Part shown: piece by piece, positions 1-52,129 of the stretch
Layout of the letters: every line of letters begins with the position of its first letter
Position numbering within the stretch: the stretch's first letter is position 1
From: a virus
Strand: one strand, 5' to 3'
Virus record (IMG/VR): IMGVR_UViG_3300020469_000065
Span: 1-52,129 of that record
Length of the DNA: 52,129 bases
The notes under the pieces: generated by a model
What the model was told of the DNA's origin: nothing
The model's database searches: none
The model's input: the letters and a program-made list of their open reading frames with translations, nothing else
Program-made: the position numbers and the translations under genes

Positions 1-114
1 ATAAAGGACTTGACGAGAGCAGAAAAAGAAGTTATAATAAAAGAGTTCAAACAAGACAAGGCTCTGATTATACAGCGCTTTGAAGAGACATACGGATTAA
101 GATATGTTGAATAG
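1..114 (+). CDS. 3' end of an unidentified gene
   Basis: The reading frame is open from the first base and stops with TAG at 112-114. The visible 37 residues are charged and probably helical, ending in ETYGLRYVE. The stop overlaps the next gene, which starts at 104, as is usual in this tightly packed genome. Too little is present to assign a function. Confidence 0.6.
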   Translation: MKDLTRAEKEVIIKEFKQDKALIIQRFEETYGLRYVE

Positions 115-514
115 CCTAATGTTGCTTGCTTTTCTCTCGACCGCGAGCGCCGAAGACTTCACAGTCCTCGCAGAAGACCAACCCGCCCCATTCGAGGGCG
201 TTTTGCTTAGCGTGCCTGCTGCCGCAGAAGTGTTGGCAAAGCACGAGGAAGCCAAGTTGAAATGTGATCTTGAAGTAGAGTTTCAACTTGACAAAGCAGC
301 CTCTCAATGCAAACTTGATAAGAAACTTCTTGAAGCACGTATAGCCACGCTTGACCAACAATACACCGAGGTCATAGCACAGAAAGACCTTGTGATTGAT
401 AAACAACAAGCAATTATCAAAAAGCAAGCACCACACCGCAAGTGGCTATGGTTCGCAGGTGGCGTTGTGCTTGGCGGCGCTACTTACTACGGCATCCAGC
501 AGGCGGTTAAATGA
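104..514 (+). CDS. Exported coiled-coil protein with C-terminal membrane anchor
   Basis: This 136-residue protein starts with a hydrophobic stretch followed by STASA-ED, a good signal peptidase I site. Residues about 45-110 are charged and predicted helical (many K, E, Q and A), and residues about 114-130 form one transmembrane segment (WLWFAGGVVLGG). There is no lipobox cysteine, so it is not a typical unimolecular spanin. A periplasmic helix tethered at the C-terminus would still suit an envelope or lysis role, and no other spanin candidate is visible. That role is inference. The start overlaps the upstream gene by 11 bases and the stop overlaps the next start (ATGA). Confidence 0.65.
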   Translation: MLNSLMLLAFLSTASAEDFTVLAEDQPAPFEGVLLSVPAAAEVLAKHEEAKLKCDLEVEFQLDKAASQCKLDKKLLEARIATLDQQYTEVIAQKDLVIDKQQAIIKKQAPHRKWLWFAGGVVLGGATYYGIQQAVK

Positions 515-891
515 GCAAAGACCCAGACTACATTGTCAAAGTAGAGCAAGCCATCGCTAAGAAGTATGGCGAAGAGACAATCCAGAACCCCAAAGCAGAA
601 TGGGACGAGAACAAAGAGAAAGTCTATCTGGAACAGATGCGAGATCTCTACAAGAAACAAAAGAAAAACGACGAAGCCAACGATAAAGTAGAACTAAATG
701 GAATAAAGGTTTCAAGAAAACTACTTAATAGGGAATCCAAGACAGGTTGTCCTGTTTGTGGTGCCTTCTCGCATTCTACCCGTGATGACGTATCGCTCGT
801 AAAGTTTGACTGCTGCTACAAGTGTTATATCAAATGGGTCGAAGGAAGAGAGGAAAGATGGCAACAAGGATGGCGACCAAATGAAAGCTGA
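511..891 (+). CDS. Hypothetical protein with C-terminal zinc-binding motif
   Basis: The 126-residue protein has a charged N-terminal half, probably helical. It then has a four-cysteine motif: CPVCG at about 80-84 and CCYKC about 20 residues later. The end, IKWVEGREERW, is rich in aromatic and charged residues. The cysteines suggest a zinc ribbon or treble clef. I recognise the VEGREERW-GWRP ending as recurring in marine phage proteins of unknown function, from memory and without a search. It is translationally coupled to the upstream gene through ATGA and overlaps the next start by 11 bases. Confidence 0.7.
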   Translation: MSKDPDYIVKVEQAIAKKYGEETIQNPKAEWDENKEKVYLEQMRDLYKKQKKNDEANDKVELNGIKVSRKLLNRESKTGCPVCGAFSHSTRDDVSLVKFDCCYKCYIKWVEGREERWQQGWRPNES

Positions 892-1291
892 AGACTTAAG
901 AGAATTAATCAGAGAAGTTTTAAAAGAAGAGATAGGGCAAACAAGAACCAATGATGAGATTTATCAAGAGTTGGTTGATGAATTAAATAAGGTTAAAAAT
1001 GACCCCGGTGCGAAAGAACTTATGTTATCAACCTTGGATGCGCTAAAAGCTGAAAAGCAAGTGAGCGAAAGACAACACATGATGGGCGGTATAGAAGACG
1101 ATGGGCACGAAGTCCACATGGCGCTATCAGATTTACACAAACTTCAAAAATATGCGCCACAGGTGGCTGACTTGGCATCACAATACTCTGACCTACCCGG
1201 CTGGGTTCAATCAAAGATTACTCTAGCTGCTGACTATTTAGGGAAAGTTTACCACTATTTAGATGGCAAGCAACACAAAGGAATGGAATAA
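881..1291 (+). CDS. Putative internal head protein with capsid-targeting-like N-terminus
   Basis: I chose ATG 881 rather than the in-frame start at 806. It avoids a long overlap with the upstream gene, has AGGA about 10 bases upstream, and gives the N-terminus MKAEDLRELIREVLKEE. That amphipathic helix with I-R-E matches the pattern seen at the start of several other proteins here and the [IL]xE cleavage consensus of T4 gp21-type proteases. The rest (136 residues in all) is mostly charged helix with a region rich in H and M (HMMGGIEDDGHEVHMAL). No enzymatic motif is visible. A packaged head protein cleaved during maturation is inferred. Confidence 0.65.
   Translation: MKAEDLRELIREVLKEEIGQTRTNDEIYQELVDELNKVKNDPGAKELMLSTLDALKAEKQVSERQHMMGGIEDDGHEVHMALSDLHKLQKYAPQVADLASQYSDLPGWVQSKITLAADYLGKVYHYLDGKQHKGME
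1233..1261 (+). promoter_or_regulatory. Two ACTATTTA boxes, possible late promoters
   Basis: ACTATTTA occurs at 1233-1240 and 1254-1261, the second about 29 bases before the ATG at 1291. It is the same box found between genes ahead of most structural units. Here both copies lie inside coding sequence, so chance is possible, but two copies 21 bases apart just upstream of the terminase group is suggestive. Confidence 0.35.
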
Positions 1292-1839
1292 TGGCTACAG
1301 TTTACGAAATCGTTCAGGGCTTATCACAAGCCGCAGCAAACGCCTACGACGGCGCAATGACCGAAGATGGCGAGCCCATCAAGGCAGGTCTAAAGAGAGA
1401 AGAGGGTGATCCCCTTGTTGATAAGAGAGTTATGGATGGATTCAATGTCAAGTTTCATGGCAACATAATGCGCCTTTCTTACATGTCAGAGGTCACTCTT
1501 AAAGAAGTTTACGCTAATGGTTTCGAGTCTGATGTCGAATCACAGATGGCTGAGATTGTCAAGTTTCTTAAGAAGGAAGCCCGCAAGATTACTGGCTCCA
1601 CTGTCAAGCTTACTAAAGAGGGCGAGATTGACATCCGTGTCGAGAACTCCTCAAGAGTCCGCTCTTGGGTTACAGCCGTTATGGAATATAAAGTTGGTGG
1701 CATGGAAGAAGCTGCTATCGTTGGCGAAGCAACCGAAGACAAGCTTGCTGCTGGTTGGCAAAAGTTTATGTCGCAGGGTGGTTATGGTACTCGCCCACCT
1801 AACGATAAGAGACCAAAAAATTCAGGAGAAAAGAAATGA
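1291..1839 (+). CDS. Conserved-looking hypothetical protein upstream of terminase
   Basis: The 182-residue protein begins MATVYEIVQGLSQAAANAYDG. It has a mixed alpha/beta middle (about residues 40-140) and a disordered basic tail ending NDKRPKNSGEKK. I do not recognise a functional domain. Proteins with this N-terminus sit near packaging genes in other marine T4-like phages, to my recollection. The ATG overlaps the stop of the upstream gene, and its own stop overlaps the start of the next (ATGA). A virion or packaging role is inferred from position only. Confidence 0.75.
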   Translation: MATVYEIVQGLSQAAANAYDGAMTEDGEPIKAGLKREEGDPLVDKRVMDGFNVKFHGNIMRLSYMSEVTLKEVYANGFESDVESQMAEIVKFLKKEARKITGSTVKLTKEGEIDIRVENSSRVRSWVTAVMEYKVGGMEEAAIVGEATEDKLAAGWQKFMSQGGYGTRPPNDKRPKNSGEKK

Positions 1840-2150
1840 AAATAACAAAGGCTAGATTAAAGCAGATCATCAAAGAAGAATATGAAACAATGATGGGCTC
1901 TGATATTGAGAACATTTCAGATGAAGATGTCTTAGGTACAGACACCCCGCAGTATGAAACAGACGATCCAGTAATGAAATTAATGGATAAATTGGCTGCT
2001 AGAATTAAACTAGATAGGATGTCGCCAGAAGAACTGGATGCTCTTGCCGGTGGAGATATGGAGGTTAGAGCCCTTATTGATAAAATCATGGGCAGCGAGC
2101 TTTATAGCCCCCAAGCTGTTAATGATCTTGCGGCAATGTTCAAAAAGTGA
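1836..2150 (+). CDS. Small acidic protein with capsid-targeting-like N-terminus
   Basis: The 104-residue protein opens with ITKARLKQIIKEEYETM, a basic amphipathic helix containing I-K-E, followed by a strongly acidic segment (DIENISDEDVLG) and helices rich in D, E and M. The opening resembles those of the proteins at 881, 8195 and 42395 and fits the [IL]xE site of a gp21-type protease. Its position just before the terminase gene is where small terminase genes often lie. It has no visible DNA-binding motif, so I do not call it terS. The start is coupled to the upstream gene with GGAG 8-10 bases before it. Confidence 0.65.
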   Translation: MKITKARLKQIIKEEYETMMGSDIENISDEDVLGTDTPQYETDDPVMKLMDKLAARIKLDRMSPEELDALAGGDMEVRALIDKIMGSELYSPQAVNDLAAMFKK

Positions 2151-2153
2151 TGA

Positions 2154-3734
2154 ATGCCAAGATTAACGAAAAAGCAAATACTCAAAGAAATTGTTAAGTG
2201 TGGTAAAGACCCCTCCTACTTTCTAAAAAACTATGCCCGTATCTCTCACCCGATGCACGGGCTTATGTTGTTTAAGACCTATGATTATCAGGATCAGTTA
2301 CTAAAAGACTTTAACGACTACCGCTTCAATGTTATCAACAAAGGTCGCCAGCTAGGCATCTCAACGATTACGGCTGGCTACATTGTCTGGATGATGCTGT
2401 TTCACCGCGACAAAGCCATTCTTGTTATGGCAACCAAGTTTGAAACAGCAGGCAACTTGGTCCGCAAAGTTAAAAACATTATGAAGAACCTTCCTGACTG
2501 GATCAGGATAGCAAGTATCACAACCGACAACCGCACATCTTTTGAGTTGTCCAATGGCTCTTCTATCAAAGCTGCTTCTACCTCTGGTGATGCTGGTCGT
2601 TCCGAAGCCCTGTCGCTACTTGTTCTTGACGAGGCTGCGCACATTGAGGGTCTTGAAGATCTTTGGACCGGTCTGTATCCAACGCTATCAACTGGTGGTC
2701 GTTGCATCGCCATCTCTACGCCAAACGGCGTCGGTAACTGGTTTCATAAAACCTGTACAGGTGCTGAGAGTAACGACAACAATTTTTACCTTACAACCCT
2801 TATGTGGGATGTTCACCCTGATAGGGACGAAGAGTGGTTTAAGAAAGAAACCAAAAACATGTCTCGCCGACAAATTGCCCAGGAATTGGAGTGCAACTTC
2901 AATACTTCTGGCGAGACTGTAATCGATCCAGACAATATGGAATGGATTATGTCTAACATCCGAGAACCAAAGCACAAGACAGGCTTTGACAGAAACTTCT
3001 GGATCTGGGAAGAGCACGACCCAAGTTGTAATTATCTTCTTGCGGCAGATGTGGCAAGAGGCGATGGTGCTGATAGTTCCACATTTCACATTCTTAAACT
3101 TGAAACAATGGAGATTGTGAGTGAATACATGGGTAAGCCAACACCAGATCTCTATGCCAATATGTTAAACCAAGTTGGAAGAGAATACGGCAACTGTATG
3201 ATGGTTATAGAAAATAACTCTATTGGATACACTGTCATTGATAAGCTTGTAGAGTATGCTTATCCAAATTTGTATTATTCAATTAAATCCACACATGAAT
3301 ACATAGACCAGCATCTAGGCGAGCATCGTACAGGCGCCATCGCCGGTTTCTCAACTACAAGCAAGACCAGACCCTTGATTGTTGCCAAGTTAGAAGAGTT
3401 TGTTCGCAACAAACTAGTTAAGACGTATTCTTCACGTTTGGCAAACGAATTTCGTACTTTTATTTGGTACAACGGAAAGCCACAAGCCATGAGAGGCTAC
3501 AACGATGACTTGGTGATGGCTCTTGCGATTTGTTGTTGGGTTCGTGACACAGCCCTACAAACAAGCGCCCGAGATTTAAACTATCAAAAAGCTTTCGTTG
3601 ATGCGATAATGACTTCCAGAACTACCCTAAATACACAGATAAAAGGACAAATTGGCTACACGGGTGAAGATAATACTAGTAAAATGAACGAAGCAAAAAA
3701 TCTATATTCACAATATATGTGGATAATTAAGTGA
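2154..3734 (+). CDS. terL: Terminase large subunit (gp17-like)
   Basis: This 526-residue protein is the ATPase-nuclease motor that packages DNA into the prohead. The N-terminal ATPase domain has the deviant Walker A GRQLGIST (residues 64-71, compare SRQLGKTT in T4 gp17) and Walker B LLVLDEAAH (155-163). The C-terminal RNase H-like nuclease has its acidic residues in AADVARGDG (D299), VIENN (E353) and NDDLVMA (D451/D452). The P-loop lysine is replaced by isoleucine, with a lysine just upstream (NKGRQ); this variant is common in phage terminases. The portal gene follows directly. Confidence 0.96.
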   Translation: MPRLTKKQILKEIVKCGKDPSYFLKNYARISHPMHGLMLFKTYDYQDQLLKDFNDYRFNVINKGRQLGISTITAGYIVWMMLFHRDKAILVMATKFETAGNLVRKVKNIMKNLPDWIRIASITTDNRTSFELSNGSSIKAASTSGDAGRSEALSLLVLDEAAHIEGLEDLWTGLYPTLSTGGRCIAISTPNGVGNWFHKTCTGAESNDNNFYLTTLMWDVHPDRDEEWFKKETKNMSRRQIAQELECNFNTSGETVIDPDNMEWIMSNIREPKHKTGFDRNFWIWEEHDPSCNYLLAADVARGDGADSSTFHILKLETMEIVSEYMGKPTPDLYANMLNQVGREYGNCMMVIENNSIGYTVIDKLVEYAYPNLYYSIKSTHEYIDQHLGEHRTGAIAGFSTTSKTRPLIVAKLEEFVRNKLVKTYSSRLANEFRTFIWYNGKPQAMRGYNDDLVMALAICCWVRDTALQTSARDLNYQKAFVDAIMTSRTTLNTQIKGQIGYTGEDNTSKMNEAKNLYSQYMWIIK

Positions 3735-3741
3735 GAAAATA

Positions 3742-5769
3742 ATGGCACCCAAAAATCCAAAGCAAGGCAAAAACCCCGCAAATAGAGATTCGCAATTATT
3801 CCGCGCTCTTACGAGGTTGTTCTCTGGTCCAATTATCAGTTATCGATCTGAGTCTGGTCGTAAGATACGCAGACAGCATCTCGACAAGTATTCTACAAGA
3901 TTCAAGTCTGCGTCAGGGCAGCAATTTAAAAAGCAATCTTATAACCCGCTTGACACTATCGCAGCAAACGCAATTGCCAACCAACGTAGATCAGAGCGAT
4001 ACATTGACTTTGACCAGATGGAGTACATGCCAGAGTTAGCATCTGCGCTTGACATCTACGCAGACGAAATGACCACATTTTCTGCTCTCTCGCCAATGCT
4101 TAACATTAAGTGCCGCAACGATGAAATCAAGGCTGTCCTTAACATACTTTATCACAACGTTATGAATATAGAGCACAACCTCTTTGGTTGGTGCCGCACG
4201 ATGTGTAAATATGGTGACTTCATTCTTTATCTTGACATTGATGACGAGATGGGTGTCCAATCTACGATCGCAATTCCTCTACAAGAGATAGAGAGATTAG
4301 AAGGTCTTGACGCGACAAACCCTAATTATGTTCAGTATCAGTGGAACTCTGCTGGGATGACATTTGAGAACTGGCAGATTGCCCACTTCCGTATCCTCGG
4401 TAATGACAAGTATTCGCCATACGGCACCTCTGTTCTTGAACCTGCTCGTCGTATCTGGCGCCAGCTTACCCTAATGGAAGACGCAATGATGGCTTACCGC
4501 ATTGTTCGTTCATCCGAGAGAAAGGTATTCAAGATTGACGTTGGTGCTATTCCGCCCCAAGAAGTTGAACAGTACATGCAGAAGATTGTCACTCAATTGA
4601 AGCGTCACACAATTGTCGATAAAGATACTGGTCGTATCGATCTTCGTTATAACCCACTCTCCATCGAAGAGGATTACTACATTCCTGTTCGCGCTGGTTC
4701 TGTCACCGATATCCAGAATCTTGGTGCTGGGCAGAACACAACCGCAATTGATGACATTAAATACCTACGCGATAAGATGTTCTCTGCGATTAAAATTCCC
4801 CAAGCATACCTTACGATGGGCGAAGGCGCACAGGAAGACAAGACCACTCTTGCGACAAAAGATATTCGCTTTGCCCGTACTATTCAGCGACTCCAGCGCT
4901 CCATTCTTCATGAGTTGGAGAAGGTCGGCATCATTCACCTTTACACTCTTGGTTATAGAGGAGAAGATCTTATAAACTTCAAACTCTCTCTCAATAACCC
5001 AAGTAAGATTGCCGAACTTCAAGAACTTGAGCACTGGAAGAACAAGTTTGATATTGCTGCTTCGGCAACTGAGGGATACTTCTCTCGTCGCTGGGTTGCC
5101 GACAATATCTTTGGTATGTCTCATGAAGAGTTCCTTCGCAACCAACGAGAACAATTTTACGATCGCAAGCACGACACCGCTCTTGAAGGAGTTGCTGAAG
5201 CTGCTGCTGGTGAAGCCGCCGGCGGTGGTGGCGGACTTGATCTCGGCGGGGAAGACGGAGGGCTTGACCTCGGTGGTGAAGAGGGCGGCGGGGAACTCGA
5301 CCTTGGGGGTGACGAAGGCGGTGGTGGTGAACCTGCTGCTGGCGAAGGCGGCGGCGAAGAAAGCGCTCTCCTGGCAGCGCCTCCTGGCTCCCGCGATTCA
5401 CCACGGCTCGCCAAGTCTCTTGGTAAGCGCGCGAGGACTGGAAAAAAATATACCACGCGCGGTGCCAAAGGAAAAATTCACCAAAGGGTGGCGGTAGACG
5501 GACGCAAGAGCAAAGGACCCCGCTCTAGAAGTTATGCTCGCATCGCGACTCCCGAAATGAACACCTACAGAACAAACAACCTTGGGGGCTCAGAGTTAAG
5601 ATCTCTTTCAAGGGGAACTTCTTTGGCACGGGGTATTTATGAAGAACAAGACCCTATTTATCTAAGAGAAGAAGAGGAAGAGATTGCTCTTCTTGAGGTA
5701 AATAACTCTGTTAAGTTCTTGCTTGAATCACTAGAGACCAAAGTTACGGAGAACAATGATGAAGAATAA
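3742..5769 (+). CDS. Portal protein (gp20-like) with long charged C-terminal extension
   Basis: The portal forms the dodecameric ring at the head vertex where DNA enters and the tail attaches. Residues 1 to about 490 match the gp20 family (YNPLDTIAANAIANQRRSERY, MPELASALDIYADEMT, IPQAYLTMGEGAQEDKTTLA). At 675 residues it is well over the T4 length of 524. The extra part is a Gly/Asp/Glu-rich repeat (about 493-545, three copies of LDLGG), a very basic segment (about 550-610) and an acidic tail ending EEEEEIALL. The LDLGG element recurs in the scaffold protein at 16416. The stop overlaps the next start. Confidence 0.95.
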   Translation: MAPKNPKQGKNPANRDSQLFRALTRLFSGPIISYRSESGRKIRRQHLDKYSTRFKSASGQQFKKQSYNPLDTIAANAIANQRRSERYIDFDQMEYMPELASALDIYADEMTTFSALSPMLNIKCRNDEIKAVLNILYHNVMNIEHNLFGWCRTMCKYGDFILYLDIDDEMGVQSTIAIPLQEIERLEGLDATNPNYVQYQWNSAGMTFENWQIAHFRILGNDKYSPYGTSVLEPARRIWRQLTLMEDAMMAYRIVRSSERKVFKIDVGAIPPQEVEQYMQKIVTQLKRHTIVDKDTGRIDLRYNPLSIEEDYYIPVRAGSVTDIQNLGAGQNTTAIDDIKYLRDKMFSAIKIPQAYLTMGEGAQEDKTTLATKDIRFARTIQRLQRSILHELEKVGIIHLYTLGYRGEDLINFKLSLNNPSKIAELQELEHWKNKFDIAASATEGYFSRRWVADNIFGMSHEEFLRNQREQFYDRKHDTALEGVAEAAAGEAAGGGGGLDLGGEDGGLDLGGEEGGGELDLGGDEGGGGEPAAGEGGGEESALLAAPPGSRDSPRLAKSLGKRARTGKKYTTRGAKGKIHQRVAVDGRKSKGPRSRSYARIATPEMNTYRTNNLGGSELRSLSRGTSLARGIYEEQDPIYLREEEEEIALLEVNNSVKFLLESLETKVTENNDEE

Positions 5770-6589
5770 GCACAATAAAAAGAGAAATACAGCGTTTGTA
5801 TTTGAAGCCCTTGCTCGTGAAGCAACTGTTGCTATCATTAAAGGTGACACAGAACGAAAAGCCAAAGTGATCTCTATTGTCCGCAAACATTTTACAGGAG
5901 ACTCACTACTCAAGAAAGACCTTGAATGCTACCGCTCTTTGTACGAAAATCAAAACCTAGACGAAACCACTAGCAAAAAAATTGTAGAGGCTGTGTTGGC
6001 TGCTAAGCGTCTTATTGACCCCGATGGATTGTTTAAGCAACAAACCGAAGTCATCAATGACATCAATAAAGAACTTAGCCCCCAGACCTTCAATAACTTT
6101 GTTCCAAACTATAAATCTCTTGCGACCATTGCAAAGATGTTTAACACTAACTCACCCAAGCAATCAGTAATGCTTGAGGGCAGGATTATTGAAGGGATGG
6201 TTAGTGACACTAAGACATCAAGCTTAGAACCAATGGATAGCATAACTTTTAGAACTTTTACCAAGAAGTTTAATCAAAAGTACAGCGATACATTAATGCA
6301 AGAACAAAAAGAATTATTAAACCAGTACATCTCTTCATTTTCAAACGAAGAGTTAGAATTAAAAATTTATCTCAACCGTGAACTCGGCAGATTGAAGGAA
6401 TCATTAGAGAAAGCAACAGAGGTAGAAGAGGTTGCCGGCGATGAAGAGATGATCAATAAAACGAAGTTAGTCAAGGAACGCCTTGAAAATCTGTCAAGTG
6501 AAACCACTCTAACAGAAACAACCCTCTTCACTATTTTAAAGACCCAAGAACTTGTAAAGGAAATCTACGACGATGGCAGTAACAGTTAG
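5756..6589 (+). CDS. Hypothetical protein between portal and protease
   Basis: The 277-residue, mostly helical protein begins KHNKKRNTAFVFEALAREATVAI and ends with a leucine- and glutamate-rich helix. Two adjacent ATGs (5756, 5759) are possible starts; GGAG at 5748 is better spaced for the second. In T4 the genes between portal and protease encode prohead core proteins (gp67, gp68), but I see no sequence match to those. A head assembly role is inferred from position. It overlaps the portal gene by 14 bases and the next gene by 17. Confidence 0.8.
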   Translation: MMKNKHNKKRNTAFVFEALAREATVAIIKGDTERKAKVISIVRKHFTGDSLLKKDLECYRSLYENQNLDETTSKKIVEAVLAAKRLIDPDGLFKQQTEVINDINKELSPQTFNNFVPNYKSLATIAKMFNTNSPKQSVMLEGRIIEGMVSDTKTSSLEPMDSITFRTFTKKFNQKYSDTLMQEQKELLNQYISSFSNEELELKIYLNRELGRLKESLEKATEVEEVAGDEEMINKTKLVKERLENLSSETTLTETTLFTILKTQELVKEIYDDGSNS

Positions 6590-7145
6590 AATTGTTCCAG
6601 TACCAGAGCCAGTCAAGGTCACTATTAAGCCAAAGACTCCTCCTCCTACCGTAACTCTTGAACTAGACATTCGTAAGTCTCTAAGTGGCGATCTTATGAT
6701 CTTTGACCACGGAGACATTGACATAGTGCTTTCTGGGAAAGACAAGAAAGTTACTGCGTTTCCCAAGCAAACAATGACCGACTTCACATACGGCGCGCAG
6801 AACCGCCTGTTTAATCATCTTGCGCGCAAAGGCATCGTCATTCCTGAGTCTATCCAGGGCGCTTCATTCTACGGAGCGATGGAGGCGCAGTTACAGGAAT
6901 CTGCTGATGGTAAACTCAATGCAGCCAAGTTTGCGCTCGTGAGCATAGAAAAATTTATTAAAGAAGAAAAGCCATACTACGACAATGTTGAAGCAACTGT
7001 CGCTGGCGTTGAAGATGAATACACCAACCCAGACAAGACCGACTCTACAGAACTTGGCGAGGTCCCACAGAGGGACGAACAAGGCTCTATCCGAAAGGGC
7101 TATATAAGAGATCCCTATACCTTCTCTTACATGTATACAATTTAG
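6573..7145 (+). CDS. Hypothetical structural-type protein
   Basis: The 190-residue protein has an N-terminal beta-rich, proline- and valine-rich segment (VRIVPVPEPVKVTIKPKTPP), then a globular region with DIDIVLSGKDKKVTAF and a helical part (about 75-140). The acidic linker before the end contains NPDKTDSTEL, and the C-terminus is DPYTFSYMYTI. No known domain is recognised. ACTATTTT lies about 35 bases upstream, one base off the late box. It lies in the head gene run before the protease, so a head role is possible. Confidence 0.75.
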   Translation: MAVTVRIVPVPEPVKVTIKPKTPPPTVTLELDIRKSLSGDLMIFDHGDIDIVLSGKDKKVTAFPKQTMTDFTYGAQNRLFNHLARKGIVIPESIQGASFYGAMEAQLQESADGKLNAAKFALVSIEKFIKEEKPYYDNVEATVAGVEDEYTNPDKTDSTELGEVPQRDEQGSIRKGYIRDPYTFSYMYTI

Positions 7146-7153
7146 GAGAATAC

Positions 7154-7495
7154 ATGGAACTTATACTATTCGTCCTTATAGCCTACGGGCTAACACAAAT
7201 TTTAGTCTATAGCGACATGCCCATAATAAAAAAACTAAGACCTTACAAGGAGTCTTACCGGGGCTACGGCAAGGTTTTTCACTGCCCTATGTGTATGGGC
7301 TTTCATGTCGGCTGGTTTTTGGTCTTGCTTTCTCCTTGGACCGAACTATTTACGTTTGACCCAACTTTGGTTAATGCTTTTATACTTGGCTGTCTTTCAT
7401 CTGCGACCTCATATGTTCTCAATATGGTGTTTTCAGATGATGGAATTCAAATAAGGCACAACTATAAGTATGACAATACCATAGGAGAAGAGTGA
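7154..7495 (+). CDS. Small membrane protein with CxxC-like motif
   Basis: The 113-residue protein has a hydrophobic N-terminus (about 2-18), a central FHCPMCMGFHVGWFL that starts a second membrane segment, and a third hydrophobic stretch near LVNAFILGCLSSATSYVL. The CPMCMGFHVGW pattern resembles DUF1360-type phage membrane proteins, whose function is unknown. It sits among head genes without obvious connection to them. GGAG lies 8-10 bases upstream of the start. Confidence 0.75.
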   Translation: MELILFVLIAYGLTQILVYSDMPIIKKLRPYKESYRGYGKVFHCPMCMGFHVGWFLVLLSPWTELFTFDPTLVNAFILGCLSSATSYVLNMVFSDDGIQIRHNYKYDNTIGEE

Positions 7496-7560
7496 TGAAC
7501 AACTATCTTACTAAGAAATGGGGCTTACAGCCAGTTCGTCTTTGTTGTAAAGGCTCCTAG
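7495..7560 (+). CDS. Possible 21-residue ORF
   Basis: ATG at 7495 overlaps the upstream stop (TGATG), with GGAG about 8-10 bases before it, and reads 21 codons to TAG (MNNYLTKKWGLQPVRLCCKGS). The start arrangement is as good as that of real genes here. The product has no recognisable feature and may be only a leader or a remnant. Confidence 0.3.
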   Translation: MNNYLTKKWGLQPVRLCCKGS

Positions 7561-7602
7561 CTCACGCGGGTAGCGCCCGCTTCTATCTTTAAGAGAACCA
7601 AA
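7548..7602 (+). other. tRNA-like 5' fragment with GC hairpin in protease leader
   Basis: The stretch around 7552-7585 contains TAGCTCA followed by GGGTAGCGC, arranged like a tRNA D-arm, then CCGCTTCTA, like an anticodon arm with TCT. No anticodon stem closes and there is no T-arm, so it is not a functional tRNA. The same bases form a short hairpin, GCGGG (7566-7570) with CCCGC (7576-7580), about 22 bases upstream of the protease ATG. It may be a decayed tRNA fragment or a chance likeness. Confidence 0.25.
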
Positions 7603-8202
7603 ATGAAACTACTACGAGAATACTACGAACTATGCGATGGGGGAGTCTGCCAAGACCTTCTAACTGAAGATGAAAAGCGCTTTGTCGCAAGCGGTGGCAT
7701 GTATCTTTCCGGCAAACTACAACAAGCCAATACTAAAAATGGTAATGGTAGAGTTTATCCCTTTGAGATCCTTGTTCGCGAGGTCGAGAACTACAAGAAG
7801 TTGGTAAAAGAAAGCAGGGCGCTTGGAGAGTTGGATCACCCAGATGATTCAGTTATAAATCTCAAGAACGCCTCTCACCTTGTCACTTCTATTTGGATGG
7901 ACGGCGATACGGTCATGGGCAAGGTTAAAGTCCTTGACACTCCATCAGGCAAGGTTCTTAAATCTCTCGTAGAGTCAGGTGTTAAGCTTGGCATTTCTTC
8001 TCGTGGTATGGGTTCGGTAGAAAACAGAAATGGACAGACGGTTGTTCAAGATGACTTTCAGTTAATTTGTTTTGACTTCGTTTCGGAGCCTTCAACACCA
8101 GAAGCATTTATGGTGAAAGAAGGAAAAGAATACACTAACCAAGTATTTACCAAAGCTGATCGCATAAACAGATTATTAAATGAGGTATTAAAAGATGAAT
8201 AA
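7603..8202 (+). CDS. Prohead core protease (gp21-like)
   Basis: The 199-residue serine protease cleaves scaffold, capsid and internal head proteins after [IL]xE during head maturation. The T4 gp21 family signature is clear: ALGELDHPDD with the catalytic His at 79, KLGISSRGMGS with the nucleophile Ser in ISSRG (131-135), and the FDFVSEPSTPEAFM segment (158-170). N-terminal residues 33-53 (MYLSGKLQQANTKNGNGRVYP) are also typical. It is followed by two genes whose products carry probable cleavage sites for it. The start at 7603 is preceded by a weak AAGAG. Confidence 0.93.
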   Translation: MKLLREYYELCDGGVCQDLLTEDEKRFVASGGMYLSGKLQQANTKNGNGRVYPFEILVREVENYKKLVKESRALGELDHPDDSVINLKNASHLVTSIWMDGDTVMGKVKVLDTPSGKVLKSLVESGVKLGISSRGMGSVENRNGQTVVQDDFQLICFDFVSEPSTPEAFMVKEGKEYTNQVFTKADRINRLLNEVLKDE

Positions 8203-8965
8203 ATCAACATTAGAAGAAATTCTTAAAGAAGAAATACAAGCAATTATTAACGAACGGGAGCTTGATGAGCAAGGCTTTGCTAGCAAAGTTGGTGGATTTT
8301 TAAAAGGCTTAAGAAGACCGGGAGATCTGGGTCGCTCAAGAAGAGCCAAAACTAGAGCCATGGATAGACAAGCAGATGCTAGTGATTTTAACAAGTCCAA
8401 GACTAGTTCAAAAAAATCCAAAGGTGTGCCAAGACCCGGTCGCCCTTTAGATAAATACGACAGCAGAAGAAAAGTAAAAAAAGTTTCTCTTCTGGATGAT
8501 ATCATACCAAGAGTAGAAAAAAAACTTGGTTATACTGGACCAACTTTTGAATATGATAAAGAAGAAAGACAAAAAAATGCAGCAGCATTAACAGACTTTG
8601 CTGAAAAATTCGGAGATAGTTTCCCAGATGGAATTAAATTTGGAGACAAAGAGCAACGTGCTGATAAAAATAAAATGATAGCCCACCAGCAAACCGCTAA
8701 AGCATTGGAAATGCAAATTAAAAGATTAGAAAAAGAAGTTAATAAAGCAAAAGAAAAAGCAAAATCAGAACAAGATAACGCTGCAATAAGTAAGAAATTT
8801 GCAATTAAACAACTAAGAACTTTATATAAAAAAGGAGAAGAAGGTTTAAATTCGCAAATTTTATCTATGATTATTGATGAATTACCAGAAGATGGTATTA
8901 TTGTGGAACATCTTTTAACTGAAGTCATATACGAAAACCTAAAAGGTAATAGAGTGGTTCTATGA
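8195..8965 (+). CDS. Basic helical protein with capsid-targeting-like N-terminus
   Basis: The 256-residue protein starts STLEEILKEEIQAIINE, with L-K-E and I-N-E as potential gp21-type sites. A basic, probably disordered segment follows (about 35-95, many R, K and S). A lysine/glutamate-rich coiled coil lies at about 165-205 (MQIKRLEKEVNKAKEKAK). Codons here are more AT-rich than in flanking genes, which may mean recent acquisition. It overlaps the protease gene by 8 bases and the next gene by 4. A prohead core or packaged DNA-binding role is inferred from the N-terminus, charge and position. Confidence 0.7.
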   Translation: MNKSTLEEILKEEIQAIINERELDEQGFASKVGGFLKGLRRPGDLGRSRRAKTRAMDRQADASDFNKSKTSSKKSKGVPRPGRPLDKYDSRRKVKKVSLLDDIIPRVEKKLGYTGPTFEYDKEERQKNAAALTDFAEKFGDSFPDGIKFGDKEQRADKNKMIAHQQTAKALEMQIKRLEKEVNKAKEKAKSEQDNAAISKKFAIKQLRTLYKKGEEGLNSQILSMIIDELPEDGIIVEHLLTEVIYENLKGNRVVL

Positions 8966-9393
8966 ACAAGACACAACTCAAAAAACTAATCAAGCCAGTC
9001 GTAAAGGAATGTATTCAAGAAGTTCTTATAGAAGAGGGTTTGCTTACAGAGGTCGTCTCACAAGTAACTGCTGGCTTATCCAAGCAGCCGATTGTTGAGA
9101 ATAGACCAAAGAAAAGAAACGATAACCTATTTAATGAAGACTTGCAAATGAAGCGTAAGTCCCGTGAGGCGAACAAAAAACTACAAGAGCATCGTAGAAA
9201 GCTACTAGACTCAATTGGCGGTGATGCCTATAACGGAGTGGATCTTTTTGAGGGCACAGAGCCCCTAAGAAACACAGGATCTCCCGGTCAGGCGCACAAA
9301 TCAAGTGTCCTAGGTGATGATCCCAACGATGCAGGCGTAGATATAAGTTCAATCATGGGTAACTCAAGCAAGATTTGGCAAGCGATTAAATAG
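8962..9393 (+). CDS. Hypothetical head-associated protein with targeting-like N-terminus
   Basis: This 143-residue protein begins NKTQLKKLIKPVVKECIQE and continues EVLIEEGLLTEV, giving LIE and LTE as candidate protease sites. The middle is strongly basic (about 55-85). The C-terminal part contains VDLFEGTEP and DDPNDAGVDISSIMG, which I recall as recurring in marine T4-like phage proteins near gene 21. No enzymatic feature is visible. It is coupled to the upstream gene through ATGA. The bS21 gene begins nine bases after its stop. Confidence 0.75.
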   Translation: MNKTQLKKLIKPVVKECIQEVLIEEGLLTEVVSQVTAGLSKQPIVENRPKKRNDNLFNEDLQMKRKSREANKKLQEHRRKLLDSIGGDAYNGVDLFEGTEPLRNTGSPGQAHKSSVLGDDPNDAGVDISSIMGNSSKIWQAIK

Positions 9394-9401
9394 GATTAAT
9401 A

Positions 9402-9650
9402 ATGAGTAGACGTAAGGGCGCGAATGTTGTGGTCACCGCAAGACAGTGTAGAGGTAATCACGAAAAGATGATCCGTAAGTTTATCAAGAAATGTAAGAAA
9501 GAAAAGATCATCGAACAGATAAGAGATAGAAGGTACTACAAGAAGCCTTCTGATGTTAGACGACATAAGAAGCAGGCTGCTATTCGTAGACACCGCAGAG
9601 ATCTAGAAAAACAAAAGAGACTGCAAGCCAAGCGTGAAAGAAGTAGTTGA
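9402..9650 (+). CDS. rpsU: Phage homologue of ribosomal protein bS21
   Basis: The 82-residue protein matches bacterial bS21 over its full length: a short N-terminal strand (NVVVTARQC), the helix MIRKFIKKCKKEKIIEQI (about 23-40), the diagnostic RRYYKKPSDVRRHKKQAAIRR (about 43-63) and a basic tail. bS21 sits on the 30S platform near the anti-Shine-Dalgarno end of 16S rRNA and affects initiation. Phage-encoded bS21 is known from several marine phages and is thought to replace the host protein. It lies just before the first late box, between protease-associated genes and structural genes. No promoter of its own is seen. Confidence 0.88.
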   Translation: MSRRKGANVVVTARQCRGNHEKMIRKFIKKCKKEKIIEQIRDRRYYKKPSDVRRHKKQAAIRRHRRDLEKQKRLQAKRERSS

Positions 9651-9651
9651 T

Positions 9652-9659
9652 ACTATTTA
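9652..9659 (+). promoter_or_regulatory. Putative late promoter box ACTATTTA
   Basis: ACTATTTA lies just after the bS21 stop and 30 bases before the ATG at 9690, with no -35 hexamer. It is one of ten near-identical boxes placed between genes ahead of structural units. T4-like late promoters also consist of one AT-rich -10 element. Confidence 0.65.
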
Positions 9660-9689
9660 TTTACGACTATGTAAATACGGAGGATTCTT

Positions 9690-10148
9690 ATGTCTATTTA
9701 TAAAGCTACAAGCTGGGGTCGCACTAGAAGACCAAAACAAATGGTGGAGGACGTACCATCTTCAAGACAAGCAGCTACGTCTGTTACGCCAGTTGCTGCC
9801 GCAGCCCTTAGCAACACTCTCGCTGGCACCAACGCTGGCGAAAATGGATATATAACTGAAAATCAAAGATTTCTTCATTTACAGATTGAAAATGATGATA
9901 CAGACGATACCGTAACTGTTTATGGATACAACTACGCTTTTGGATCTTGGGCGGTTCTTTATATCCCTGTGGGTGTAAAAAGCGGTAGCGACACAACCGC
10001 CGAGCTAGCTTATGTAGAAGCCAAATTTACAACGATAAACGGAAAAAAAATGGTTACTATACCATTGCGTGGTGTAGATAGAGTAGCCTTTGTTCATGAT
10101 GGTGGTTTGGGTGATATGGTTCTGCGTGCCGCAATGAGCACTTTCTAA
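9690..10148 (+). CDS. Small virion protein, possible capsid decoration
   Basis: The 152-residue protein has a short basic N-terminus (YKATSWGRTRRPKQMV), a linker rich in A, S and T, and a compact beta-rich domain (about 60-152) with alternating strands such as TVTVYGYNYAFGSWAVLYIP. GGAGG lies 8 bases before the ATG and a late box just upstream. The size, single beta domain and position in the head cluster suggest a decoration or head-completion protein. No specific family is recognised. Confidence 0.7.
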   Translation: MSIYKATSWGRTRRPKQMVEDVPSSRQAATSVTPVAAAALSNTLAGTNAGENGYITENQRFLHLQIENDDTDDTVTVYGYNYAFGSWAVLYIPVGVKSGSDTTAELAYVEAKFTTINGKKMVTIPLRGVDRVAFVHDGGLGDMVLRAAMSTF

Positions 10149-10160
10149 AGGAGTTTTGTA

Positions 10161-10811
10161 ATGGCTCAATTTAGATGGGCATATGTTAATTGTACAGAAG
10201 AGCCGGCAGTTACTATTGCTGGACCAACTGGCTCACTTCAATTTTTATCTACCTCAAGTGGTTTGAGTGGTTCTCAGAATCTAATTTACAACACATCCAG
10301 TAACACCCTTTTTATTACAGGTACGTTATTGGTTTCTGGTACTATCAGTGCTAGCTCTTTTGTGGTAAATCAGACCGACACTATCTCTGGTTCTACAATT
10401 TTCGGTAACAGCAGTGATGATGTTCACCAGATAACAGGCAGCTTATTTGTAGGTAAGGCATCCGAAGCTTCAACATTTCAAGTTGTCCCAACTTTGAGCC
10501 AATCAATTACTTTCGGTATGAGGTATGCTTACAGAACCGTTGCTGCGTCCGGCTTGACATCATCAACTGGTGATTATATTATCGGCTTTGGTGGAAGCGG
10601 TAATTTAGAGTTTAGACTGCACTCTGCTTCGGTTCATAACTCGGGCGCAATTTTGGTTCTTAAAGATGAAAACTCCTCTAGGGGTGCGTCGGCTGTTACA
10701 ATTTCAGCATCTGCTCCAAATACTATCGATAACAACGGCGCTTACGTTCTTACTGGCTCTAATCCAGCTATTTCACTTTATTCTAATGGTGCCAACTGGT
10801 TCGTGTTCTAA
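10161..10811 (+). CDS. Fibre-like structural protein, paralogue 1
   Basis: The 216-residue protein is rich in S, T, G and N, with the repeated strand pattern of phage fibre shafts (GTLLVSGTISASSFVV). It contains GPTGSLQFLSTSSGLSGS, also found as GPINSLQF in the next protein. The last 50 residues (VTISASAPNTIDNNGAYVL to LYSNGANWFVF) are a domain shared with the proteins at 10827, 11909 and 14212. A strong AAGGAG site precedes the start. Its position inside the head cluster makes a head fibre or decoration possible, but a tail fibre is not excluded. Confidence 0.75.
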   Translation: MAQFRWAYVNCTEEPAVTIAGPTGSLQFLSTSSGLSGSQNLIYNTSSNTLFITGTLLVSGTISASSFVVNQTDTISGSTIFGNSSDDVHQITGSLFVGKASEASTFQVVPTLSQSITFGMRYAYRTVAASGLTSSTGDYIIGFGGSGNLEFRLHSASVHNSGAILVLKDENSSRGASAVTISASAPNTIDNNGAYVLTGSNPAISLYSNGANWFVF

Positions 10812-10826
10812 CAAGGGGGTTATCTA

Positions 10827-11822
10827 ATGGCTTATAACCTTCTCTCTGGAACAGTTGTCGCAAACGAATCAGTCGTTTTCGAGCCGTCTACAAATGGCAG
10901 CGAGTTCACAAACGTAATTGTTGGTGAATTTAGAGGCGACGGGCAACAATTGCAAAATGTTGCCAGAGTAGTTGCTAATGGAACAACTGATTATCTTGTC
11001 TCTATTGGTTCAAACGCAGACAGTTTAGTTGGAGAACCAAACCTTAGATTTAATGGCTCTCGTTTGCTTGTTTTGGGAGCAGTTACTGCCTCCACAATGA
11101 ACCTATCTTCTATTAGTGCAGGTCAAGCACTGACCTCATCTTTTTTAGCACTTGATGATAATAACAATGTAGTCCTTACTTCTTCTGCTGGTGGTCCTGA
11201 CTTTGCAGTTGCCCAAGGTCCAATTAACTCTCTACAATTTCATTCAAGCCCAGGTGACATAAGTGGCTCCGATAATTTTACTCTTGTCGGCAGCACATTG
11301 TTTGTGACTGGAAACATAGTAGTTTCTGGAAATGTAGAGGCACACGGTTTTGACATTGTTCAAACAACCCTGGTAGAGATAAATCAATCTGGCTCAAGTG
11401 CCTTGGGCAATTCAAATGATGATACTCACCATTTCACAGGTTCTGTTTCTGTGTTCTCTTCTAGCACAGATCTATTTGCGATTGATGTAGAAAATAAAAA
11501 TACAAAAATAAAAACTGGTTTAGTATTCAATAGGACTTCGATTACTTCAAACTATTCTGTTCTGACATCAGATTATTATGTTGGTATTGACACAGCAACT
11601 CCTAGTTCTGTAATTACCGCAAGTTTGCCAGCAGCCGAATCTTTGCAATCAGGGCAAACTTTTGTTTTTAAAGATGAGGGTGGAAGTGCCCATCAATACA
11701 GCATTGTCATAGAACCATCTGGCTCTCAAAAAATTGACAATCAAAATAAAGTAATTTTAGAATCACCTCATGCATCTTTGACCATTTATACGGACGGCGC
11801 GTCAAAGTTCTTTATTACTTGA
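10827..11822 (+). CDS. Fibre-like structural protein, paralogue 2
   Basis: The 331-residue protein begins MAYNLLSGTVVANESVVFEP, similar to the starts at 11909 and 14212 (MAYKFQLGSAI, MAYNVLKGNV). The middle repeats the motif of the previous protein: GPINSLQFHSSPGDISGSDN, then TLFVTGNIVVSGNVEAHGF. The C-terminal domain (EPSGSQKIDNQNKVILES to YTDGASKFFIT) is shared with its three paralogues. All features fit an elongated beta-rich virion fibre. AAGGGGG precedes the ATG at a suitable distance. It is probably transcribed with the two upstream genes from the box at 9652. Confidence 0.75.
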   Translation: MAYNLLSGTVVANESVVFEPSTNGSEFTNVIVGEFRGDGQQLQNVARVVANGTTDYLVSIGSNADSLVGEPNLRFNGSRLLVLGAVTASTMNLSSISAGQALTSSFLALDDNNNVVLTSSAGGPDFAVAQGPINSLQFHSSPGDISGSDNFTLVGSTLFVTGNIVVSGNVEAHGFDIVQTTLVEINQSGSSALGNSNDDTHHFTGSVSVFSSSTDLFAIDVENKNTKIKTGLVFNRTSITSNYSVLTSDYYVGIDTATPSSVITASLPAAESLQSGQTFVFKDEGGSAHQYSIVIEPSGSQKIDNQNKVILESPHASLTIYTDGASKFFIT

Positions 11823-11832
11823 TATAAAATAC

Positions 11833-11908
11833 ACTATTTAAAAGCATAATGACGCTGTTGTTTTACATCAGTGCATTATCCATTTTTATCTTTAGGAGGA
11901 TTTTATAA
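11833..11908 (+). promoter_or_regulatory. Putative late promoter and hairpin leader
   Basis: ACTATTTA is at 11833-11840. The following leader contains an inverted repeat, ATAATG (11846-11851) with CATTAT (11874-11879) and an inner CTG/CAG pairing, then AGGAGG about 10 bases before the ATG at 11909. The hairpin would lie at the 5' end of the late mRNA and could stabilise it. The promoter call rests on recurrence of the box. Confidence 0.6.
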
Positions 11909-14101
11909 ATGGCTTACAAATTTCAATTAGGTTCTGCTATTCTTAGTGGTTCCACAAAGTTCGAGGAAGAGGTTGACGCCGCTGGCGGTATTAAGGTCTC
12001 TGGTGTTAGTGACACCGCACTCGACGTTTCTGCTGATAGCTTCTTGTTCCGTGATGCTGACGGAACCATGAAGCGCGATACCATGGCTGATTACGCTACT
12101 GCAATCGCTGGTGACGGTCTTGCCGCTTCATCCGGTGTTCTTGCTGTCGGTGTTGATGATTCTACTGTTGAGCTTAACTCTGACGCTCTTCGCATCAAAG
12201 ACTCCGGTGTTACCGCTGCAAAGCTTAACACTGATGTCATCTCTGCGCAGGTTGAGTTGGCTCATGCTGACATTGCTGACGCTGATGAACTTATGATTTC
12301 TGATGGTGGAGTTCTTAAGAAGACTGGCGTTGATAGTCTCCGTGATCACTTCTTTGGTGTCGTGTCTGGCGATGCCACTGTTGCTGATGGCGGTGCCCTT
12401 ACCATTGCTGCTAACGCTGTTGAGGACTCCATGGTCAACGACAACGTTGCGACCGGTCTTGCTGGTGTTGGTCTCTCTGCCGCTTCTGGCGTCATGGCAC
12501 TAGATTTGAACGAACTTACCGCTGAAACACTTGCTTCTGGCGATTTTCTCGCTTTCGTTGACAGCACTGACAACGGTACCCACAAGGAAAGCGTTGATGA
12601 CCTTGCTACCCTTTTTGCTGGTAATGGTCTCGCTGCTGCTTCTGCCGTACTATCAGTTGATCTTAACGAGCTTGGCGCTGCTACCGTTAACGTTGGTGCT
12701 GACAGCATTGCTATTATTGACGCTGACGATTCAAACGGCTCTAAAAAGGAAAGCATTGCCGATCTTATGACCGCTGTTGCTGGTTCTGGTCTTAAGTCTG
12801 AAAATGGTGTTCTTGAGGTTCGAGTCTCTGGTTCAATTGTTCGCGACTCTGACAAGCTTGGTATCAGTGGCTCAATCGCTGGCGCCGGTCTTTCATTCAC
12901 AGGTGGTGATAACAGTATATCCAGCTTGGCTGTCGGTGAGATCACCAACGGTGGTATTACTGCTCTTCCTGATGGCGTAAAGCTAGACCTCGCTGGTCTC
13001 GCTGCTGCCTCTGTTGATGTCGCAAACGATAGTATCGCAATTCTTGATGCTGGTGATAGCTCCAGTAAGAAAGAAAGTGTTGCTGACCTTATGACTGCTG
13101 TTGCTGGTAACGGTCTCGCTGCTGCCTCTGGTGTCCTTTCACTTGATGCTTCCGAGGTCGCTTCTGCCGCTATAGCTTCCGGCGACCACTTTGTTTTCCA
13201 CGATGTCACTGACGATAGCACCAAAAAGGAAACTGTCGATGATCTTGCTAGCTTTATGGCTGGTGTTGGTCTCTCTGCCGCTTCTGGTGTTCTTACACTT
13301 GACATTGATGAATTTGGTGCTCTTGGTGGTGCTAGCGTTGATCAAGCTGATAACTTCTTGGTCTCTGATGGTGGCACTGAAAAGAAGGTTACTTTTTCTA
13401 ACCTTGAAGATACTATTTTTGGAAACGTTAGTGGTGATGCTACTATAGCTGCTGGTGGTGCTCTTACTATTGCTGCTGGTGCAGTTGAGCACGGTATGCT
13501 TGCTGAAGACATCATTTCTGGTCAGGCTGAATTGCTTCATGCAGAAATCAACGATGATGATGAAATGATGATTGATGATGCTGGCGAAGTTAAGAAGGTT
13601 GGCGTTGATAGTCTTCGCGACCACTTCTTCGGTGCTGTCTCTGGTGACGCTACTGTGGCTGACGGTGGTGCACTTACCATTGCTGCTGATGCTGTTGAAA
13701 GTGGAATGCTTAACGACAATGTCATCTCCGGTCAGACCGACATCGGCGCCGCAATTGCTGACACTGACGAGCTTCTTATCAGTGATGCTGGTAGCCTTAG
13801 AAGAACTGACGTTTCTAGACTTCGCGCTATGCCCGTTGCTGAGCGTGGCGATGGAGACACACTAGCTTCTGGTATGAACTTCTTTGGTGACCTCAGTTCC
13901 AACGCTACTGTCAGCCTCCCTGCTTCACCTGAAGTTGGCGATAAGGTTGTAGCGAAGGCTAAAGGTCTTACTGGTGCCAAGATCATTATCAACAGACAAG
14001 GCTCACACACTATTGATGGTGCAACCTCAGTAGAAATCGAGTCACCTTTTGGTGCTGTTACTTGTGTCTACGTTAACGCTAACGATTGGAGACTTATCTG
14101 A
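11909..14101 (+). CDS. Large repeat-containing fibre-like structural protein
   Basis: The 730-residue protein is built mainly from repeats of about 50 residues. One type is of the form DSxAIxDAxDxSxKKESVxDL followed by AGxGLAAASGVLSLDxxE, seen at least five times. The other type is VSGDATVADGGALTIAA, seen three times. Single GVDSLRDHFFG segments link them. The last 50 residues (IIINRQGSHTIDGATSVEI to YVNANDWRLI) match the C-terminal domain of the proteins at 10161, 10827 and 14212. It starts after a strong AGGAGG and ends before an intrinsic terminator, so it forms its own unit. High expression in the virion is likely. Confidence 0.8.
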   Translation: MAYKFQLGSAILSGSTKFEEEVDAAGGIKVSGVSDTALDVSADSFLFRDADGTMKRDTMADYATAIAGDGLAASSGVLAVGVDDSTVELNSDALRIKDSGVTAAKLNTDVISAQVELAHADIADADELMISDGGVLKKTGVDSLRDHFFGVVSGDATVADGGALTIAANAVEDSMVNDNVATGLAGVGLSAASGVMALDLNELTAETLASGDFLAFVDSTDNGTHKESVDDLATLFAGNGLAAASAVLSVDLNELGAATVNVGADSIAIIDADDSNGSKKESIADLMTAVAGSGLKSENGVLEVRVSGSIVRDSDKLGISGSIAGAGLSFTGGDNSISSLAVGEITNGGITALPDGVKLDLAGLAAASVDVANDSIAILDAGDSSSKKESVADLMTAVAGNGLAAASGVLSLDASEVASAAIASGDHFVFHDVTDDSTKKETVDDLASFMAGVGLSAASGVLTLDIDEFGALGGASVDQADNFLVSDGGTEKKVTFSNLEDTIFGNVSGDATIAAGGALTIAAGAVEHGMLAEDIISGQAELLHAEINDDDEMMIDDAGEVKKVGVDSLRDHFFGAVSGDATVADGGALTIAADAVESGMLNDNVISGQTDIGAAIADTDELLISDAGSLRRTDVSRLRAMPVAERGDGDTLASGMNFFGDLSSNATVSLPASPEVGDKVVAKAKGLTGAKIIINRQGSHTIDGATSVEIESPFGAVTCVYVNANDWRLI
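12340..13760 (+). repeat. Imperfect DNA repeats coding for protein modules
   Basis: Segments such as those starting near 12340 and 13590 (GGCGTTGATAGTCT-CG followed by GATCACTTCTT or GACCACTTCTT) and near 12600, 12760, 13080 and 13230 are similar in DNA as well as in protein. Similarity at silent sites suggests recent duplication or gene conversion between modules rather than only protein-level selection. Confidence 0.6.
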
Positions 14102-14133
14102 TTTAACCTTCTGGTTTTAATCAGATTTATCCT

Positions 14134-14166
14134 GGGTGCCCTCCTTCGTGGGGGCATCCTTTTTTC
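14134..14166 (+). terminator. Intrinsic terminator
   Basis: A GC-rich stem, GGGTGCCC (14134-14141) pairing with GGGGCATCC (14151-14159), is followed by TTTTTTC. It separates the large repeat protein from the next late promoter. Confidence 0.85.
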
Positions 14167-14171
14167 TTGCG

Positions 14172-14179
14172 ACTATTTA
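14172..14179 (+). promoter_or_regulatory. Putative late promoter box ACTATTTA
   Basis: ACTATTTA lies directly after the terminator U-tract and 32 bases before the ATG at 14212. The terminator-then-box arrangement also occurs at 19478-19522, 20466-20517 and 28290-28333. Confidence 0.7.
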
Positions 14180-14211
14180 TTGAGAACATCAAATAAAAAA
14201 GGATTTTTTAT

Positions 14212-15399
14212 ATGGCTTATAATGTCCTAAAAGGCAACGTACAATTTATTAACTCTGATAGTGGTTCTATCGAGAGTATGGTTGATGACCACAGTAATCA
14301 GACAATTGCAGGAGTAAAAACATTTTCATCTCCAATTACTGCTAGTGCTTTTTTTAATTCTAGCGGCGGTGGGTCTCCAATTGTATCTTCTCCAATCAAC
14401 TCACTCTTTGGTTCTGGTGAAGATAGGGTTGCAATATTTAGTGGTTCAAACGACCTTACAGCAAGCACAGGACTGACTTATGATAGCATAGTTTTGGCAG
14501 TTACAGGAAATGTCTCTGCTTCACTAAACATATCAGGATCAGGTTTTTATGGCTCTGGCGTTGGGTTGACGAACTTGCCAGCCACAAGCTTAAACGGTCA
14601 GGTCGCTGCTGCAAATATAAACCTTGGAAACGGGTTAACAAACGTAGGTGGCGCAGTTACTGTTTCTGGTTCTGACACAAGCATTACAATTGCAGCGAAT
14701 GGAATCTCCATAAATGGTGCCGGTAACACCAGTGGTTTGAGAGTTGGTGGTAGTGGTTTAAGAGTAGATCCGAACCGAGGTACTAATAAAGCTTCACTAT
14801 CATCAACCGACGAAATTTTGATTTCTGATAGTGATGATTCTAATAATCTTAAAAAATCAAGTTTTAGCAGCCTACAGACATATATGCAAGAAAATTTAAA
14901 TTTTGGTGGAGCAGCGGGCTCAAACACTCAAATTCAATTTAATAGTTCTGGAGACTTTGCTGGCGACAACACATTTACATTTAATAACACAAGTAAAGTT
15001 GTTGCTGTAACTGGACTTAGTGCGTCATCGAATGTTTCAGCCTCTGCTTTTTATGGTAATGGAGCCAATTTAACTGGCTTAGCTACTAATGTTTATAATA
15101 GTTTTACAGCCAATTACACTGTGGCTACAACTCATGATTTAATGGGTATTGTCACAACTGGCTCAGCGATAACAGCCTCTTTAGCAGCAGCTAGTAGTTA
15201 TGGTTCTGGTCAAAGATTTACTTTTAAAGATGTGAGCGGAAGCTGTTCTGGGTCAAATCACATCGTAATTAGCGCCAGTTCACACCACACAGGTGATAGG
15301 ATTGATGGGCAAGGCATTGTAAAAATACAAGCTGGTTATGGTGCTATAACAATCGCATCTGATGGTGTAAATAGTTTTTATATAGTGAGTACAAGTTAA
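14212..15399 (+). CDS. Fibre-like structural protein, paralogue 4
   Basis: The 395-residue protein begins MAYNVLKGNVQFINSDSGSIE and carries fibre-type segments (LAVTGNVSASLNISGSGFYG, VVAVTGLSASSNVSASAFYG, ANLTGLA). A DEILISDSDDSNNLKKSSF segment matches a module of the 730-residue protein upstream. The C-terminal domain (IVISASSHHTGDRIDGQG to IASDGVNSFYIVSTS) is the one shared by the group. The protein therefore mixes modules from its neighbours. The stop overlaps the next start. Confidence 0.78.
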   Translation: MAYNVLKGNVQFINSDSGSIESMVDDHSNQTIAGVKTFSSPITASAFFNSSGGGSPIVSSPINSLFGSGEDRVAIFSGSNDLTASTGLTYDSIVLAVTGNVSASLNISGSGFYGSGVGLTNLPATSLNGQVAAANINLGNGLTNVGGAVTVSGSDTSITIAANGISINGAGNTSGLRVGGSGLRVDPNRGTNKASLSSTDEILISDSDDSNNLKKSSFSSLQTYMQENLNFGGAAGSNTQIQFNSSGDFAGDNTFTFNNTSKVVAVTGLSASSNVSASAFYGNGANLTGLATNVYNSFTANYTVATTHDLMGIVTTGSAITASLAAASSYGSGQRFTFKDVSGSCSGSNHIVISASSHHTGDRIDGQGIVKIQAGYGAITIASDGVNSFYIVSTS

Positions 15400-16142
15400 T
15401 GCCTGATTTAATTGATGATAATGGAACATGGGTGTTGCAGCCCGATAAAGATTTGGCTGATTTAGAGATGAACATAATTGATGTGACTGATGGTAGTTGG
15501 TCCCACATTGATGTAAACAGTCAGCTTAAATCTTTTTCTTTTTCTGGAGAAGTAAATACAGTGAGCCTAAATGCTATATCTTCTGGAACTTCAACACAGT
15601 TTAGTAACAATGCTTATCAGGGCGCAAGATGGTACAAATTGTTAAAAGACTCAAAAGGCGTTCAAGTAAACACAGACGAACGATTTATTTTTGTTGCCAC
15701 AATACAAGCCCAATCATCTTCAAATCCGGCAGCCTTTGGTTTTGGATTCGGAACCTCGGTTGCTCCTTTGGCTACTGGCTCCGGTGGAACAGCAAGACAA
15801 AACTTTCAACATTTTGCTCTAGTTAACGAATTGGCTTCCGGCGCAGGGTTTAAACACGAATATGATAGATTGTTAAAATTGGGCGGCGGTGGCGCAGTTT
15901 CTAACCACTTGACTTCCAGTATATGCCAATTAATTCATAATTTCGGCGGCGACAGATCTGGTGGTAGTGTAGTAACGAATAATATAAACAATTGCACAAC
16001 CGCAGCAGGAACTAACACCTCTGGAACAGATCCGCTCTATCTTCAAGTCGGAATTGGCTCAAGATACAATACTGTTTCTGCACTAGAAGATGCAGAGCAC
16101 AAAGCAATAATGAAATACGTGGTTATAAGGTTGGATAACTAA
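15399..16142 (+). CDS. Hypothetical structural protein after fibre genes
   Basis: The 247-residue protein has a beta-rich N-terminal part (about 10-110) including VTDGSWSHIDVNSQLKSFSF, a G/S/A-rich centre and a C-terminal part ending ALEDAEHKAIMKYVVIRLDN. It does not share the C-terminal domain of the four preceding fibre-like proteins. Translation is coupled to the upstream gene (TAATG), so it is probably made in proportion to it. A fibre tip or accessory protein is possible, but no family is recognised. Confidence 0.7.
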   Translation: MPDLIDDNGTWVLQPDKDLADLEMNIIDVTDGSWSHIDVNSQLKSFSFSGEVNTVSLNAISSGTSTQFSNNAYQGARWYKLLKDSKGVQVNTDERFIFVATIQAQSSSNPAAFGFGFGTSVAPLATGSGGTARQNFQHFALVNELASGAGFKHEYDRLLKLGGGGAVSNHLTSSICQLIHNFGGDRSGGSVVTNNINNCTTAAGTNTSGTDPLYLQVGIGSRYNTVSALEDAEHKAIMKYVVIRLDN

Positions 16143-16348
16143 TGAAAAAAATAGATCAAATTGAAAATATGACAAAATTATATGAGGGAACAGAGATAAC
16201 AGGAACTAACATGCATCTTTGTATTTCCACTGAAGAGGTTAACGCTCTATTATCTGAGTATGATCCAGATGATTTCAACTCTCCAGACATAGTAACTTGT
16301 CGAGCCATAGCAAGACTGGTGCTAGATGCACTAAAGTCAGTGCAATAA
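16142..16348 (+). CDS. Small acidic hypothetical protein
   Basis: The 68-residue acidic protein contains STEEVNALLSEYDPDDFNSP followed by a helix (ARLVLDALKSV). It is coupled to the upstream gene by a TAATG overlap and is the last gene before the late box ahead of the scaffold gene. Its function is unknown. Confidence 0.6.
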   Translation: MKKIDQIENMTKLYEGTEITGTNMHLCISTEEVNALLSEYDPDDFNSPDIVTCRAIARLVLDALKSVQ

Positions 16349-16373
16349 ACATTTGCTTTTAGTTTAATTACAC

Positions 16374-16381
16374 ACTATTTA
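16374..16381 (+). promoter_or_regulatory. Putative late promoter box ACTATTTA
   Basis: ACTATTTA sits 34 bases before the scaffold ATG at 16416, with TAGGAG between them as ribosome binding site. No clear terminator precedes it. Confidence 0.65.
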
Positions 16382-16415
16382 AAATGAAAAACTAGTTTTA
16401 TAGGAGTTTTTGTTT

Positions 16416-17567
16416 ATGTCTTCACTATTAGAACAGGCGATTGTTGACGCGAAAGCCTTAAAAGAGGCTGCGCTCAAGAACGCAGAAGCAACAATCATCG
16501 ATAAGTATTCCGAGGAAGTTAAGTCAACCCTCAACCAGCTTTTAGAACAGGACGAGCTTGATGCTCTTCTTGGTGGAGGCGACGAAGGTGGTCTTGATCT
16601 CGGCGGTGAGGCACCTTCTCCCGACGCGGAAGCTACGATGGAAGAAGAAGTGGAGGCAGATGAAATTGCAGAGGGCGTCCCAGATGCTTTCTCGGAAGAT
16701 TCCGCCGAACTTAGTGATGTAAAAGAAGGCGAAAGTGCAGAGGTTACAATAGATTTTAAAGAACTTGCAGAAGCACTACAGCAACTTCGTGAAGGTGTCG
16801 AAGAAGAGGAAACTCTTGAAGAAGCTGAAGAAAATGAAGAAGAAGTAAAAGAAGAAGTAGACCTTGATGAAGAATCGATTGTAGAGATGGTAGAGGCAAT
16901 GCTCTCAGATCCCCCTGACGACAAAGACGACACTCTTGAAGAAGCCGACGAAGATGATGACGTTATGGAAGAGGGCGAAGAAGATGGAGAACTTTACGAA
17001 GAACTCTCTGATGCCCTCTTGGAAGCAATTATGGAAAAACTTACCGTAGACATGGGTGCTACGCTCTCTGGTTGGGCTGGTCGTTCCGAAGAATCAGTCA
17101 AGCACCAGATGGAGCTAGAGATGGCGCATCGCCGCAGCACCGAAGTCGCAGAAGAACTCGAAGCACTTAAAAAGGCTCAAGAAGAGCTAGTGTTCGAGAA
17201 CAAGAAACTTAAAAAGAATTTGGTCAACTACCAAGAAGTAGTTGATTCACTTAAGGAGAATGTGCAGGATGTAAATCTTAGTAATGCACGACTCCTTTAC
17301 ACCAACCGCACGCTGAGAAATACCTCCCTGAATGAGCGACAAAAAGAAAGAATTGTCGAAGCGATTTCTAAGGCTGGTTCGGTTGAGGAAGCAAAGACAA
17401 TCCACGAGACACTTCAAAGCACAGTGTCGTCCACTCACAAGAGAGGACCAAAATCACTAAGCGAAGCTATCAACCGTCCAACTTCCGTTATCCGTGCATC
17501 TCGTAAGGAAGAGCCAAAGGCTGATCCGTTTACCGCGAGAATGCGTAAACTAGCAGGTATCAATTAA
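16416..17567 (+). CDS. Prohead scaffolding core protein (gp22-like)
   Basis: The scaffold fills the prohead core and is degraded by the gp21-type protease before packaging. I chose ATG 16416 over TTG 16410 because TAGGAG is spaced 9 bases from it. The 383-residue protein has a helical N-terminus, LDALLGGGDEGGLDLGGE at about 46-63, a long D/E-rich helix region (about 70-200) and the conserved C-terminal half with ARLLYTNRTLRNTSLNERQK (about 287-306) and ISKAGSVEEAKTIHETLQS, as in gp22 relatives. Several [IL]xE sites are available for cleavage. The GLDLGGE element is shared with the portal tail. Confidence 0.9.
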   Translation: MSSLLEQAIVDAKALKEAALKNAEATIIDKYSEEVKSTLNQLLEQDELDALLGGGDEGGLDLGGEAPSPDAEATMEEEVEADEIAEGVPDAFSEDSAELSDVKEGESAEVTIDFKELAEALQQLREGVEEEETLEEAEENEEEVKEEVDLDEESIVEMVEAMLSDPPDDKDDTLEEADEDDDVMEEGEEDGELYEELSDALLEAIMEKLTVDMGATLSGWAGRSEESVKHQMELEMAHRRSTEVAEELEALKKAQEELVFENKKLKKNLVNYQEVVDSLKENVQDVNLSNARLLYTNRTLRNTSLNERQKERIVEAISKAGSVEEAKTIHETLQSTVSSTHKRGPKSLSEAINRPTSVIRASRKEEPKADPFTARMRKLAGIN

Positions 17568-17594
17568 ATCAAAATTTAAGGAGGATTTATAATT

Positions 17595-19454
17595 ATGTCT
17601 AGTATTGTTGAAAGATTGACCGAAGGCGTTGTCAATCGTGATATGCGTGCGGAGTCCCACGCACTTCTTTCCAAGTGGAAGAAGACCGGACTTCTAGAGG
17701 GCATTGAGACCGAGCGTAAGCAGAACTCAATGGCTCGCCTACTTGAAAACCAAGCCAAGGAGCTTCTCCGTGAGCAGACTACCCTAGGTGCAGGTTCCGT
17801 TGAAGGCTTCGCTGCTGTTGCTTTCCCAATCGTTCGCCGCGTTTTCGCTGGTCTTATCGCCAACGACCTCGTTAGCGTTCAGCCAATGAGCCTCCCCAGT
17901 GGTCTCATTTTCTTCCTTGACTTCACCTTCTCTAGTGATGCAGGTGGTAGTTCTGGTCTATTCCCACGTATGGGTAACGCATCTGGCGATTCCGTCTACG
18001 GTACCGACAAGGTTGGTGCTGGCGTCATTGATGGCGTGAGTTTGGTTAACGCAACTACCAAGGCTGCTGCTGGTAGTGGTCCACTTCGTGATGGTGGCAC
18101 TGGCTATGCTTACGCATCCCCAAGTGGCTCCCAAACCGATGCTGGTGGTGGTGTCGGTATTGCAACCGCAAACGCATCATATACCTCATTCACTTTGGAT
18201 GGCGCGGTAAGTGCGGCAAACCAGAAGCGCGTTCAGTTTGATCCAGATATTTTGTCTGTAACTGATAGCTCCCTCAGTGTTATCGTCTGTGATATCAAGA
18301 AGGCTAACGTCACAAGTGCTGATGGTGATCCCGATTTTGATAACCTTTCACCATTCCAGCTTGCTACCGCTAACCTCAACGCAGGTGGTGCCGGTGGTGC
18401 ATTCGCCGACGCGCTTGGTGGTGTTACAAGTGTAAAGCAGATTCGTCGTTTGACCGATAAGGTTGCGGCGGCAGACGCTTTGACCTCCGCAGAGTCTATT
18501 AGACTTGTCCTTACAGTTGCCTCTGGTGATTATACGTCAGATCAAGCTGCTGCTGCAATTGATAACACAATTAACGCTGCCGATCTTACTTTCCCAATCG
18601 CTGATAGGCTTGTAGCCTCTTCAACTCTCGGTGCTGTTGGTGGCGCACTTAACTTGTTCCCTCTTGAAGCAGAGACCGACATTCCTGAGATCGACATCAA
18701 GGTTGATTCAACCGCGATTACCGCTCAGACTAAGAAGCTCAAGGCTAAGTGGACCCCAGAGCTTGGTCAGGACCTTAATGCATACCACAACTTGGATGCA
18801 GAGGTTGAGCTTACCTCAATTCTCTCCGAGCAGATTGCTCTTGAGATTGACCGTGAGATCCTTGCTGACCTTGTAAACGGTGCTACCGCAGCTACCTACT
18901 ACTGGTCCCGCTCCCCAGGTCTCTTCGTCAACCGCGAGACTGGTGTTGAACTAGGCGCATCTTCTGCTGCTCCTGACTTCACCGGCACTGTCTCCGAGTG
19001 GTATGAAACCCTCGTTGAAACCATCAACGATGTCTCCGCACAGATTCACCGCAAGACTCTCCGTGGTGGTGCTAACTTCGTCGTCTGCGGACCCGAAGTT
19101 GCGAACATCCTTGAGTTCACCGCTGGCTTCCGTGCAAGTGTCACTCACGACGACGAGAAGGGTTCCATCGGCGCCCTCCGCGTTGGTTCACTAAGCAAGA
19201 AGTTTGATATCATTGTTGATCCTTACTTCCCACGTCAGGTGCTCCTCGTTGGTCGTCGTGGAGCTTCTTTCCTTGAAAGCGGTTATGTCTACGCACCTTA
19301 CGTGCCACTACAGACTACTCCCACAATCTTCGGACCAGAAGACTTCGTGCCACGCAAGGGTGTTATGACCCGCTACGCGAAGAAGATGGTTCGTCCAGAT
19401 ATGTATGGACTAGTCATCTGCCGTGGTTTACTCGGTGAAGAAGGCTCTAGCTGA
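17595..19454 (+). CDS. Major capsid protein (gp23-like)
   Basis: The main shell protein, with an HK97-type fold by family. The N-terminal 60 residues are a delta-type propeptide ending LLRE, which fits [IL]xE, so cleavage after E60 is predicted. Next comes VEGFAAVAFPIVRRVFAGLIANDLVSVQPM, in which the VRRVFAGLIANDLVSVQPM segment is the gp23 hallmark. The C-terminus has PFGPEDFVPRK-like FGPEDFVPRKGVMTRYAKKM and RPDMYGLVICRG. At 619 residues it exceeds T4 gp23 (521) through a G/S/A-rich insertion at about 110-260. A strong AAGGAGG and a terminator after the stop suit very high expression. Confidence 0.96.
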   Translation: MSSIVERLTEGVVNRDMRAESHALLSKWKKTGLLEGIETERKQNSMARLLENQAKELLREQTTLGAGSVEGFAAVAFPIVRRVFAGLIANDLVSVQPMSLPSGLIFFLDFTFSSDAGGSSGLFPRMGNASGDSVYGTDKVGAGVIDGVSLVNATTKAAAGSGPLRDGGTGYAYASPSGSQTDAGGGVGIATANASYTSFTLDGAVSAANQKRVQFDPDILSVTDSSLSVIVCDIKKANVTSADGDPDFDNLSPFQLATANLNAGGAGGAFADALGGVTSVKQIRRLTDKVAAADALTSAESIRLVLTVASGDYTSDQAAAAIDNTINAADLTFPIADRLVASSTLGAVGGALNLFPLEAETDIPEIDIKVDSTAITAQTKKLKAKWTPELGQDLNAYHNLDAEVELTSILSEQIALEIDREILADLVNGATAATYYWSRSPGLFVNRETGVELGASSAAPDFTGTVSEWYETLVETINDVSAQIHRKTLRGGANFVVCGPEVANILEFTAGFRASVTHDDEKGSIGALRVGSLSKKFDIIVDPYFPRQVLLVGRRGASFLESGYVYAPYVPLQTTPTIFGPEDFVPRKGVMTRYAKKMVRPDMYGLVICRGLLGEEGSS

Positions 19455-19477
19455 TAGTTAAATATCACTAAACCAAG

Positions 19478-19508
19478 CCCCCTACTTCGGTAGGGGGTTT
19501 TTGCTTTT
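19478..19508 (+). terminator. Strong intrinsic terminator after capsid gene
   Basis: A perfect 8-bp stem, CCCCCTAC (19478-19485) with GTAGGGGG (19490-19497), closes a TTCG tetraloop and is followed by TTTTTGCTTTT. Confidence 0.95.
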
Positions 19509-19514
19509 AGAGAT

Positions 19515-19652
19515 ACTATTTACAACAACTTGAAATATTCTCCTCTGGGCGAGGCCACTGCCCTTAGAAAGTTTTGATTCCGAAGTGGCTGGAATTAATT
19601 CACTGAATAAAACAAGTTATTGCAATAATATAATCATAAAGGAGAAAATATT
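19515..19652 (+). promoter_or_regulatory. Putative late promoter and 130-base leader
   Basis: ACTATTTA is at 19515-19522. The leader to the ATG at 19653 is unusually long. It contains GCCACT (19554-19559) complementary to AGTGGC (19584-19589) and GGGC complementary to GCCC nearby, so alternative stems are possible. It ends with AAAGGAG before the start. No ORF of note lies inside. Confidence 0.6.
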
Positions 19653-20237
19653 ATGGGAAATAGAAGATTAGGAGCAAGACGCTTAGACGCCCTACTCCGT
19701 AGAGGAACAACCGGCAGAGATACATCTTATCAGGCTGGTGCAAGTATTTCACCTGCTGTTGTATCACACAGAATGTACAACGAAGGTGTTTTCGTTATCA
19801 CTGAGATCGTTTTAGATCTTGGAACAAGCGCGGCTGACATTAGATCATCTGCTGTTGATAAGCCTATCGGCACTCACAGTGCAACTACGGGCGCTCAGCT
19901 TATGCAGTGGGAAAATGACATTCACGGAAAGTGGATTTCAGGAGAAGTTTTTTGTGCAGAGGCGCTTACCGACGTAACCGCAGTCTCTTTAGCTGCTGGC
20001 ACCGCTGTTGAGGCAATTGGTGATACTATTGCTGATAGACAGGACATTGTTGCTGCTGTTGCCAGTAACAATGTTGGTGGCAACGGAGCTACTGCTGCTG
20101 GCGGAATGTCAACTCCTCTTGGTGATGGACACTACGTGTATTTGACTCCCGATAACAATGGTACCACTACTTATGATGCTGGTCAATTGGTTGTTCGCCT
20201 CATTGGCGTTAAAGCAGCAGACGTAAGCACTGACTGA
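19653..20237 (+). CDS. Virion protein, possible capsid decoration or head vertex
   Basis: The 194-residue protein starts with a basic segment (MGNRRLGARRLDALLRRG), then a beta-rich body (about 25-190) with YNEGVFVITEIVLDL and GHYVYLTPDNNGTTTYDAGQ. It is expressed from its own late box directly after the capsid gene, where T4-like phages often carry a vertex or decoration protein. There is no match to gp24, which resembles gp23. A decoration role is inferred. Confidence 0.7.
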   Translation: MGNRRLGARRLDALLRRGTTGRDTSYQAGASISPAVVSHRMYNEGVFVITEIVLDLGTSAADIRSSAVDKPIGTHSATTGAQLMQWENDIHGKWISGEVFCAEALTDVTAVSLAAGTAVEAIGDTIADRQDIVAAVASNNVGGNGATAAGGMSTPLGDGHYVYLTPDNNGTTTYDAGQLVVRLIGVKAADVSTD

Positions 20238-20261
20238 TTTTATTCACAATAAGGAAATAAC

Positions 20262-20447
20262 ATGATTAGATCATCTAGAATAAACACGAAAGAAGACGAA
20301 GCAAAGAGAGAGGCACCTGCCAAGGCACCTGCAAAGGCTCCCGCAAAGGCACCTGCAAAGGCTCCCGCAAAGGCACCTGCAAAGAAGAAGGCACCAGCCA
20401 AACCCCGCGCAAAAACTCCCGCAAAGAAGACTGCTAAGTCCGAGTAA
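20262..20447 (+). CDS. PAK-repeat basic protein, histone H1-like
   Basis: The 61-residue protein consists of a short charged start and then APAK repeats (six in a row, followed by PAKKKAPAKPRAKTPAKK). Such Lys-Ala-Pro repeats are typical of H1-like and other DNA-condensing tails, so nucleic acid binding is likely. AAGGA precedes the ATG and a terminator follows the stop. It lies between a decoration-like gene and neck genes. A packaged DNA-binding peptide is one reading; a low-complexity ORF with no such role is another. Confidence 0.6.
   Translation: MIRSSRINTKEDEAKREAPAKAPAKAPAKAPAKAPAKAPAKKKAPAKPRAKTPAKKTAKSE
20310..20391 (+). repeat. Tandem 12/24-bp repeat within PAK gene
   Basis: GCACCTGCAAAG and GCTCCCGCAAAG alternate in tandem, giving a 24-bp period with about three near-perfect copies. 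The alternation of synonymous forms points to expansion of a 24-bp unit, so copy number probably varies between related phages. Confidence 0.85.
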
Positions 20448-20465
20448 TTCAAACTAATGTTTGTT

Positions 20466-20500
20466 GCCCCCTCATCTAACAAGGTGAGGGGGCTTTTGTT
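20466..20500 (+). terminator. Intrinsic terminator
   Basis: A 9-bp stem, GCCCCCTCA (20466-20474) with TGAGGGGGC (20485-20493), is followed by TTTTGTTT. Confidence 0.92.
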
Positions 20501-20509
20501 TATTCTTTC

Positions 20510-20517
20510 ACTATTTA
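20510..20517 (+). promoter_or_regulatory. Putative late promoter box ACTATTTA
   Basis: ACTATTTA follows the terminator by about 10 bases and precedes the neck gene ATG at 20540 by 22 bases, with AGGAGG between them. Confidence 0.7.
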
Positions 20518-20539
20518 CTACGAACAGGAGGCTCTATGA

Positions 20540-21817
20540 ATGCCCACAAACTTACAACCACTTTCAGAAACTAGTGCTATCATTCTTTCCTCAACCGGAT
20601 CTACCGGTGATGTAGCAGCAGCAGTGCCATTTGGAATGTACAATGGCTCTGACGAATTTATAACTGGTGCTGCAAGGCAAGTAAATTATGTATTCAAGAA
20701 GCTGGGCGGTGATGTTGTAGATATTGAATTGACAAATAACAATGTCTATTCTGCTTATGAAGAGGCAGTTCTGGAATACTCATATATTCTTAACATGCAC
20801 CAGGGAAAAAATGTCCTCTCCGATACGCTTGGTAAACTTACAGGCACCTTTGATCACAAAGGTGAGATTGTTAGTGGTCCTGCTAGCGCGAGTTTACAAT
20901 ACCCAAGAGTGACGCTCTCTTATGCCAATAAGATTGGCGATGGCGTTTCTACTATGGCAGGCGTTGGTGGAACAACTCGCATTTATTCTGCATCCTTTAC
21001 GACTGTTAAAAATCAACAAGATTATGACCTTCAATCTATTGTATCAGCAGCGTCTGACTCGGGGCTTGATGATGCAGGCGGTGCAGTTCCATACGCAGGA
21101 AAAATTGGTGATTCACGTATTATCATAGATAAAGTTTTTTATCGCTCCCCAATCGCCATGTGGCGCTTCTATGGCTACTATGGTGGCATGGGAGTTGTTG
21201 GTAATTATTCTACTTATGGTCAGTACGCTGATGACTCAACATTTGAAATTGTTCCCACTTGGCAAAACAAACTGCAAGCCATAATGTATGAAGATTCTCT
21301 CTACACAAGAGTCTCACATTATTCTTATGAAATTATTAACAATAGATTAAGACTGTATCCAAAGCCTAGAGGAGAAGATGGCTTTGCCGGCTATCTTGAT
21401 AGAGTTTGGTTTAGATTCAGAATTGCTGATAACTCATGGGGAGAAGACGACGGCACCAATACCGGAGTTCTTGGCGTTAATAACATTAACACGCTTCCAT
21501 TTGATAATATTCCATACGAGAACATTAACTCTATGGGCAAGCAATGGATTCGCAACTATGCTCTCGCACTTTGTAAAGAAATGCTTGGACAGATTCGCGG
21601 TAAGTTCCAAACTGTCCCAATCCCAGGTGAATCCGTCACCCTAAACTATTCTTCGCTTCTCTCCGAGGCTCAAAAAGAAAAAGATGATCTTCGCCAGGGG
21701 CTGACAGATATGCTGAAAGAGATTGAATACCCAGAATTGGCAAAGAAAGACCAAGAGAAGGTCACGGCAGCAGAAGAAACTCTTCGTCGCTCTCCGCTAC
21801 CAATCTTTGTAGGATAA
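20540..21817 (+). CDS. Neck protein (gp13-like)
   Basis: By homology, T4 gp13 is a head completion protein that closes the packaged head and joins the tail. The 425-residue protein is longer than gp13 (309). The C-terminal part carries the recognisable segment WIRNYALALCKEMLGQIRGK followed by PIPGESVTLNYSSLLSEAQ, which parallels the gp13 C-terminal helix and VALPGG loop. The N-terminal part (NVYSAYEEAVLEYSYILN, about 70-90) also fits. The genes for gp14-like and gp15-like proteins follow in T4 order. Confidence 0.78.
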   Translation: MPTNLQPLSETSAIILSSTGSTGDVAAAVPFGMYNGSDEFITGAARQVNYVFKKLGGDVVDIELTNNNVYSAYEEAVLEYSYILNMHQGKNVLSDTLGKLTGTFDHKGEIVSGPASASLQYPRVTLSYANKIGDGVSTMAGVGGTTRIYSASFTTVKNQQDYDLQSIVSAASDSGLDDAGGAVPYAGKIGDSRIIIDKVFYRSPIAMWRFYGYYGGMGVVGNYSTYGQYADDSTFEIVPTWQNKLQAIMYEDSLYTRVSHYSYEIINNRLRLYPKPRGEDGFAGYLDRVWFRFRIADNSWGEDDGTNTGVLGVNNINTLPFDNIPYENINSMGKQWIRNYALALCKEMLGQIRGKFQTVPIPGESVTLNYSSLLSEAQKEKDDLRQGLTDMLKEIEYPELAKKDQEKVTAAEETLRRSPLPIFVG

Positions 21818-21821
21818 TTAA

Positions 21822-22313
21822 ATGTCAGATAACGAATGGTCCAGACCAGCATCACCGCCCCCTCCGCTCTTTCTTGGAAAGAAAGAAAGAGATCTTGTTA
21901 AGCAGGTCAATGATGAGCTTGTAGAAAAGGTTATTGGACAGCAGATACTTTATTATCCTATTGACATGGAAACAACAAACTTTCACGACCTATACGGAGA
22001 GGCAATAGAAAAAACTTTCTTACCTCCTGTCAGAGTGTTTGCTCTTGTTAACTTTGATGAAGAGGGTTCATCATACCTTGACTCTGTGGGTATTGATGGC
22101 AGTTCGCAGATTACCGTACACTTCCACAAGCGCAGACTTACAGAAGATCAAAACCTTTTCGTTCGTGAAGGCGACTTTGTTCTTTATGGTGAGAGATATT
22201 ATGAGATTATAAAACTTTCTTCTTCAAGAAAGTTGTTTGGACAAGTAAACCAGACATTTGAAACCTCTGCTATTTGTAAGAGGGCACGCAAGGGACTATT
22301 CGATGCTACCTAA
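21822..22313 (+). CDS. Neck protein (gp14-like, short)
   Basis: The 163-residue protein follows the pattern of the N-terminal two thirds of T4 gp14: ILYYPIDM, then LYGEAIEKTF, a strand VTVHF-like (SQITVHFHKRRL), EGDFVLYGERYYEI and LFGQVNQTFE. It is shorter than T4 gp14 (256) because the C-terminal tail is missing. The order 13-14-15 supports the call. The last 11 bases overlap the next gene. Confidence 0.7.
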   Translation: MSDNEWSRPASPPPPLFLGKKERDLVKQVNDELVEKVIGQQILYYPIDMETTNFHDLYGEAIEKTFLPPVRVFALVNFDEEGSSYLDSVGIDGSSQITVHFHKRRLTEDQNLFVREGDFVLYGERYYEIIKLSSSRKLFGQVNQTFETSAICKRARKGLFDAT

Positions 22314-23190
22314 AAACTTTGATTTCGCACAATTACCAGAAGAACAGAAAGATTTTAGCCTTAAAGAGATCGGGATGCTTGGCTCTCGCATTGAGGATAT
22401 CGACTATGCGATGGTATCTTGGTTAAAAAAAGATCTTGACCTCACAACGATCACTAATCAGGGCAACAAAAGGGTCCCCGTTCTGTGGCAAACTCCTGAG
22501 CGCGCATTTCAAATTAAAAACAACCATGATCTTCGGCATCCTGTAGATGATGGCGGTGGCGTCATTACTTTACCAGTTGTCTCTATTGAACGCACAGGCA
22601 TAGTTAAGGATCCAACACGCAAAGGAGGATTCCAGGCTCACCTTTATTCAGACAAGAAAAATGGGCGCACCGGAAGGATGGTCATTGCCAAGAGAATAAA
22701 ACAAGATAAGACCAGAAACTTTGCAGTTGTTGGTAATACTCGCACTAACTCGGATGGAACACGACAAAAGTTTTTTCCAAGAGTAAATAAGAAGGTTATT
22801 ATTGAAACCCTTTCAATTCCAATCCCAATTTATGTAAATGTTGATTATAAAATCATTGTTAAGACCGAATACCAACAGCAAATGAATGATTTAACCCAGC
22901 CCTTTATGACGAGAACAGGGCAAATTAATTCTTTTGTCATGCGCAGAAATGGACACCTTTACGAAGCATTTATTGATCAGGGCTTCAATCAAAGCAACAA
23001 TGTTGCAAACCTCGGAGAAGACGAACGACAGTTCACTAGCGAGATCAACATAAAGGTAATTGGCTATCTTATCGGCGAGGGCGATAATGACGATAGACCT
23101 ATCATTAGAAGAGAAGAAAACGCAGTAGAAATTGCCTTTCCAAGAGAAACAGTGGTTCCAGAAGGTAACGATGACTTTTTTATAGACTAG
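22303..23190 (+). CDS. Tail terminator / sheath stabiliser (gp15-like)
   Basis: I chose ATG 22303 over the longer frame from 22258 to limit overlap with the upstream gene. The 295-residue protein parallels T4 gp15: RVPVLWQTPERAFQIK near the N-terminus, ITLPVVSIERTGI, a central ETLSIPIPIYVNVDYKIIV (gp15 has LSIFTRYEDDMF at this place) and a final INIKVIGYLIGEG strand. T4 gp15 forms the hexamer ending the tail tube and sheath. The match is at pattern level, and position directly before the sheath gene supports it. Confidence 0.65.
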   Translation: MLPKNFDFAQLPEEQKDFSLKEIGMLGSRIEDIDYAMVSWLKKDLDLTTITNQGNKRVPVLWQTPERAFQIKNNHDLRHPVDDGGGVITLPVVSIERTGIVKDPTRKGGFQAHLYSDKKNGRTGRMVIAKRIKQDKTRNFAVVGNTRTNSDGTRQKFFPRVNKKVIIETLSIPIPIYVNVDYKIIVKTEYQQQMNDLTQPFMTRTGQINSFVMRRNGHLYEAFIDQGFNQSNNVANLGEDERQFTSEINIKVIGYLIGEGDNDDRPIIRREENAVEIAFPRETVVPEGNDDFFID

Positions 23191-23222
23191 ACACTTCCTG
23201 AAGTCTGTTTGAGACACCTGCT

Positions 23223-23230
23223 ACTATTTA
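23223..23230 (+). promoter_or_regulatory. Putative late promoter box ACTATTTA
   Basis: ACTATTTA stands in the 93-base gap before the sheath gene, 53 bases upstream of its ATG. GAGAGGA lies close to the start. Confidence 0.68.
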
Positions 23231-23283
23231 CATTGTGATTAAAGGTGCTGTTTAGCATTATTTTATAAAGAGAGGAACCCCTA

Positions 23284-26200
23284 ATGCCCGTAAAAAGTTT
23301 TAAATTTGTATCTCCTGGCGTGTTTATCAACGAGATTGATAATTCATTCAGACCCCGTAGACCAGAAGCAATTGGTCCGGTAGTCATAGGACGCTCTGTT
23401 AGAGGTCTTGCAATGCAACCAGTTAAGTTGGAATCGTTTTCTGACTTCCTGACCATGTATGGAGATACGGTCCCCGGTAACGCTGGCGGTGATGTTTATC
23501 GCGACGGCAACTACCAGTCCCCAATGTACGGCACCTACGCCGCCAAGGCATTCCTTAACGCCTCAGTCGCACCTGTGACCTACATGCGTCTTTTGGGATC
23601 AGAACACACCAATGCAACTGCCGCTGGTAAGGCTGGGTGGCAAACAACTGAGAATCCAGATGCGCAGACATTCGCAAAGTTAGTATTAAGCGCACATGAT
23701 GCCCTTGCTGCTGATGGTCAAAAAATAGCTTTGACCGCAAGTGGAGACCGTTTTTTGGTAACTTTTCAAGATGGCGTAACAAGTGCGACTTCATTTACAG
23801 CAGGAACTCCCAATACCGCTACTTTGAAGGCAAATCCTTCAATGGGTACTCCCGCAGATAGTGTTGCCGAACAAGTTAGAGAAATGGTGTTGCTCTTTAA
23901 TTCTATGGCTAACTACGATTCAGTTAGTAGTTCTGCCGAAGATGGCATTGTTATTCGCTCAAGAGTTGGCTTAAATCATGCTGATCACGATATTTTCACA
24001 GGTTCAGTAGAAACAAATGTATCACTAGTTGGAACTGCCACCGCTGGCGCAGGCACTCTAACCGACAACGGTGGAGCCTACGGTCTCTGGGTATTCCCAT
24101 CAAGTTCCAATGAAACTTGTGGAACTGGTGGAGATAACACAGACAACCTTGGCTCAGCAATGCTTGGTGCAGTCTGGTACATGGACGAAGACAGCCAAAT
24201 TCGTCTTTCCGGCTCTCTTGCTAACAGTGCGGTTAAAGCAGAAGGTATCGGCATGGTTATTGAGTCCGACGATAGCGGGCTGTTTACTGCCACTATCAAG
24301 GGCTCCAAGGCTTCAACTGAAGCCGACGAAAAGTTTGCTTTCAACTTTGACGACACTAACCAGCGTTTTGTTCGCAAGGTCTTTAACACTAACCCACAAC
24401 TTGTTAACGGCGGCGATTTTTATGCTACTTCTTTAGAGCGCAATTATTGGCTTGGTGAAACATTTGAGCAAGAACTACGCGAAGGACAGGACGGAGTTGG
24501 TTCTATTACTGGTAGCACCGGAGATGAAACCCAATCTAAGAAGATGTTTGGCGTTGTTCTTCCAATCAGAAATGGCTCCAGTGGTCCTAACTCTATGAGA
24601 CTTGGAACTCAGGAAGCAGAAACTGGCTGGGTTATTGGTCAGGACATTGGCGAAGCTGGCTCTTGGGTTCCAGAGCAAGCATACAAACTATTTAAACTCA
24701 AGGGTCGTGGTCATGGAGAATGGTTACATAAGAACGTTAAAGTTTCAATCGAGAAAGTTCGTTACTCTGGCACACAAACTAGTGACTTTGGAACTTTCTC
24801 TATTGTTCTCCGTTCTCTAACTGACGCAGATGCAAACCCTGTTGTTCTTGAAAGATTCGACAATGTAACTCTTGACCCCCGCTCTCCAAACTACATTTCA
24901 AGAGTGGTTGGTGACCAATACTACAAGTGGAACGAGACCGAAAGAAGACTAAGACTATATGGAGAATATCCAAACCAGTCTAAGTTTGTTTATGTTAGTG
25001 ATATCAACGAAGGCAACATTCAGAACGCGAACTCTCTTGTTCCGTTCGGTTACTACGGTCCTCCAAACTTTAGTTCAATTACTAACTGGAGTGGTTCTGC
25101 GAGTGATGATGCTGTGAGCAACAAATATATTGACGCCACTAATGATTTTGGTGCTGGTGTTGATGGACTGCTTTCTGGCTCAACCGGCAACTTCACTGGC
25201 TCACTGCTCTGGCCAGCAGTTAGACTACGTCACTCTGCCTCTGATGGCGGACTTCCTGACCAGACTGATGCTTACTTTGGTATGCAAACCACAAGAACTC
25301 GTGGTAGTAGCCGTGGCGACAGATCCGCCATCGATTACCACAGAAGATGGGTTGCAACCGAAGGCAACTGGGGTAGTGCAGGTGGAGCGGTAGAACAAGG
25401 GTACATCTTTACAATGGATGATATTGTAACAAGCAGTGTTGGTGCTTTCTATTCTTCTGGCTCAAGAAGATCAGAAGAAAGTTACACAGCCCAGTCCGGC
25501 AAAACTTATAAAAATCTTATCGATCTTGGTTATGACAGCTTTACAATGCCCATGTGGGGTGGTTTTGACGGCTTTGATATTACTAAGCCAGACCCAGTTT
25601 ACAACACTGGTATTGCTGACAACGCAACTGATACTACAAGTTATGTTTATAATACTTACAAGCGAGCAATTGATACTGTTGCTGATGCTGAATTTGTAGA
25701 CATGAATCTACTTACTGCCCCCGGTCTCACCAAAGACGGTCTTACTACGCACATGATTGATGTCTGCGAGGCTCGTGCCGATGCACTTGCGTTAATTGAT
25801 CTTCCTGGCGTATATTTACCAACACATGAAAAGTATTATTCTGATATCGCAGATCGTCAAACTAAGAGCCCAACAAACGCAGCAAACGATTTACGCCAGC
25901 GCCAGATTGATTCATCATATGGTGCCACTTTCTATCCTTGGGTGCAAACTGTGGATGAGGGTACTGGGCAGTCTCTCTGGATTCCTCCCACTGTTGCAAT
26001 GATGGGCGTCCTTGCAAGCTCTGAAAGATCTTCACAGGTGTGGTTTGCTCCCGCAGGCTTCAACCGTGGTGGTCTCTCAGACGGCGCCGCAGGAATTCCT
26101 GTCACTGGTGTCTCGCGTAGACTGACCTCCAAGGAGCGCGATGTTCTTTACGAAGCTCGCATTAACCCAATTGCTAGTTTCCCAAGCACCGGTATTGTTG

Positions 26201-26559
26201 TCTTCGGACAGAAAACCCTCCAAGAGCGTCCATCTGCTCTAGACCGCATTAATGTTCGCCGTCTAGTTATCTTCCTCAAGAAGCAGATTTCGATACTTTC
26301 CACTCAGATTCTTTTTGAACAGAATGTACAAGCAACTTGGAACCGCTTCAAGGGTCTTATTGAACCATTCCTTGCAAACGTCAAGACTCAGTTTGGTATC
26401 ACTGACTACCGCCTTATTCTAGACGAAACTACAACAACTCCTGACCTTATCGATCAGAATGTTGTTTACGCTAAGATTATGATTAAGCCAGCAAGAGCAA
26501 TCGAGTACATCGCTATCGACTTCATTGTTGCTTCAACCGGCGCATCATTTGATGACTGA
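23284..26559 (+). CDS. Contractile tail sheath protein (gp18-like)
   Basis: The 1091-residue sheath protein marks this as a myovirus. The N-terminus (SPGVFINEIDNSFRPRRPEAIGP, in which SPGVFINEID is the hallmark) and C-terminal domain (VVFGQKTLQERPSALDRINV, RRLVIFLKKQISI, FLANVKTQFGITDYRLILDE) are typical. T4 gp18 has 659 residues, so about 400 residues are inserted between about 120 and 560, probably surface-exposed domains. A GAGAGGA site precedes the ATG. Confidence 0.95.
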   Translation: MPVKSFKFVSPGVFINEIDNSFRPRRPEAIGPVVIGRSVRGLAMQPVKLESFSDFLTMYGDTVPGNAGGDVYRDGNYQSPMYGTYAAKAFLNASVAPVTYMRLLGSEHTNATAAGKAGWQTTENPDAQTFAKLVLSAHDALAADGQKIALTASGDRFLVTFQDGVTSATSFTAGTPNTATLKANPSMGTPADSVAEQVREMVLLFNSMANYDSVSSSAEDGIVIRSRVGLNHADHDIFTGSVETNVSLVGTATAGAGTLTDNGGAYGLWVFPSSSNETCGTGGDNTDNLGSAMLGAVWYMDEDSQIRLSGSLANSAVKAEGIGMVIESDDSGLFTATIKGSKASTEADEKFAFNFDDTNQRFVRKVFNTNPQLVNGGDFYATSLERNYWLGETFEQELREGQDGVGSITGSTGDETQSKKMFGVVLPIRNGSSGPNSMRLGTQEAETGWVIGQDIGEAGSWVPEQAYKLFKLKGRGHGEWLHKNVKVSIEKVRYSGTQTSDFGTFSIVLRSLTDADANPVVLERFDNVTLDPRSPNYISRVVGDQYYKWNETERRLRLYGEYPNQSKFVYVSDINEGNIQNANSLVPFGYYGPPNFSSITNWSGSASDDAVSNKYIDATNDFGAGVDGLLSGSTGNFTGSLLWPAVRLRHSASDGGLPDQTDAYFGMQTTRTRGSSRGDRSAIDYHRRWVATEGNWGSAGGAVEQGYIFTMDDIVTSSVGAFYSSGSRRSEESYTAQSGKTYKNLIDLGYDSFTMPMWGGFDGFDITKPDPVYNTGIADNATDTTSYVYNTYKRAIDTVADAEFVDMNLLTAPGLTKDGLTTHMIDVCEARADALALIDLPGVYLPTHEKYYSDIADRQTKSPTNAANDLRQRQIDSSYGATFYPWVQTVDEGTGQSLWIPPTVAMMGVLASSERSSQVWFAPAGFNRGGLSDGAAGIPVTGVSRRLTSKERDVLYEARINPIASFPSTGIVVFGQKTLQERPSALDRINVRRLVIFLKKQISILSTQILFEQNVQATWNRFKGLIEPFLANVKTQFGITDYRLILDETTTTPDLIDQNVVYAKIMIKPARAIEYIAIDFIVASTGASFDD

Positions 26560-26565
26560 TAACCT

Positions 26566-26593
26566 GGGGGCTTTTGCCCCCGCCCACTACTTA
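26566..26593 (+). promoter_or_regulatory. GC hairpin and late-box variant ACTACTTA
   Basis: GGGGGC (26566-26571), loop TTTT, GCCCCC (26576-26581) form a tight hairpin with no T-tract after it, so it is at best a weak terminator or an mRNA end stabiliser. ACTACTTA at 26586-26593 is one base off the late box and lies 27 bases before the tube gene ATG. Confidence 0.5.
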
Positions 26594-26620
26594 CTTATGA
26601 ATTACAGGAGAACCTAACAA

Positions 26621-27208
26621 ATGCCATTCTGGTCAACTAACTTTGGTGAGGACACTACCCTCAAAGATCCAAAACGTAACTTTAGATTTATCGTTGAATT
26701 TAACGGTATCAACGCTACCCCCGGTGGTGCTCTTGCTTGGTATGCAAAGACTGCACAAAAGCCTTCATTCGCTGTAGCTAGCGCAGAGCACAAGTACCTC
26801 AATCATACCTTTTACTACCCAGGCTCAGTTACTTGGAATGCAATTTCCATCACTATGGTCGATCCTGTTGAGCCAGATATGACTGCTACATTCGCTGACA
26901 TCCTTGTTCAGAGTGGTTACTCACCACCAACTGATACTACCTCACTTGGCACTATCTCTAAGGCGAAGGCAGCAGGGGCACTTGGTACCGTTACCATTAC
27001 CCAGATTGATTCAGACGGCAATCCGCTTGAGACTTGGACTCTTTGGAACTCTTTTGTTGAAGATGTCAAGTTTGGTGATTCACTCTCATACGGTGATGAT
27101 GAGCTTACCGAAGTCTCTGTGACTCTCAAGTACGACTGGGCAAGAGTGGAAACTACCACAGACTCGGCAGCAGTTAGCGGCGGTGGTCGTGAGTTCTTCA
27201 ACATATAA
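26621..27208 (+). CDS. Tail tube protein (gp19-like)
   Basis: The 195-residue inner tube protein polymerises inside the sheath. It follows the sheath gene as in T4 and has the family pattern: FRFIVEFNGI (about 20-29), WYAKTAQKPSF, HTFYYPGSVTWNAISITMVDP (FYYPGSVTWNAISITMVDP is the core), and TEVSVTLKYDWARVE at the C-terminal end. It is slightly longer than T4 gp19 (163). A GGAG site lies about 9 bases before the start. Confidence 0.92.
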   Translation: MPFWSTNFGEDTTLKDPKRNFRFIVEFNGINATPGGALAWYAKTAQKPSFAVASAEHKYLNHTFYYPGSVTWNAISITMVDPVEPDMTATFADILVQSGYSPPTDTTSLGTISKAKAAGALGTVTITQIDSDGNPLETWTLWNSFVEDVKFGDSLSYGDDELTEVSVTLKYDWARVETTTDSAAVSGGGREFFNI

Positions 27209-27237
27209 TTTAGACAATATAAGACGCGAGGTGTAAA

Positions 27238-28059
27238 TTGTCAAGAAATCAAGATCGTCTTGGTGGCGCACAGCAACAAGACACAAGCCCCCCAGCAGAC
27301 AATGGCGGTGGCTTTTCATTTGTGGTCCCAACAGAGTTTGTGGACCTTCCTTCACAGGGTCGCTTTTATCCACAGGGACACCCTCTACACAAAAAAGATA
27401 GTGTAGAGATAAAACAGATGACCGCAAAGGAAGAGGATATTCTTACTTCGAGATCTCTTTTAAAGAAAGGTGTTGCTCTCGACAGGCTAATTCAAAGCCT
27501 TATTGTTGATAAAACCATTGACCCTTCCACGCTTTTGGTAGGAGATCGTAACGCTATTATTGTAGCAGCGCGAGTATCAGGATATGGAAACGATTACACT
27601 ACAAAAATCTCTTGCCCTGCATGTGAAACAAAACAAACTTACACTTTCGATTTAAATACAGCAAGTATGCTCCGTGGTAAGATTAATTCAGAGTTACAAG
27701 TCTCAGATAATGGAGATGGAACATTTACCTGTATTCTACCAAAGACACAAGCAACTTTGGTCGTGAGATTGGTGACTGGCAAAGAAGAAAGAAAACTTCT
27801 TAACACTACCGGGGACCAAGGCTTAGTTTCCAGACAACTTGAATCTGTTATTGTGAGCGTTAATGGTGATTCATCGCCACAAGCAATTCAATACGCAGCG
27901 CACAACTTACCCTCTTTTGATTCGCGACATCTTCGTATGATTCTAAAAGATGCTACCCCAAACATCGATCTAACCCAGACATTTACCTGCACAAACTGTC
28001 AATATACGCAGGAAATGGAGGTGCCGTTGACAGCGGACTTTTTTTGGCCTGACCGATGA
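27238..28059 (+). CDS. T4 gp26-like baseplate / tail assembly protein
   Basis: TTG at 27238 is used as start because GAGGTG lies just upstream and no ATG fits. The 273-residue protein has FVDLPSQGRFYPQGHPLH (about 37-54) and IKQMTAKEEDILTSRSLLKK (about 60-79), the signature of the T4 baseplate protein family that includes gp26. Two CxxC pairs (CPAC near 124, CTNC near 255) suggest a zinc site. It occupies the place, between tube and tape measure, where other tailed phages encode tail assembly chaperones. A T7 slippery tract lies near its 3' end. Confidence 0.75.
   Translation: MSRNQDRLGGAQQQDTSPPADNGGGFSFVVPTEFVDLPSQGRFYPQGHPLHKKDSVEIKQMTAKEEDILTSRSLLKKGVALDRLIQSLIVDKTIDPSTLLVGDRNAIIVAARVSGYGNDYTTKISCPACETKQTYTFDLNTASMLRGKINSELQVSDNGDGTFTCILPKTQATLVVRLVTGKEERKLLNTTGDQGLVSRQLESVIVSVNGDSSPQAIQYAAHNLPSFDSRHLRMILKDATPNIDLTQTFTCTNCQYTQEMEVPLTADFFWPDR
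28039..28045 (+). other. Possible programmed frameshift site (T7 tract)
   Basis: The gp26-like gene reads GAC TTT TTT TGG here. A +1 or -2 slip on the seven Ts joins the frame of the next ORF without a stop, giving GLTDDYNEG before its MYEQIFF. The downstream ORF has only a badly spaced Shine-Dalgarno (GAGG two bases before ATG). The frames and stops are read directly; use of the site is inference. Confidence 0.4.
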
Positions 28060-28072
28060 TTATAACGAGGGT

Positions 28073-28285
28073 ATGTACGAGCAGATTTTCTTCTTAAAGT
28101 ATTCAGGTGGATGGAGTTTTGCTGAAGCGTACAGCCTCCCTGTGGGGCTTAGAAACTGGTTTGTTAAGCGTACCATCAAGCAGTTAGAAATGGAATCAGA
28201 AGCAATGAAGCAAGCTTCTAAGGGTGGTGGTAAATCACAAGAACTAACGCCCTTTAACCAACCACAGATACCTAAGACCTTTTAG
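28073..28285 (+). CDS. Small protein upstream of tape measure, possible chaperone extension
   Basis: The 70-residue protein (MYEQIFFLKYSGGWSFAEAY, then SLPVGLRNWFVKRTIKQLE) is helical with a polar tail. The frame stays open upstream of its ATG back to 28031. With the position directly before the tape measure gene and the T7 tract at 28039, this suggests it may be made mainly as a frameshifted C-terminal extension of the gp26-like protein, like lambda G-T. Independent initiation at 28073 is the simpler alternative. Confidence 0.7.
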   Translation: MYEQIFFLKYSGGWSFAEAYSLPVGLRNWFVKRTIKQLEMESEAMKQASKGGGKSQELTPFNQPQIPKTF

Positions 28286-28289
28286 ATAG

Positions 28290-28316
28290 AGCACCTTTTG
28301 AGGTGCTTTGCTTTTT
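28290..28316 (+). terminator. Intrinsic terminator
   Basis: AGCACCT (28290-28296) pairs with AGGTGCT (28301-28307) around a TTTG loop, followed by TTGCTTTTT. Confidence 0.85.
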
Positions 28317-28325
28317 GGGGTGTAG

Positions 28326-28333
28326 GCTATTTA
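28326..28333 (+). promoter_or_regulatory. Putative late promoter box GCTATTTA
   Basis: GCTATTTA, one base off the usual box, follows the terminator and precedes the tape measure ATG at 28353 by 19 bases. Confidence 0.55.
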
Positions 28334-28352
28334 TAGGGAGAGGTGCTATTAG

Positions 28353-30524
28353 ATGGCTGATGAAAGAATAACTGATGCTGATGCACGGATACTTGCTGAT
28401 TATCTAAAAACATTGTCTAGTGTCCGAGATATCAGAAGAGAGACTGCTGAGTATTCAAAAGAAGAATTAGAACTCATAAAAGCTCATGCTGCTGCTGGCT
28501 CTACACTTGAAAATGCCATGAAGGAACAAAAAAAATCTATTGACGCCTCTATTGTATCTTCTGAGCGACAAGTGCGCATTTTGGAACAAGCAGCAGAAAG
28601 GGCAAAAGGTACATCACAAGAGTTAAGAAAACAAAATGAATTTCTTGAAGAATCAATTGAGTTAGAAAAAGAAAAGCTAAAAACAGTAAATGAAGGCTCA
28701 GATGAATACACAAAAAGTCTAAATAACATTGAAGATCTCAATAAAAAAATAGAACAAAACTCCAAAGCGATATCAAATAATTTTAAATCGGCAGCAGGGC
28801 ACATGGAAGATCTTGCTAAAGAAGGTGCCAAACTTGCCGGTAGTATGTTTAAGCTTGATAAGCCATTTGATGCAATTCAAGGAAATCTAAAAAGTATGGG
28901 CTCAAGCCTCATGCAAGCGGGAAAAGCAAAATTCCTTTCAAAATTTCCGCAACTTGCTAAATTTGCTGGACCTGTTGGTATTGTTGCTACTGCGGTAGCA
29001 CAGTTCGTTGGCTCTATTATAGAACTCGCCACCAGAATGGTAGACACATCTAACGCAATTCAGAAAGCCACAGGCGTAAACGCACAGTTTGCAGACTCAA
29101 TTACTATGGGCTACGAAGAAACACGACAGTTTGGTGGCACTCTTGAAGACTTAAAAACTGCCGCAGTCGATCTATCAAAGACTTTCACCGACTTCACCAT
29201 GCTTAACGGACAGATGGCTCAGTCTCTCGCAAGAACCGGCACACTATTGGGCAAGCTCGGAGTATCTTCACAAGACTTTGCAAAGGGTATTCAATTATCT
29301 ACCAAAGCGTTTGGCATGACTGTGAAAGAAGCAGAAGAAGCACAGTTGCGACTTGCTGCTCTAGCACAAGACATAGGTGTTGCACCATCACAGATGGCTG
29401 CTGACTTTGCCGCCGCAGGACCACAACTTGCTAAATTTGGTAGTAATGCAGAAGCCACCTTTAAGAGACTAGCCGTGACCGCAAAGTCAACCGGTATCGA
29501 AATTAACAGACTGTTGAGCATTACAGAAAAGTTTGATACATTTGAAGGTGCCGCAACTCAAGCAGGCAAACTAAATGCTGCTCTTGGCGGAAACTTTGTT
29601 AACGCGATGGAACTACTAACCGAGACTGATCCTACTGCTCGTTTCGATATGATGACCGATGCAATCAAGGATGCTGGCTTATCCTTTGATGAAATGTCCT
29701 ACTACCAGAAAAAGTTTTATGCAGAATCTATGGGACTTTCAGATGTAAACGAACTTGCTCTTGCACTTTCAGGCAACACAGATCTGCTATCACAAAACTT
29801 AGGTAAAACATCAGCAGACATAGAAGAGACTGCTAAACGCGCACAGCAGATGCAAAGCATTCAAGAACAATTAAATCTTCTCTTTGCCGACATGGTTCCT
29901 ATTATGAAGCCTGTTATCGCTGGTATGAGAGATTTTGTTGGATTCTTGTTGGAAAACAAAGAGGCAGTTCAGGCGTTTTTTGTAGGACTCACAATTGCCG
30001 CCACCGCTCTGGCTGTTTCAATGGCTCCTATAACTTTAGGAACTTTGGCTCTTTCGGCAGCACTAGGGGTTCTCGGCTATCTCTTGTTCAAACAAACATG
30101 GGCTTCTAAATTTCACCATGGTCTTCACAAAGTAGCCAACGGCTTTGGTTTAATAGGAAAAATTACTGGCATGGCGTCGGCAGACATAAAGAGCCTAACG
30201 GGAGACATGGACGATCTAGGTCAGTCTATGTTCAAGGGCAAGTCAATTAAGGTTGGTGCAGAGATGACATCAACAGCCCTTGAAGGTATGCAAGAATCAA
30301 CCATGGCTGCCGCCTCAACAACAAAAGCAGCCGCACCTGTTCTTGCAACTTCTAATGCAGTATCAAATGCAGTTAGCAATGCAAACACCACAAACAACAA
30401 CTACAAGGGTTCTACCGGAGAAACCAAAGTTAACATCAACTTTGCCAATAAGAGATTCAAAGACTTCTTTGATGTCGAGGTCGAAAACTCTATTGGCAGA
30501 GCAGCAAGAAAGGCGGTAATCTAA
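28353..30524 (+). CDS. Tail tape measure protein
   Basis: The 723-residue protein sets tail length and is the largest helical protein in the tail operon. The N-terminal 150 residues are coiled coil (K/E-rich, LEQAAERAKGTSQELRKQ). Hydrophobic stretches lie at about 205-225 (PVGIVATAVAQFVGSIIEL) and about 543-585 (LTIAATALAVSMAP to ALGVLGYLLF), as usual for tape measure proteins that meet the membrane. The C-terminus is TKVNINFANKRFKDFF and ends GRAARKAVI. At about 0.15 nm per residue in such proteins, a tail near 100 nm is suggested (family rule, not measured). Confidence 0.85.
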   Translation: MADERITDADARILADYLKTLSSVRDIRRETAEYSKEELELIKAHAAAGSTLENAMKEQKKSIDASIVSSERQVRILEQAAERAKGTSQELRKQNEFLEESIELEKEKLKTVNEGSDEYTKSLNNIEDLNKKIEQNSKAISNNFKSAAGHMEDLAKEGAKLAGSMFKLDKPFDAIQGNLKSMGSSLMQAGKAKFLSKFPQLAKFAGPVGIVATAVAQFVGSIIELATRMVDTSNAIQKATGVNAQFADSITMGYEETRQFGGTLEDLKTAAVDLSKTFTDFTMLNGQMAQSLARTGTLLGKLGVSSQDFAKGIQLSTKAFGMTVKEAEEAQLRLAALAQDIGVAPSQMAADFAAAGPQLAKFGSNAEATFKRLAVTAKSTGIEINRLLSITEKFDTFEGAATQAGKLNAALGGNFVNAMELLTETDPTARFDMMTDAIKDAGLSFDEMSYYQKKFYAESMGLSDVNELALALSGNTDLLSQNLGKTSADIEETAKRAQQMQSIQEQLNLLFADMVPIMKPVIAGMRDFVGFLLENKEAVQAFFVGLTIAATALAVSMAPITLGTLALSAALGVLGYLLFKQTWASKFHHGLHKVANGFGLIGKITGMASADIKSLTGDMDDLGQSMFKGKSIKVGAEMTSTALEGMQESTMAAASTTKAAAPVLATSNAVSNAVSNANTTNNNYKGSTGETKVNINFANKRFKDFFDVEVENSIGRAARKAVI

Positions 30525-30525
30525 A

Positions 30526-31551
30526 ATGGCTCTTGAATTTGACATAAGAAAGTACAACGCAGAAAAAAACACTCTTGTTGATGGATCTGATGCTCTCGCA
30601 AACCAGCGAGATCAGGTTATCTCTTTCCAAAACATACGCAATAAGGAGTCTGTATTCTTTAAGGCTTTTATCACAGCGTTCAGTGACACGTATTCTCCAA
30701 ACTTTAATAGCGTAGAAGTGTTCGGCAGAACTGACCCGATACAACAGTACAAGGGAACCAGCAGAAGTATCACGCTTGCTTTTAAGGTCCCTGCTGCTTC
30801 CGAAAGCGAAGCGTTTGAAAACCTTGGAAGAGCAGGAAAACTTATCCAAATGCTTTATCCCAGTTATGCAAGCGTCTCCAACGCCCTCACTCTTTCAGAG
30901 GCTCCACTTGTTCGTTTAAAAGTTATGAATTTGTTGAGTAAAGAACATCTTGATACCGATACCATGGAGAAGATTTTTGAATTATCTACTGGCGGTGGTA
31001 TTAGCTATGAACAATTTTATTCTTCATACAAGTCCACAGCAGCCCCAGATCTCGGTATTCTTGGCGTCATAACCTCTTGCACCGTAAACCATGGACTTGA
31101 AAGCGAAGGTGCATTTTCAAAAATTGAACCTACAAATACAATACTCCCAAAACTAATAGAAATAAATGTCAGTTTTACTCCGATACACGAAGATACCATT
31201 GGCTTTGTGGGTGATCAAAGTGAGTTGAATAACGCACCGTCATTCCCTTATGGCGTTTTGTTGAGAAAGAATACAACTGAAGGCAATATCCCCACTGTTG
31301 TGTCTAGTAATCAAGCGGAACAAGAAAAGACATTAGAAGAATTAAGGCAGGCTGCTGCAAGCGCTCAACAAGCGGAAGATTTAGCAAGAGCGCAATTAGA
31401 AAAAACAGCAAAAAAATTCACTAGAAGAGAAACGACAAAAAGAAAAGAAGCGCTAGTAGAAGCTGGGAACGCAGCGTCGGCGGCTGTGAGCGAAAGTACA
31501 GAAGCACAAAGACAATATGAAGAACTCGCAACAGAAATGGGATACTTATAG
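30526..31551 (+). CDS. Baseplate tail-tube junction protein (gp48/gp54-like)
   Basis: The 341-residue protein has FFKAFITAFSDTYSPNFNS (about 45-63), VEVFGRTDPIQQYKGTSRSI and LAFKVPAASESEAFENL, followed by LIQMLYPSY. This order, with a residue pattern YGRxDPI-Y-TxR, is typical of the T4 gp54/gp48 proteins at the baseplate-tube junction. The C-terminal 80 residues are an A/E/K-rich coiled coil absent from T4 relatives. It starts two bases after the tape measure stop, and LysM and baseplate genes follow. Confidence 0.68.
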   Translation: MALEFDIRKYNAEKNTLVDGSDALANQRDQVISFQNIRNKESVFFKAFITAFSDTYSPNFNSVEVFGRTDPIQQYKGTSRSITLAFKVPAASESEAFENLGRAGKLIQMLYPSYASVSNALTLSEAPLVRLKVMNLLSKEHLDTDTMEKIFELSTGGGISYEQFYSSYKSTAAPDLGILGVITSCTVNHGLESEGAFSKIEPTNTILPKLIEINVSFTPIHEDTIGFVGDQSELNNAPSFPYGVLLRKNTTEGNIPTVVSSNQAEQEKTLEELRQAAASAQQAEDLARAQLEKTAKKFTRRETTKRKEALVEAGNAASAAVSESTEAQRQYEELATEMGYL

Positions 31552-31560
31552 GATAAATAA

Positions 31561-31899
31561 ATGGCTAACGTAAGAAACAAAGAAAGAATAGTAGATAATG
31601 ATATAGACCACTACAAAGACCTTGTGGGTAAGAGAGGCAAGAAAAGTGTAAGGCATTACACAACGCCCATATTGCAGCATCCTACTATATCTGAGAGAGC
31701 AGGCACCCCAACCACCGCTCACCTATGGACTGCTGGAGATCGTTTCTACAAGCTAGCACATCAGTATTATGGCGATGTAGATTTTTGGTGGGTTATCGCT
31801 TGGTGGAATGGTTATCCAACCGAAGGACACATTAAAACTGGCAACTATATTGAGATACCTTTGGACCTACCTGCTGCTCTTGAAGCGCTAGGAATTTAA
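31561..31899 (+). CDS. LysM-type baseplate protein (gp53-like)
   Basis: The 112-residue protein has a basic N-terminal half and a LysM-like domain at about 58-105: TAGDRFYKLAHQYYGDVDFWWVIAWWNG, in which DRFYKLAHQYYGD and the NG turn are characteristic, ending IKTGNYIEIP. T4 gp53, a baseplate wedge protein, contains a similar LysM fold. Position next to the gp54-like gene fits. Binding to peptidoglycan is not implied, because the domain is structural in baseplates. Confidence 0.78.
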   Translation: MANVRNKERIVDNDIDHYKDLVGKRGKKSVRHYTTPILQHPTISERAGTPTTAHLWTAGDRFYKLAHQYYGDVDFWWVIAWWNGYPTEGHIKTGNYIEIPLDLPAALEALGI

Positions 31900-31900
31900 A

Positions 31901-34900
31901 ATGGCTAAAATAGAAACACCTTGTTTTAAAAAAAGTGATCCTCTTTCTAAGATTGAAACTTATAGAGAAGATTTTGAGACTGCTCTTGGAACCGTTTACG
32001 ACATAATATATTCTGATGCAGAGTGGGCTTCTCTTATCGCTGATTACGATTTAGATTTATTGAATCTTCCCAAAGGTATTTTTGGAACTAGGCCAGACTG
32101 GGATACAATCTATAATTACAAGGCAGATAATGTTGATCCTTTTGGCGATTTTAGAAATGAATTAAACAGTGTTAGTCTTGGAGACAATACCGCCAGCAAG
32201 GGCACGTTAGTGCGCCTTGTCGCGCAATCCAAAGACGACTACCCAGATCACCCCACATCTCCAATAATTATAGAATTTGGAACATATATTGGTAAGCAAG
32301 AATTTCTAAAAGATAATATAGATACTTTTAATCAAAAACTACAAACCTTTAGACAAGACTTTATTTCAGCTAACGCACAACAAGATGTGTCAGTTATCCC
32401 CGCAGCCGGAACTCCGAGCGCAGATCTCACTAGTGCAGTAACCTCAGCCAGACCAGAATTTGAACGAGGGGTTTTTCAAGTTTTTGATAGCTTTGGATTT
32501 AATTTTGACACAGGCGTCAGCAAAGCACAAAAAGTCTGTCCCGACGACATTTATAAATTTGTTAAAGATGGGGTTATAAAACTGTTTAACGACGCTATTG
32601 AAAACCAAATTAAACAAGTGTTTGCTGAGAAAGCAAGTCGAGATTCACTGGCGGACATAGCATCGCGAGAGGAATACATCCCAAAGCCTATCTGTGAATC
32701 CGGTGGTACCAAAGATCTTTGTAAAAGACTGAAAAAACTTCGTGCCCTAAGAGAGAGCCTTAAAAGCACAATTGAATCATTTGCGGGCGACAACTTGGCA
32801 TACTCTGAACAATGCCTGTTGCTCACCTTTATTGATGAATTGATAGAAATTTCAGGAGAAAAAAAATCTTATCCCTATTTTTCAAATGCTTACAACAACC
32901 CAATAAAGATAGGTGGCAACCCTTTTGCGTTTACAAACAGTCTTGTCACCGACTCTAGCCAAAAAGAACTTTTTGAATTAAAGCAACAAGTTGTTTCTCA
33001 ATTGATGCCTTATATTAGATTGTCCAAAGTTGAAAAAAATTCCCAAGGTGTTGATCAGGAAATACCCATAACATTTGACACAAATATCTCTAATGATCTA
33101 AAAGGTGCAAAAAATACTTTACAAAGACAAAGAGGTTATGGCGTTGGTTTGCAAAATTTTACTTTTTCTTACGAAGGGACCGATCCGTTTTCTGCAAAAA
33201 AAGCCATAACTGCTAAATTAACTTTATTTTCCTCTACCTTTGATGACCTTTTAAAAGAAAGAGGTGGCTTTAGGTATGCCGATCTAGCTTTAAAAACTGG
33301 TGGTGTTGCAGCAAGTCAATTAAAGAATCTGACTAAGATTCAAAAAGAAAATGCTGATAAACTAAATTTTAGACTAAAAGCAGTTGTAGGATGGAATGTC
33401 CCAAGAGAAACTTTTGTTGGCTTAACACCAGAACAGAAAAAAGCAATATATAATTCTTATATAACAATTTACCTTACTCCGACAATTCACTCATTTGATT
33501 TTGATGAGACGGGAGCAGTTATTTTTAGTATTGAATATCTTGCTTACATAGAAGATGTATTTGCTCAATCTCAATTTAATATTTTTTCATCTCTTATAAA
33601 AGAAACAGAAATTAGAAATACGATTCTACAATTTCAAAAAGAAAAATCTTGTGGCGAGAACAAAGAAGAATATGAAAAATTGGTTAAATTTGATGAAAAA
33701 TTTGTCACAAAGTTAAACCTACGGGCATATTCAGATCTTGTTTCGGAGTTGGCTGCGAGAGATAAAATTTATTATCTAAACCTTTCCAACAACGATGTTG
33801 CTAAATTACTAGAAGATCCGTATACAGACGAGGTAAAGTTTCCCAAACCGTTTTCAAGCGCTGGTTTAAGTATTGAAAGAATAAAAGATATTAGAGATGC
33901 CCTGCAAACTAGCATGGCAGGCGAAGATAAAGCTGAACGTTCAATTCAAATGCTTAGCTCAATAGCTGCCTCGCAAGACAACAACTCTCTTGCTTTTTTC
34001 TATATTCAAGATATCGTTACTGTTGCAATGTATTTGATAGAACAAGAGCTAGAAAAAGCACAAAATTTAGAAGAAACAGAATATTATAAAGAAGCTGCAA
34101 AGTTTTTTACTTACGGCAGCGCCAAAGAGTTCAGGGCATTGCTGTCCGAAAAACAATTCAAGTTTAAAAATTCTTTACAACAATTTCAACAAATGAGAAT
34201 AATTCTCGGACCAGCAGAAATTTACTCTCCAGCTAAGGGATTTAAATCGACCTTTACAACGCTTGGCGATATACCAATTTCATTAAATTACTTTTTTGAA
34301 TTTTTATCTAAGAAAGTAATCTCAAAAGAGATTATAAATTATCCATTATCTAAGTTCGTAAAAGAACTTTGTAATGATTTGATTACAAATTTTCTAAATT
34401 CAGAAAGCTGCGGCAGGGTGAATACATCTCAAAGATTAAGCATTAATAGTACAAGCGTAATTGCCTACAATAGAGATTCAAATAGTAGGGGCAAGTGGTC
34501 ATCTGCAAATCCTCCGTTAGATGATTTAACTTACCAAACAGTTGTAAACAAATACATTAGAAAGGACGGAGAGCCGCTGCTCTTGCTTAGTGGCAAAAGA
34601 GGTGTGCCAATTACCAGTTTATCTTTGGAGAAAATGATAAATTATTATGTTTTTTCCATAGGAAAAAAAACAGCAGCAGACGATTTTGTTGGAGATAAAG
34701 ATAAAGATACCGCTAGGGGCGTTTTTCATTACGTCTTAGGTCGAGATAAAGGAATAATAAAAAATATAAGTCTTGAAAAAACAACTACGACTGGACTCAA
34801 AGAGGTCCGGTTTGAACAAGAAGGGTACGATGGTTTATCTCAGCTAAGAGAGGTCTACAATGTTACAGTCGATTCTTTTCTAAATGTTCAGACTTTTCCG

Positions 34901-35173
34901 GGTACCTATATTTATGTTGAACCAAGAGGTTTTTCTCCAAATACACAAGAAGATTTGACAAGATATGGAATAGGAGGATACTGCATGATAACAAAAACTA
35001 CTCATTCTATAAAACCGGGTGATGCTACAACAACCCTTAATGCTGCCTGGGTTTCAAGTAAAAAAGGAGCCCAAACTGATAAGGGAGCAACCAAAAGAAA
35101 GCCCGAAGCTTCTAGTGTTCAAAAATGCGTATCAACTCCAACTTTTAGAACAAATGCTAGGTGGGATATATAA
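31901..35173 (+). CDS. Very large probable baseplate protein
   Basis: The 1090-residue protein starts two bases after the LysM gene. Most of it is helical and AT-rich in codon use, with LLTFIDELIEISGEKKSYPYF (around 310) and a long middle region without recognised domains. The C-terminal 90 residues resemble the end of phage hub proteins: QLREVYNVTVDSFLNVQTFP, then GTYIYVEPRGFSPN, GIGGYCMITKTTHSIKPGD and TTLNAAWVS. A hub or wedge role is inferred from that ending and from its place among baseplate genes. It is not gp27 or gp5 by any motif I can see. Confidence 0.65.
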   Translation: MAKIETPCFKKSDPLSKIETYREDFETALGTVYDIIYSDAEWASLIADYDLDLLNLPKGIFGTRPDWDTIYNYKADNVDPFGDFRNELNSVSLGDNTASKGTLVRLVAQSKDDYPDHPTSPIIIEFGTYIGKQEFLKDNIDTFNQKLQTFRQDFISANAQQDVSVIPAAGTPSADLTSAVTSARPEFERGVFQVFDSFGFNFDTGVSKAQKVCPDDIYKFVKDGVIKLFNDAIENQIKQVFAEKASRDSLADIASREEYIPKPICESGGTKDLCKRLKKLRALRESLKSTIESFAGDNLAYSEQCLLLTFIDELIEISGEKKSYPYFSNAYNNPIKIGGNPFAFTNSLVTDSSQKELFELKQQVVSQLMPYIRLSKVEKNSQGVDQEIPITFDTNISNDLKGAKNTLQRQRGYGVGLQNFTFSYEGTDPFSAKKAITAKLTLFSSTFDDLLKERGGFRYADLALKTGGVAASQLKNLTKIQKENADKLNFRLKAVVGWNVPRETFVGLTPEQKKAIYNSYITIYLTPTIHSFDFDETGAVIFSIEYLAYIEDVFAQSQFNIFSSLIKETEIRNTILQFQKEKSCGENKEEYEKLVKFDEKFVTKLNLRAYSDLVSELAARDKIYYLNLSNNDVAKLLEDPYTDEVKFPKPFSSAGLSIERIKDIRDALQTSMAGEDKAERSIQMLSSIAASQDNNSLAFFYIQDIVTVAMYLIEQELEKAQNLEETEYYKEAAKFFTYGSAKEFRALLSEKQFKFKNSLQQFQQMRIILGPAEIYSPAKGFKSTFTTLGDIPISLNYFFEFLSKKVISKEIINYPLSKFVKELCNDLITNFLNSESCGRVNTSQRLSINSTSVIAYNRDSNSRGKWSSANPPLDDLTYQTVVNKYIRKDGEPLLLLSGKRGVPITSLSLEKMINYYVFSIGKKTAADDFVGDKDKDTARGVFHYVLGRDKGIIKNISLEKTTTTGLKEVRFEQEGYDGLSQLREVYNVTVDSFLNVQTFPGTYIYVEPRGFSPNTQEDLTRYGIGGYCMITKTTHSIKPGDATTTLNAAWVSSKKGAQTDKGATKRKPEASSVQKCVSTPTFRTNARWDI

Positions 35174-36369
35174 TGGGTATTTTTTATAAAGAATCAAATT
35201 CTGAAAGCACTATAGATCTTTATGAAAAATCTATCATTTATAAATTAGATATTGTGGATTTTTATGAAAAATATTCTAATTTTGTAGATTTTAATTTAGG
35301 TGAAAAATATTTGTTTGGTAGGGTTAATAAAAACTTTGTAACTATACAGCCTGATCGATTGCTTACAACTTTTGCTAATATAGGAAACCAAAGAAGCACC
35401 GATTCAGTAAAAGTATTAAATTTTGTGGCTGACGGATTTCAAGAGTTATCCAGGCAGTTTAAAAAAGCTGCTCAAATTGGAAAAATTGATAGAAATGATG
35501 ACTACCTCACAAACCTTGTGGCATATGAGGGTTACAGAAGTCCTGATTCTTTATATAGAAACTATCTATCAGATTTAATTTCAGCTATTGGTGTAAAGTT
35601 TGAAGATGATAGCACCATAATTAAAGATTTTGATCAGTTTGTTCTTCATTTAATTACTTTTATGGGTGTAGTAGGGCAAACTTATCCAATTACAAAGACC
35701 GGATTTATTCGTAGCCGACATTGTTCTCCTTTGGTTAGCGGACTAAGTATTGAAATTGCAGATCTTACCTATACAAACGACCAGCAAAAAATTGAAGTGT
35801 TTAAAGAAAGTAGAAATTTTGAATATTATCTTAATGCTTGCAATAGTTTTGGTTTTATGGTGGATGCACATATTCCCTGGAGATTGACTTTAGATATTGG
35901 GCACGAAGATGTGATAGAAAATTTGTTAAAGCCAAGAGGTTACTCATCTGCTGATTCTCTCTTGCTTGTGGGTTATAAAAAATCACATATATCTTATTAT
36001 GCCTCCTTTAAGTCCCAGCTTTTACAAATGTATAACACCACCGTAAAGCAACAATATTTGGAATATGATGATTGTCTTAAAAAGACTAAAATTATGAACA
36101 GAACAGAATATACACTAGATAAGATTAATAATTTATATAATGAAGATTATTTTATTAAATTATATTGTATGTTTAGGTTTATAGAAGAAGAAAAGAAACA
36201 TTCAAAAGCAGAACAGGATCAGATTATAACCGACTTTATAAACTTGTCAAGAGTAAACGGCGTAAATTCTGCTTTAGGATCGTTTGAAAGATTTATCTCG
36301 CAACCATTTGACTACAGAGGATCCTTGAGTTATCTTATCAGAGAACAAGAAAAACGCGAGGACCAATGA
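35173..36369 (+). CDS. Hypothetical baseplate-region protein
   Basis: I chose ATG 35173, which overlaps the upstream TAA, over GTG 35161. The 398-residue protein is rich in aromatic residues (Y, F) and helical. Landmarks are PLVSGLSIEIADLTYTNDQQ (about 186-205), FEYYLNACNSFGFMVDAHIP (about 220-239) and the C-terminal RFISQPFDYRGSLSYLIREQ. No family is recognised, although the composition matches that of the large upstream protein, so the two probably belong to one structure. It ends by overlapping the polymerase gene. Confidence 0.72.
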   Translation: MGIFYKESNSESTIDLYEKSIIYKLDIVDFYEKYSNFVDFNLGEKYLFGRVNKNFVTIQPDRLLTTFANIGNQRSTDSVKVLNFVADGFQELSRQFKKAAQIGKIDRNDDYLTNLVAYEGYRSPDSLYRNYLSDLISAIGVKFEDDSTIIKDFDQFVLHLITFMGVVGQTYPITKTGFIRSRHCSPLVSGLSIEIADLTYTNDQQKIEVFKESRNFEYYLNACNSFGFMVDAHIPWRLTLDIGHEDVIENLLKPRGYSSADSLLLVGYKKSHISYYASFKSQLLQMYNTTVKQQYLEYDDCLKKTKIMNRTEYTLDKINNLYNEDYFIKLYCMFRFIEEEKKHSKAEQDQIITDFINLSRVNGVNSALGSFERFISQPFDYRGSLSYLIREQEKREDQ

Positions 36370-37556
36370 TCTTCCAGACTCTAGACGACAAGTCAGAGTG
36401 TGTCGGCGTCTATGCCGATGGCAATCTACACTTTGACCACATTCCTGATGGATTAACGAAAACTTGGAAATACACAGGATCCGTCCAAGATCCTGATGTT
36501 GAGTTTGCTTGGTTGCATTGCGAAGGCAAAAAATTAGAAGAAGTGTGTCCAGAAGAAATAAAAGCGGAACTTATTGAGCTTCAAAAGACGTTTAAAGCGT
36601 ACCTTCTGTCGTTTTCGATAGGTAAGATCAACCTGCATGATAACTGTTTCTTTGATCTCGTGCCAAGCGATTTTCTGCTTCAGTTTTGCGAGGTCAGAAA
36701 CAAGATCACAGAACACGTTTTCGACAGCTACTCTCGCCCTGAAAACTATGATCACCTTGATCGCACTTACAAACTTCTCCACAAGATCAAATACCAGAAG
36801 CTGAACATCAATGTGGATGGGTGTCGTCACCTAATGACCACCACAAACGACCGAGAAGACATCAGAAAGCTTGTAAAAATTAAGTCCCATTACGTAGACT
36901 ATAATCTTTTTGGAACCGTCACAGGGCGCCTTACGACCAATAGGGGAAGTAATCCTATTCTTACAATGAAGTCAAAGTTTCGTTCATTAGTCAAGCCAAC
37001 AAATGACTGGCTTGTGTCATTTGATTATAACGGAGCAGAGGTAAGAACCTTCCTATCACTCTCGGGTGTTGAACAGCCAGAAGAAGACATTCACGAATGG
37101 AATATGAAACACCTATACGGAGATCACCCTATTGACAGAGAGGAAGCAAAGGTGAGGTTCTTTGCTTCGTTCTATAATCACGATGATAATTCTCTCAAAA
37201 ACTCTGTTTACAGCAGAGATCGTGTTATTGGCGACTACTTCTATGGTAATCGCGTGATGACACCGTTTAAGCGGACCATCGCAGTAAATGAGAGAAAGGC
37301 TTTCAATTATATTATTCAAAGCACAACGGCAGATCTTACAATTGATAGAGCAGTGGAGCTTGACAAGGTGCTTGAGAGCACAAAATCAAAAGTTGCTTTT
37401 ATAGTTCACGATGAAGTTGTGCTTGATATCCATGAAGAAGATAAGTATCTGTTACCAGAACTAAAGGAGGTGTTCCAGAATAACAAACTTGGCTCGTTTA
37501 GAGTAAATGTAAAAGCAGGCAAGAGCTATGGAGAGTTGAAGGAGTTGAAGTTATGA
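36366..37556 (+). CDS. Family A DNA polymerase, polymerase core only
   Basis: The 396-residue protein carries the PolA palm and fingers: FGTVTGRLT (182-190), motif A SFDYNGAEVRTFLSLSG with D220, motif B REEAKVRFFASFYN with R258, K262, F266 and Y270, IIQSTTADL, and motif C VHDEV with D349. F at 266 (not Y) predicts strong exclusion of dideoxynucleotides. There is no 3'-5' exonuclease domain, and no separate one is seen in this window. T4 uses a family B enzyme, so replication is not T4-like. Rhodothermus phage RM378 also splits its PolA activities. The gene overlaps the FtsZ-like gene by ATGA. Confidence 0.88.
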   Translation: MIFQTLDDKSECVGVYADGNLHFDHIPDGLTKTWKYTGSVQDPDVEFAWLHCEGKKLEEVCPEEIKAELIELQKTFKAYLLSFSIGKINLHDNCFFDLVPSDFLLQFCEVRNKITEHVFDSYSRPENYDHLDRTYKLLHKIKYQKLNINVDGCRHLMTTTNDREDIRKLVKIKSHYVDYNLFGTVTGRLTTNRGSNPILTMKSKFRSLVKPTNDWLVSFDYNGAEVRTFLSLSGVEQPEEDIHEWNMKHLYGDHPIDREEAKVRFFASFYNHDDNSLKNSVYSRDRVIGDYFYGNRVMTPFKRTIAVNERKAFNYIIQSTTADLTIDRAVELDKVLESTKSKVAFIVHDEVVLDIHEEDKYLLPELKEVFQNNKLGSFRVNVKAGKSYGELKELKL

Positions 37557-38413
37557 TATCACTGATAGGCATAGGTGAAGCAGGTTGCAATGTGGTCTCA
37601 TTATTTCAAGATCACAAAGAATACAATTGTTTTTTATTTTCGGAGGGAAAAGATAATACAAAATATACAAGAGATCTACCAAAAGTAGAAAAACCAGAGG
37701 ATTGTGAAGGTAAAGCACCCAAGCTTTCATCCTATAAAACATTACAGGCAATTCAGAACAGAGCACAGGTGTTTGTTTGTGGGTCATCTTTCTCAGCAAA
37801 CTACACGTTGGCAATACTACAGCAGATGAGAGATAGAACAATAGACATCTTCTATATTAAACCTGATGTGGACCTTTTGATAGGTGATGTTAAGCTACAG
37901 GAAAGAGCAATCTTTGGGATCCTACAAGAATACGCAAGATCTGGGCTATTTAACAGTTTTACAATCCTGTCAAACCCAGAAATAGAGAAAACAATAGGCG
38001 AGATCCCAATAAAAAAATACTTTGAAGTAATCAATAAGAGCATTTATTATGCTGTTCATTATCTAAATGTTTTTGATCACACAGAGCCACTTGTGGGTAA
38101 TCTTTCAAAGCCTTCAGACGTACAGAGAATACGCTCTGTTGGCATTATTTCGGTAGATAAACTTTCTGAACAATGGTACTATGATTTAAAGGAAGATCGT
38201 GACGTAGCATACTACTTATGTATAGCAGAAAAGCGCCTTGAGACCGATGGAAAGCTTCATTCAAAGGTGGTCCAAAGTCTCAAAAGCAAGCCCCGAAATG
38301 CGTTTAAGAATGTGACTTATGCTATCTATGAGTCACCTTATGAGACTGATTTTGGATTCTGTGTAGCGCACACTAATTTTATTCAAGGTTTTCCGCTTGA
38401 CAGCACAGGCTGA
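37553..38413 (+). CDS. Divergent FtsZ/tubulin-like protein
   Basis: The 286-residue protein begins ISLIGIGEAGCNVVSLF (2-18), matching the first nucleotide loop of FtsZ (GxGxxGxN). Residues 70-111 (RAQVFVCGSSFSANYTLAIL, then IDIFYIKPDVDLL) correspond in order to the FtsZ strand, glycine-rich loop and KPF strand. ERAIFGILQEYARSGLFNSF and TILSNPEIEKTIGEIP parallel the helix and the PNDKLL region, and SDVQRIRSVGI resembles the T7-loop helix. The usual GGGTGTG loop is replaced by CGSSFSANY, so GTP use is uncertain. The call is by motif order; a Rossmann-like ATPase of another kind is the alternative. It is coupled to the polymerase gene. Confidence 0.6.
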   Translation: MISLIGIGEAGCNVVSLFQDHKEYNCFLFSEGKDNTKYTRDLPKVEKPEDCEGKAPKLSSYKTLQAIQNRAQVFVCGSSFSANYTLAILQQMRDRTIDIFYIKPDVDLLIGDVKLQERAIFGILQEYARSGLFNSFTILSNPEIEKTIGEIPIKKYFEVINKSIYYAVHYLNVFDHTEPLVGNLSKPSDVQRIRSVGIISVDKLSEQWYYDLKEDRDVAYYLCIAEKRLETDGKLHSKVVQSLKSKPRNAFKNVTYAIYESPYETDFGFCVAHTNFIQGFPLDSTG

Positions 38414-38501
38414 GCAAGCTATAATAAAGATGAGCAAGGGAAAGCTCCAAACATCACCCAAAACAAATACGCTTGACAGGACTTGGATGGCGTGTTATTT
38501 T
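38397..38501 (+). promoter_or_regulatory. Two tandem sigma70 promoters ahead of SSB gene
   Basis: P1 is TTGACA (38397-38402), 17 bp, TATAAT (38420-38425): both hexamers are perfect, and the -35 lies inside the end of the FtsZ-like gene. P2 is TTGACA (38473-38478), 17 bp, TATTTT (38496-38501) with an extended TGT before it. The 140-base gap before the SSB gene otherwise holds no convincing gene. Strong early transcription of the SSB gene is expected. Confidence 0.88.
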
Positions 38502-38553
38502 AAGATGGCGAGGAACGCTCGTCATGCTATAGCCCAACAACAAGGAGATTATT

Positions 38554-39321
38554 ATGGGAATCAATATGGAACTTATGCGGAAGAAGCTTGCCGCACTCCG
38601 TGGAAACGGAAAGAGTGATAGAACAAGTGTCTGGTTTAAGCCAGAAGAGGGAGATACCGACGTACGTATTGTCCCGACAGCGGACGGAGATCCACTTAAG
38701 GAGGTCTTTTTCCACTACAACATTGAAGGACACCGACAAGGTGTTATGTGCCCCAAGCGCAACTTTGGAGAACATTGCCCAATCTGTGAGTTTGCATCAC
38801 AGTTATGGCGTGATGGCACCGAGAACAACGACGACGAAACCAAAAAGCTTGCTAAGTCTCTCTTTGTTCGCAATCGTTACTTCTCGCCTGTGATTGTTCG
38901 CGGTATGGAAAGTGAAGGTGTGAAGGTTTACGGCTACGGGAAGCAGGCTTATGAGCTTCTGCTTGGTTACATTCTTGACCCAGAGTATGGTGATATCACT
39001 GACCCCGAAGGCGGTACTGATATCACTATCACTTACACCAAGCCTACGACCCCTGGCGCATACCCCAAGACCAACATGAAGATGCGCCGCAATACTAGCG
39101 CTCTTCTGAAAGATAGGGACGAAATCCCTGGTCTACTTCAGAATATGCCTGACATCGATGCGCTATTTACCAAACACTCTACACAGGAAGTAGATGCGAT
39201 TTTGAATAATATGCTGTCGGGCGATAAGTCTGCCGAGTCTCGGTCTCGCGAGACCACACAATACAATAACAACAAGAAGTCAAGTGTTGATAAGGCGTTT
39301 GATGACTTGATGGCTGGATAG
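38554..39321 (+). CDS. Single-stranded DNA-binding protein (gp32-like)
   Basis: The 255-residue protein coats single-stranded DNA during replication and recombination. The N-terminal basic part (MELMRKKLAALRGNGKSD) resembles the gp32 cooperativity domain. The core has SVWFKPEEGDTDVRIVP and a zinc motif, CPKRNFGEHCPIC (about 70-82), as in T4-like SSBs. The end is acidic (SSVDKAFDDLMAG), the usual protein-interaction tail. Two sigma70 promoters precede it and a terminator follows, so it is its own strong early unit. AAGGAG lies upstream of the ATG. Confidence 0.88.
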   Translation: MGINMELMRKKLAALRGNGKSDRTSVWFKPEEGDTDVRIVPTADGDPLKEVFFHYNIEGHRQGVMCPKRNFGEHCPICEFASQLWRDGTENNDDETKKLAKSLFVRNRYFSPVIVRGMESEGVKVYGYGKQAYELLLGYILDPEYGDITDPEGGTDITITYTKPTTPGAYPKTNMKMRRNTSALLKDRDEIPGLLQNMPDIDALFTKHSTQEVDAILNNMLSGDKSAESRSRETTQYNNNKKSSVDKAFDDLMAG

Positions 39322-39344
39322 TAAAAGCGTTCCTGCCCCAGTCG

Positions 39345-39373
39345 CCCCCACCTGTAAAAAGGTGGGGGTTTTT
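39345..39373 (+). terminator. Intrinsic terminator after SSB gene
   Basis: A 9-bp stem, CCCCCACCT (39345-39353) with AGGTGGGGG (39360-39368), is followed by TTTTTC. Confidence 0.93.
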
Positions 39374-39375
39374 CG

Positions 39376-39404
39376 TTGCGTTTTTAGTTCTCCTGTGTTA
39401 TATT
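39376..39404 (+). promoter_or_regulatory. Sigma70-like promoter for uvsX
   Basis: TTGCGT (39376-39381), 17 bp, TATATT (39399-39404), with an extended TGT just before the -10. It overlaps the tail of the preceding terminator. The leader to the ATG at 39474 is A-rich and ends in AAGGAG. Confidence 0.72.
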
Positions 39405-39473
39405 TACTAACGAGCTTCGGCTCTAAATTAAAGAAAAATAAAGAAAAGAAAAGCTAAAAATAAGGAGAACTTA

Positions 39474-40595
39474 ATGGCTAAAAAGAAAGAAGTCAAAGCC
39501 GGTCGCGTAGACATGAGCGCGATGCGAGCAATGATAAACAAGAAGGCTGGGCGTAATGTGGCTCACGACCTGAGAGAAGATAATCCAACATCGGTAAAGC
39601 AGTGGATACCGACAGGATCACGCTGGCTTGATTCAATTGTTTGTAAGGGAAAGTATGCTGGCATCCCTGTCGGCAAGGTAACAGAGTTGGCTGGTCTGGA
39701 AGCAACAGGAAAGTCTTTCCTTGCTGCCCAGTGCGCAGCAAATGCACAGAAGATGGGCATTGGTGTAATCTACTTTGATTCGGAGTCTGCGATTGATCCG
39801 TCATTCTTAGAGAAGGCTGGGTGTGATCTTGGCTCAATGATGTATGTCCAGGCACAGTCGGTAGAATTTGTGCTTGAGACCATAGAAGAGTTGTTGGGAG
39901 CAACAGACGACCAACTATTATTTATTTGGGACTCTCTTGCATTCACCCCGTCAGTATCAGATGTGGCAGGGGATTTCAATCCACAATCGTCAGTGGCAAC
40001 CAAGGCTCGTATTCTCGCGAAGGCGATGTCAAAACTGGTTATTCCACTTGCAGATAAGAAGGCAACGTTCCTTGTCCTCAACCAGTTGAAGACCAACATT
40101 CCACAGGGACCAATGGCGCGACAGATTGCTATGACAACACCCTACATTACCCCAGGCGGAAAGGCTATGCATTATGCTTACTCTCTTCGCATTTGGCTTA
40201 CAGGTCGCAAGAGCAAGGCAGCCTATGTCCTTGATGATAATGGTTTCCGTATTGGCTCAGAAGTCAAGGTTAAGCTTGAAAAGTCTCGCTTTGGAACCCA
40301 GGGCAGAACTTGCACATTCCGTATTTTATGGGGAACTGATCCTATTGGCGTGCAAGATGAAGAGTCGTGGTTTGAGGCGCTTAAGGGCTTTATGACCGTT
40401 GCGGGCTCTTGGTATACGCTGGAGCATAATGGCTATACCAAGAGGTTTCAGCCAAGTAAGTGGGTTGGTCTTCTACAGAAAGATCCCGAGTTCAAGAAAC
40501 ATGTTATAGAATTTATGGATGAAGTGGTTGTTCAAAAGTTTGAAAAGCGCGAAGGCGAAGCATCAGACTTCTATGAGGTAGATAAAGCCTCTTGA
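39474..40595 (+). CDS. uvsX: RecA/UvsX-like recombinase
   Basis: The 373-residue strand-exchange ATPase has Walker A GLEATGKS (74-81), the catalytic Glu region YFDSESAIDP, Walker B LLFIWDSLAF (about 149-158) and the DNA-binding loop NQLKTNIPQGPMARQ (about 203-217), followed by TPGGKAMHYAYSLRIWL. Length and motif order fit phage UvsX rather than longer cellular RecA. With the adjacent SSB gene it forms the recombination pair used for recombination-dependent replication. A UvsY mediator is not recognised. Confidence 0.92.
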   Translation: MAKKKEVKAGRVDMSAMRAMINKKAGRNVAHDLREDNPTSVKQWIPTGSRWLDSIVCKGKYAGIPVGKVTELAGLEATGKSFLAAQCAANAQKMGIGVIYFDSESAIDPSFLEKAGCDLGSMMYVQAQSVEFVLETIEELLGATDDQLLFIWDSLAFTPSVSDVAGDFNPQSSVATKARILAKAMSKLVIPLADKKATFLVLNQLKTNIPQGPMARQIAMTTPYITPGGKAMHYAYSLRIWLTGRKSKAAYVLDDNGFRIGSEVKVKLEKSRFGTQGRTCTFRILWGTDPIGVQDEESWFEALKGFMTVAGSWYTLEHNGYTKRFQPSKWVGLLQKDPEFKKHVIEFMDEVVVQKFEKREGEASDFYEVDKAS

Positions 40596-40632
40596 CAGCA
40601 CGCCTCCACCCTGTTATGTTATAGGGTGGAGG
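40592..40632 (+). promoter_or_regulatory. Sigma70 promoter with inverted repeat around the -10
   Basis: TTGACA (40592-40597), 17 bp, TATGTT (40615-40620) starts inside the uvsX stop region. A perfect inverted repeat, CCTCCACCC (40603-40611) and GGGTGGAGG (40624-40632), surrounds the -10. The right arm also holds the GGAGG ribosome binding site of the ATG at 40639. A DNA operator is more likely than an mRNA hairpin, because the left arm lies upstream of the expected transcription start. Confidence 0.75.
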
Positions 40633-40638
40633 TAATCT

Positions 40639-41604
40639 ATGAAACGCGTACTCGTAATCGACGCCCTCAACATGTTTTTGAGGGCGTTTATTGTCGATCC
40701 CAGCCTGTCTAATCACGGGCAGCCAATCGGTGGTATCAAAGGATCTATGAAAATTTTACAAAAACTCGTAAGAATGACAAAACCAAACGAGATTGTAATT
40801 TGCTGGGATGGACCAAACGGATCTCAAAAGCGCAAGGCACTAAACTCTGGTTATAAAGAAGGTCGTAAACCACTGCGCCTTAATCGCTCCGTTCACAATC
40901 TAACCGAGAACGAAGAACTACAAAACAAAGTTTGGCAACAAATGCAGGTTATTAAATACTTGAATCAAATGCCAATCATTCAACTTATTCTTGAGAGGGT
41001 TGAAGCTGATGACATTATTTCTTATGTATGTAATTCTCGACACTATTCTGGTTGGCAGAAGGTAATTGTCTCAAACGACAAAGACTTCTTACAACTTTGC
41101 GATGACGAGACAGTAGTGTACCGACCAACCACAGACAAGATTGAGACCAAGAAGACTGTGATTGAGAGCCTTGGTATTCATCCAACAAACATGGCACTCG
41201 CTCGTGCTATGGATGGAGACGCCAGCGACAATCTTCCCGGTGTCAATCGTGTGGGGATGAAGACGATCGCTACTAAGCTTCCGTTTATGAAAGAAGAGCG
41301 AACTGTGACAATTGATGAGCTACTGAATTACTGCGAGAACATAGACTCAAAACTGAAAGTTTATAAAAACATTACAGAGTCAAAAGCACTTATCGAACAT
41401 AACTATCAGATGATGCAGTTGTATTCTCCTCTTATCTCAGTGCAAGGCAAGCAGACCATTGATTATGCACTTGAAAACTTTGAATGCGACTTTAACAAGA
41501 CCGAACTCCTGAAACTAATGATTGAAGACGGCTTTGGTGAGTTGAACTGGGAAGAATTAAAAACGTTCTTAAACAAGATTTCAAGGGAATGTAATGATAA
41601 GTGA
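40639..41604 (+). CDS. 5'-3' exonuclease / flap endonuclease (T4 RNase H-like)
   Basis: The 321-residue FEN-type nuclease removes RNA primers and flaps. Acidic residues of the metal site are in VLVIDALNMFLRAF (D8), VICWDGPNGSQKRK, VEADDIISYV and VIVSNDKDFLQL. A helix-hairpin-helix follows: DGDASDNLPGVNRVGMKTIA (about 193-212). It supplies the 5' nuclease domain absent from the PolA core at 36366, so the Pol I activities are on separate proteins. Its promoter region is described separately. Confidence 0.9.
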   Translation: MKRVLVIDALNMFLRAFIVDPSLSNHGQPIGGIKGSMKILQKLVRMTKPNEIVICWDGPNGSQKRKALNSGYKEGRKPLRLNRSVHNLTENEELQNKVWQQMQVIKYLNQMPIIQLILERVEADDIISYVCNSRHYSGWQKVIVSNDKDFLQLCDDETVVYRPTTDKIETKKTVIESLGIHPTNMALARAMDGDASDNLPGVNRVGMKTIATKLPFMKEERTVTIDELLNYCENIDSKLKVYKNITESKALIEHNYQMMQLYSPLISVQGKQTIDYALENFECDFNKTELLKLMIEDGFGELNWEELKTFLNKISRECNDK

Positions 41605-41605
41605 C

Positions 41606-41613
41606 ACTATTTA
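41606..41613 (+). promoter_or_regulatory. Putative late promoter box ACTATTTA inside replication region
   Basis: ACTATTTA lies two bases after the nuclease stop and 17 bases before the ATG at 41631. It is the only late box among the replication genes and fits a structural fate for the next two products. Confidence 0.68.
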
Positions 41614-41630
41614 CTACCGAGGTGTAGTAA

Positions 41631-42395
41631 ATGGAAGAACTCTACGAAATTGATGAAGCCGTTCTTGAAGCAGTCATGGGTGCAAATAAAATTGCAAAAC
41701 TTGAAGCTGAATACGTCAACAATAGAAGCGCCGCCGCGTTACAGCAGCTTACCAAACTATCTAAGTTGGGTAAATACAATATGAAAAGCTTGCGCAAAGC
41801 GATGAAACGAGTCTCTGAATCAGAACAAATTGAGCTAGACGAGAAAAGGAAGAAGCGCAGAAAGCGTAAGAAGAAAAAGAAGAAGAGCGGCGGCAAGAAA
41901 GACGCCTGCTATCACAAGGTTAAGTCTCGTTACAAGGTTTGGCCATCTGCTTATGCTTCTGGTGCCCTCGTGAAGTGCCGCAAAGTCGGTGCTAAAAACT
42001 GGGGCAACAAATCCAAGAAGAACGAAGGCATAGAACTAGACGATCATCTTCTACAGATTATCAAAGAGGAATACGCAGCAGTCGTAGCCGAAAAAAAAAA
42101 GAAGCGCAAAGGCGGAAAGAAAGATGGAAAAGGGGCTAGCAGTAAGGGGTACACTCTAAGAAACTGGTTTGCAGGCGACGGCTGGGTTCAAACCGGCGGC
42201 AAGTACGACGGCAAGCCCTGCGCAAAGCAACCCGGACAAAAGACAAAGCCTTACTGCCGCGACCCTGATGATCGTGCAAAGATGAGCAAGAAAGAGCGCG
42301 ACAAGAGAGCAGCCAAAAAGCGCAAAGAAGATCCAAACCCCGATCGTCGTGGCAAAGCCAAGAACGTAAAGCAGAAAAAAGGAAAGAAAAAGTAA
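41631..42395 (+). CDS. Very basic two-module protein, putative internal head protein
   Basis: The 254-residue protein alternates helical acidic segments with long lysine runs. Module 1 is ESEQIELDEKRKKRRKRKK and then ACYHKVKSRYKVWPSAYASG with GALVKCRKVG. Module 2 begins DHLLQIIKEEYAAVVAEK (about 137-155), a second targeting-like helix with I-K-E, then a lysine run and GYTLRNWFAGDGWVQ with CAKQ and YCRDPDDR. Both short cysteine-containing domains recur in marine phage proteins, to my recollection. If the gp21-type protease cuts at IKE, the product is two basic packaged polypeptides. DNA binding is inferred from charge, with a late box upstream as support. Confidence 0.7.
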   Translation: MEELYEIDEAVLEAVMGANKIAKLEAEYVNNRSAAALQQLTKLSKLGKYNMKSLRKAMKRVSESEQIELDEKRKKRRKRKKKKKKSGGKKDACYHKVKSRYKVWPSAYASGALVKCRKVGAKNWGNKSKKNEGIELDDHLLQIIKEEYAAVVAEKKKKRKGGKKDGKGASSKGYTLRNWFAGDGWVQTGGKYDGKPCAKQPGQKTKPYCRDPDDRAKMSKKERDKRAAKKRKEDPNPDRRGKAKNVKQKKGKKK

Positions 42396-42727
42396 TGGAA
42401 CTCACAGAATCATACGTCAGACAAGTAATCAAAGAAGAGTATCGGGCTGTTCTTGACGAAAAGAAAAAGAAGAAGAAGTCCGCCAAGGATAAGATGAAGT
42501 GTAATTCCCCTCGTCGTATTCGCGATGGCGAAGCAGGTCACGGCAAAAAGAAGTTTGTTGTTAAGGCATGCGACGGTGGCAAAGAAAGAATAATCCGTTA
42601 TGGAGACGCTGGCTTGAAGATCAAGCGCAAACAGAAGGGACGTAGAAAGAATTTCCGCGCTCGTCACAACTGCGATAACCCCGGATCCAAATTGAAAGCT
42701 CGCTACTGGTCCTGCAAGAACTGGTAG
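42395..42727 (+). CDS. Basic protein with targeting-like N-terminus
   Basis: The 110-residue protein begins TESYVRQVIKEEYRAVLDEK followed by a lysine run, closely matching module 2 of the upstream gene. The rest is a small cysteine-containing domain: MKCNSPRRIRDG, FVVKACDGGKERIIRYGD, RRKNFRARHNCDNPGSKLKA and YWSCKNW. The four cysteines could bind zinc. Overlap with the upstream stop (TAATG) ensures co-expression. It is very basic, so a packaged DNA-binding protein is inferred. Confidence 0.72.
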   Translation: MELTESYVRQVIKEEYRAVLDEKKKKKKSAKDKMKCNSPRRIRDGEAGHGKKKFVVKACDGGKERIIRYGDAGLKIKRKQKGRRKNFRARHNCDNPGSKLKARYWSCKNW

Positions 42728-42763
42728 AAAAAAGTTAGGCAGCGTCAAGAGTAAAAAAAACTT

Positions 42764-42801
42764 CTAACTCGCGTTGACTTTTGAGTTAGGTGTGTTATAC
42801 T
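42764..42801 (+). promoter_or_regulatory. Sigma70-like promoter with inverted repeat around the -35
   Basis: TTGACT (42774-42779), 16 bp, TATACT (42796-42801) with TGT before the -10. CTAACTC (42764-42770) and GAGTTAG (42783-42789) form an inverted repeat around the -35, a possible operator. The helicase gene starts at 42827 after AGGAG. Confidence 0.75.
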
Positions 42802-42826
42802 TAGTAGAGCGAGACCTAGGAGCGAC

Positions 42827-44224
42827 ATGCTTGCACACAAAGCAGACTTTGGAAGGTACGGTAAGTCCTTCCAAGAGGGGCTTGTTCAACTCATTTTTGA
42901 GGACAGACCCTTCGCAGACCAAATAACCGAAGTTCTAGACGTTGAGTTTCTAGAACTTGAATATCTTCGCACGTTTGTGGCGAAGATTGTTGAATACAGA
43001 GTAAAGTACGGAAAGCATCCATCCACAAATGCTATGATCTCCATACTTCGTACAGAGTTAGACCGAGAATCAGAAATCACACAACAACAAGTTCGTGACT
43101 ACTTTGCGAGAGTTCATACAAATGAATTAGCAGACGACATAGACTACATTAAAGAAACTTCTCTTGACTTCTGCCGAAAGCAAAAGTTAAAGGAAGCTAT
43201 GATGAGGTCTGTAAACCTTCTACAGACTTGCTCTTTTGATGAGATCTCGAAGGTAATTAATGATGCACTCAAATTAGGTTCAGAGAATAACTTTGGACAT
43301 GATTTCATTGCTGATTTTGAGGAAAGATATAAGCCAAAGTTCAGACTGCCAGTAACAACAGGGTGGAATGAAATTGATACTATCACAAGTGGCGGTCTTG
43401 GTAGAAATGAGCTTGGCGTCGTCATTGCTCCTACTGGCGCAGGAAAATCTATGGCGCTTGTCCATCTTGGTTCTCAAGCCATCAAAGACGGCAAGACTGT
43501 TGTTCACTATACCTTAGAACTACAAGATACAGTTGTTGCCTGTCGCTATGATTCTTGCATCACGGGATATCCGCTATCTGATTTGACCAATTTCAAAGAT
43601 GAAATCTTTGAGGAAATCAAGGGACTTGATGGGACACTGATCGTTAAAGAATACCCAACCAAGTCAGCTTCTACAAATACAATCAAGGCGCATCTATCCC
43701 GTTTAGTAAAGAGGGGTATAGAGCCCGGCATGATAATCGTAGATTACGCAGATTTGTTAAGACCTGTCGTAGTGCGGAAAGAAAAAAGAACGGAACTGGA
43801 GTCAATCTATGAGGAACTACGGGGGCTTTCTAATGAGTTTAACTGCCCTATTTGGACCGCTTCCCAGACCAACCGTTCTGGTCTAAACGCAGAAGTTGTG
43901 ACAATGGAACAGATTAGTGAAGCATTCAACAAGTGTTTCGTTGCTGATTTTATTTGCACACTCTCGCGTACTATTGAAGATAAACAAAACAATAGAGCAA
44001 AAATGTTCATTGCTAAGAATCGTAATGGACCGGATGGTATTGTTTATAATCTTTTCATGGATACATCAAATGTGTGCATTAAAATGTTGCCCAAGCCAGT
44101 TGTTCCTGCTGGTGTAGCGGCACAAGTCGCATCTAACCCAGTTGTTGTGACAGCCAAGGAACAAAAAGAAATATTAAAAAACAAGTATGATAAATTCAAA
44201 AAGCTAAGGAGTAAAGCAAAATGA
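42827..44224 (+). CDS. Replicative DNA helicase (DnaB/gp41-like)
   Basis: The 465-residue RecA-fold helicase unwinds DNA at the fork. The N-terminal 160 residues are helical (primase or loader interaction). The motor domain begins TGWNEIDTITSGGLGRNELG, then Walker A APTGAGKS (about 203-210), Walker B GMIIVDYADLLRP, and TASQTNRSG (H3-like motif), as in T4 gp41 and DnaB. No primase domain is fused, and no separate primase is identified in this window. The stop overlaps the RNR start. Confidence 0.9.
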   Translation: MLAHKADFGRYGKSFQEGLVQLIFEDRPFADQITEVLDVEFLELEYLRTFVAKIVEYRVKYGKHPSTNAMISILRTELDRESEITQQQVRDYFARVHTNELADDIDYIKETSLDFCRKQKLKEAMMRSVNLLQTCSFDEISKVINDALKLGSENNFGHDFIADFEERYKPKFRLPVTTGWNEIDTITSGGLGRNELGVVIAPTGAGKSMALVHLGSQAIKDGKTVVHYTLELQDTVVACRYDSCITGYPLSDLTNFKDEIFEEIKGLDGTLIVKEYPTKSASTNTIKAHLSRLVKRGIEPGMIIVDYADLLRPVVVRKEKRTELESIYEELRGLSNEFNCPIWTASQTNRSGLNAEVVTMEQISEAFNKCFVADFICTLSRTIEDKQNNRAKMFIAKNRNGPDGIVYNLFMDTSNVCIKMLPKPVVPAGVAAQVASNPVVVTAKEQKEILKNKYDKFKKLRSKAK

Positions 44225-46182
44225 GATCACACATTCGTAGATTTAAGTTATCAGATACATTTATAGAACAGTATAGGGATCGTGAGGTCCCTTGGGGACC
44301 TCTTGGTTATGTCACGTTTAAACGGACGTATGCCCGCCGCTTAAGTGAATTTGATGAAGAAGCAACTGGCACCGAAGAATGGCACCAGACATGCCGTCGT
44401 GTCATTGAGGGTATGTTCGACATGCAGAAACAGCATGTCTACAAGCTTGGTCTTGAGTGGAATGACCAGAAAGCACAGCGCACAGCAAAGGATGCGTTTG
44501 ATCGTCTCTTCAACCTTAAGTGGACGCCCCCCGGTCGTGGCTTATGGATGATGGGAACTAAGTTCGTTAACACCCGCACAGCAGCAGGTCTGTTCAATTG
44601 TGCGTTTCGTTCTACCCGAGAGCTTAACACCAAGGGTGGTTATCTGTTCGCTTGGATGATGGACGCGCTCATGCTTGGTATCGGTGTCGGCTTTGACACT
44701 CTTGGTGCTGACACAATCACTATTCAGGAGCCAGAATTCACAAATGAAACACACGTCATTCCAGACTCTCGTGAGGGATGGGTTGATTCTGTAAAGATCT
44801 TATTGAACGGTTTTCTGTTTGGCTCAAAGATTCCTACTTTTGACTATTCAGCAATACGTCCGTATGGTGCTCCTATTCGCGGCTTTGGTGGCACATCAAG
44901 CGGCTCCGGTCCTCTTGAGGAACTACATAAGGACTTGTCAGAACTTTACAATGCCAGGATTGGTGAGGAATTAACTTCTGTTGATATTGTAGATACGGAA
45001 AATTTGATTGGTCGTTGCGTTGTTGCTGGTAATGTTCGTAGGTCTGCTGCGCTAGCTCTTGGCAACCACGAAGACCGCGAATATCTTCAGATGAAGAATG
45101 ATTCTGAGAAACTTGCCCACCACCGTTGGGGTTCCAATAACTCCTTTCACGCACTTGTTGGTCAGGACTATACTTGGCACGCTGAACAATCACAGAAGAA
45201 CGGAGAGCCAGGATACATCTGGCTTGACAACGCAAGAACTCGTGGTCGCTTTGCTGATCCTCCGAGAGACGATGATAAAAATGTTATGGGCTTCAATCCC
45301 TGCGTGGAGCAACAGTTGGAAGATGCTGAGTTGTGCTGTCTTGTTGAGACTTTCCCAGCAAAGCACGAAACTTACGAAGATTACCTCGCAACTCTTAAGA
45401 TCGCATACCTTTATGGCAAGACTGTTACACTTGCCAACACACATTGGCCAGAAACTAATGCCAAAATGCTTAAGAACCGTCGTATCGGTCTTTCACAGTC
45501 TGGTGTTGTCCAGGCTTTCAACAAGTTCGGTCGCCGTGAGTTGCTACAATGGTGTGATAATGCCTACGAGCATGTAAAAGAGTTGGATGCAGAATACTCT
45601 GATTGGCTTTGTATTCCAAAGTCAGTAAGAATGACAAGCATCAAACCTTCTGGCACAGTTTCACTTCTCAATGGTTCTACCCCCGGCATCCATTACCCCG
45701 AGGATGAATACTACATTCGTCGTATTCGTTTTGCGGCTGACAGTGATATGCTACCTGCCCTCGCAGCAGCAGGATATAAGATTGAACCTGATCACTACTC
45801 TCCAAACACTATGTGTGTAGAGTTTCCTGTCCACGAAGAACACTTCATCAAGGGCAAGAGAGAAATTACAATGTGGGAGCAGCTAGAGATTGCAGCACAG
45901 TACCAGCATTATTGGGCAGACAACTCTGTTTCTATTACTGTGACTTTTAAACCCGAAGAAGCAGCAGACATTAAGACCGCTCTTGAGATGTACGAGACCA
46001 GACTAAAGGCTGTATCATTCTTGCGCTATGAAGAGACAGGTTATGTTCAGGCTCCTTACGAGCCAATAACCCGAGAACAATACGAAGAGATGAGTGAAGG
46101 CATTACCCCGGTTCAGCGTTTTAACACCGAAGAAGGTGGAGAAGGAACTAAGTTTTGCGATGGTGAATCATGTATAATGTGA
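44221..46182 (+). CDS. nrdJ: Class II (B12-dependent) ribonucleotide reductase
   Basis: The 653-residue enzyme reduces ribonucleoside triphosphates using adenosylcobalamin. Landmarks are RGLWMMGTKF, GLFNCAFRST (redox Cys), GIGVGFDTLG, the radical-site loop NPCVEQQLEDAELCCLVE, RIGLSQSGVVQAF and IKPSGTVSLLNGSTPG. The C-terminal CDGESC is the shuttle cysteine pair. Size and order fit the monomeric RTPR type. No small subunit gene accompanies it, as expected. The enzyme works with or without oxygen but needs B12 from the host. T4 has class I instead. Confidence 0.93.
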   Translation: MRSHIRRFKLSDTFIEQYRDREVPWGPLGYVTFKRTYARRLSEFDEEATGTEEWHQTCRRVIEGMFDMQKQHVYKLGLEWNDQKAQRTAKDAFDRLFNLKWTPPGRGLWMMGTKFVNTRTAAGLFNCAFRSTRELNTKGGYLFAWMMDALMLGIGVGFDTLGADTITIQEPEFTNETHVIPDSREGWVDSVKILLNGFLFGSKIPTFDYSAIRPYGAPIRGFGGTSSGSGPLEELHKDLSELYNARIGEELTSVDIVDTENLIGRCVVAGNVRRSAALALGNHEDREYLQMKNDSEKLAHHRWGSNNSFHALVGQDYTWHAEQSQKNGEPGYIWLDNARTRGRFADPPRDDDKNVMGFNPCVEQQLEDAELCCLVETFPAKHETYEDYLATLKIAYLYGKTVTLANTHWPETNAKMLKNRRIGLSQSGVVQAFNKFGRRELLQWCDNAYEHVKELDAEYSDWLCIPKSVRMTSIKPSGTVSLLNGSTPGIHYPEDEYYIRRIRFAADSDMLPALAAAGYKIEPDHYSPNTMCVEFPVHEEHFIKGKREITMWEQLEIAAQYQHYWADNSVSITVTFKPEEAADIKTALEMYETRLKAVSFLRYEETGYVQAPYEPITREQYEEMSEGITPVQRFNTEEGGEGTKFCDGESCIM

Positions 46183-46192
46183 TGGGTGCGGC

Positions 46193-46432
46193 ATGAATTT
46201 TAATCATTTATTTATGGAAAGAGAACTGCGCCTTGCTAATAAAAGAGGCAAGTGTTCGTGTTGTCACTGGCTACCAGCATCTGAAGGGCAAGCTAGTGCA
46301 GCAAGAAATATGGTAGTCAAGATGTATTGTAAAAAATGTGATAACACAACAATGGTATTTATGCATGTTGACGAATATAAAATACACGAAAAAGTTATAA
46401 TTCAGGAGGTGAATCGTGTTAAGACCAGTTAA
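46193..46432 (+). CDS. Small zinc-ribbon-like protein
   Basis: The 79-residue protein has CSCC at about 22-25 and CKKC at about 50-53, a likely zinc ribbon, with a charged N-terminal helix (ERELRLANKRGK) and a C-terminal strand-helix. The function is unknown. The gene overlaps the GroES-like gene by 17 bases and contains that gene's AGGAGG site. Confidence 0.68.
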   Translation: MNFNHLFMERELRLANKRGKCSCCHWLPASEGQASAARNMVVKMYCKKCDNTTMVFMHVDEYKIHEKVIIQEVNRVKTS

Positions 46433-46685
46433 TAGACATATTTTGGTAGGATACTCTCCACCACAGGAAAAGACAGACTCAGGAATTTTACTACCTGATG
46501 ACTACAAACCCCCTACAGAAGACTACTTAGTTGTAGATGTTTTGGCTGTAGCAGATGATGTCTCTATAAGTTGTAATACTGATGACAAAATTATTATCGA
46601 CAAAAAGATGTTACAGCAAATTAGTGTTCAACACTCTAATTACTATTTGATATTAGAGAATTATGTATTAGGAGTACTGCAATAA
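46416..46685 (+). CDS. GroES-like co-chaperonin (gp31-type)
   Basis: GTG at 46416 is the start; AGGAGG lies 7-12 bases before it. The 89-residue protein follows the GroES pattern: LRPVNRHILVGYSPPQEK, then the mobile loop TDSGILLPDDYKPPTEDYL, VVDVLAVADDV, and a final YYLILENYVLGVLQ strand. GroES has about 97 residues. T4 gp31 replaces GroES for folding the capsid protein gp23, so the same role for the gp23-like protein at 17595 is likely. The identity is by pattern, as phage co-chaperonins diverge strongly. Confidence 0.72.
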   Translation: MLRPVNRHILVGYSPPQEKTDSGILLPDDYKPPTEDYLVVDVLAVADDVSISCNTDDKIIIDKKMLQQISVQHSNYYLILENYVLGVLQ

Positions 46686-47579
46686 ATGGATAAAGACTTT
46701 TACAACAAATCATCGGCACAAAGCCTTGGCTGGGATCCAACTTGGTTTGGTGAAAAGTATTTTGATGATAAACTTGTAAGAGCCATTAAGCGTTTTCAAA
46801 AACGCTATGGTCTGGGTGCTGATGGCATGTGTGGACCAAACACATTCCGTTGCCTCTGGACCGAGCGCCAAGAAAACATTGACGACTACGAACCCACAGA
46901 CCCACATTACTCAAACTACATTGTTTACAATGGCAACTTTACACCAATAAAGTGGGACAAGTTTGTGTTGTGGTCTGAGCGCGGCGGGCTTATGGCACGT
47001 CCCGGCAACTACTATGACTACACAGCGAGACCTCAAAGAGATGTCAAGTTGTTTGTTAATCACTGGGACGCTTGCCTGTCTTCTACACAATGCCAAAAAG
47101 TTTTAGATAAGCGTGGCATAAGTGTTCACTTTCTTATCGATAATGACGGCACAATCTATCAGACTCTTGATATGCAGCACGCCGCCTTCCACGCAGGCAA
47201 GGTTAATCGCAAGTCTGTCGGTGTAGAGATCTCCAATGCTTTTTACACAAAGTATCAGGATACCTATGTCCGCAGAGGATTCGGGGAAAGACCATTAATT
47301 GACAATGCAAGAGTCCATTTCAGTGAAATACAGCCCTTCTTGGGTTTTTACCCAGTTCAGATTGAGGCGCTTAAGGCTTTGTGGTCGGCAGTACATAACG
47401 CATGTGATGTTCCACTAGAGACTCCACTAAACCAGTTTGGCAAAACCTCTACGGTTTATGAACAACAGTGGACCTATGGTAAAGAGCGCGGCTTCGTCAG
47501 TCACTACCACGTTGACAAGCGTAAGATAGACTGCGCAGGGCTAGACATAAAAACCTTGCTCTCTGAGCTTGACGACTGA
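46686..47579 (+). CDS. Endolysin: N-acetylmuramoyl-L-alanine amidase with peptidoglycan-binding domain
   Basis: The 297-residue lysis enzyme has an N-terminal peptidoglycan-binding domain (about 20-58: LVRAIKRFQKRYGLGADGMC, GPNTFRCLW). The amidase_2 catalytic domain runs from about 115 to 290, with zinc ligands in FVNHWDACLS, AAFHAGKVNRKSVGVEISN and SHYHVDKRKIDCAG, as in T7-type amidases. No signal sequence is present, so a holin is required; none is identified here. It starts right after the GroES-like stop. Confidence 0.92.
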   Translation: MDKDFYNKSSAQSLGWDPTWFGEKYFDDKLVRAIKRFQKRYGLGADGMCGPNTFRCLWTERQENIDDYEPTDPHYSNYIVYNGNFTPIKWDKFVLWSERGGLMARPGNYYDYTARPQRDVKLFVNHWDACLSSTQCQKVLDKRGISVHFLIDNDGTIYQTLDMQHAAFHAGKVNRKSVGVEISNAFYTKYQDTYVRRGFGERPLIDNARVHFSEIQPFLGFYPVQIEALKALWSAVHNACDVPLETPLNQFGKTSTVYEQQWTYGKERGFVSHYHVDKRKIDCAGLDIKTLLSELDD

Positions 47580-47608
47580 CCTGCGACCTGTTATGTTATA
47601 AACATAAC
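47569..47608 (+). promoter_or_regulatory. Sigma70 promoter with palindrome over the -10, for thyX
   Basis: TTGACG (47569-47574), 17 bp, TATGTT (47592-47597). A perfect palindrome, GTTATGTT (47590-47597), ATA, AACATAAC (47601-47608), covers the -10 and the expected start. The CCTGTTATGTTATA core is identical to that at 40610-40623. The promoter starts inside the endolysin gene end. Confidence 0.78.
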
Positions 47609-47617
47609 GGAGAACAG

Positions 47618-48325
47618 ATGACCAGCAAATCAATTGAATTATACGGCGACGGCATTGGTCGCGTCGATTATGTAAATCATATGGGTGACGACCTTACCGT
47701 CGTAAACTCTGCCCGAGTATCATTCGGAGTAGAAAAGGAGAATTTAGATGAACGTGATAAGAAGCTTATCAACTACCTCATCAAACACAAACATACCTCT
47801 ACTCTTGAGCATAATCTCATTACTTTCAGGTTTAGTGTTCCTATGTTCGTTCGGTCTCAGCACCATCGTCATAGAACATGGTCTTATAATGAGATTAGTA
47901 GACGCTACACTGATGTAAACATCAACTTCTACGAACCAAAAGAGTTCAGAACACAACACAAGAGCAACCGGCAGGCAAGCAACGCCGAAGAGTTGATTGA
48001 TCCAGATCTGTTTCTCGCAGGAACACACAAGGTTGCGGCTTCCGAAGCATTCCGAGGACACAATAAGATTTCTCTGGAATTGTTCAACAGCCTTATCGAA
48101 GCAGGCGTTTGCCGAGAACAGGCAAGAGGGGTTCTACCACAGAACCTCTACACCGAATACTACGGCACAGTCAATCTGTCTAACCTCTTGAAGTTCATTG
48201 ACCTTCGCACACACGAAGGGGCACAATGGGAGATCCAAAAGGTTGCCGAGGCTTGTTTGGAAATTGCTACGGATCTGTTCCCTGAAACTGTGGGTGCTTA
48301 TCGTAGGATTAGGAACGAAGAATGA
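47618..48325 (+). CDS. thyX: Flavin-dependent thymidylate synthase ThyX
   Basis: The 235-residue enzyme makes dTMP from dUMP with methylenetetrahydrofolate and FAD. The ThyX signature RHRTWSYNEISRRY is at 84-97. Nearby HHRHR and the C-terminal FIDLRTHEGAQWEIQKVAEA with R residues for dUMP also fit. Together with NrdJ it provides nucleotides for replication. It ends RNEE, and its stop region GGAACGAAGAATGA is the first, slightly diverged, copy of the repeat joining the downstream small genes. Confidence 0.94.
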   Translation: MTSKSIELYGDGIGRVDYVNHMGDDLTVVNSARVSFGVEKENLDERDKKLINYLIKHKHTSTLEHNLITFRFSVPMFVRSQHHRHRTWSYNEISRRYTDVNINFYEPKEFRTQHKSNRQASNAEELIDPDLFLAGTHKVAASEAFRGHNKISLELFNSLIEAGVCREQARGVLPQNLYTEYYGTVNLSNLLKFIDLRTHEGAQWEIQKVAEACLEIATDLFPETVGAYRRIRNEE

Positions 48326-48594
48326 TTACAATAAAAAGCACATTTAACTTGACCTCACAGACGTTTAGCGAATACTTTAATTCAAATATAGATTTGGAAA
48401 TTAGAAAGTATCGTGGACGAAAACGCCTTAGAAAGAAAAGAGCGAAAGCTGCCCTTAGAGCACGATGGATGGCGGAAAGTTTTTTATCTACTATTTCTCG
48501 CAGAATTGATTATCATTCGATTTGTGATCAGTTTATGGAGATTGAAGATTTAAGAATTCTTTCTGCAATACCTTTTAAGGAGAACGAAGAATGA
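48322..48594 (+). CDS. Small array gene 1, basic helical protein
   Basis: The 90-residue protein has an N-terminal polar part and a strongly basic helix (RGRKRLRKKRAKAALRARWM, about 37-56), ending FKENEE. RNA or DNA binding is possible from charge only. It starts within the ATGA of the thyX stop and ends in a full junction repeat. Confidence 0.7.
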   Translation: MITIKSTFNLTSQTFSEYFNSNIDLEIRKYRGRKRLRKKRAKAALRARWMAESFLSTISRRIDYHSICDQFMEIEDLRILSAIPFKENEE

Positions 48595-48740
48595 AAAAGC
48601 AAAATAGCTTTCCACTTTGGTTTATGTTGGTGTTTATTGCACCGTTTATTTTTGGATATGCTCTTTGGGGCGAGTTTATTTATGGTGATTGGAAGTGTGG
48701 GTTTGCTGAATGTCGTATACTCAAGGAAAACGAAGAATGA
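48591..48740 (+). CDS. Small array gene 2, 49-residue membrane protein
   Basis: ATG at 48591 lies in the junction repeat after GGAG, and the frame ends at the TGA of 48738-48740. The 49-residue product has one transmembrane segment (PLWFMLVFIAPFIFGYALWG, about 8-27), then a short tail with two cysteines (WKCGFAEC) and the ENEE end. Orientation and function are unknown. Holin-like size is noted, but nothing else supports that role. Confidence 0.75.
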   Translation: MKKQNSFPLWFMLVFIAPFIFGYALWGEFIYGDWKCGFAECRILKENEE

Positions 48741-48961
48741 GTGACAAACCAAAGGTTAAAGGGGACTTTTGCCCCCGTTGCGATAAAAATGTGAAATGGT
48801 TTCCTGTTCCTGATTCACTGGCCTCTTTCTGTAAAGGGTGCGGTTTTGTAAGAGTAGGGTTTGGCGAGACAGATGAAAGTGGAATAAGACTTTATGATGT
48901 TGGAGCCACGATACAACAGTGGTTAGAAAATGTTTTTGGCACGAAGGAGAACGAAGAATGA
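48737..48961 (+). CDS. Small array gene 3, zinc-ribbon protein
   Basis: The start is ATG 48737 in the junction repeat, not the longer in-frame start at 48710. The 74-residue protein has CPRC (about 12-15) and CKGC (about 32-35), a typical two-knuckle zinc ribbon, then an acidic segment and IQQWLENVFGTKENEE. It begins MSDK, like array gene 5 (MSDN). The function is unknown. Confidence 0.75.
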   Translation: MSDKPKVKGDFCPRCDKNVKWFPVPDSLASFCKGCGFVRVGFGETDESGIRLYDVGATIQQWLENVFGTKENEE

Positions 48962-49182
48962 AAGTTGGTGATAAAGTTCAGTATTGTGGCTACGACACCC
49001 TTGGCGCAACAGGCGAGATCATAAGAGAAAAAGAAAAAACTCTTTACTATAGTAAGTGGGAACGCGAAGGTGACGATAGGTATTGTATGTGTTATCTTGT
49101 AAGATACACAATGCCAAACGGCAAGACTATCAACAATGTTGCGAGAATAGAAGATCTAAAACTACTGGAGAACGAAGAATGA
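48958..49182 (+). CDS. Small array gene 4, MKVGDKV-type small beta-barrel
   Basis: The 74-residue protein begins MKVGDKVQYCGYDTLGATGE and contains strands YLVRYTMPNGKTINNVARIE, which together look like an SH3/KOW-type barrel. The first 18 bases after the ATG are nearly identical to those of array gene 7, so the two share an origin. It ends LLENEE. The function is unknown. Confidence 0.75.
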   Translation: MKVGDKVQYCGYDTLGATGEIIREKEKTLYYSKWEREGDDRYCMCYLVRYTMPNGKTINNVARIEDLKLLENEE

Positions 49183-49460
49183 GTGACAATGAAAAACGAC
49201 TGCTTAAATCCTTGATGGGCTTTTCAAATGCACACAGTATTTTGCTGGAAAGGTGCAGGAGATTAAAGAGAGATTTTGATTCTGCTATATCTTATGGTGA
49301 TATCGTTGATGATGGGATGGATACTGCTGCTGAACTACTTTCAAGATTTCTTGAGGATGTGTTCCTGTTGGAGAACGAAGAAGACACTGCTTATCTAAAA
49401 AAGAATCTTTTTGAATCACTTAAAGTGCCAAAAGAGTTTCTTAAGGAGAACGAAGAATGA
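49179..49460 (+). CDS. Small array gene 5, apparent fusion of two cassettes
   Basis: The start is ATG 49179 in the junction repeat; the longer frame from 49083 lies inside gene 4. The 93-residue helical protein (SLMGFSNAHSILLERCRRLK) contains VFLLENEEDTAYLKK at about 62-76. There the junction repeat GGAGAACGAAGAA is kept (49370-49382) but ATGA is replaced by GACA, so translation runs on for 25 more residues to a second ENEE. This is what loss of a stop between two cassettes would look like. Confidence 0.75.
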   Translation: MSDNEKRLLKSLMGFSNAHSILLERCRRLKRDFDSAISYGDIVDDGMDTAAELLSRFLEDVFLLENEEDTAYLKKNLFESLKVPKEFLKENEE

Positions 49461-49831
49461 AAGTCGGTGATCTGATAACTCCACAAGGAGACAACATCTT
49501 TGTTGTTTTCCAAAAGAAGTGGATTATGTCGCGCCCCCGTTATGCAAGTATGGGAGCACCACCAAGTGCTGATTTTTATCCACAAAGCACCACCGAGCAT
49601 CGTGTTGCAGAAGTTGCCGAGGACAATCAAATCTTGTTCCAAGGATTGACTTTGGGTGTTTGGCCAAGCGAAGAGTTTAAGGTTGCGATTTTCAATGAAG
49701 AAGAATACCGAGTCTATCTAAACGAGAACTACATTAAGTGCTTTTATTGTAGTTCTGTTTTCAGCATCAATCAATTTGATGACGATTACGCTATCTGCGG
49801 CAAGTGCCGAGATGAGGAGAACGAAGAATGA
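49457..49831 (+). CDS. Small array gene 6, MKVGD-type protein with zinc motif
   Basis: The 124-residue protein starts MKVGDLITPQGDNIFVVF, an N-terminal barrel-like segment related to genes 4 and 7. A linker region (ASMGAPPSADFYPQ) follows. The C-terminal zinc ribbon is CFYC (about 93-96) and CGKC (about 113-116), ending RDEENEE. It looks like a combination of the two domain types found singly in genes 3 and 4. Confidence 0.75.
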   Translation: MKVGDLITPQGDNIFVVFQKKWIMSRPRYASMGAPPSADFYPQSTTEHRVAEVAEDNQILFQGLTLGVWPSEEFKVAIFNEEEYRVYLNENYIKCFYCSSVFSINQFDDDYAICGKCRDEENEE

Positions 49832-50034
49832 AAGTCGGTGATAAAGTTCGTCTTGCTCATTTCCACGGCTCTACCGGAGATCAAATCTTGGCTGAAAGCG
49901 GAGCCGCAGGAGTAATCAAGAGCATTGAAGAAGAACCTGAACCAAATGTTCTTACACGATGTGTAGAAGTTCAGTGGAACGACGGCATCAGTTGGCACTT
50001 TCGGCATACACTTATTTTGGAGAACGAAGAATGA
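49828..50034 (+). CDS. Small array gene 7, MKVGDKV-type small beta-barrel
   Basis: The 68-residue protein (MKVGDKVRLAHFHGSTGDQI, then GAAGVIKSIEE and VEVQWNDGISWHFRHTLI) has the strand pattern of an SH3-like barrel and resembles gene 4. The sequence from the repeat through the first seven codons is almost identical in the two genes. It ends LENEE. Confidence 0.75.
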   Translation: MKVGDKVRLAHFHGSTGDQILAESGAAGVIKSIEEEPEPNVLTRCVEVQWNDGISWHFRHTLILENEE

Positions 50035-50132
50035 TTGAATACCACCAGTTTGCATATTTTATTGCAGTAATATGGACCACTTGTATGGTCACTTTCTTTT
50101 GGCTTATATCAAGGCTAGGACCAAAGAAGTGA
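50031..50132 (+). CDS. Small array gene 8, 33-residue membrane peptide
   Basis: ATG at 50031 in the last junction repeat reads 33 codons to TGA at 50130-50132. The product is essentially one membrane helix (FAYFIAVIWTTCMVTFFWLI) with a basic tail (SRLGPKK). It lacks the ENEE end, so it closes the array; its stop overlaps the late box that follows. Confidence 0.72.
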   Translation: MIEYHQFAYFIAVIWTTCMVTFFWLISRLGPKK

Positions 50133-50139
50133 CTATTTA
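50132..50139 (+). promoter_or_regulatory. Putative late promoter box ACTATTTA
   Basis: ACTATTTA overlaps the stop of array gene 8 and lies 15 bases before the ATG at 50155, with CGGAG between. The short distance is like that at 41606. Confidence 0.68.
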
Positions 50140-50154
50140 TACTCGGAGAACCAA

Positions 50155-50823
50155 ATGAAAAAGATTATAAACGAATGGAATAGCTTTCTAAATGAAAGTT
50201 CAATTAGCCGCACTTACGAACACATACTCAATCACGACACAGCGTTTATCACAGCGTTCCGTGATGATCCCGGCGATCCTACTAAATGTAGAAAACCATC
50301 TAAACTAAAAAAGGTACAGGTCCCTGCCGCAAAACAGCGAAGCATGATTCAATCAAACAAAGAAAGAAACATGTTCTTAAAGGCTGCTCTATTGGAAAGA
50401 GGATACGGAGTCACTGATGTTGACGGTACCTACGTTGAAGACTTTGGAACTGATGCAGCGAAAGAAGTAAAAGAAGATTCATTCTTCGTTGTTAATTTGA
50501 ACGATGACCCTTCCTTTAAGGGATTTCTTAACGGGTTATCAGAACACTTCTGCCAGGACTCTTTCTTATATGTCAATCGTGGTGGGGAGAGTTCAGTGCT
50601 TATCGGCACCAATGACAGTGAATTCCCTGGTTTTGGAAATCAAGCGCCGATGGGCTCATTCTTGGGCGGCAAGGAAGGAGAATTCATGACTCGTGTTGGT
50701 AAGTCTAAGCGCCCTATTAAGTTTGCTGAAGGTCTTGATACAAAAAAGAAATCTCAGAACAACACCAAGTTTCTTATTTCTAAATTTTCTAAAGAATTGT
50801 TAAAAGAAATCAAGGGAGGATAA
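50155..50823 (+). CDS. Putative packaged protein, DUF3293-like, with targeting-type N-terminus
   Basis: The 222-residue protein begins MKKIINEWNSFLNES, in form like the T4 internal protein leader MKTYQEFIAE, with F-L-N-E as the cleavage site for the gp21-type protease. The body starts SRTYEHILNHDTAFITAFRD and has NKERNMFLKAALLERGYGVT, EDSFFVVNLNDD, HFCQDSFLYVNRGGE, an order that resembles DUF3293 proteins of unknown function. A late promoter precedes it. An internal head protein that could be injected with the DNA is inferred. Confidence 0.65.
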   Translation: MKKIINEWNSFLNESSISRTYEHILNHDTAFITAFRDDPGDPTKCRKPSKLKKVQVPAAKQRSMIQSNKERNMFLKAALLERGYGVTDVDGTYVEDFGTDAAKEVKEDSFFVVNLNDDPSFKGFLNGLSEHFCQDSFLYVNRGGESSVLIGTNDSEFPGFGNQAPMGSFLGGKEGEFMTRVGKSKRPIKFAEGLDTKKKSQNNTKFLISKFSKELLKEIKGG

Positions 50824-51714
50824 TTGAACCCATACTACGACGAAATCGTAGTTGGTTCCTCGCTTCGCGCTCTACTCTTTGCCTCCTCACGGGGGCTTCC
50901 TGTATTTTTCAGCAAGCCAGAGAAGCCATTTGAGTTTGAACATTTTGGATTAACGATCAACTTGTCAAGTTGGGCTCTCCATAACGAACCTCAACAATGG
51001 ACAACACCGGAAGGAGTAGAACTAACAGGGCAACCAAAGATTGCCTTATGGGAACACCTTCGCTTTGTTCTGGGTTTGAAGGGGCTTACTCCGTTTTCTG
51101 ATCTCTGTTATTCACTTCGCCTTGACGACAATTCCTTGACAGGGCATTCAGAGTATGCTAAACTAAGGACAATAGAGTTTGGCGTGTGTCATTACTTTGA
51201 CGAGCGTGCCACCTACAACCTACTATCCTGCGAGAACAAACAAAAGACTTATCACGTTTATGATAGATTAGCATTTATACGAGGAGGAAAACACCACCTT
51301 GATCTGATAGAGGGCGATGACCTGTTTTGCAATAAGATATGGTTTTATCCTACCCCCAGAGTAGATGGCAGAAACCCGTTTAAAGACGCCTGCGTGCTTT
51401 CGATTTTATCAGACGACCAGATAGACGACTTTGATTTTTCAGAGACCATAGTGAGGCTCACAACCACCCAGAAAATGAAAGACTTAGGATTGAGAGGACC
51501 AAGAAATGGCTACCAATACGACGGATCGATACGATACAGAAGTTTCAAGGTTGAAGCAATCAATCGTAGCAAATTTGTATCAACTCCTCCGCTATGGCTG
51601 GAGACGGATACGATCAAAGTTCCCAAAGTTAGCGAAGAAGAACTCCTCTCGCAACTCCCAGAGATCGCAGAAAGAAACAAAAACATTTTAGAGCACCTAT
51701 GGCAAAACATTTAG
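50824..51714 (+). CDS. Protein with Rossmann-like N-terminus
   Basis: TTG at 50824 is the start, directly after the upstream stop, with GGGAGG 4-5 bases before. The 296-residue protein begins YYDEIVVGSSLRALLFASSR, a strand-glycine turn-helix like the dinucleotide-binding site of flavoproteins (VVGSSL for GxGxxG). The rest is not recognised; ENKQKTYHVYDRLAFIRGG and GLRGPRNGYQYDGSIRYRSF are landmarks. A nucleotide- or FAD-binding role is tentative. It overlaps the next gene by 16 bases. Confidence 0.65.
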   Translation: MNPYYDEIVVGSSLRALLFASSRGLPVFFSKPEKPFEFEHFGLTINLSSWALHNEPQQWTTPEGVELTGQPKIALWEHLRFVLGLKGLTPFSDLCYSLRLDDNSLTGHSEYAKLRTIEFGVCHYFDERATYNLLSCENKQKTYHVYDRLAFIRGGKHHLDLIEGDDLFCNKIWFYPTPRVDGRNPFKDACVLSILSDDQIDDFDFSETIVRLTTTQKMKDLGLRGPRNGYQYDGSIRYRSFKVEAINRSKFVSTPPLWLETDTIKVPKVSEEELLSQLPEIAERNKNILEHLWQNI

Positions 51715-52129
51715 CAGGCATTATACCACTGGCAAACTTTGACGACAACTACAAGTTGCCATACGATTCTTTTATGCTTCCCATTCAAAATGACTTCACC
51801 CTTATCCAGAAGTCAGTGTTTGAGTGTGCGATGGCAGGCTGCTCTACTATTTGGATTGTAGCCAACGATGATCTTGCTCCGTTGGTAAAGAAGCACATTG
51901 GTGAGTGGGTGTATGATCCTGTTTACTTTTGGGACAACTATGTAAACAACCACATTGTTCAGCGCAGGACACACATACCTATTTACTATGTCCCGATTCT
52001 ACCAAAGGACAGAGACAGACGTGATAGTTATGGCTGGTCTGCCTTGTTCGGTATGCATTCTGCGTGGTGGGTTTCTTTCAGGATCTCCAAGTGGGTCATC
52101 CCAAAGAAATACTTTGTGTCGTTTCCACA
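51699..52129 (+). CDS. Nucleotidyltransferase-like protein, 5' part
   Basis: ATG at 51699 opens a frame that runs past the window end (143 residues visible). LAGIIPLANFDDNYKLPYDS, then FMLPIQNDFTLIQKSVFECA and GCSTIWIVANDDLAPLVKK follow the order of sugar-1-phosphate nucleotidyltransferases (nucleotide loop, TLIQ-SV helix, IWIV strand). The classical GGxGTR loop is absent, so catalysis is uncertain. Its overlap with the Rossmann-like gene suggests a joint function. Confidence 0.65.
   Translation, partial: MAKHLAGIIPLANFDDNYKLPYDSFMLPIQNDFTLIQKSVFECAMAGCSTIWIVANDDLAPLVKKHIGEWVYDPVYFWDNYVNNHIVQRRTHIPIYYVPILPKDRDRRDSYGWSALFGMHSAWWVSFRISKWVIPKKYFVSFP

Follow-up and report, generated by a model that had tools for sequence, protein, structure and literature searches.

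A stop/start linker, most likely copied from the 3' tail of thyX, joins exchangeable small genes in uncultured T4-like phages

Introduction

It is a decades-old question whether phage mosaics form by recombination at short shared boundary sequences or by random joins among which selection then chooses; it has stayed open because most joints lack shared boundaries (PMC3233612, PMC3029335). According to the first model, as these two sources describe it, homologous recombination joins modules at short conserved boundary sequences (Susskind and Botstein 1978; Clark et al. 2001). In T4-type phages, PeSLs (promoter early stem-loops) are repeated elements between small accessory genes that mediate shuffling (Arbiol 2010; Comeau 2014, both as cited in PMC4503421). 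The SAS/ESAS elements of cluster K mycobacteriophages, with the consensus GGGATAGGAGCCC, are spread over half a genome and have been proposed for translation initiation; about half of them carry a 17-bp inverted repeat (ESAS), and they have not been shown to be recombination joints (PMC3203893).

Here we describe a locus in viral DNA (the window, W: the whole analysed stretch of 52,129 nt) at which a 16-nt linker, GGAGAACGAAGAATGA, separates single tiny genes, hereafter cassettes. Like the boundary sequences, it is a short sequence common to gene boundaries at which modules are joined. Unlike them, it is one linker in many copies per genome; it itself encodes a stop and a start, tends to be homogenised genome by genome, and probably stems from the thyX tail. 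With SAS it shares the character of a repeated, asymmetric, ribosome-site-like sequence in one orientation before the starts of accessory genes of varied families, but the linker as compared with that consensus, GGAGAACGAAGA, is unrelated to it, and no inverted repeat tied to the linkers was found in the window, so that the ESAS feature is not met. PeSLs likewise are repeated among small accessory genes of T4-like phages and go along with gene shuffling; a PeSL, however, consists of a promoter and a stem-loop, whereas the linker lies inside overlapping genes. Promoter-like sites in the array region are at chance level (7 versus 6.1) and terminator-like sites do not lie at linkers; this PeSL feature is thus not met either. 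Integron cassette arrays also hold promoterless small genes with a common joint, but here no integrase was matched (0 of 11 records, several of them fragments), there is no palindromic attC-type site, and the joints lie inside overlapping coding sequence. No paper describing this linker was found in the literature searched, the coverage of which was partial.

Results

Array layout and genome context

The gene content of the window, which is a piece of a virus record, is T4-type (terminase, portal, capsid, sheath, UvsX, helicase, ribonucleotide reductase), and the locus follows the order ribonucleotide reductase, small gene, amidase, thyX, array, S-AdoMet-lyase-like gene. For the S-adenosylmethionine lyase family, a counter-restriction role is known in some phages. 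Cultured relatives are distant: the best terminase match has 42% identity, ThyX about 40%, and the most widespread cassette family has no match among them; hence no cultured member or host can be named. Relatives of the amidase were sought in bacterial and archaeal genomes, and none were found.

The array (48322-50132, plus strand) is filled by eight short ORFs, each overlapping the next one via ATGA (Table 1). Six exact copies of the linker and one with a single mismatch (GGAAAACG...) all form stop/start joints. With up to three mismatches allowed, the window contains 11 matches versus 0.65 expected, a number reached by no shuffle. The first-pass annotation had described eight tiny genes on one repeat, with every joint alike and ENEE at the gene ends. 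The eight ORFs with their ATGA overlaps stand, but the joint at thyX is only partial, c8 ends in RLGPKK and is followed by an ordinary 22-nt gap, and an internal copy without ATG in c5 had been missed. Its statement that identity extends into the coding sequence at the MKVGD and MSD starts was borne out: c4 and c7 share 97% over 35 nt (c6: 80%), and the identity of c3 and c5 runs on as well. None of c1-c8 has a Pfam or PHROG match above threshold. As for the SH3-like barrels it had listed, such a fold is only weakly suggested for c7, by a predicted all-beta structure (pLDDT 72) without a PDB match at E<=0.001.

Table 1. Features of the thyX-lyase interval in the window.
Feature	Position	Strand	Description	Basis
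thyX	47618..48325	+	FAD-dependent thymidylate synthase; left anchor	PHROG thymidylate synthase E=1.7e-67
Joint 0	48310..48325	+	partial linker TAGGAACGAAGAATGA, 3 mismatches, at thyX 3' end (thyX to c1)	
c1	48322..48594	+	90 aa; C-terminal KENEE	ORF
Linker 1	48579..48594	+	exact	16-mer match
c2	48591..48740	+	49 aa; one likely membrane helix; C-terminal KENEE; no significant family	ORF
Linker 2	48725..48740	+	one mismatch (GGAAAACGAAGAATGA); same variant also upstream of c3 in L223	
c3	48737..48961	+	74 aa; four-cysteine, ribbon-like; L223 copy 100% identical in DNA, left neighbour different	
Linker 3	48946..48961	+	exact	16-mer match
c4	48958..49182	+	74 aa; MKVGD family; DNA identity 94-96% in L223, L216, L236, L130, neighbours different	
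Linker 4	49167..49182	+	exact	16-mer match
c5	49179..49460	+	93 aa; in-frame fusion across fossil linker to T4 portal-like piece of 25 residues (Pfam E=0.0022, not reaching curated cut-off)	
Fossil linker in c5	49370..49382	+	GGAGAACGAAGAA, without ATGA	
Linker 5	49445..49460	+	exact	16-mer match
c6	49457..49831	+	124 aa; MKVGD start and C-terminal four-cysteine ribbon; composite (N part cf. L216, C part cf. L134/L111)	
Linker 6	49816..49831	+	exact	16-mer match
c7	49828..50034	+	68 aa; MKVGD family; predicted all-beta; DNA identity 98-99.5% in L235, L236, L132	
Linker 7	50019..50034	+	exact	16-mer match
c8	50031..50132	+	33 aa; one likely membrane helix; final or penultimate cassette in W, L235, L236, L223, L212	
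Right anchor (DSG)	50155..50823	+	S-AdoMet lyase family protein	PF23780 E=3.5e-9; syntenic in relatives
c1-c8, window cassettes; L-numbers, loci in related virus contigs.

The linker is not the general ribosome-site consensus of this phage: the 12 nt upstream of 41 other window genes carry 3.7 bits, those upstream of the eight cassette starts 21.8 of 24 bits, and all 41 stretches differ from the linker in at least five bases. By this control and by the genome-versus-family test given below, ordinary conservation of ribosome sites alone is insufficient. A second, related genome group carries the linker GGAGAGCGAAGAATGA (AGC instead of AAC), with the tag ESEE. Peptide-tag selection for ENEE was rejected as well, because of this ESEE tag and because other cassettes use the thyX frame at their end or stop ahead of the linker; what is shared are the nucleotides, not the peptide, and the common ENEE tag is a by-product. 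Some joints have other ribosome sites, e.g. GGAGAGAAAGAAATGA.

Content of the slot in related phages

Loci were fetched by the 16-mer and, independently, by thyX, the lyase-like gene, the amidase and two cassettes. In 15 related virus contigs, some of which span only part of it, the slot amidase-thyX-[array]-SAM-lyase-like gene is filled with differing gene sets. Compared with thyX-c1..c8 in W, examples are thyX-c7-c8 in L235, thyX-x7-c3-c4-iron-sulphur protein-c8 in L223, thyX-x9-c4-c6'-x2-x4-x1 in L216, thyX-74-108-x5-c4-77-x2-x4-x1 in L130, and, behind another thyX, x6-137-c4-85-78-c7-c8 in L236 and x2-x4-x1 in L219. Four near-identical records from different samples (L208-L211) have one identical arrangement (T2-x3); otherwise content differs among the relatives examined. 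A gene order fixed in all relatives, or unrelated junction sequences, would have refuted the cassette interpretation. Neither was seen: the order varies between the same anchors, and most junctions consist of this linker or of the variant that differs from it by one base. Because c8 and x1 are mostly last, the order is incompletely free. Shared cassettes have 91-100% DNA identity, whereas for most of these pairs the core genes on either side are at about 70-90%. The exchange extends to thyX, in whose place a distant ThyX (Thy1, E=1.8e-31) can stand that likewise has a C-terminal KENEE. Among 16 relatives compared over the AMI-DSG region, thyX is also a mosaic with block boundaries repeatedly at a variable stretch in its middle.

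The cargo is mixed and mostly unknown; a host-takeover function is an untested guess that has not been shown. The array of L223 includes a metabolic gene (1210-1977). It begins at a linker, lies between c4 and c8, and encodes an iron-sulphur protein of 255 aa that resembles the B subunit of succinate dehydrogenase (Fer2_3 E=2.7e-22). In L367, an array with eight exact AGC linkers begins with a GIY-YIG-like gene (8568-9386) whose C-terminus is VESEE. Proteins of about 190 aa that match pieces of the phage major capsid protein occur in cassettes or their neighbours (L082:5167-5736; L170:2037-2615; L346, minus strand, 825-1403; L136:2965-3540); their phmmer E-values with the window capsid range from 7e-9 to 2e-5 (best reversed-sequence control 1e-3), and the two that were scanned have no PHROG match. 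It is possible that they are decoys or assembly inhibitors. Pieces of the T4-type portal protein (motifs NPLSxDEDYYIP and IAYLxKNLFEAxKIPKEYF) appear fused to varied partners in cassettes, as in L207:7171-7470 (E=2e-7) and, weakly, in the window (49383-49460), L111:216-575 and L320 (minus strand, 11547-12029). The linker is read through without a stop/start in c5 and in cassettes of L111, L141, L157, L356 and L367; the L111 fusion consists of c7, a portal-like piece and the c6 ribbon.

Position of the joints

That the genes form a translational cassette system, as first proposed from the window alone, is well supported by the position of block boundaries. We considered every boundary of blocks with at least 88% identity in the stretch between the thyX end and the right anchor of 16 loci. 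Of these 111 boundaries, 94 coincide with linkers, whereas 2000 draws under the null gave a mean of 17 and at most 30. The pairs are non-independent, though many families and contigs contribute. The remaining 17 boundaries are mostly at degenerate linkers, just past a linker, or in the thyX tail; about six to eight lie within genes, including the 5' end of c4 and c6. Taken over all families, identity between copies with different neighbours in most cases breaks off 10-16 nt upstream of the ATG and 0-2 nt downstream of the stop. This pattern is partly expected, since a linker was required at both starts; the boundary test is less biased. The copies of c7 in L236 and L132, for example, are 100% identical including 15 nt before the ATG and then unrelated, but both contigs come from one metagenome, so that other pairs weigh more. 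In a recent case, that of L224 and L219, the backbone genes are 97-99% identical, yet [thyX1-x8-x5] is replaced by [thyX2]; the right boundary is the linker before x2, with 99.2% identity beyond. A crossover in longer flanking homology would look the same in such cases.

The exact AAC or AGC 16-mer lies between two open frames of at least 25 codons in 151 unique contexts. Two features of the boundary-sequence model are thus met, i.e. the same short sequence joins unrelated genes, and novel joints coincide with it. In records of 30-191 kb, linker sites are confined to one strand and to few islands; a reversed-pattern control gave zero. In 308 unique linker contexts, the longest upstream ORF is in the ENEE frame 232 times, in the thyX frame 39 times and in the ATG frame 9 times, and 28 contexts have no ORF of 25 codons. 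The expectation that exchange leaves reading frames unbroken therefore holds mostly, but not for the other frames, for the cassettes that stop at a TAA ahead of the linker, or for the fusions. All comparisons are between metagenome assemblies; neither recombination nor expression was observed.

Pairs of linkers in one locus agree in the AAC/AGC variant in 82% of cases versus 51% expected. In cases of conflict between genome and gene family, the variant agrees with the genome 18 times and with the family 4 times (p=0.004; cases not fully independent). Judging from these counts, the variant tends to track the genome rather than the gene, which points to an exchange of linkers with those that the recipient genome carries. 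For recombination through homology at the linker, this gives no more than indirect support. In a pooled grouping by shared 150-mers, which merged different contigs, twenty-three gene families are present on both variants.

Origin of the linker in the thyX tail

A probable source of the linker, absent from the first-pass annotation, is the end of thyX: most likely, we infer, the linker is a copy of the thyX 3' tail read in another frame. ThyX ends in R-R-A/T-K-N-E, the codons of which contain a Shine-Dalgarno motif (GGAG) and an out-of-frame ATGA. In the AGC group, thyX ends in GA-Y-R-R-A-K-N-E/D with CGGAGAGCGAAGAATGA, and its codons TAT CGG AGA GCG AAG AAT GAx are the linker in a different frame; the AAC linker corresponds to the same codons but ACG (RRTKNE), and the thyX of L156 ends in RRTKNEHA. 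Behind array-free thyX genes with KNE or RNE tails (L150, L164, L175, L173, L193), the next gene starts inside the tail. The first cassette behind the tail differs in L305, L306, L190, L195, L194, L144, L169 and L171, and cassettes distant from thyX end in RRTKNE or RAKNE/D (x5, L312, L320, L356). From these observations we infer that the tail came first and was then copied; the direction from thyX to linker, and not the reverse, is inferred from the KNE tails in array-free phages. In the window's own thyX, the frame of the tail has moved to NEE, so that relatives show the proposed origin most clearly.

Discussion

The best explanation as a whole, which we consider likely, is that the array forms a hypervariable island of accessory genes in a group of uncultured T4-like phages, with linkers derived from thyX and recombination at these linkers. 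The compared assemblies directly exhibit the array, its varying content at one locus, new joints at linkers, the single strand, the genome-tending variant and the linker fusions. Origin from thyX, general recombination or annealing at the linker, translational coupling in vivo and a benefit of the accessory cargo are inferred. According to this model, the codons of the thyX tail (R-R-T/A-K-N-E) by chance hold GGAG and ATGA in another frame, and a gene set on the linker would be translated by stop/start coupling with the preceding gene, an inference drawn from the overlap. With tail copies between all cassettes, each cassette would begin and end in the same homology, and recombination of linker with linker, or of linker with thyX tail, could insert, delete, replace or fuse single genes, in most cases with start and stop signals that still work. 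Crossovers at the linker itself may proceed by general homologous recombination or annealing (UvsX-type), which we infer to be the most economical mechanism; UvsX was found in 9 of 11 records, and the two in which it was missing are fragments of 39-41 kb.

A rival reading takes the linker as merely a strongly selected ribosome-binding or coupling element, with exchange being illegitimate or via longer flanking homology and gene-end joints representing the surviving products. GGAG-8 nt-ATG is indeed a good Shine-Dalgarno context, long homology could explain several events, and many mosaic joints lack shared boundary sequences, which favours such a reading there (PMC3233612, PMC3029335). We nevertheless regard it as unlikely, because the element is absent from the other window genes, bases outside the Shine-Dalgarno motif are identical too, the variant tends to go with the genome and not the gene, and full linkers are kept where the upstream gene stops earlier or uses another frame, with fossils in fused genes. 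A dedicated site-specific system moving the cassettes, such as an integron-like recombinase or a homing nuclease acting on the linker, would fit the uniform 16-nt site, its single orientation and the one-gene cassettes, as well as the GIY-YIG-like gene opening the L367 array. We give this very little credence: among 11 records, six of them of 57-191 kb and several of the 11 fragments, there is no tyrosine integrase match and no serine resolvase above the cut-off, GIY-YIG genes occur in only two, and variant linkers and partial thyX tails act as joints too. Contigs that end or are gapped within arrays (L234, L236, L132, L298, L237/L221) might point to chimeric assembly at short repeats, an artefact that can practically be dismissed. 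Usual assembly k-mers are longer than the 16-nt repeat, the T2-x3 arrangement recurs identically in four records from different samples, and contigs of different samples contain the same cassettes at 91-98% identity, a pattern that chimeras formed from a single molecule could not produce.

Beyond the preferred reading of a thyX-derived linker array, a broader hypothesis can be offered tentatively, and we would sooner expect it to fail than to hold. The out-of-frame thyX 3' tail may have become the universal start/stop joint of a self-renewing translational cassette array, which captures any small open frame behind thyX, including capsid and portal scraps, and which by single-gene shuffling and new fusions would maintain a fast-changing accessory repertoire, possibly for counter-defence or as decoys.

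Since one boundary sequence occurs here in many copies, with dozens of interchangeable cassettes on closely related backbones, the two models of mosaicism predict opposite, testable outcomes at this locus. It is an unusually clear example in nature of single genes being traded among phages at short joints that they share. It also indicates how the end of a metabolic gene, read out of frame, might turn into a genetic connector, and how gene fusions come about through that connector.
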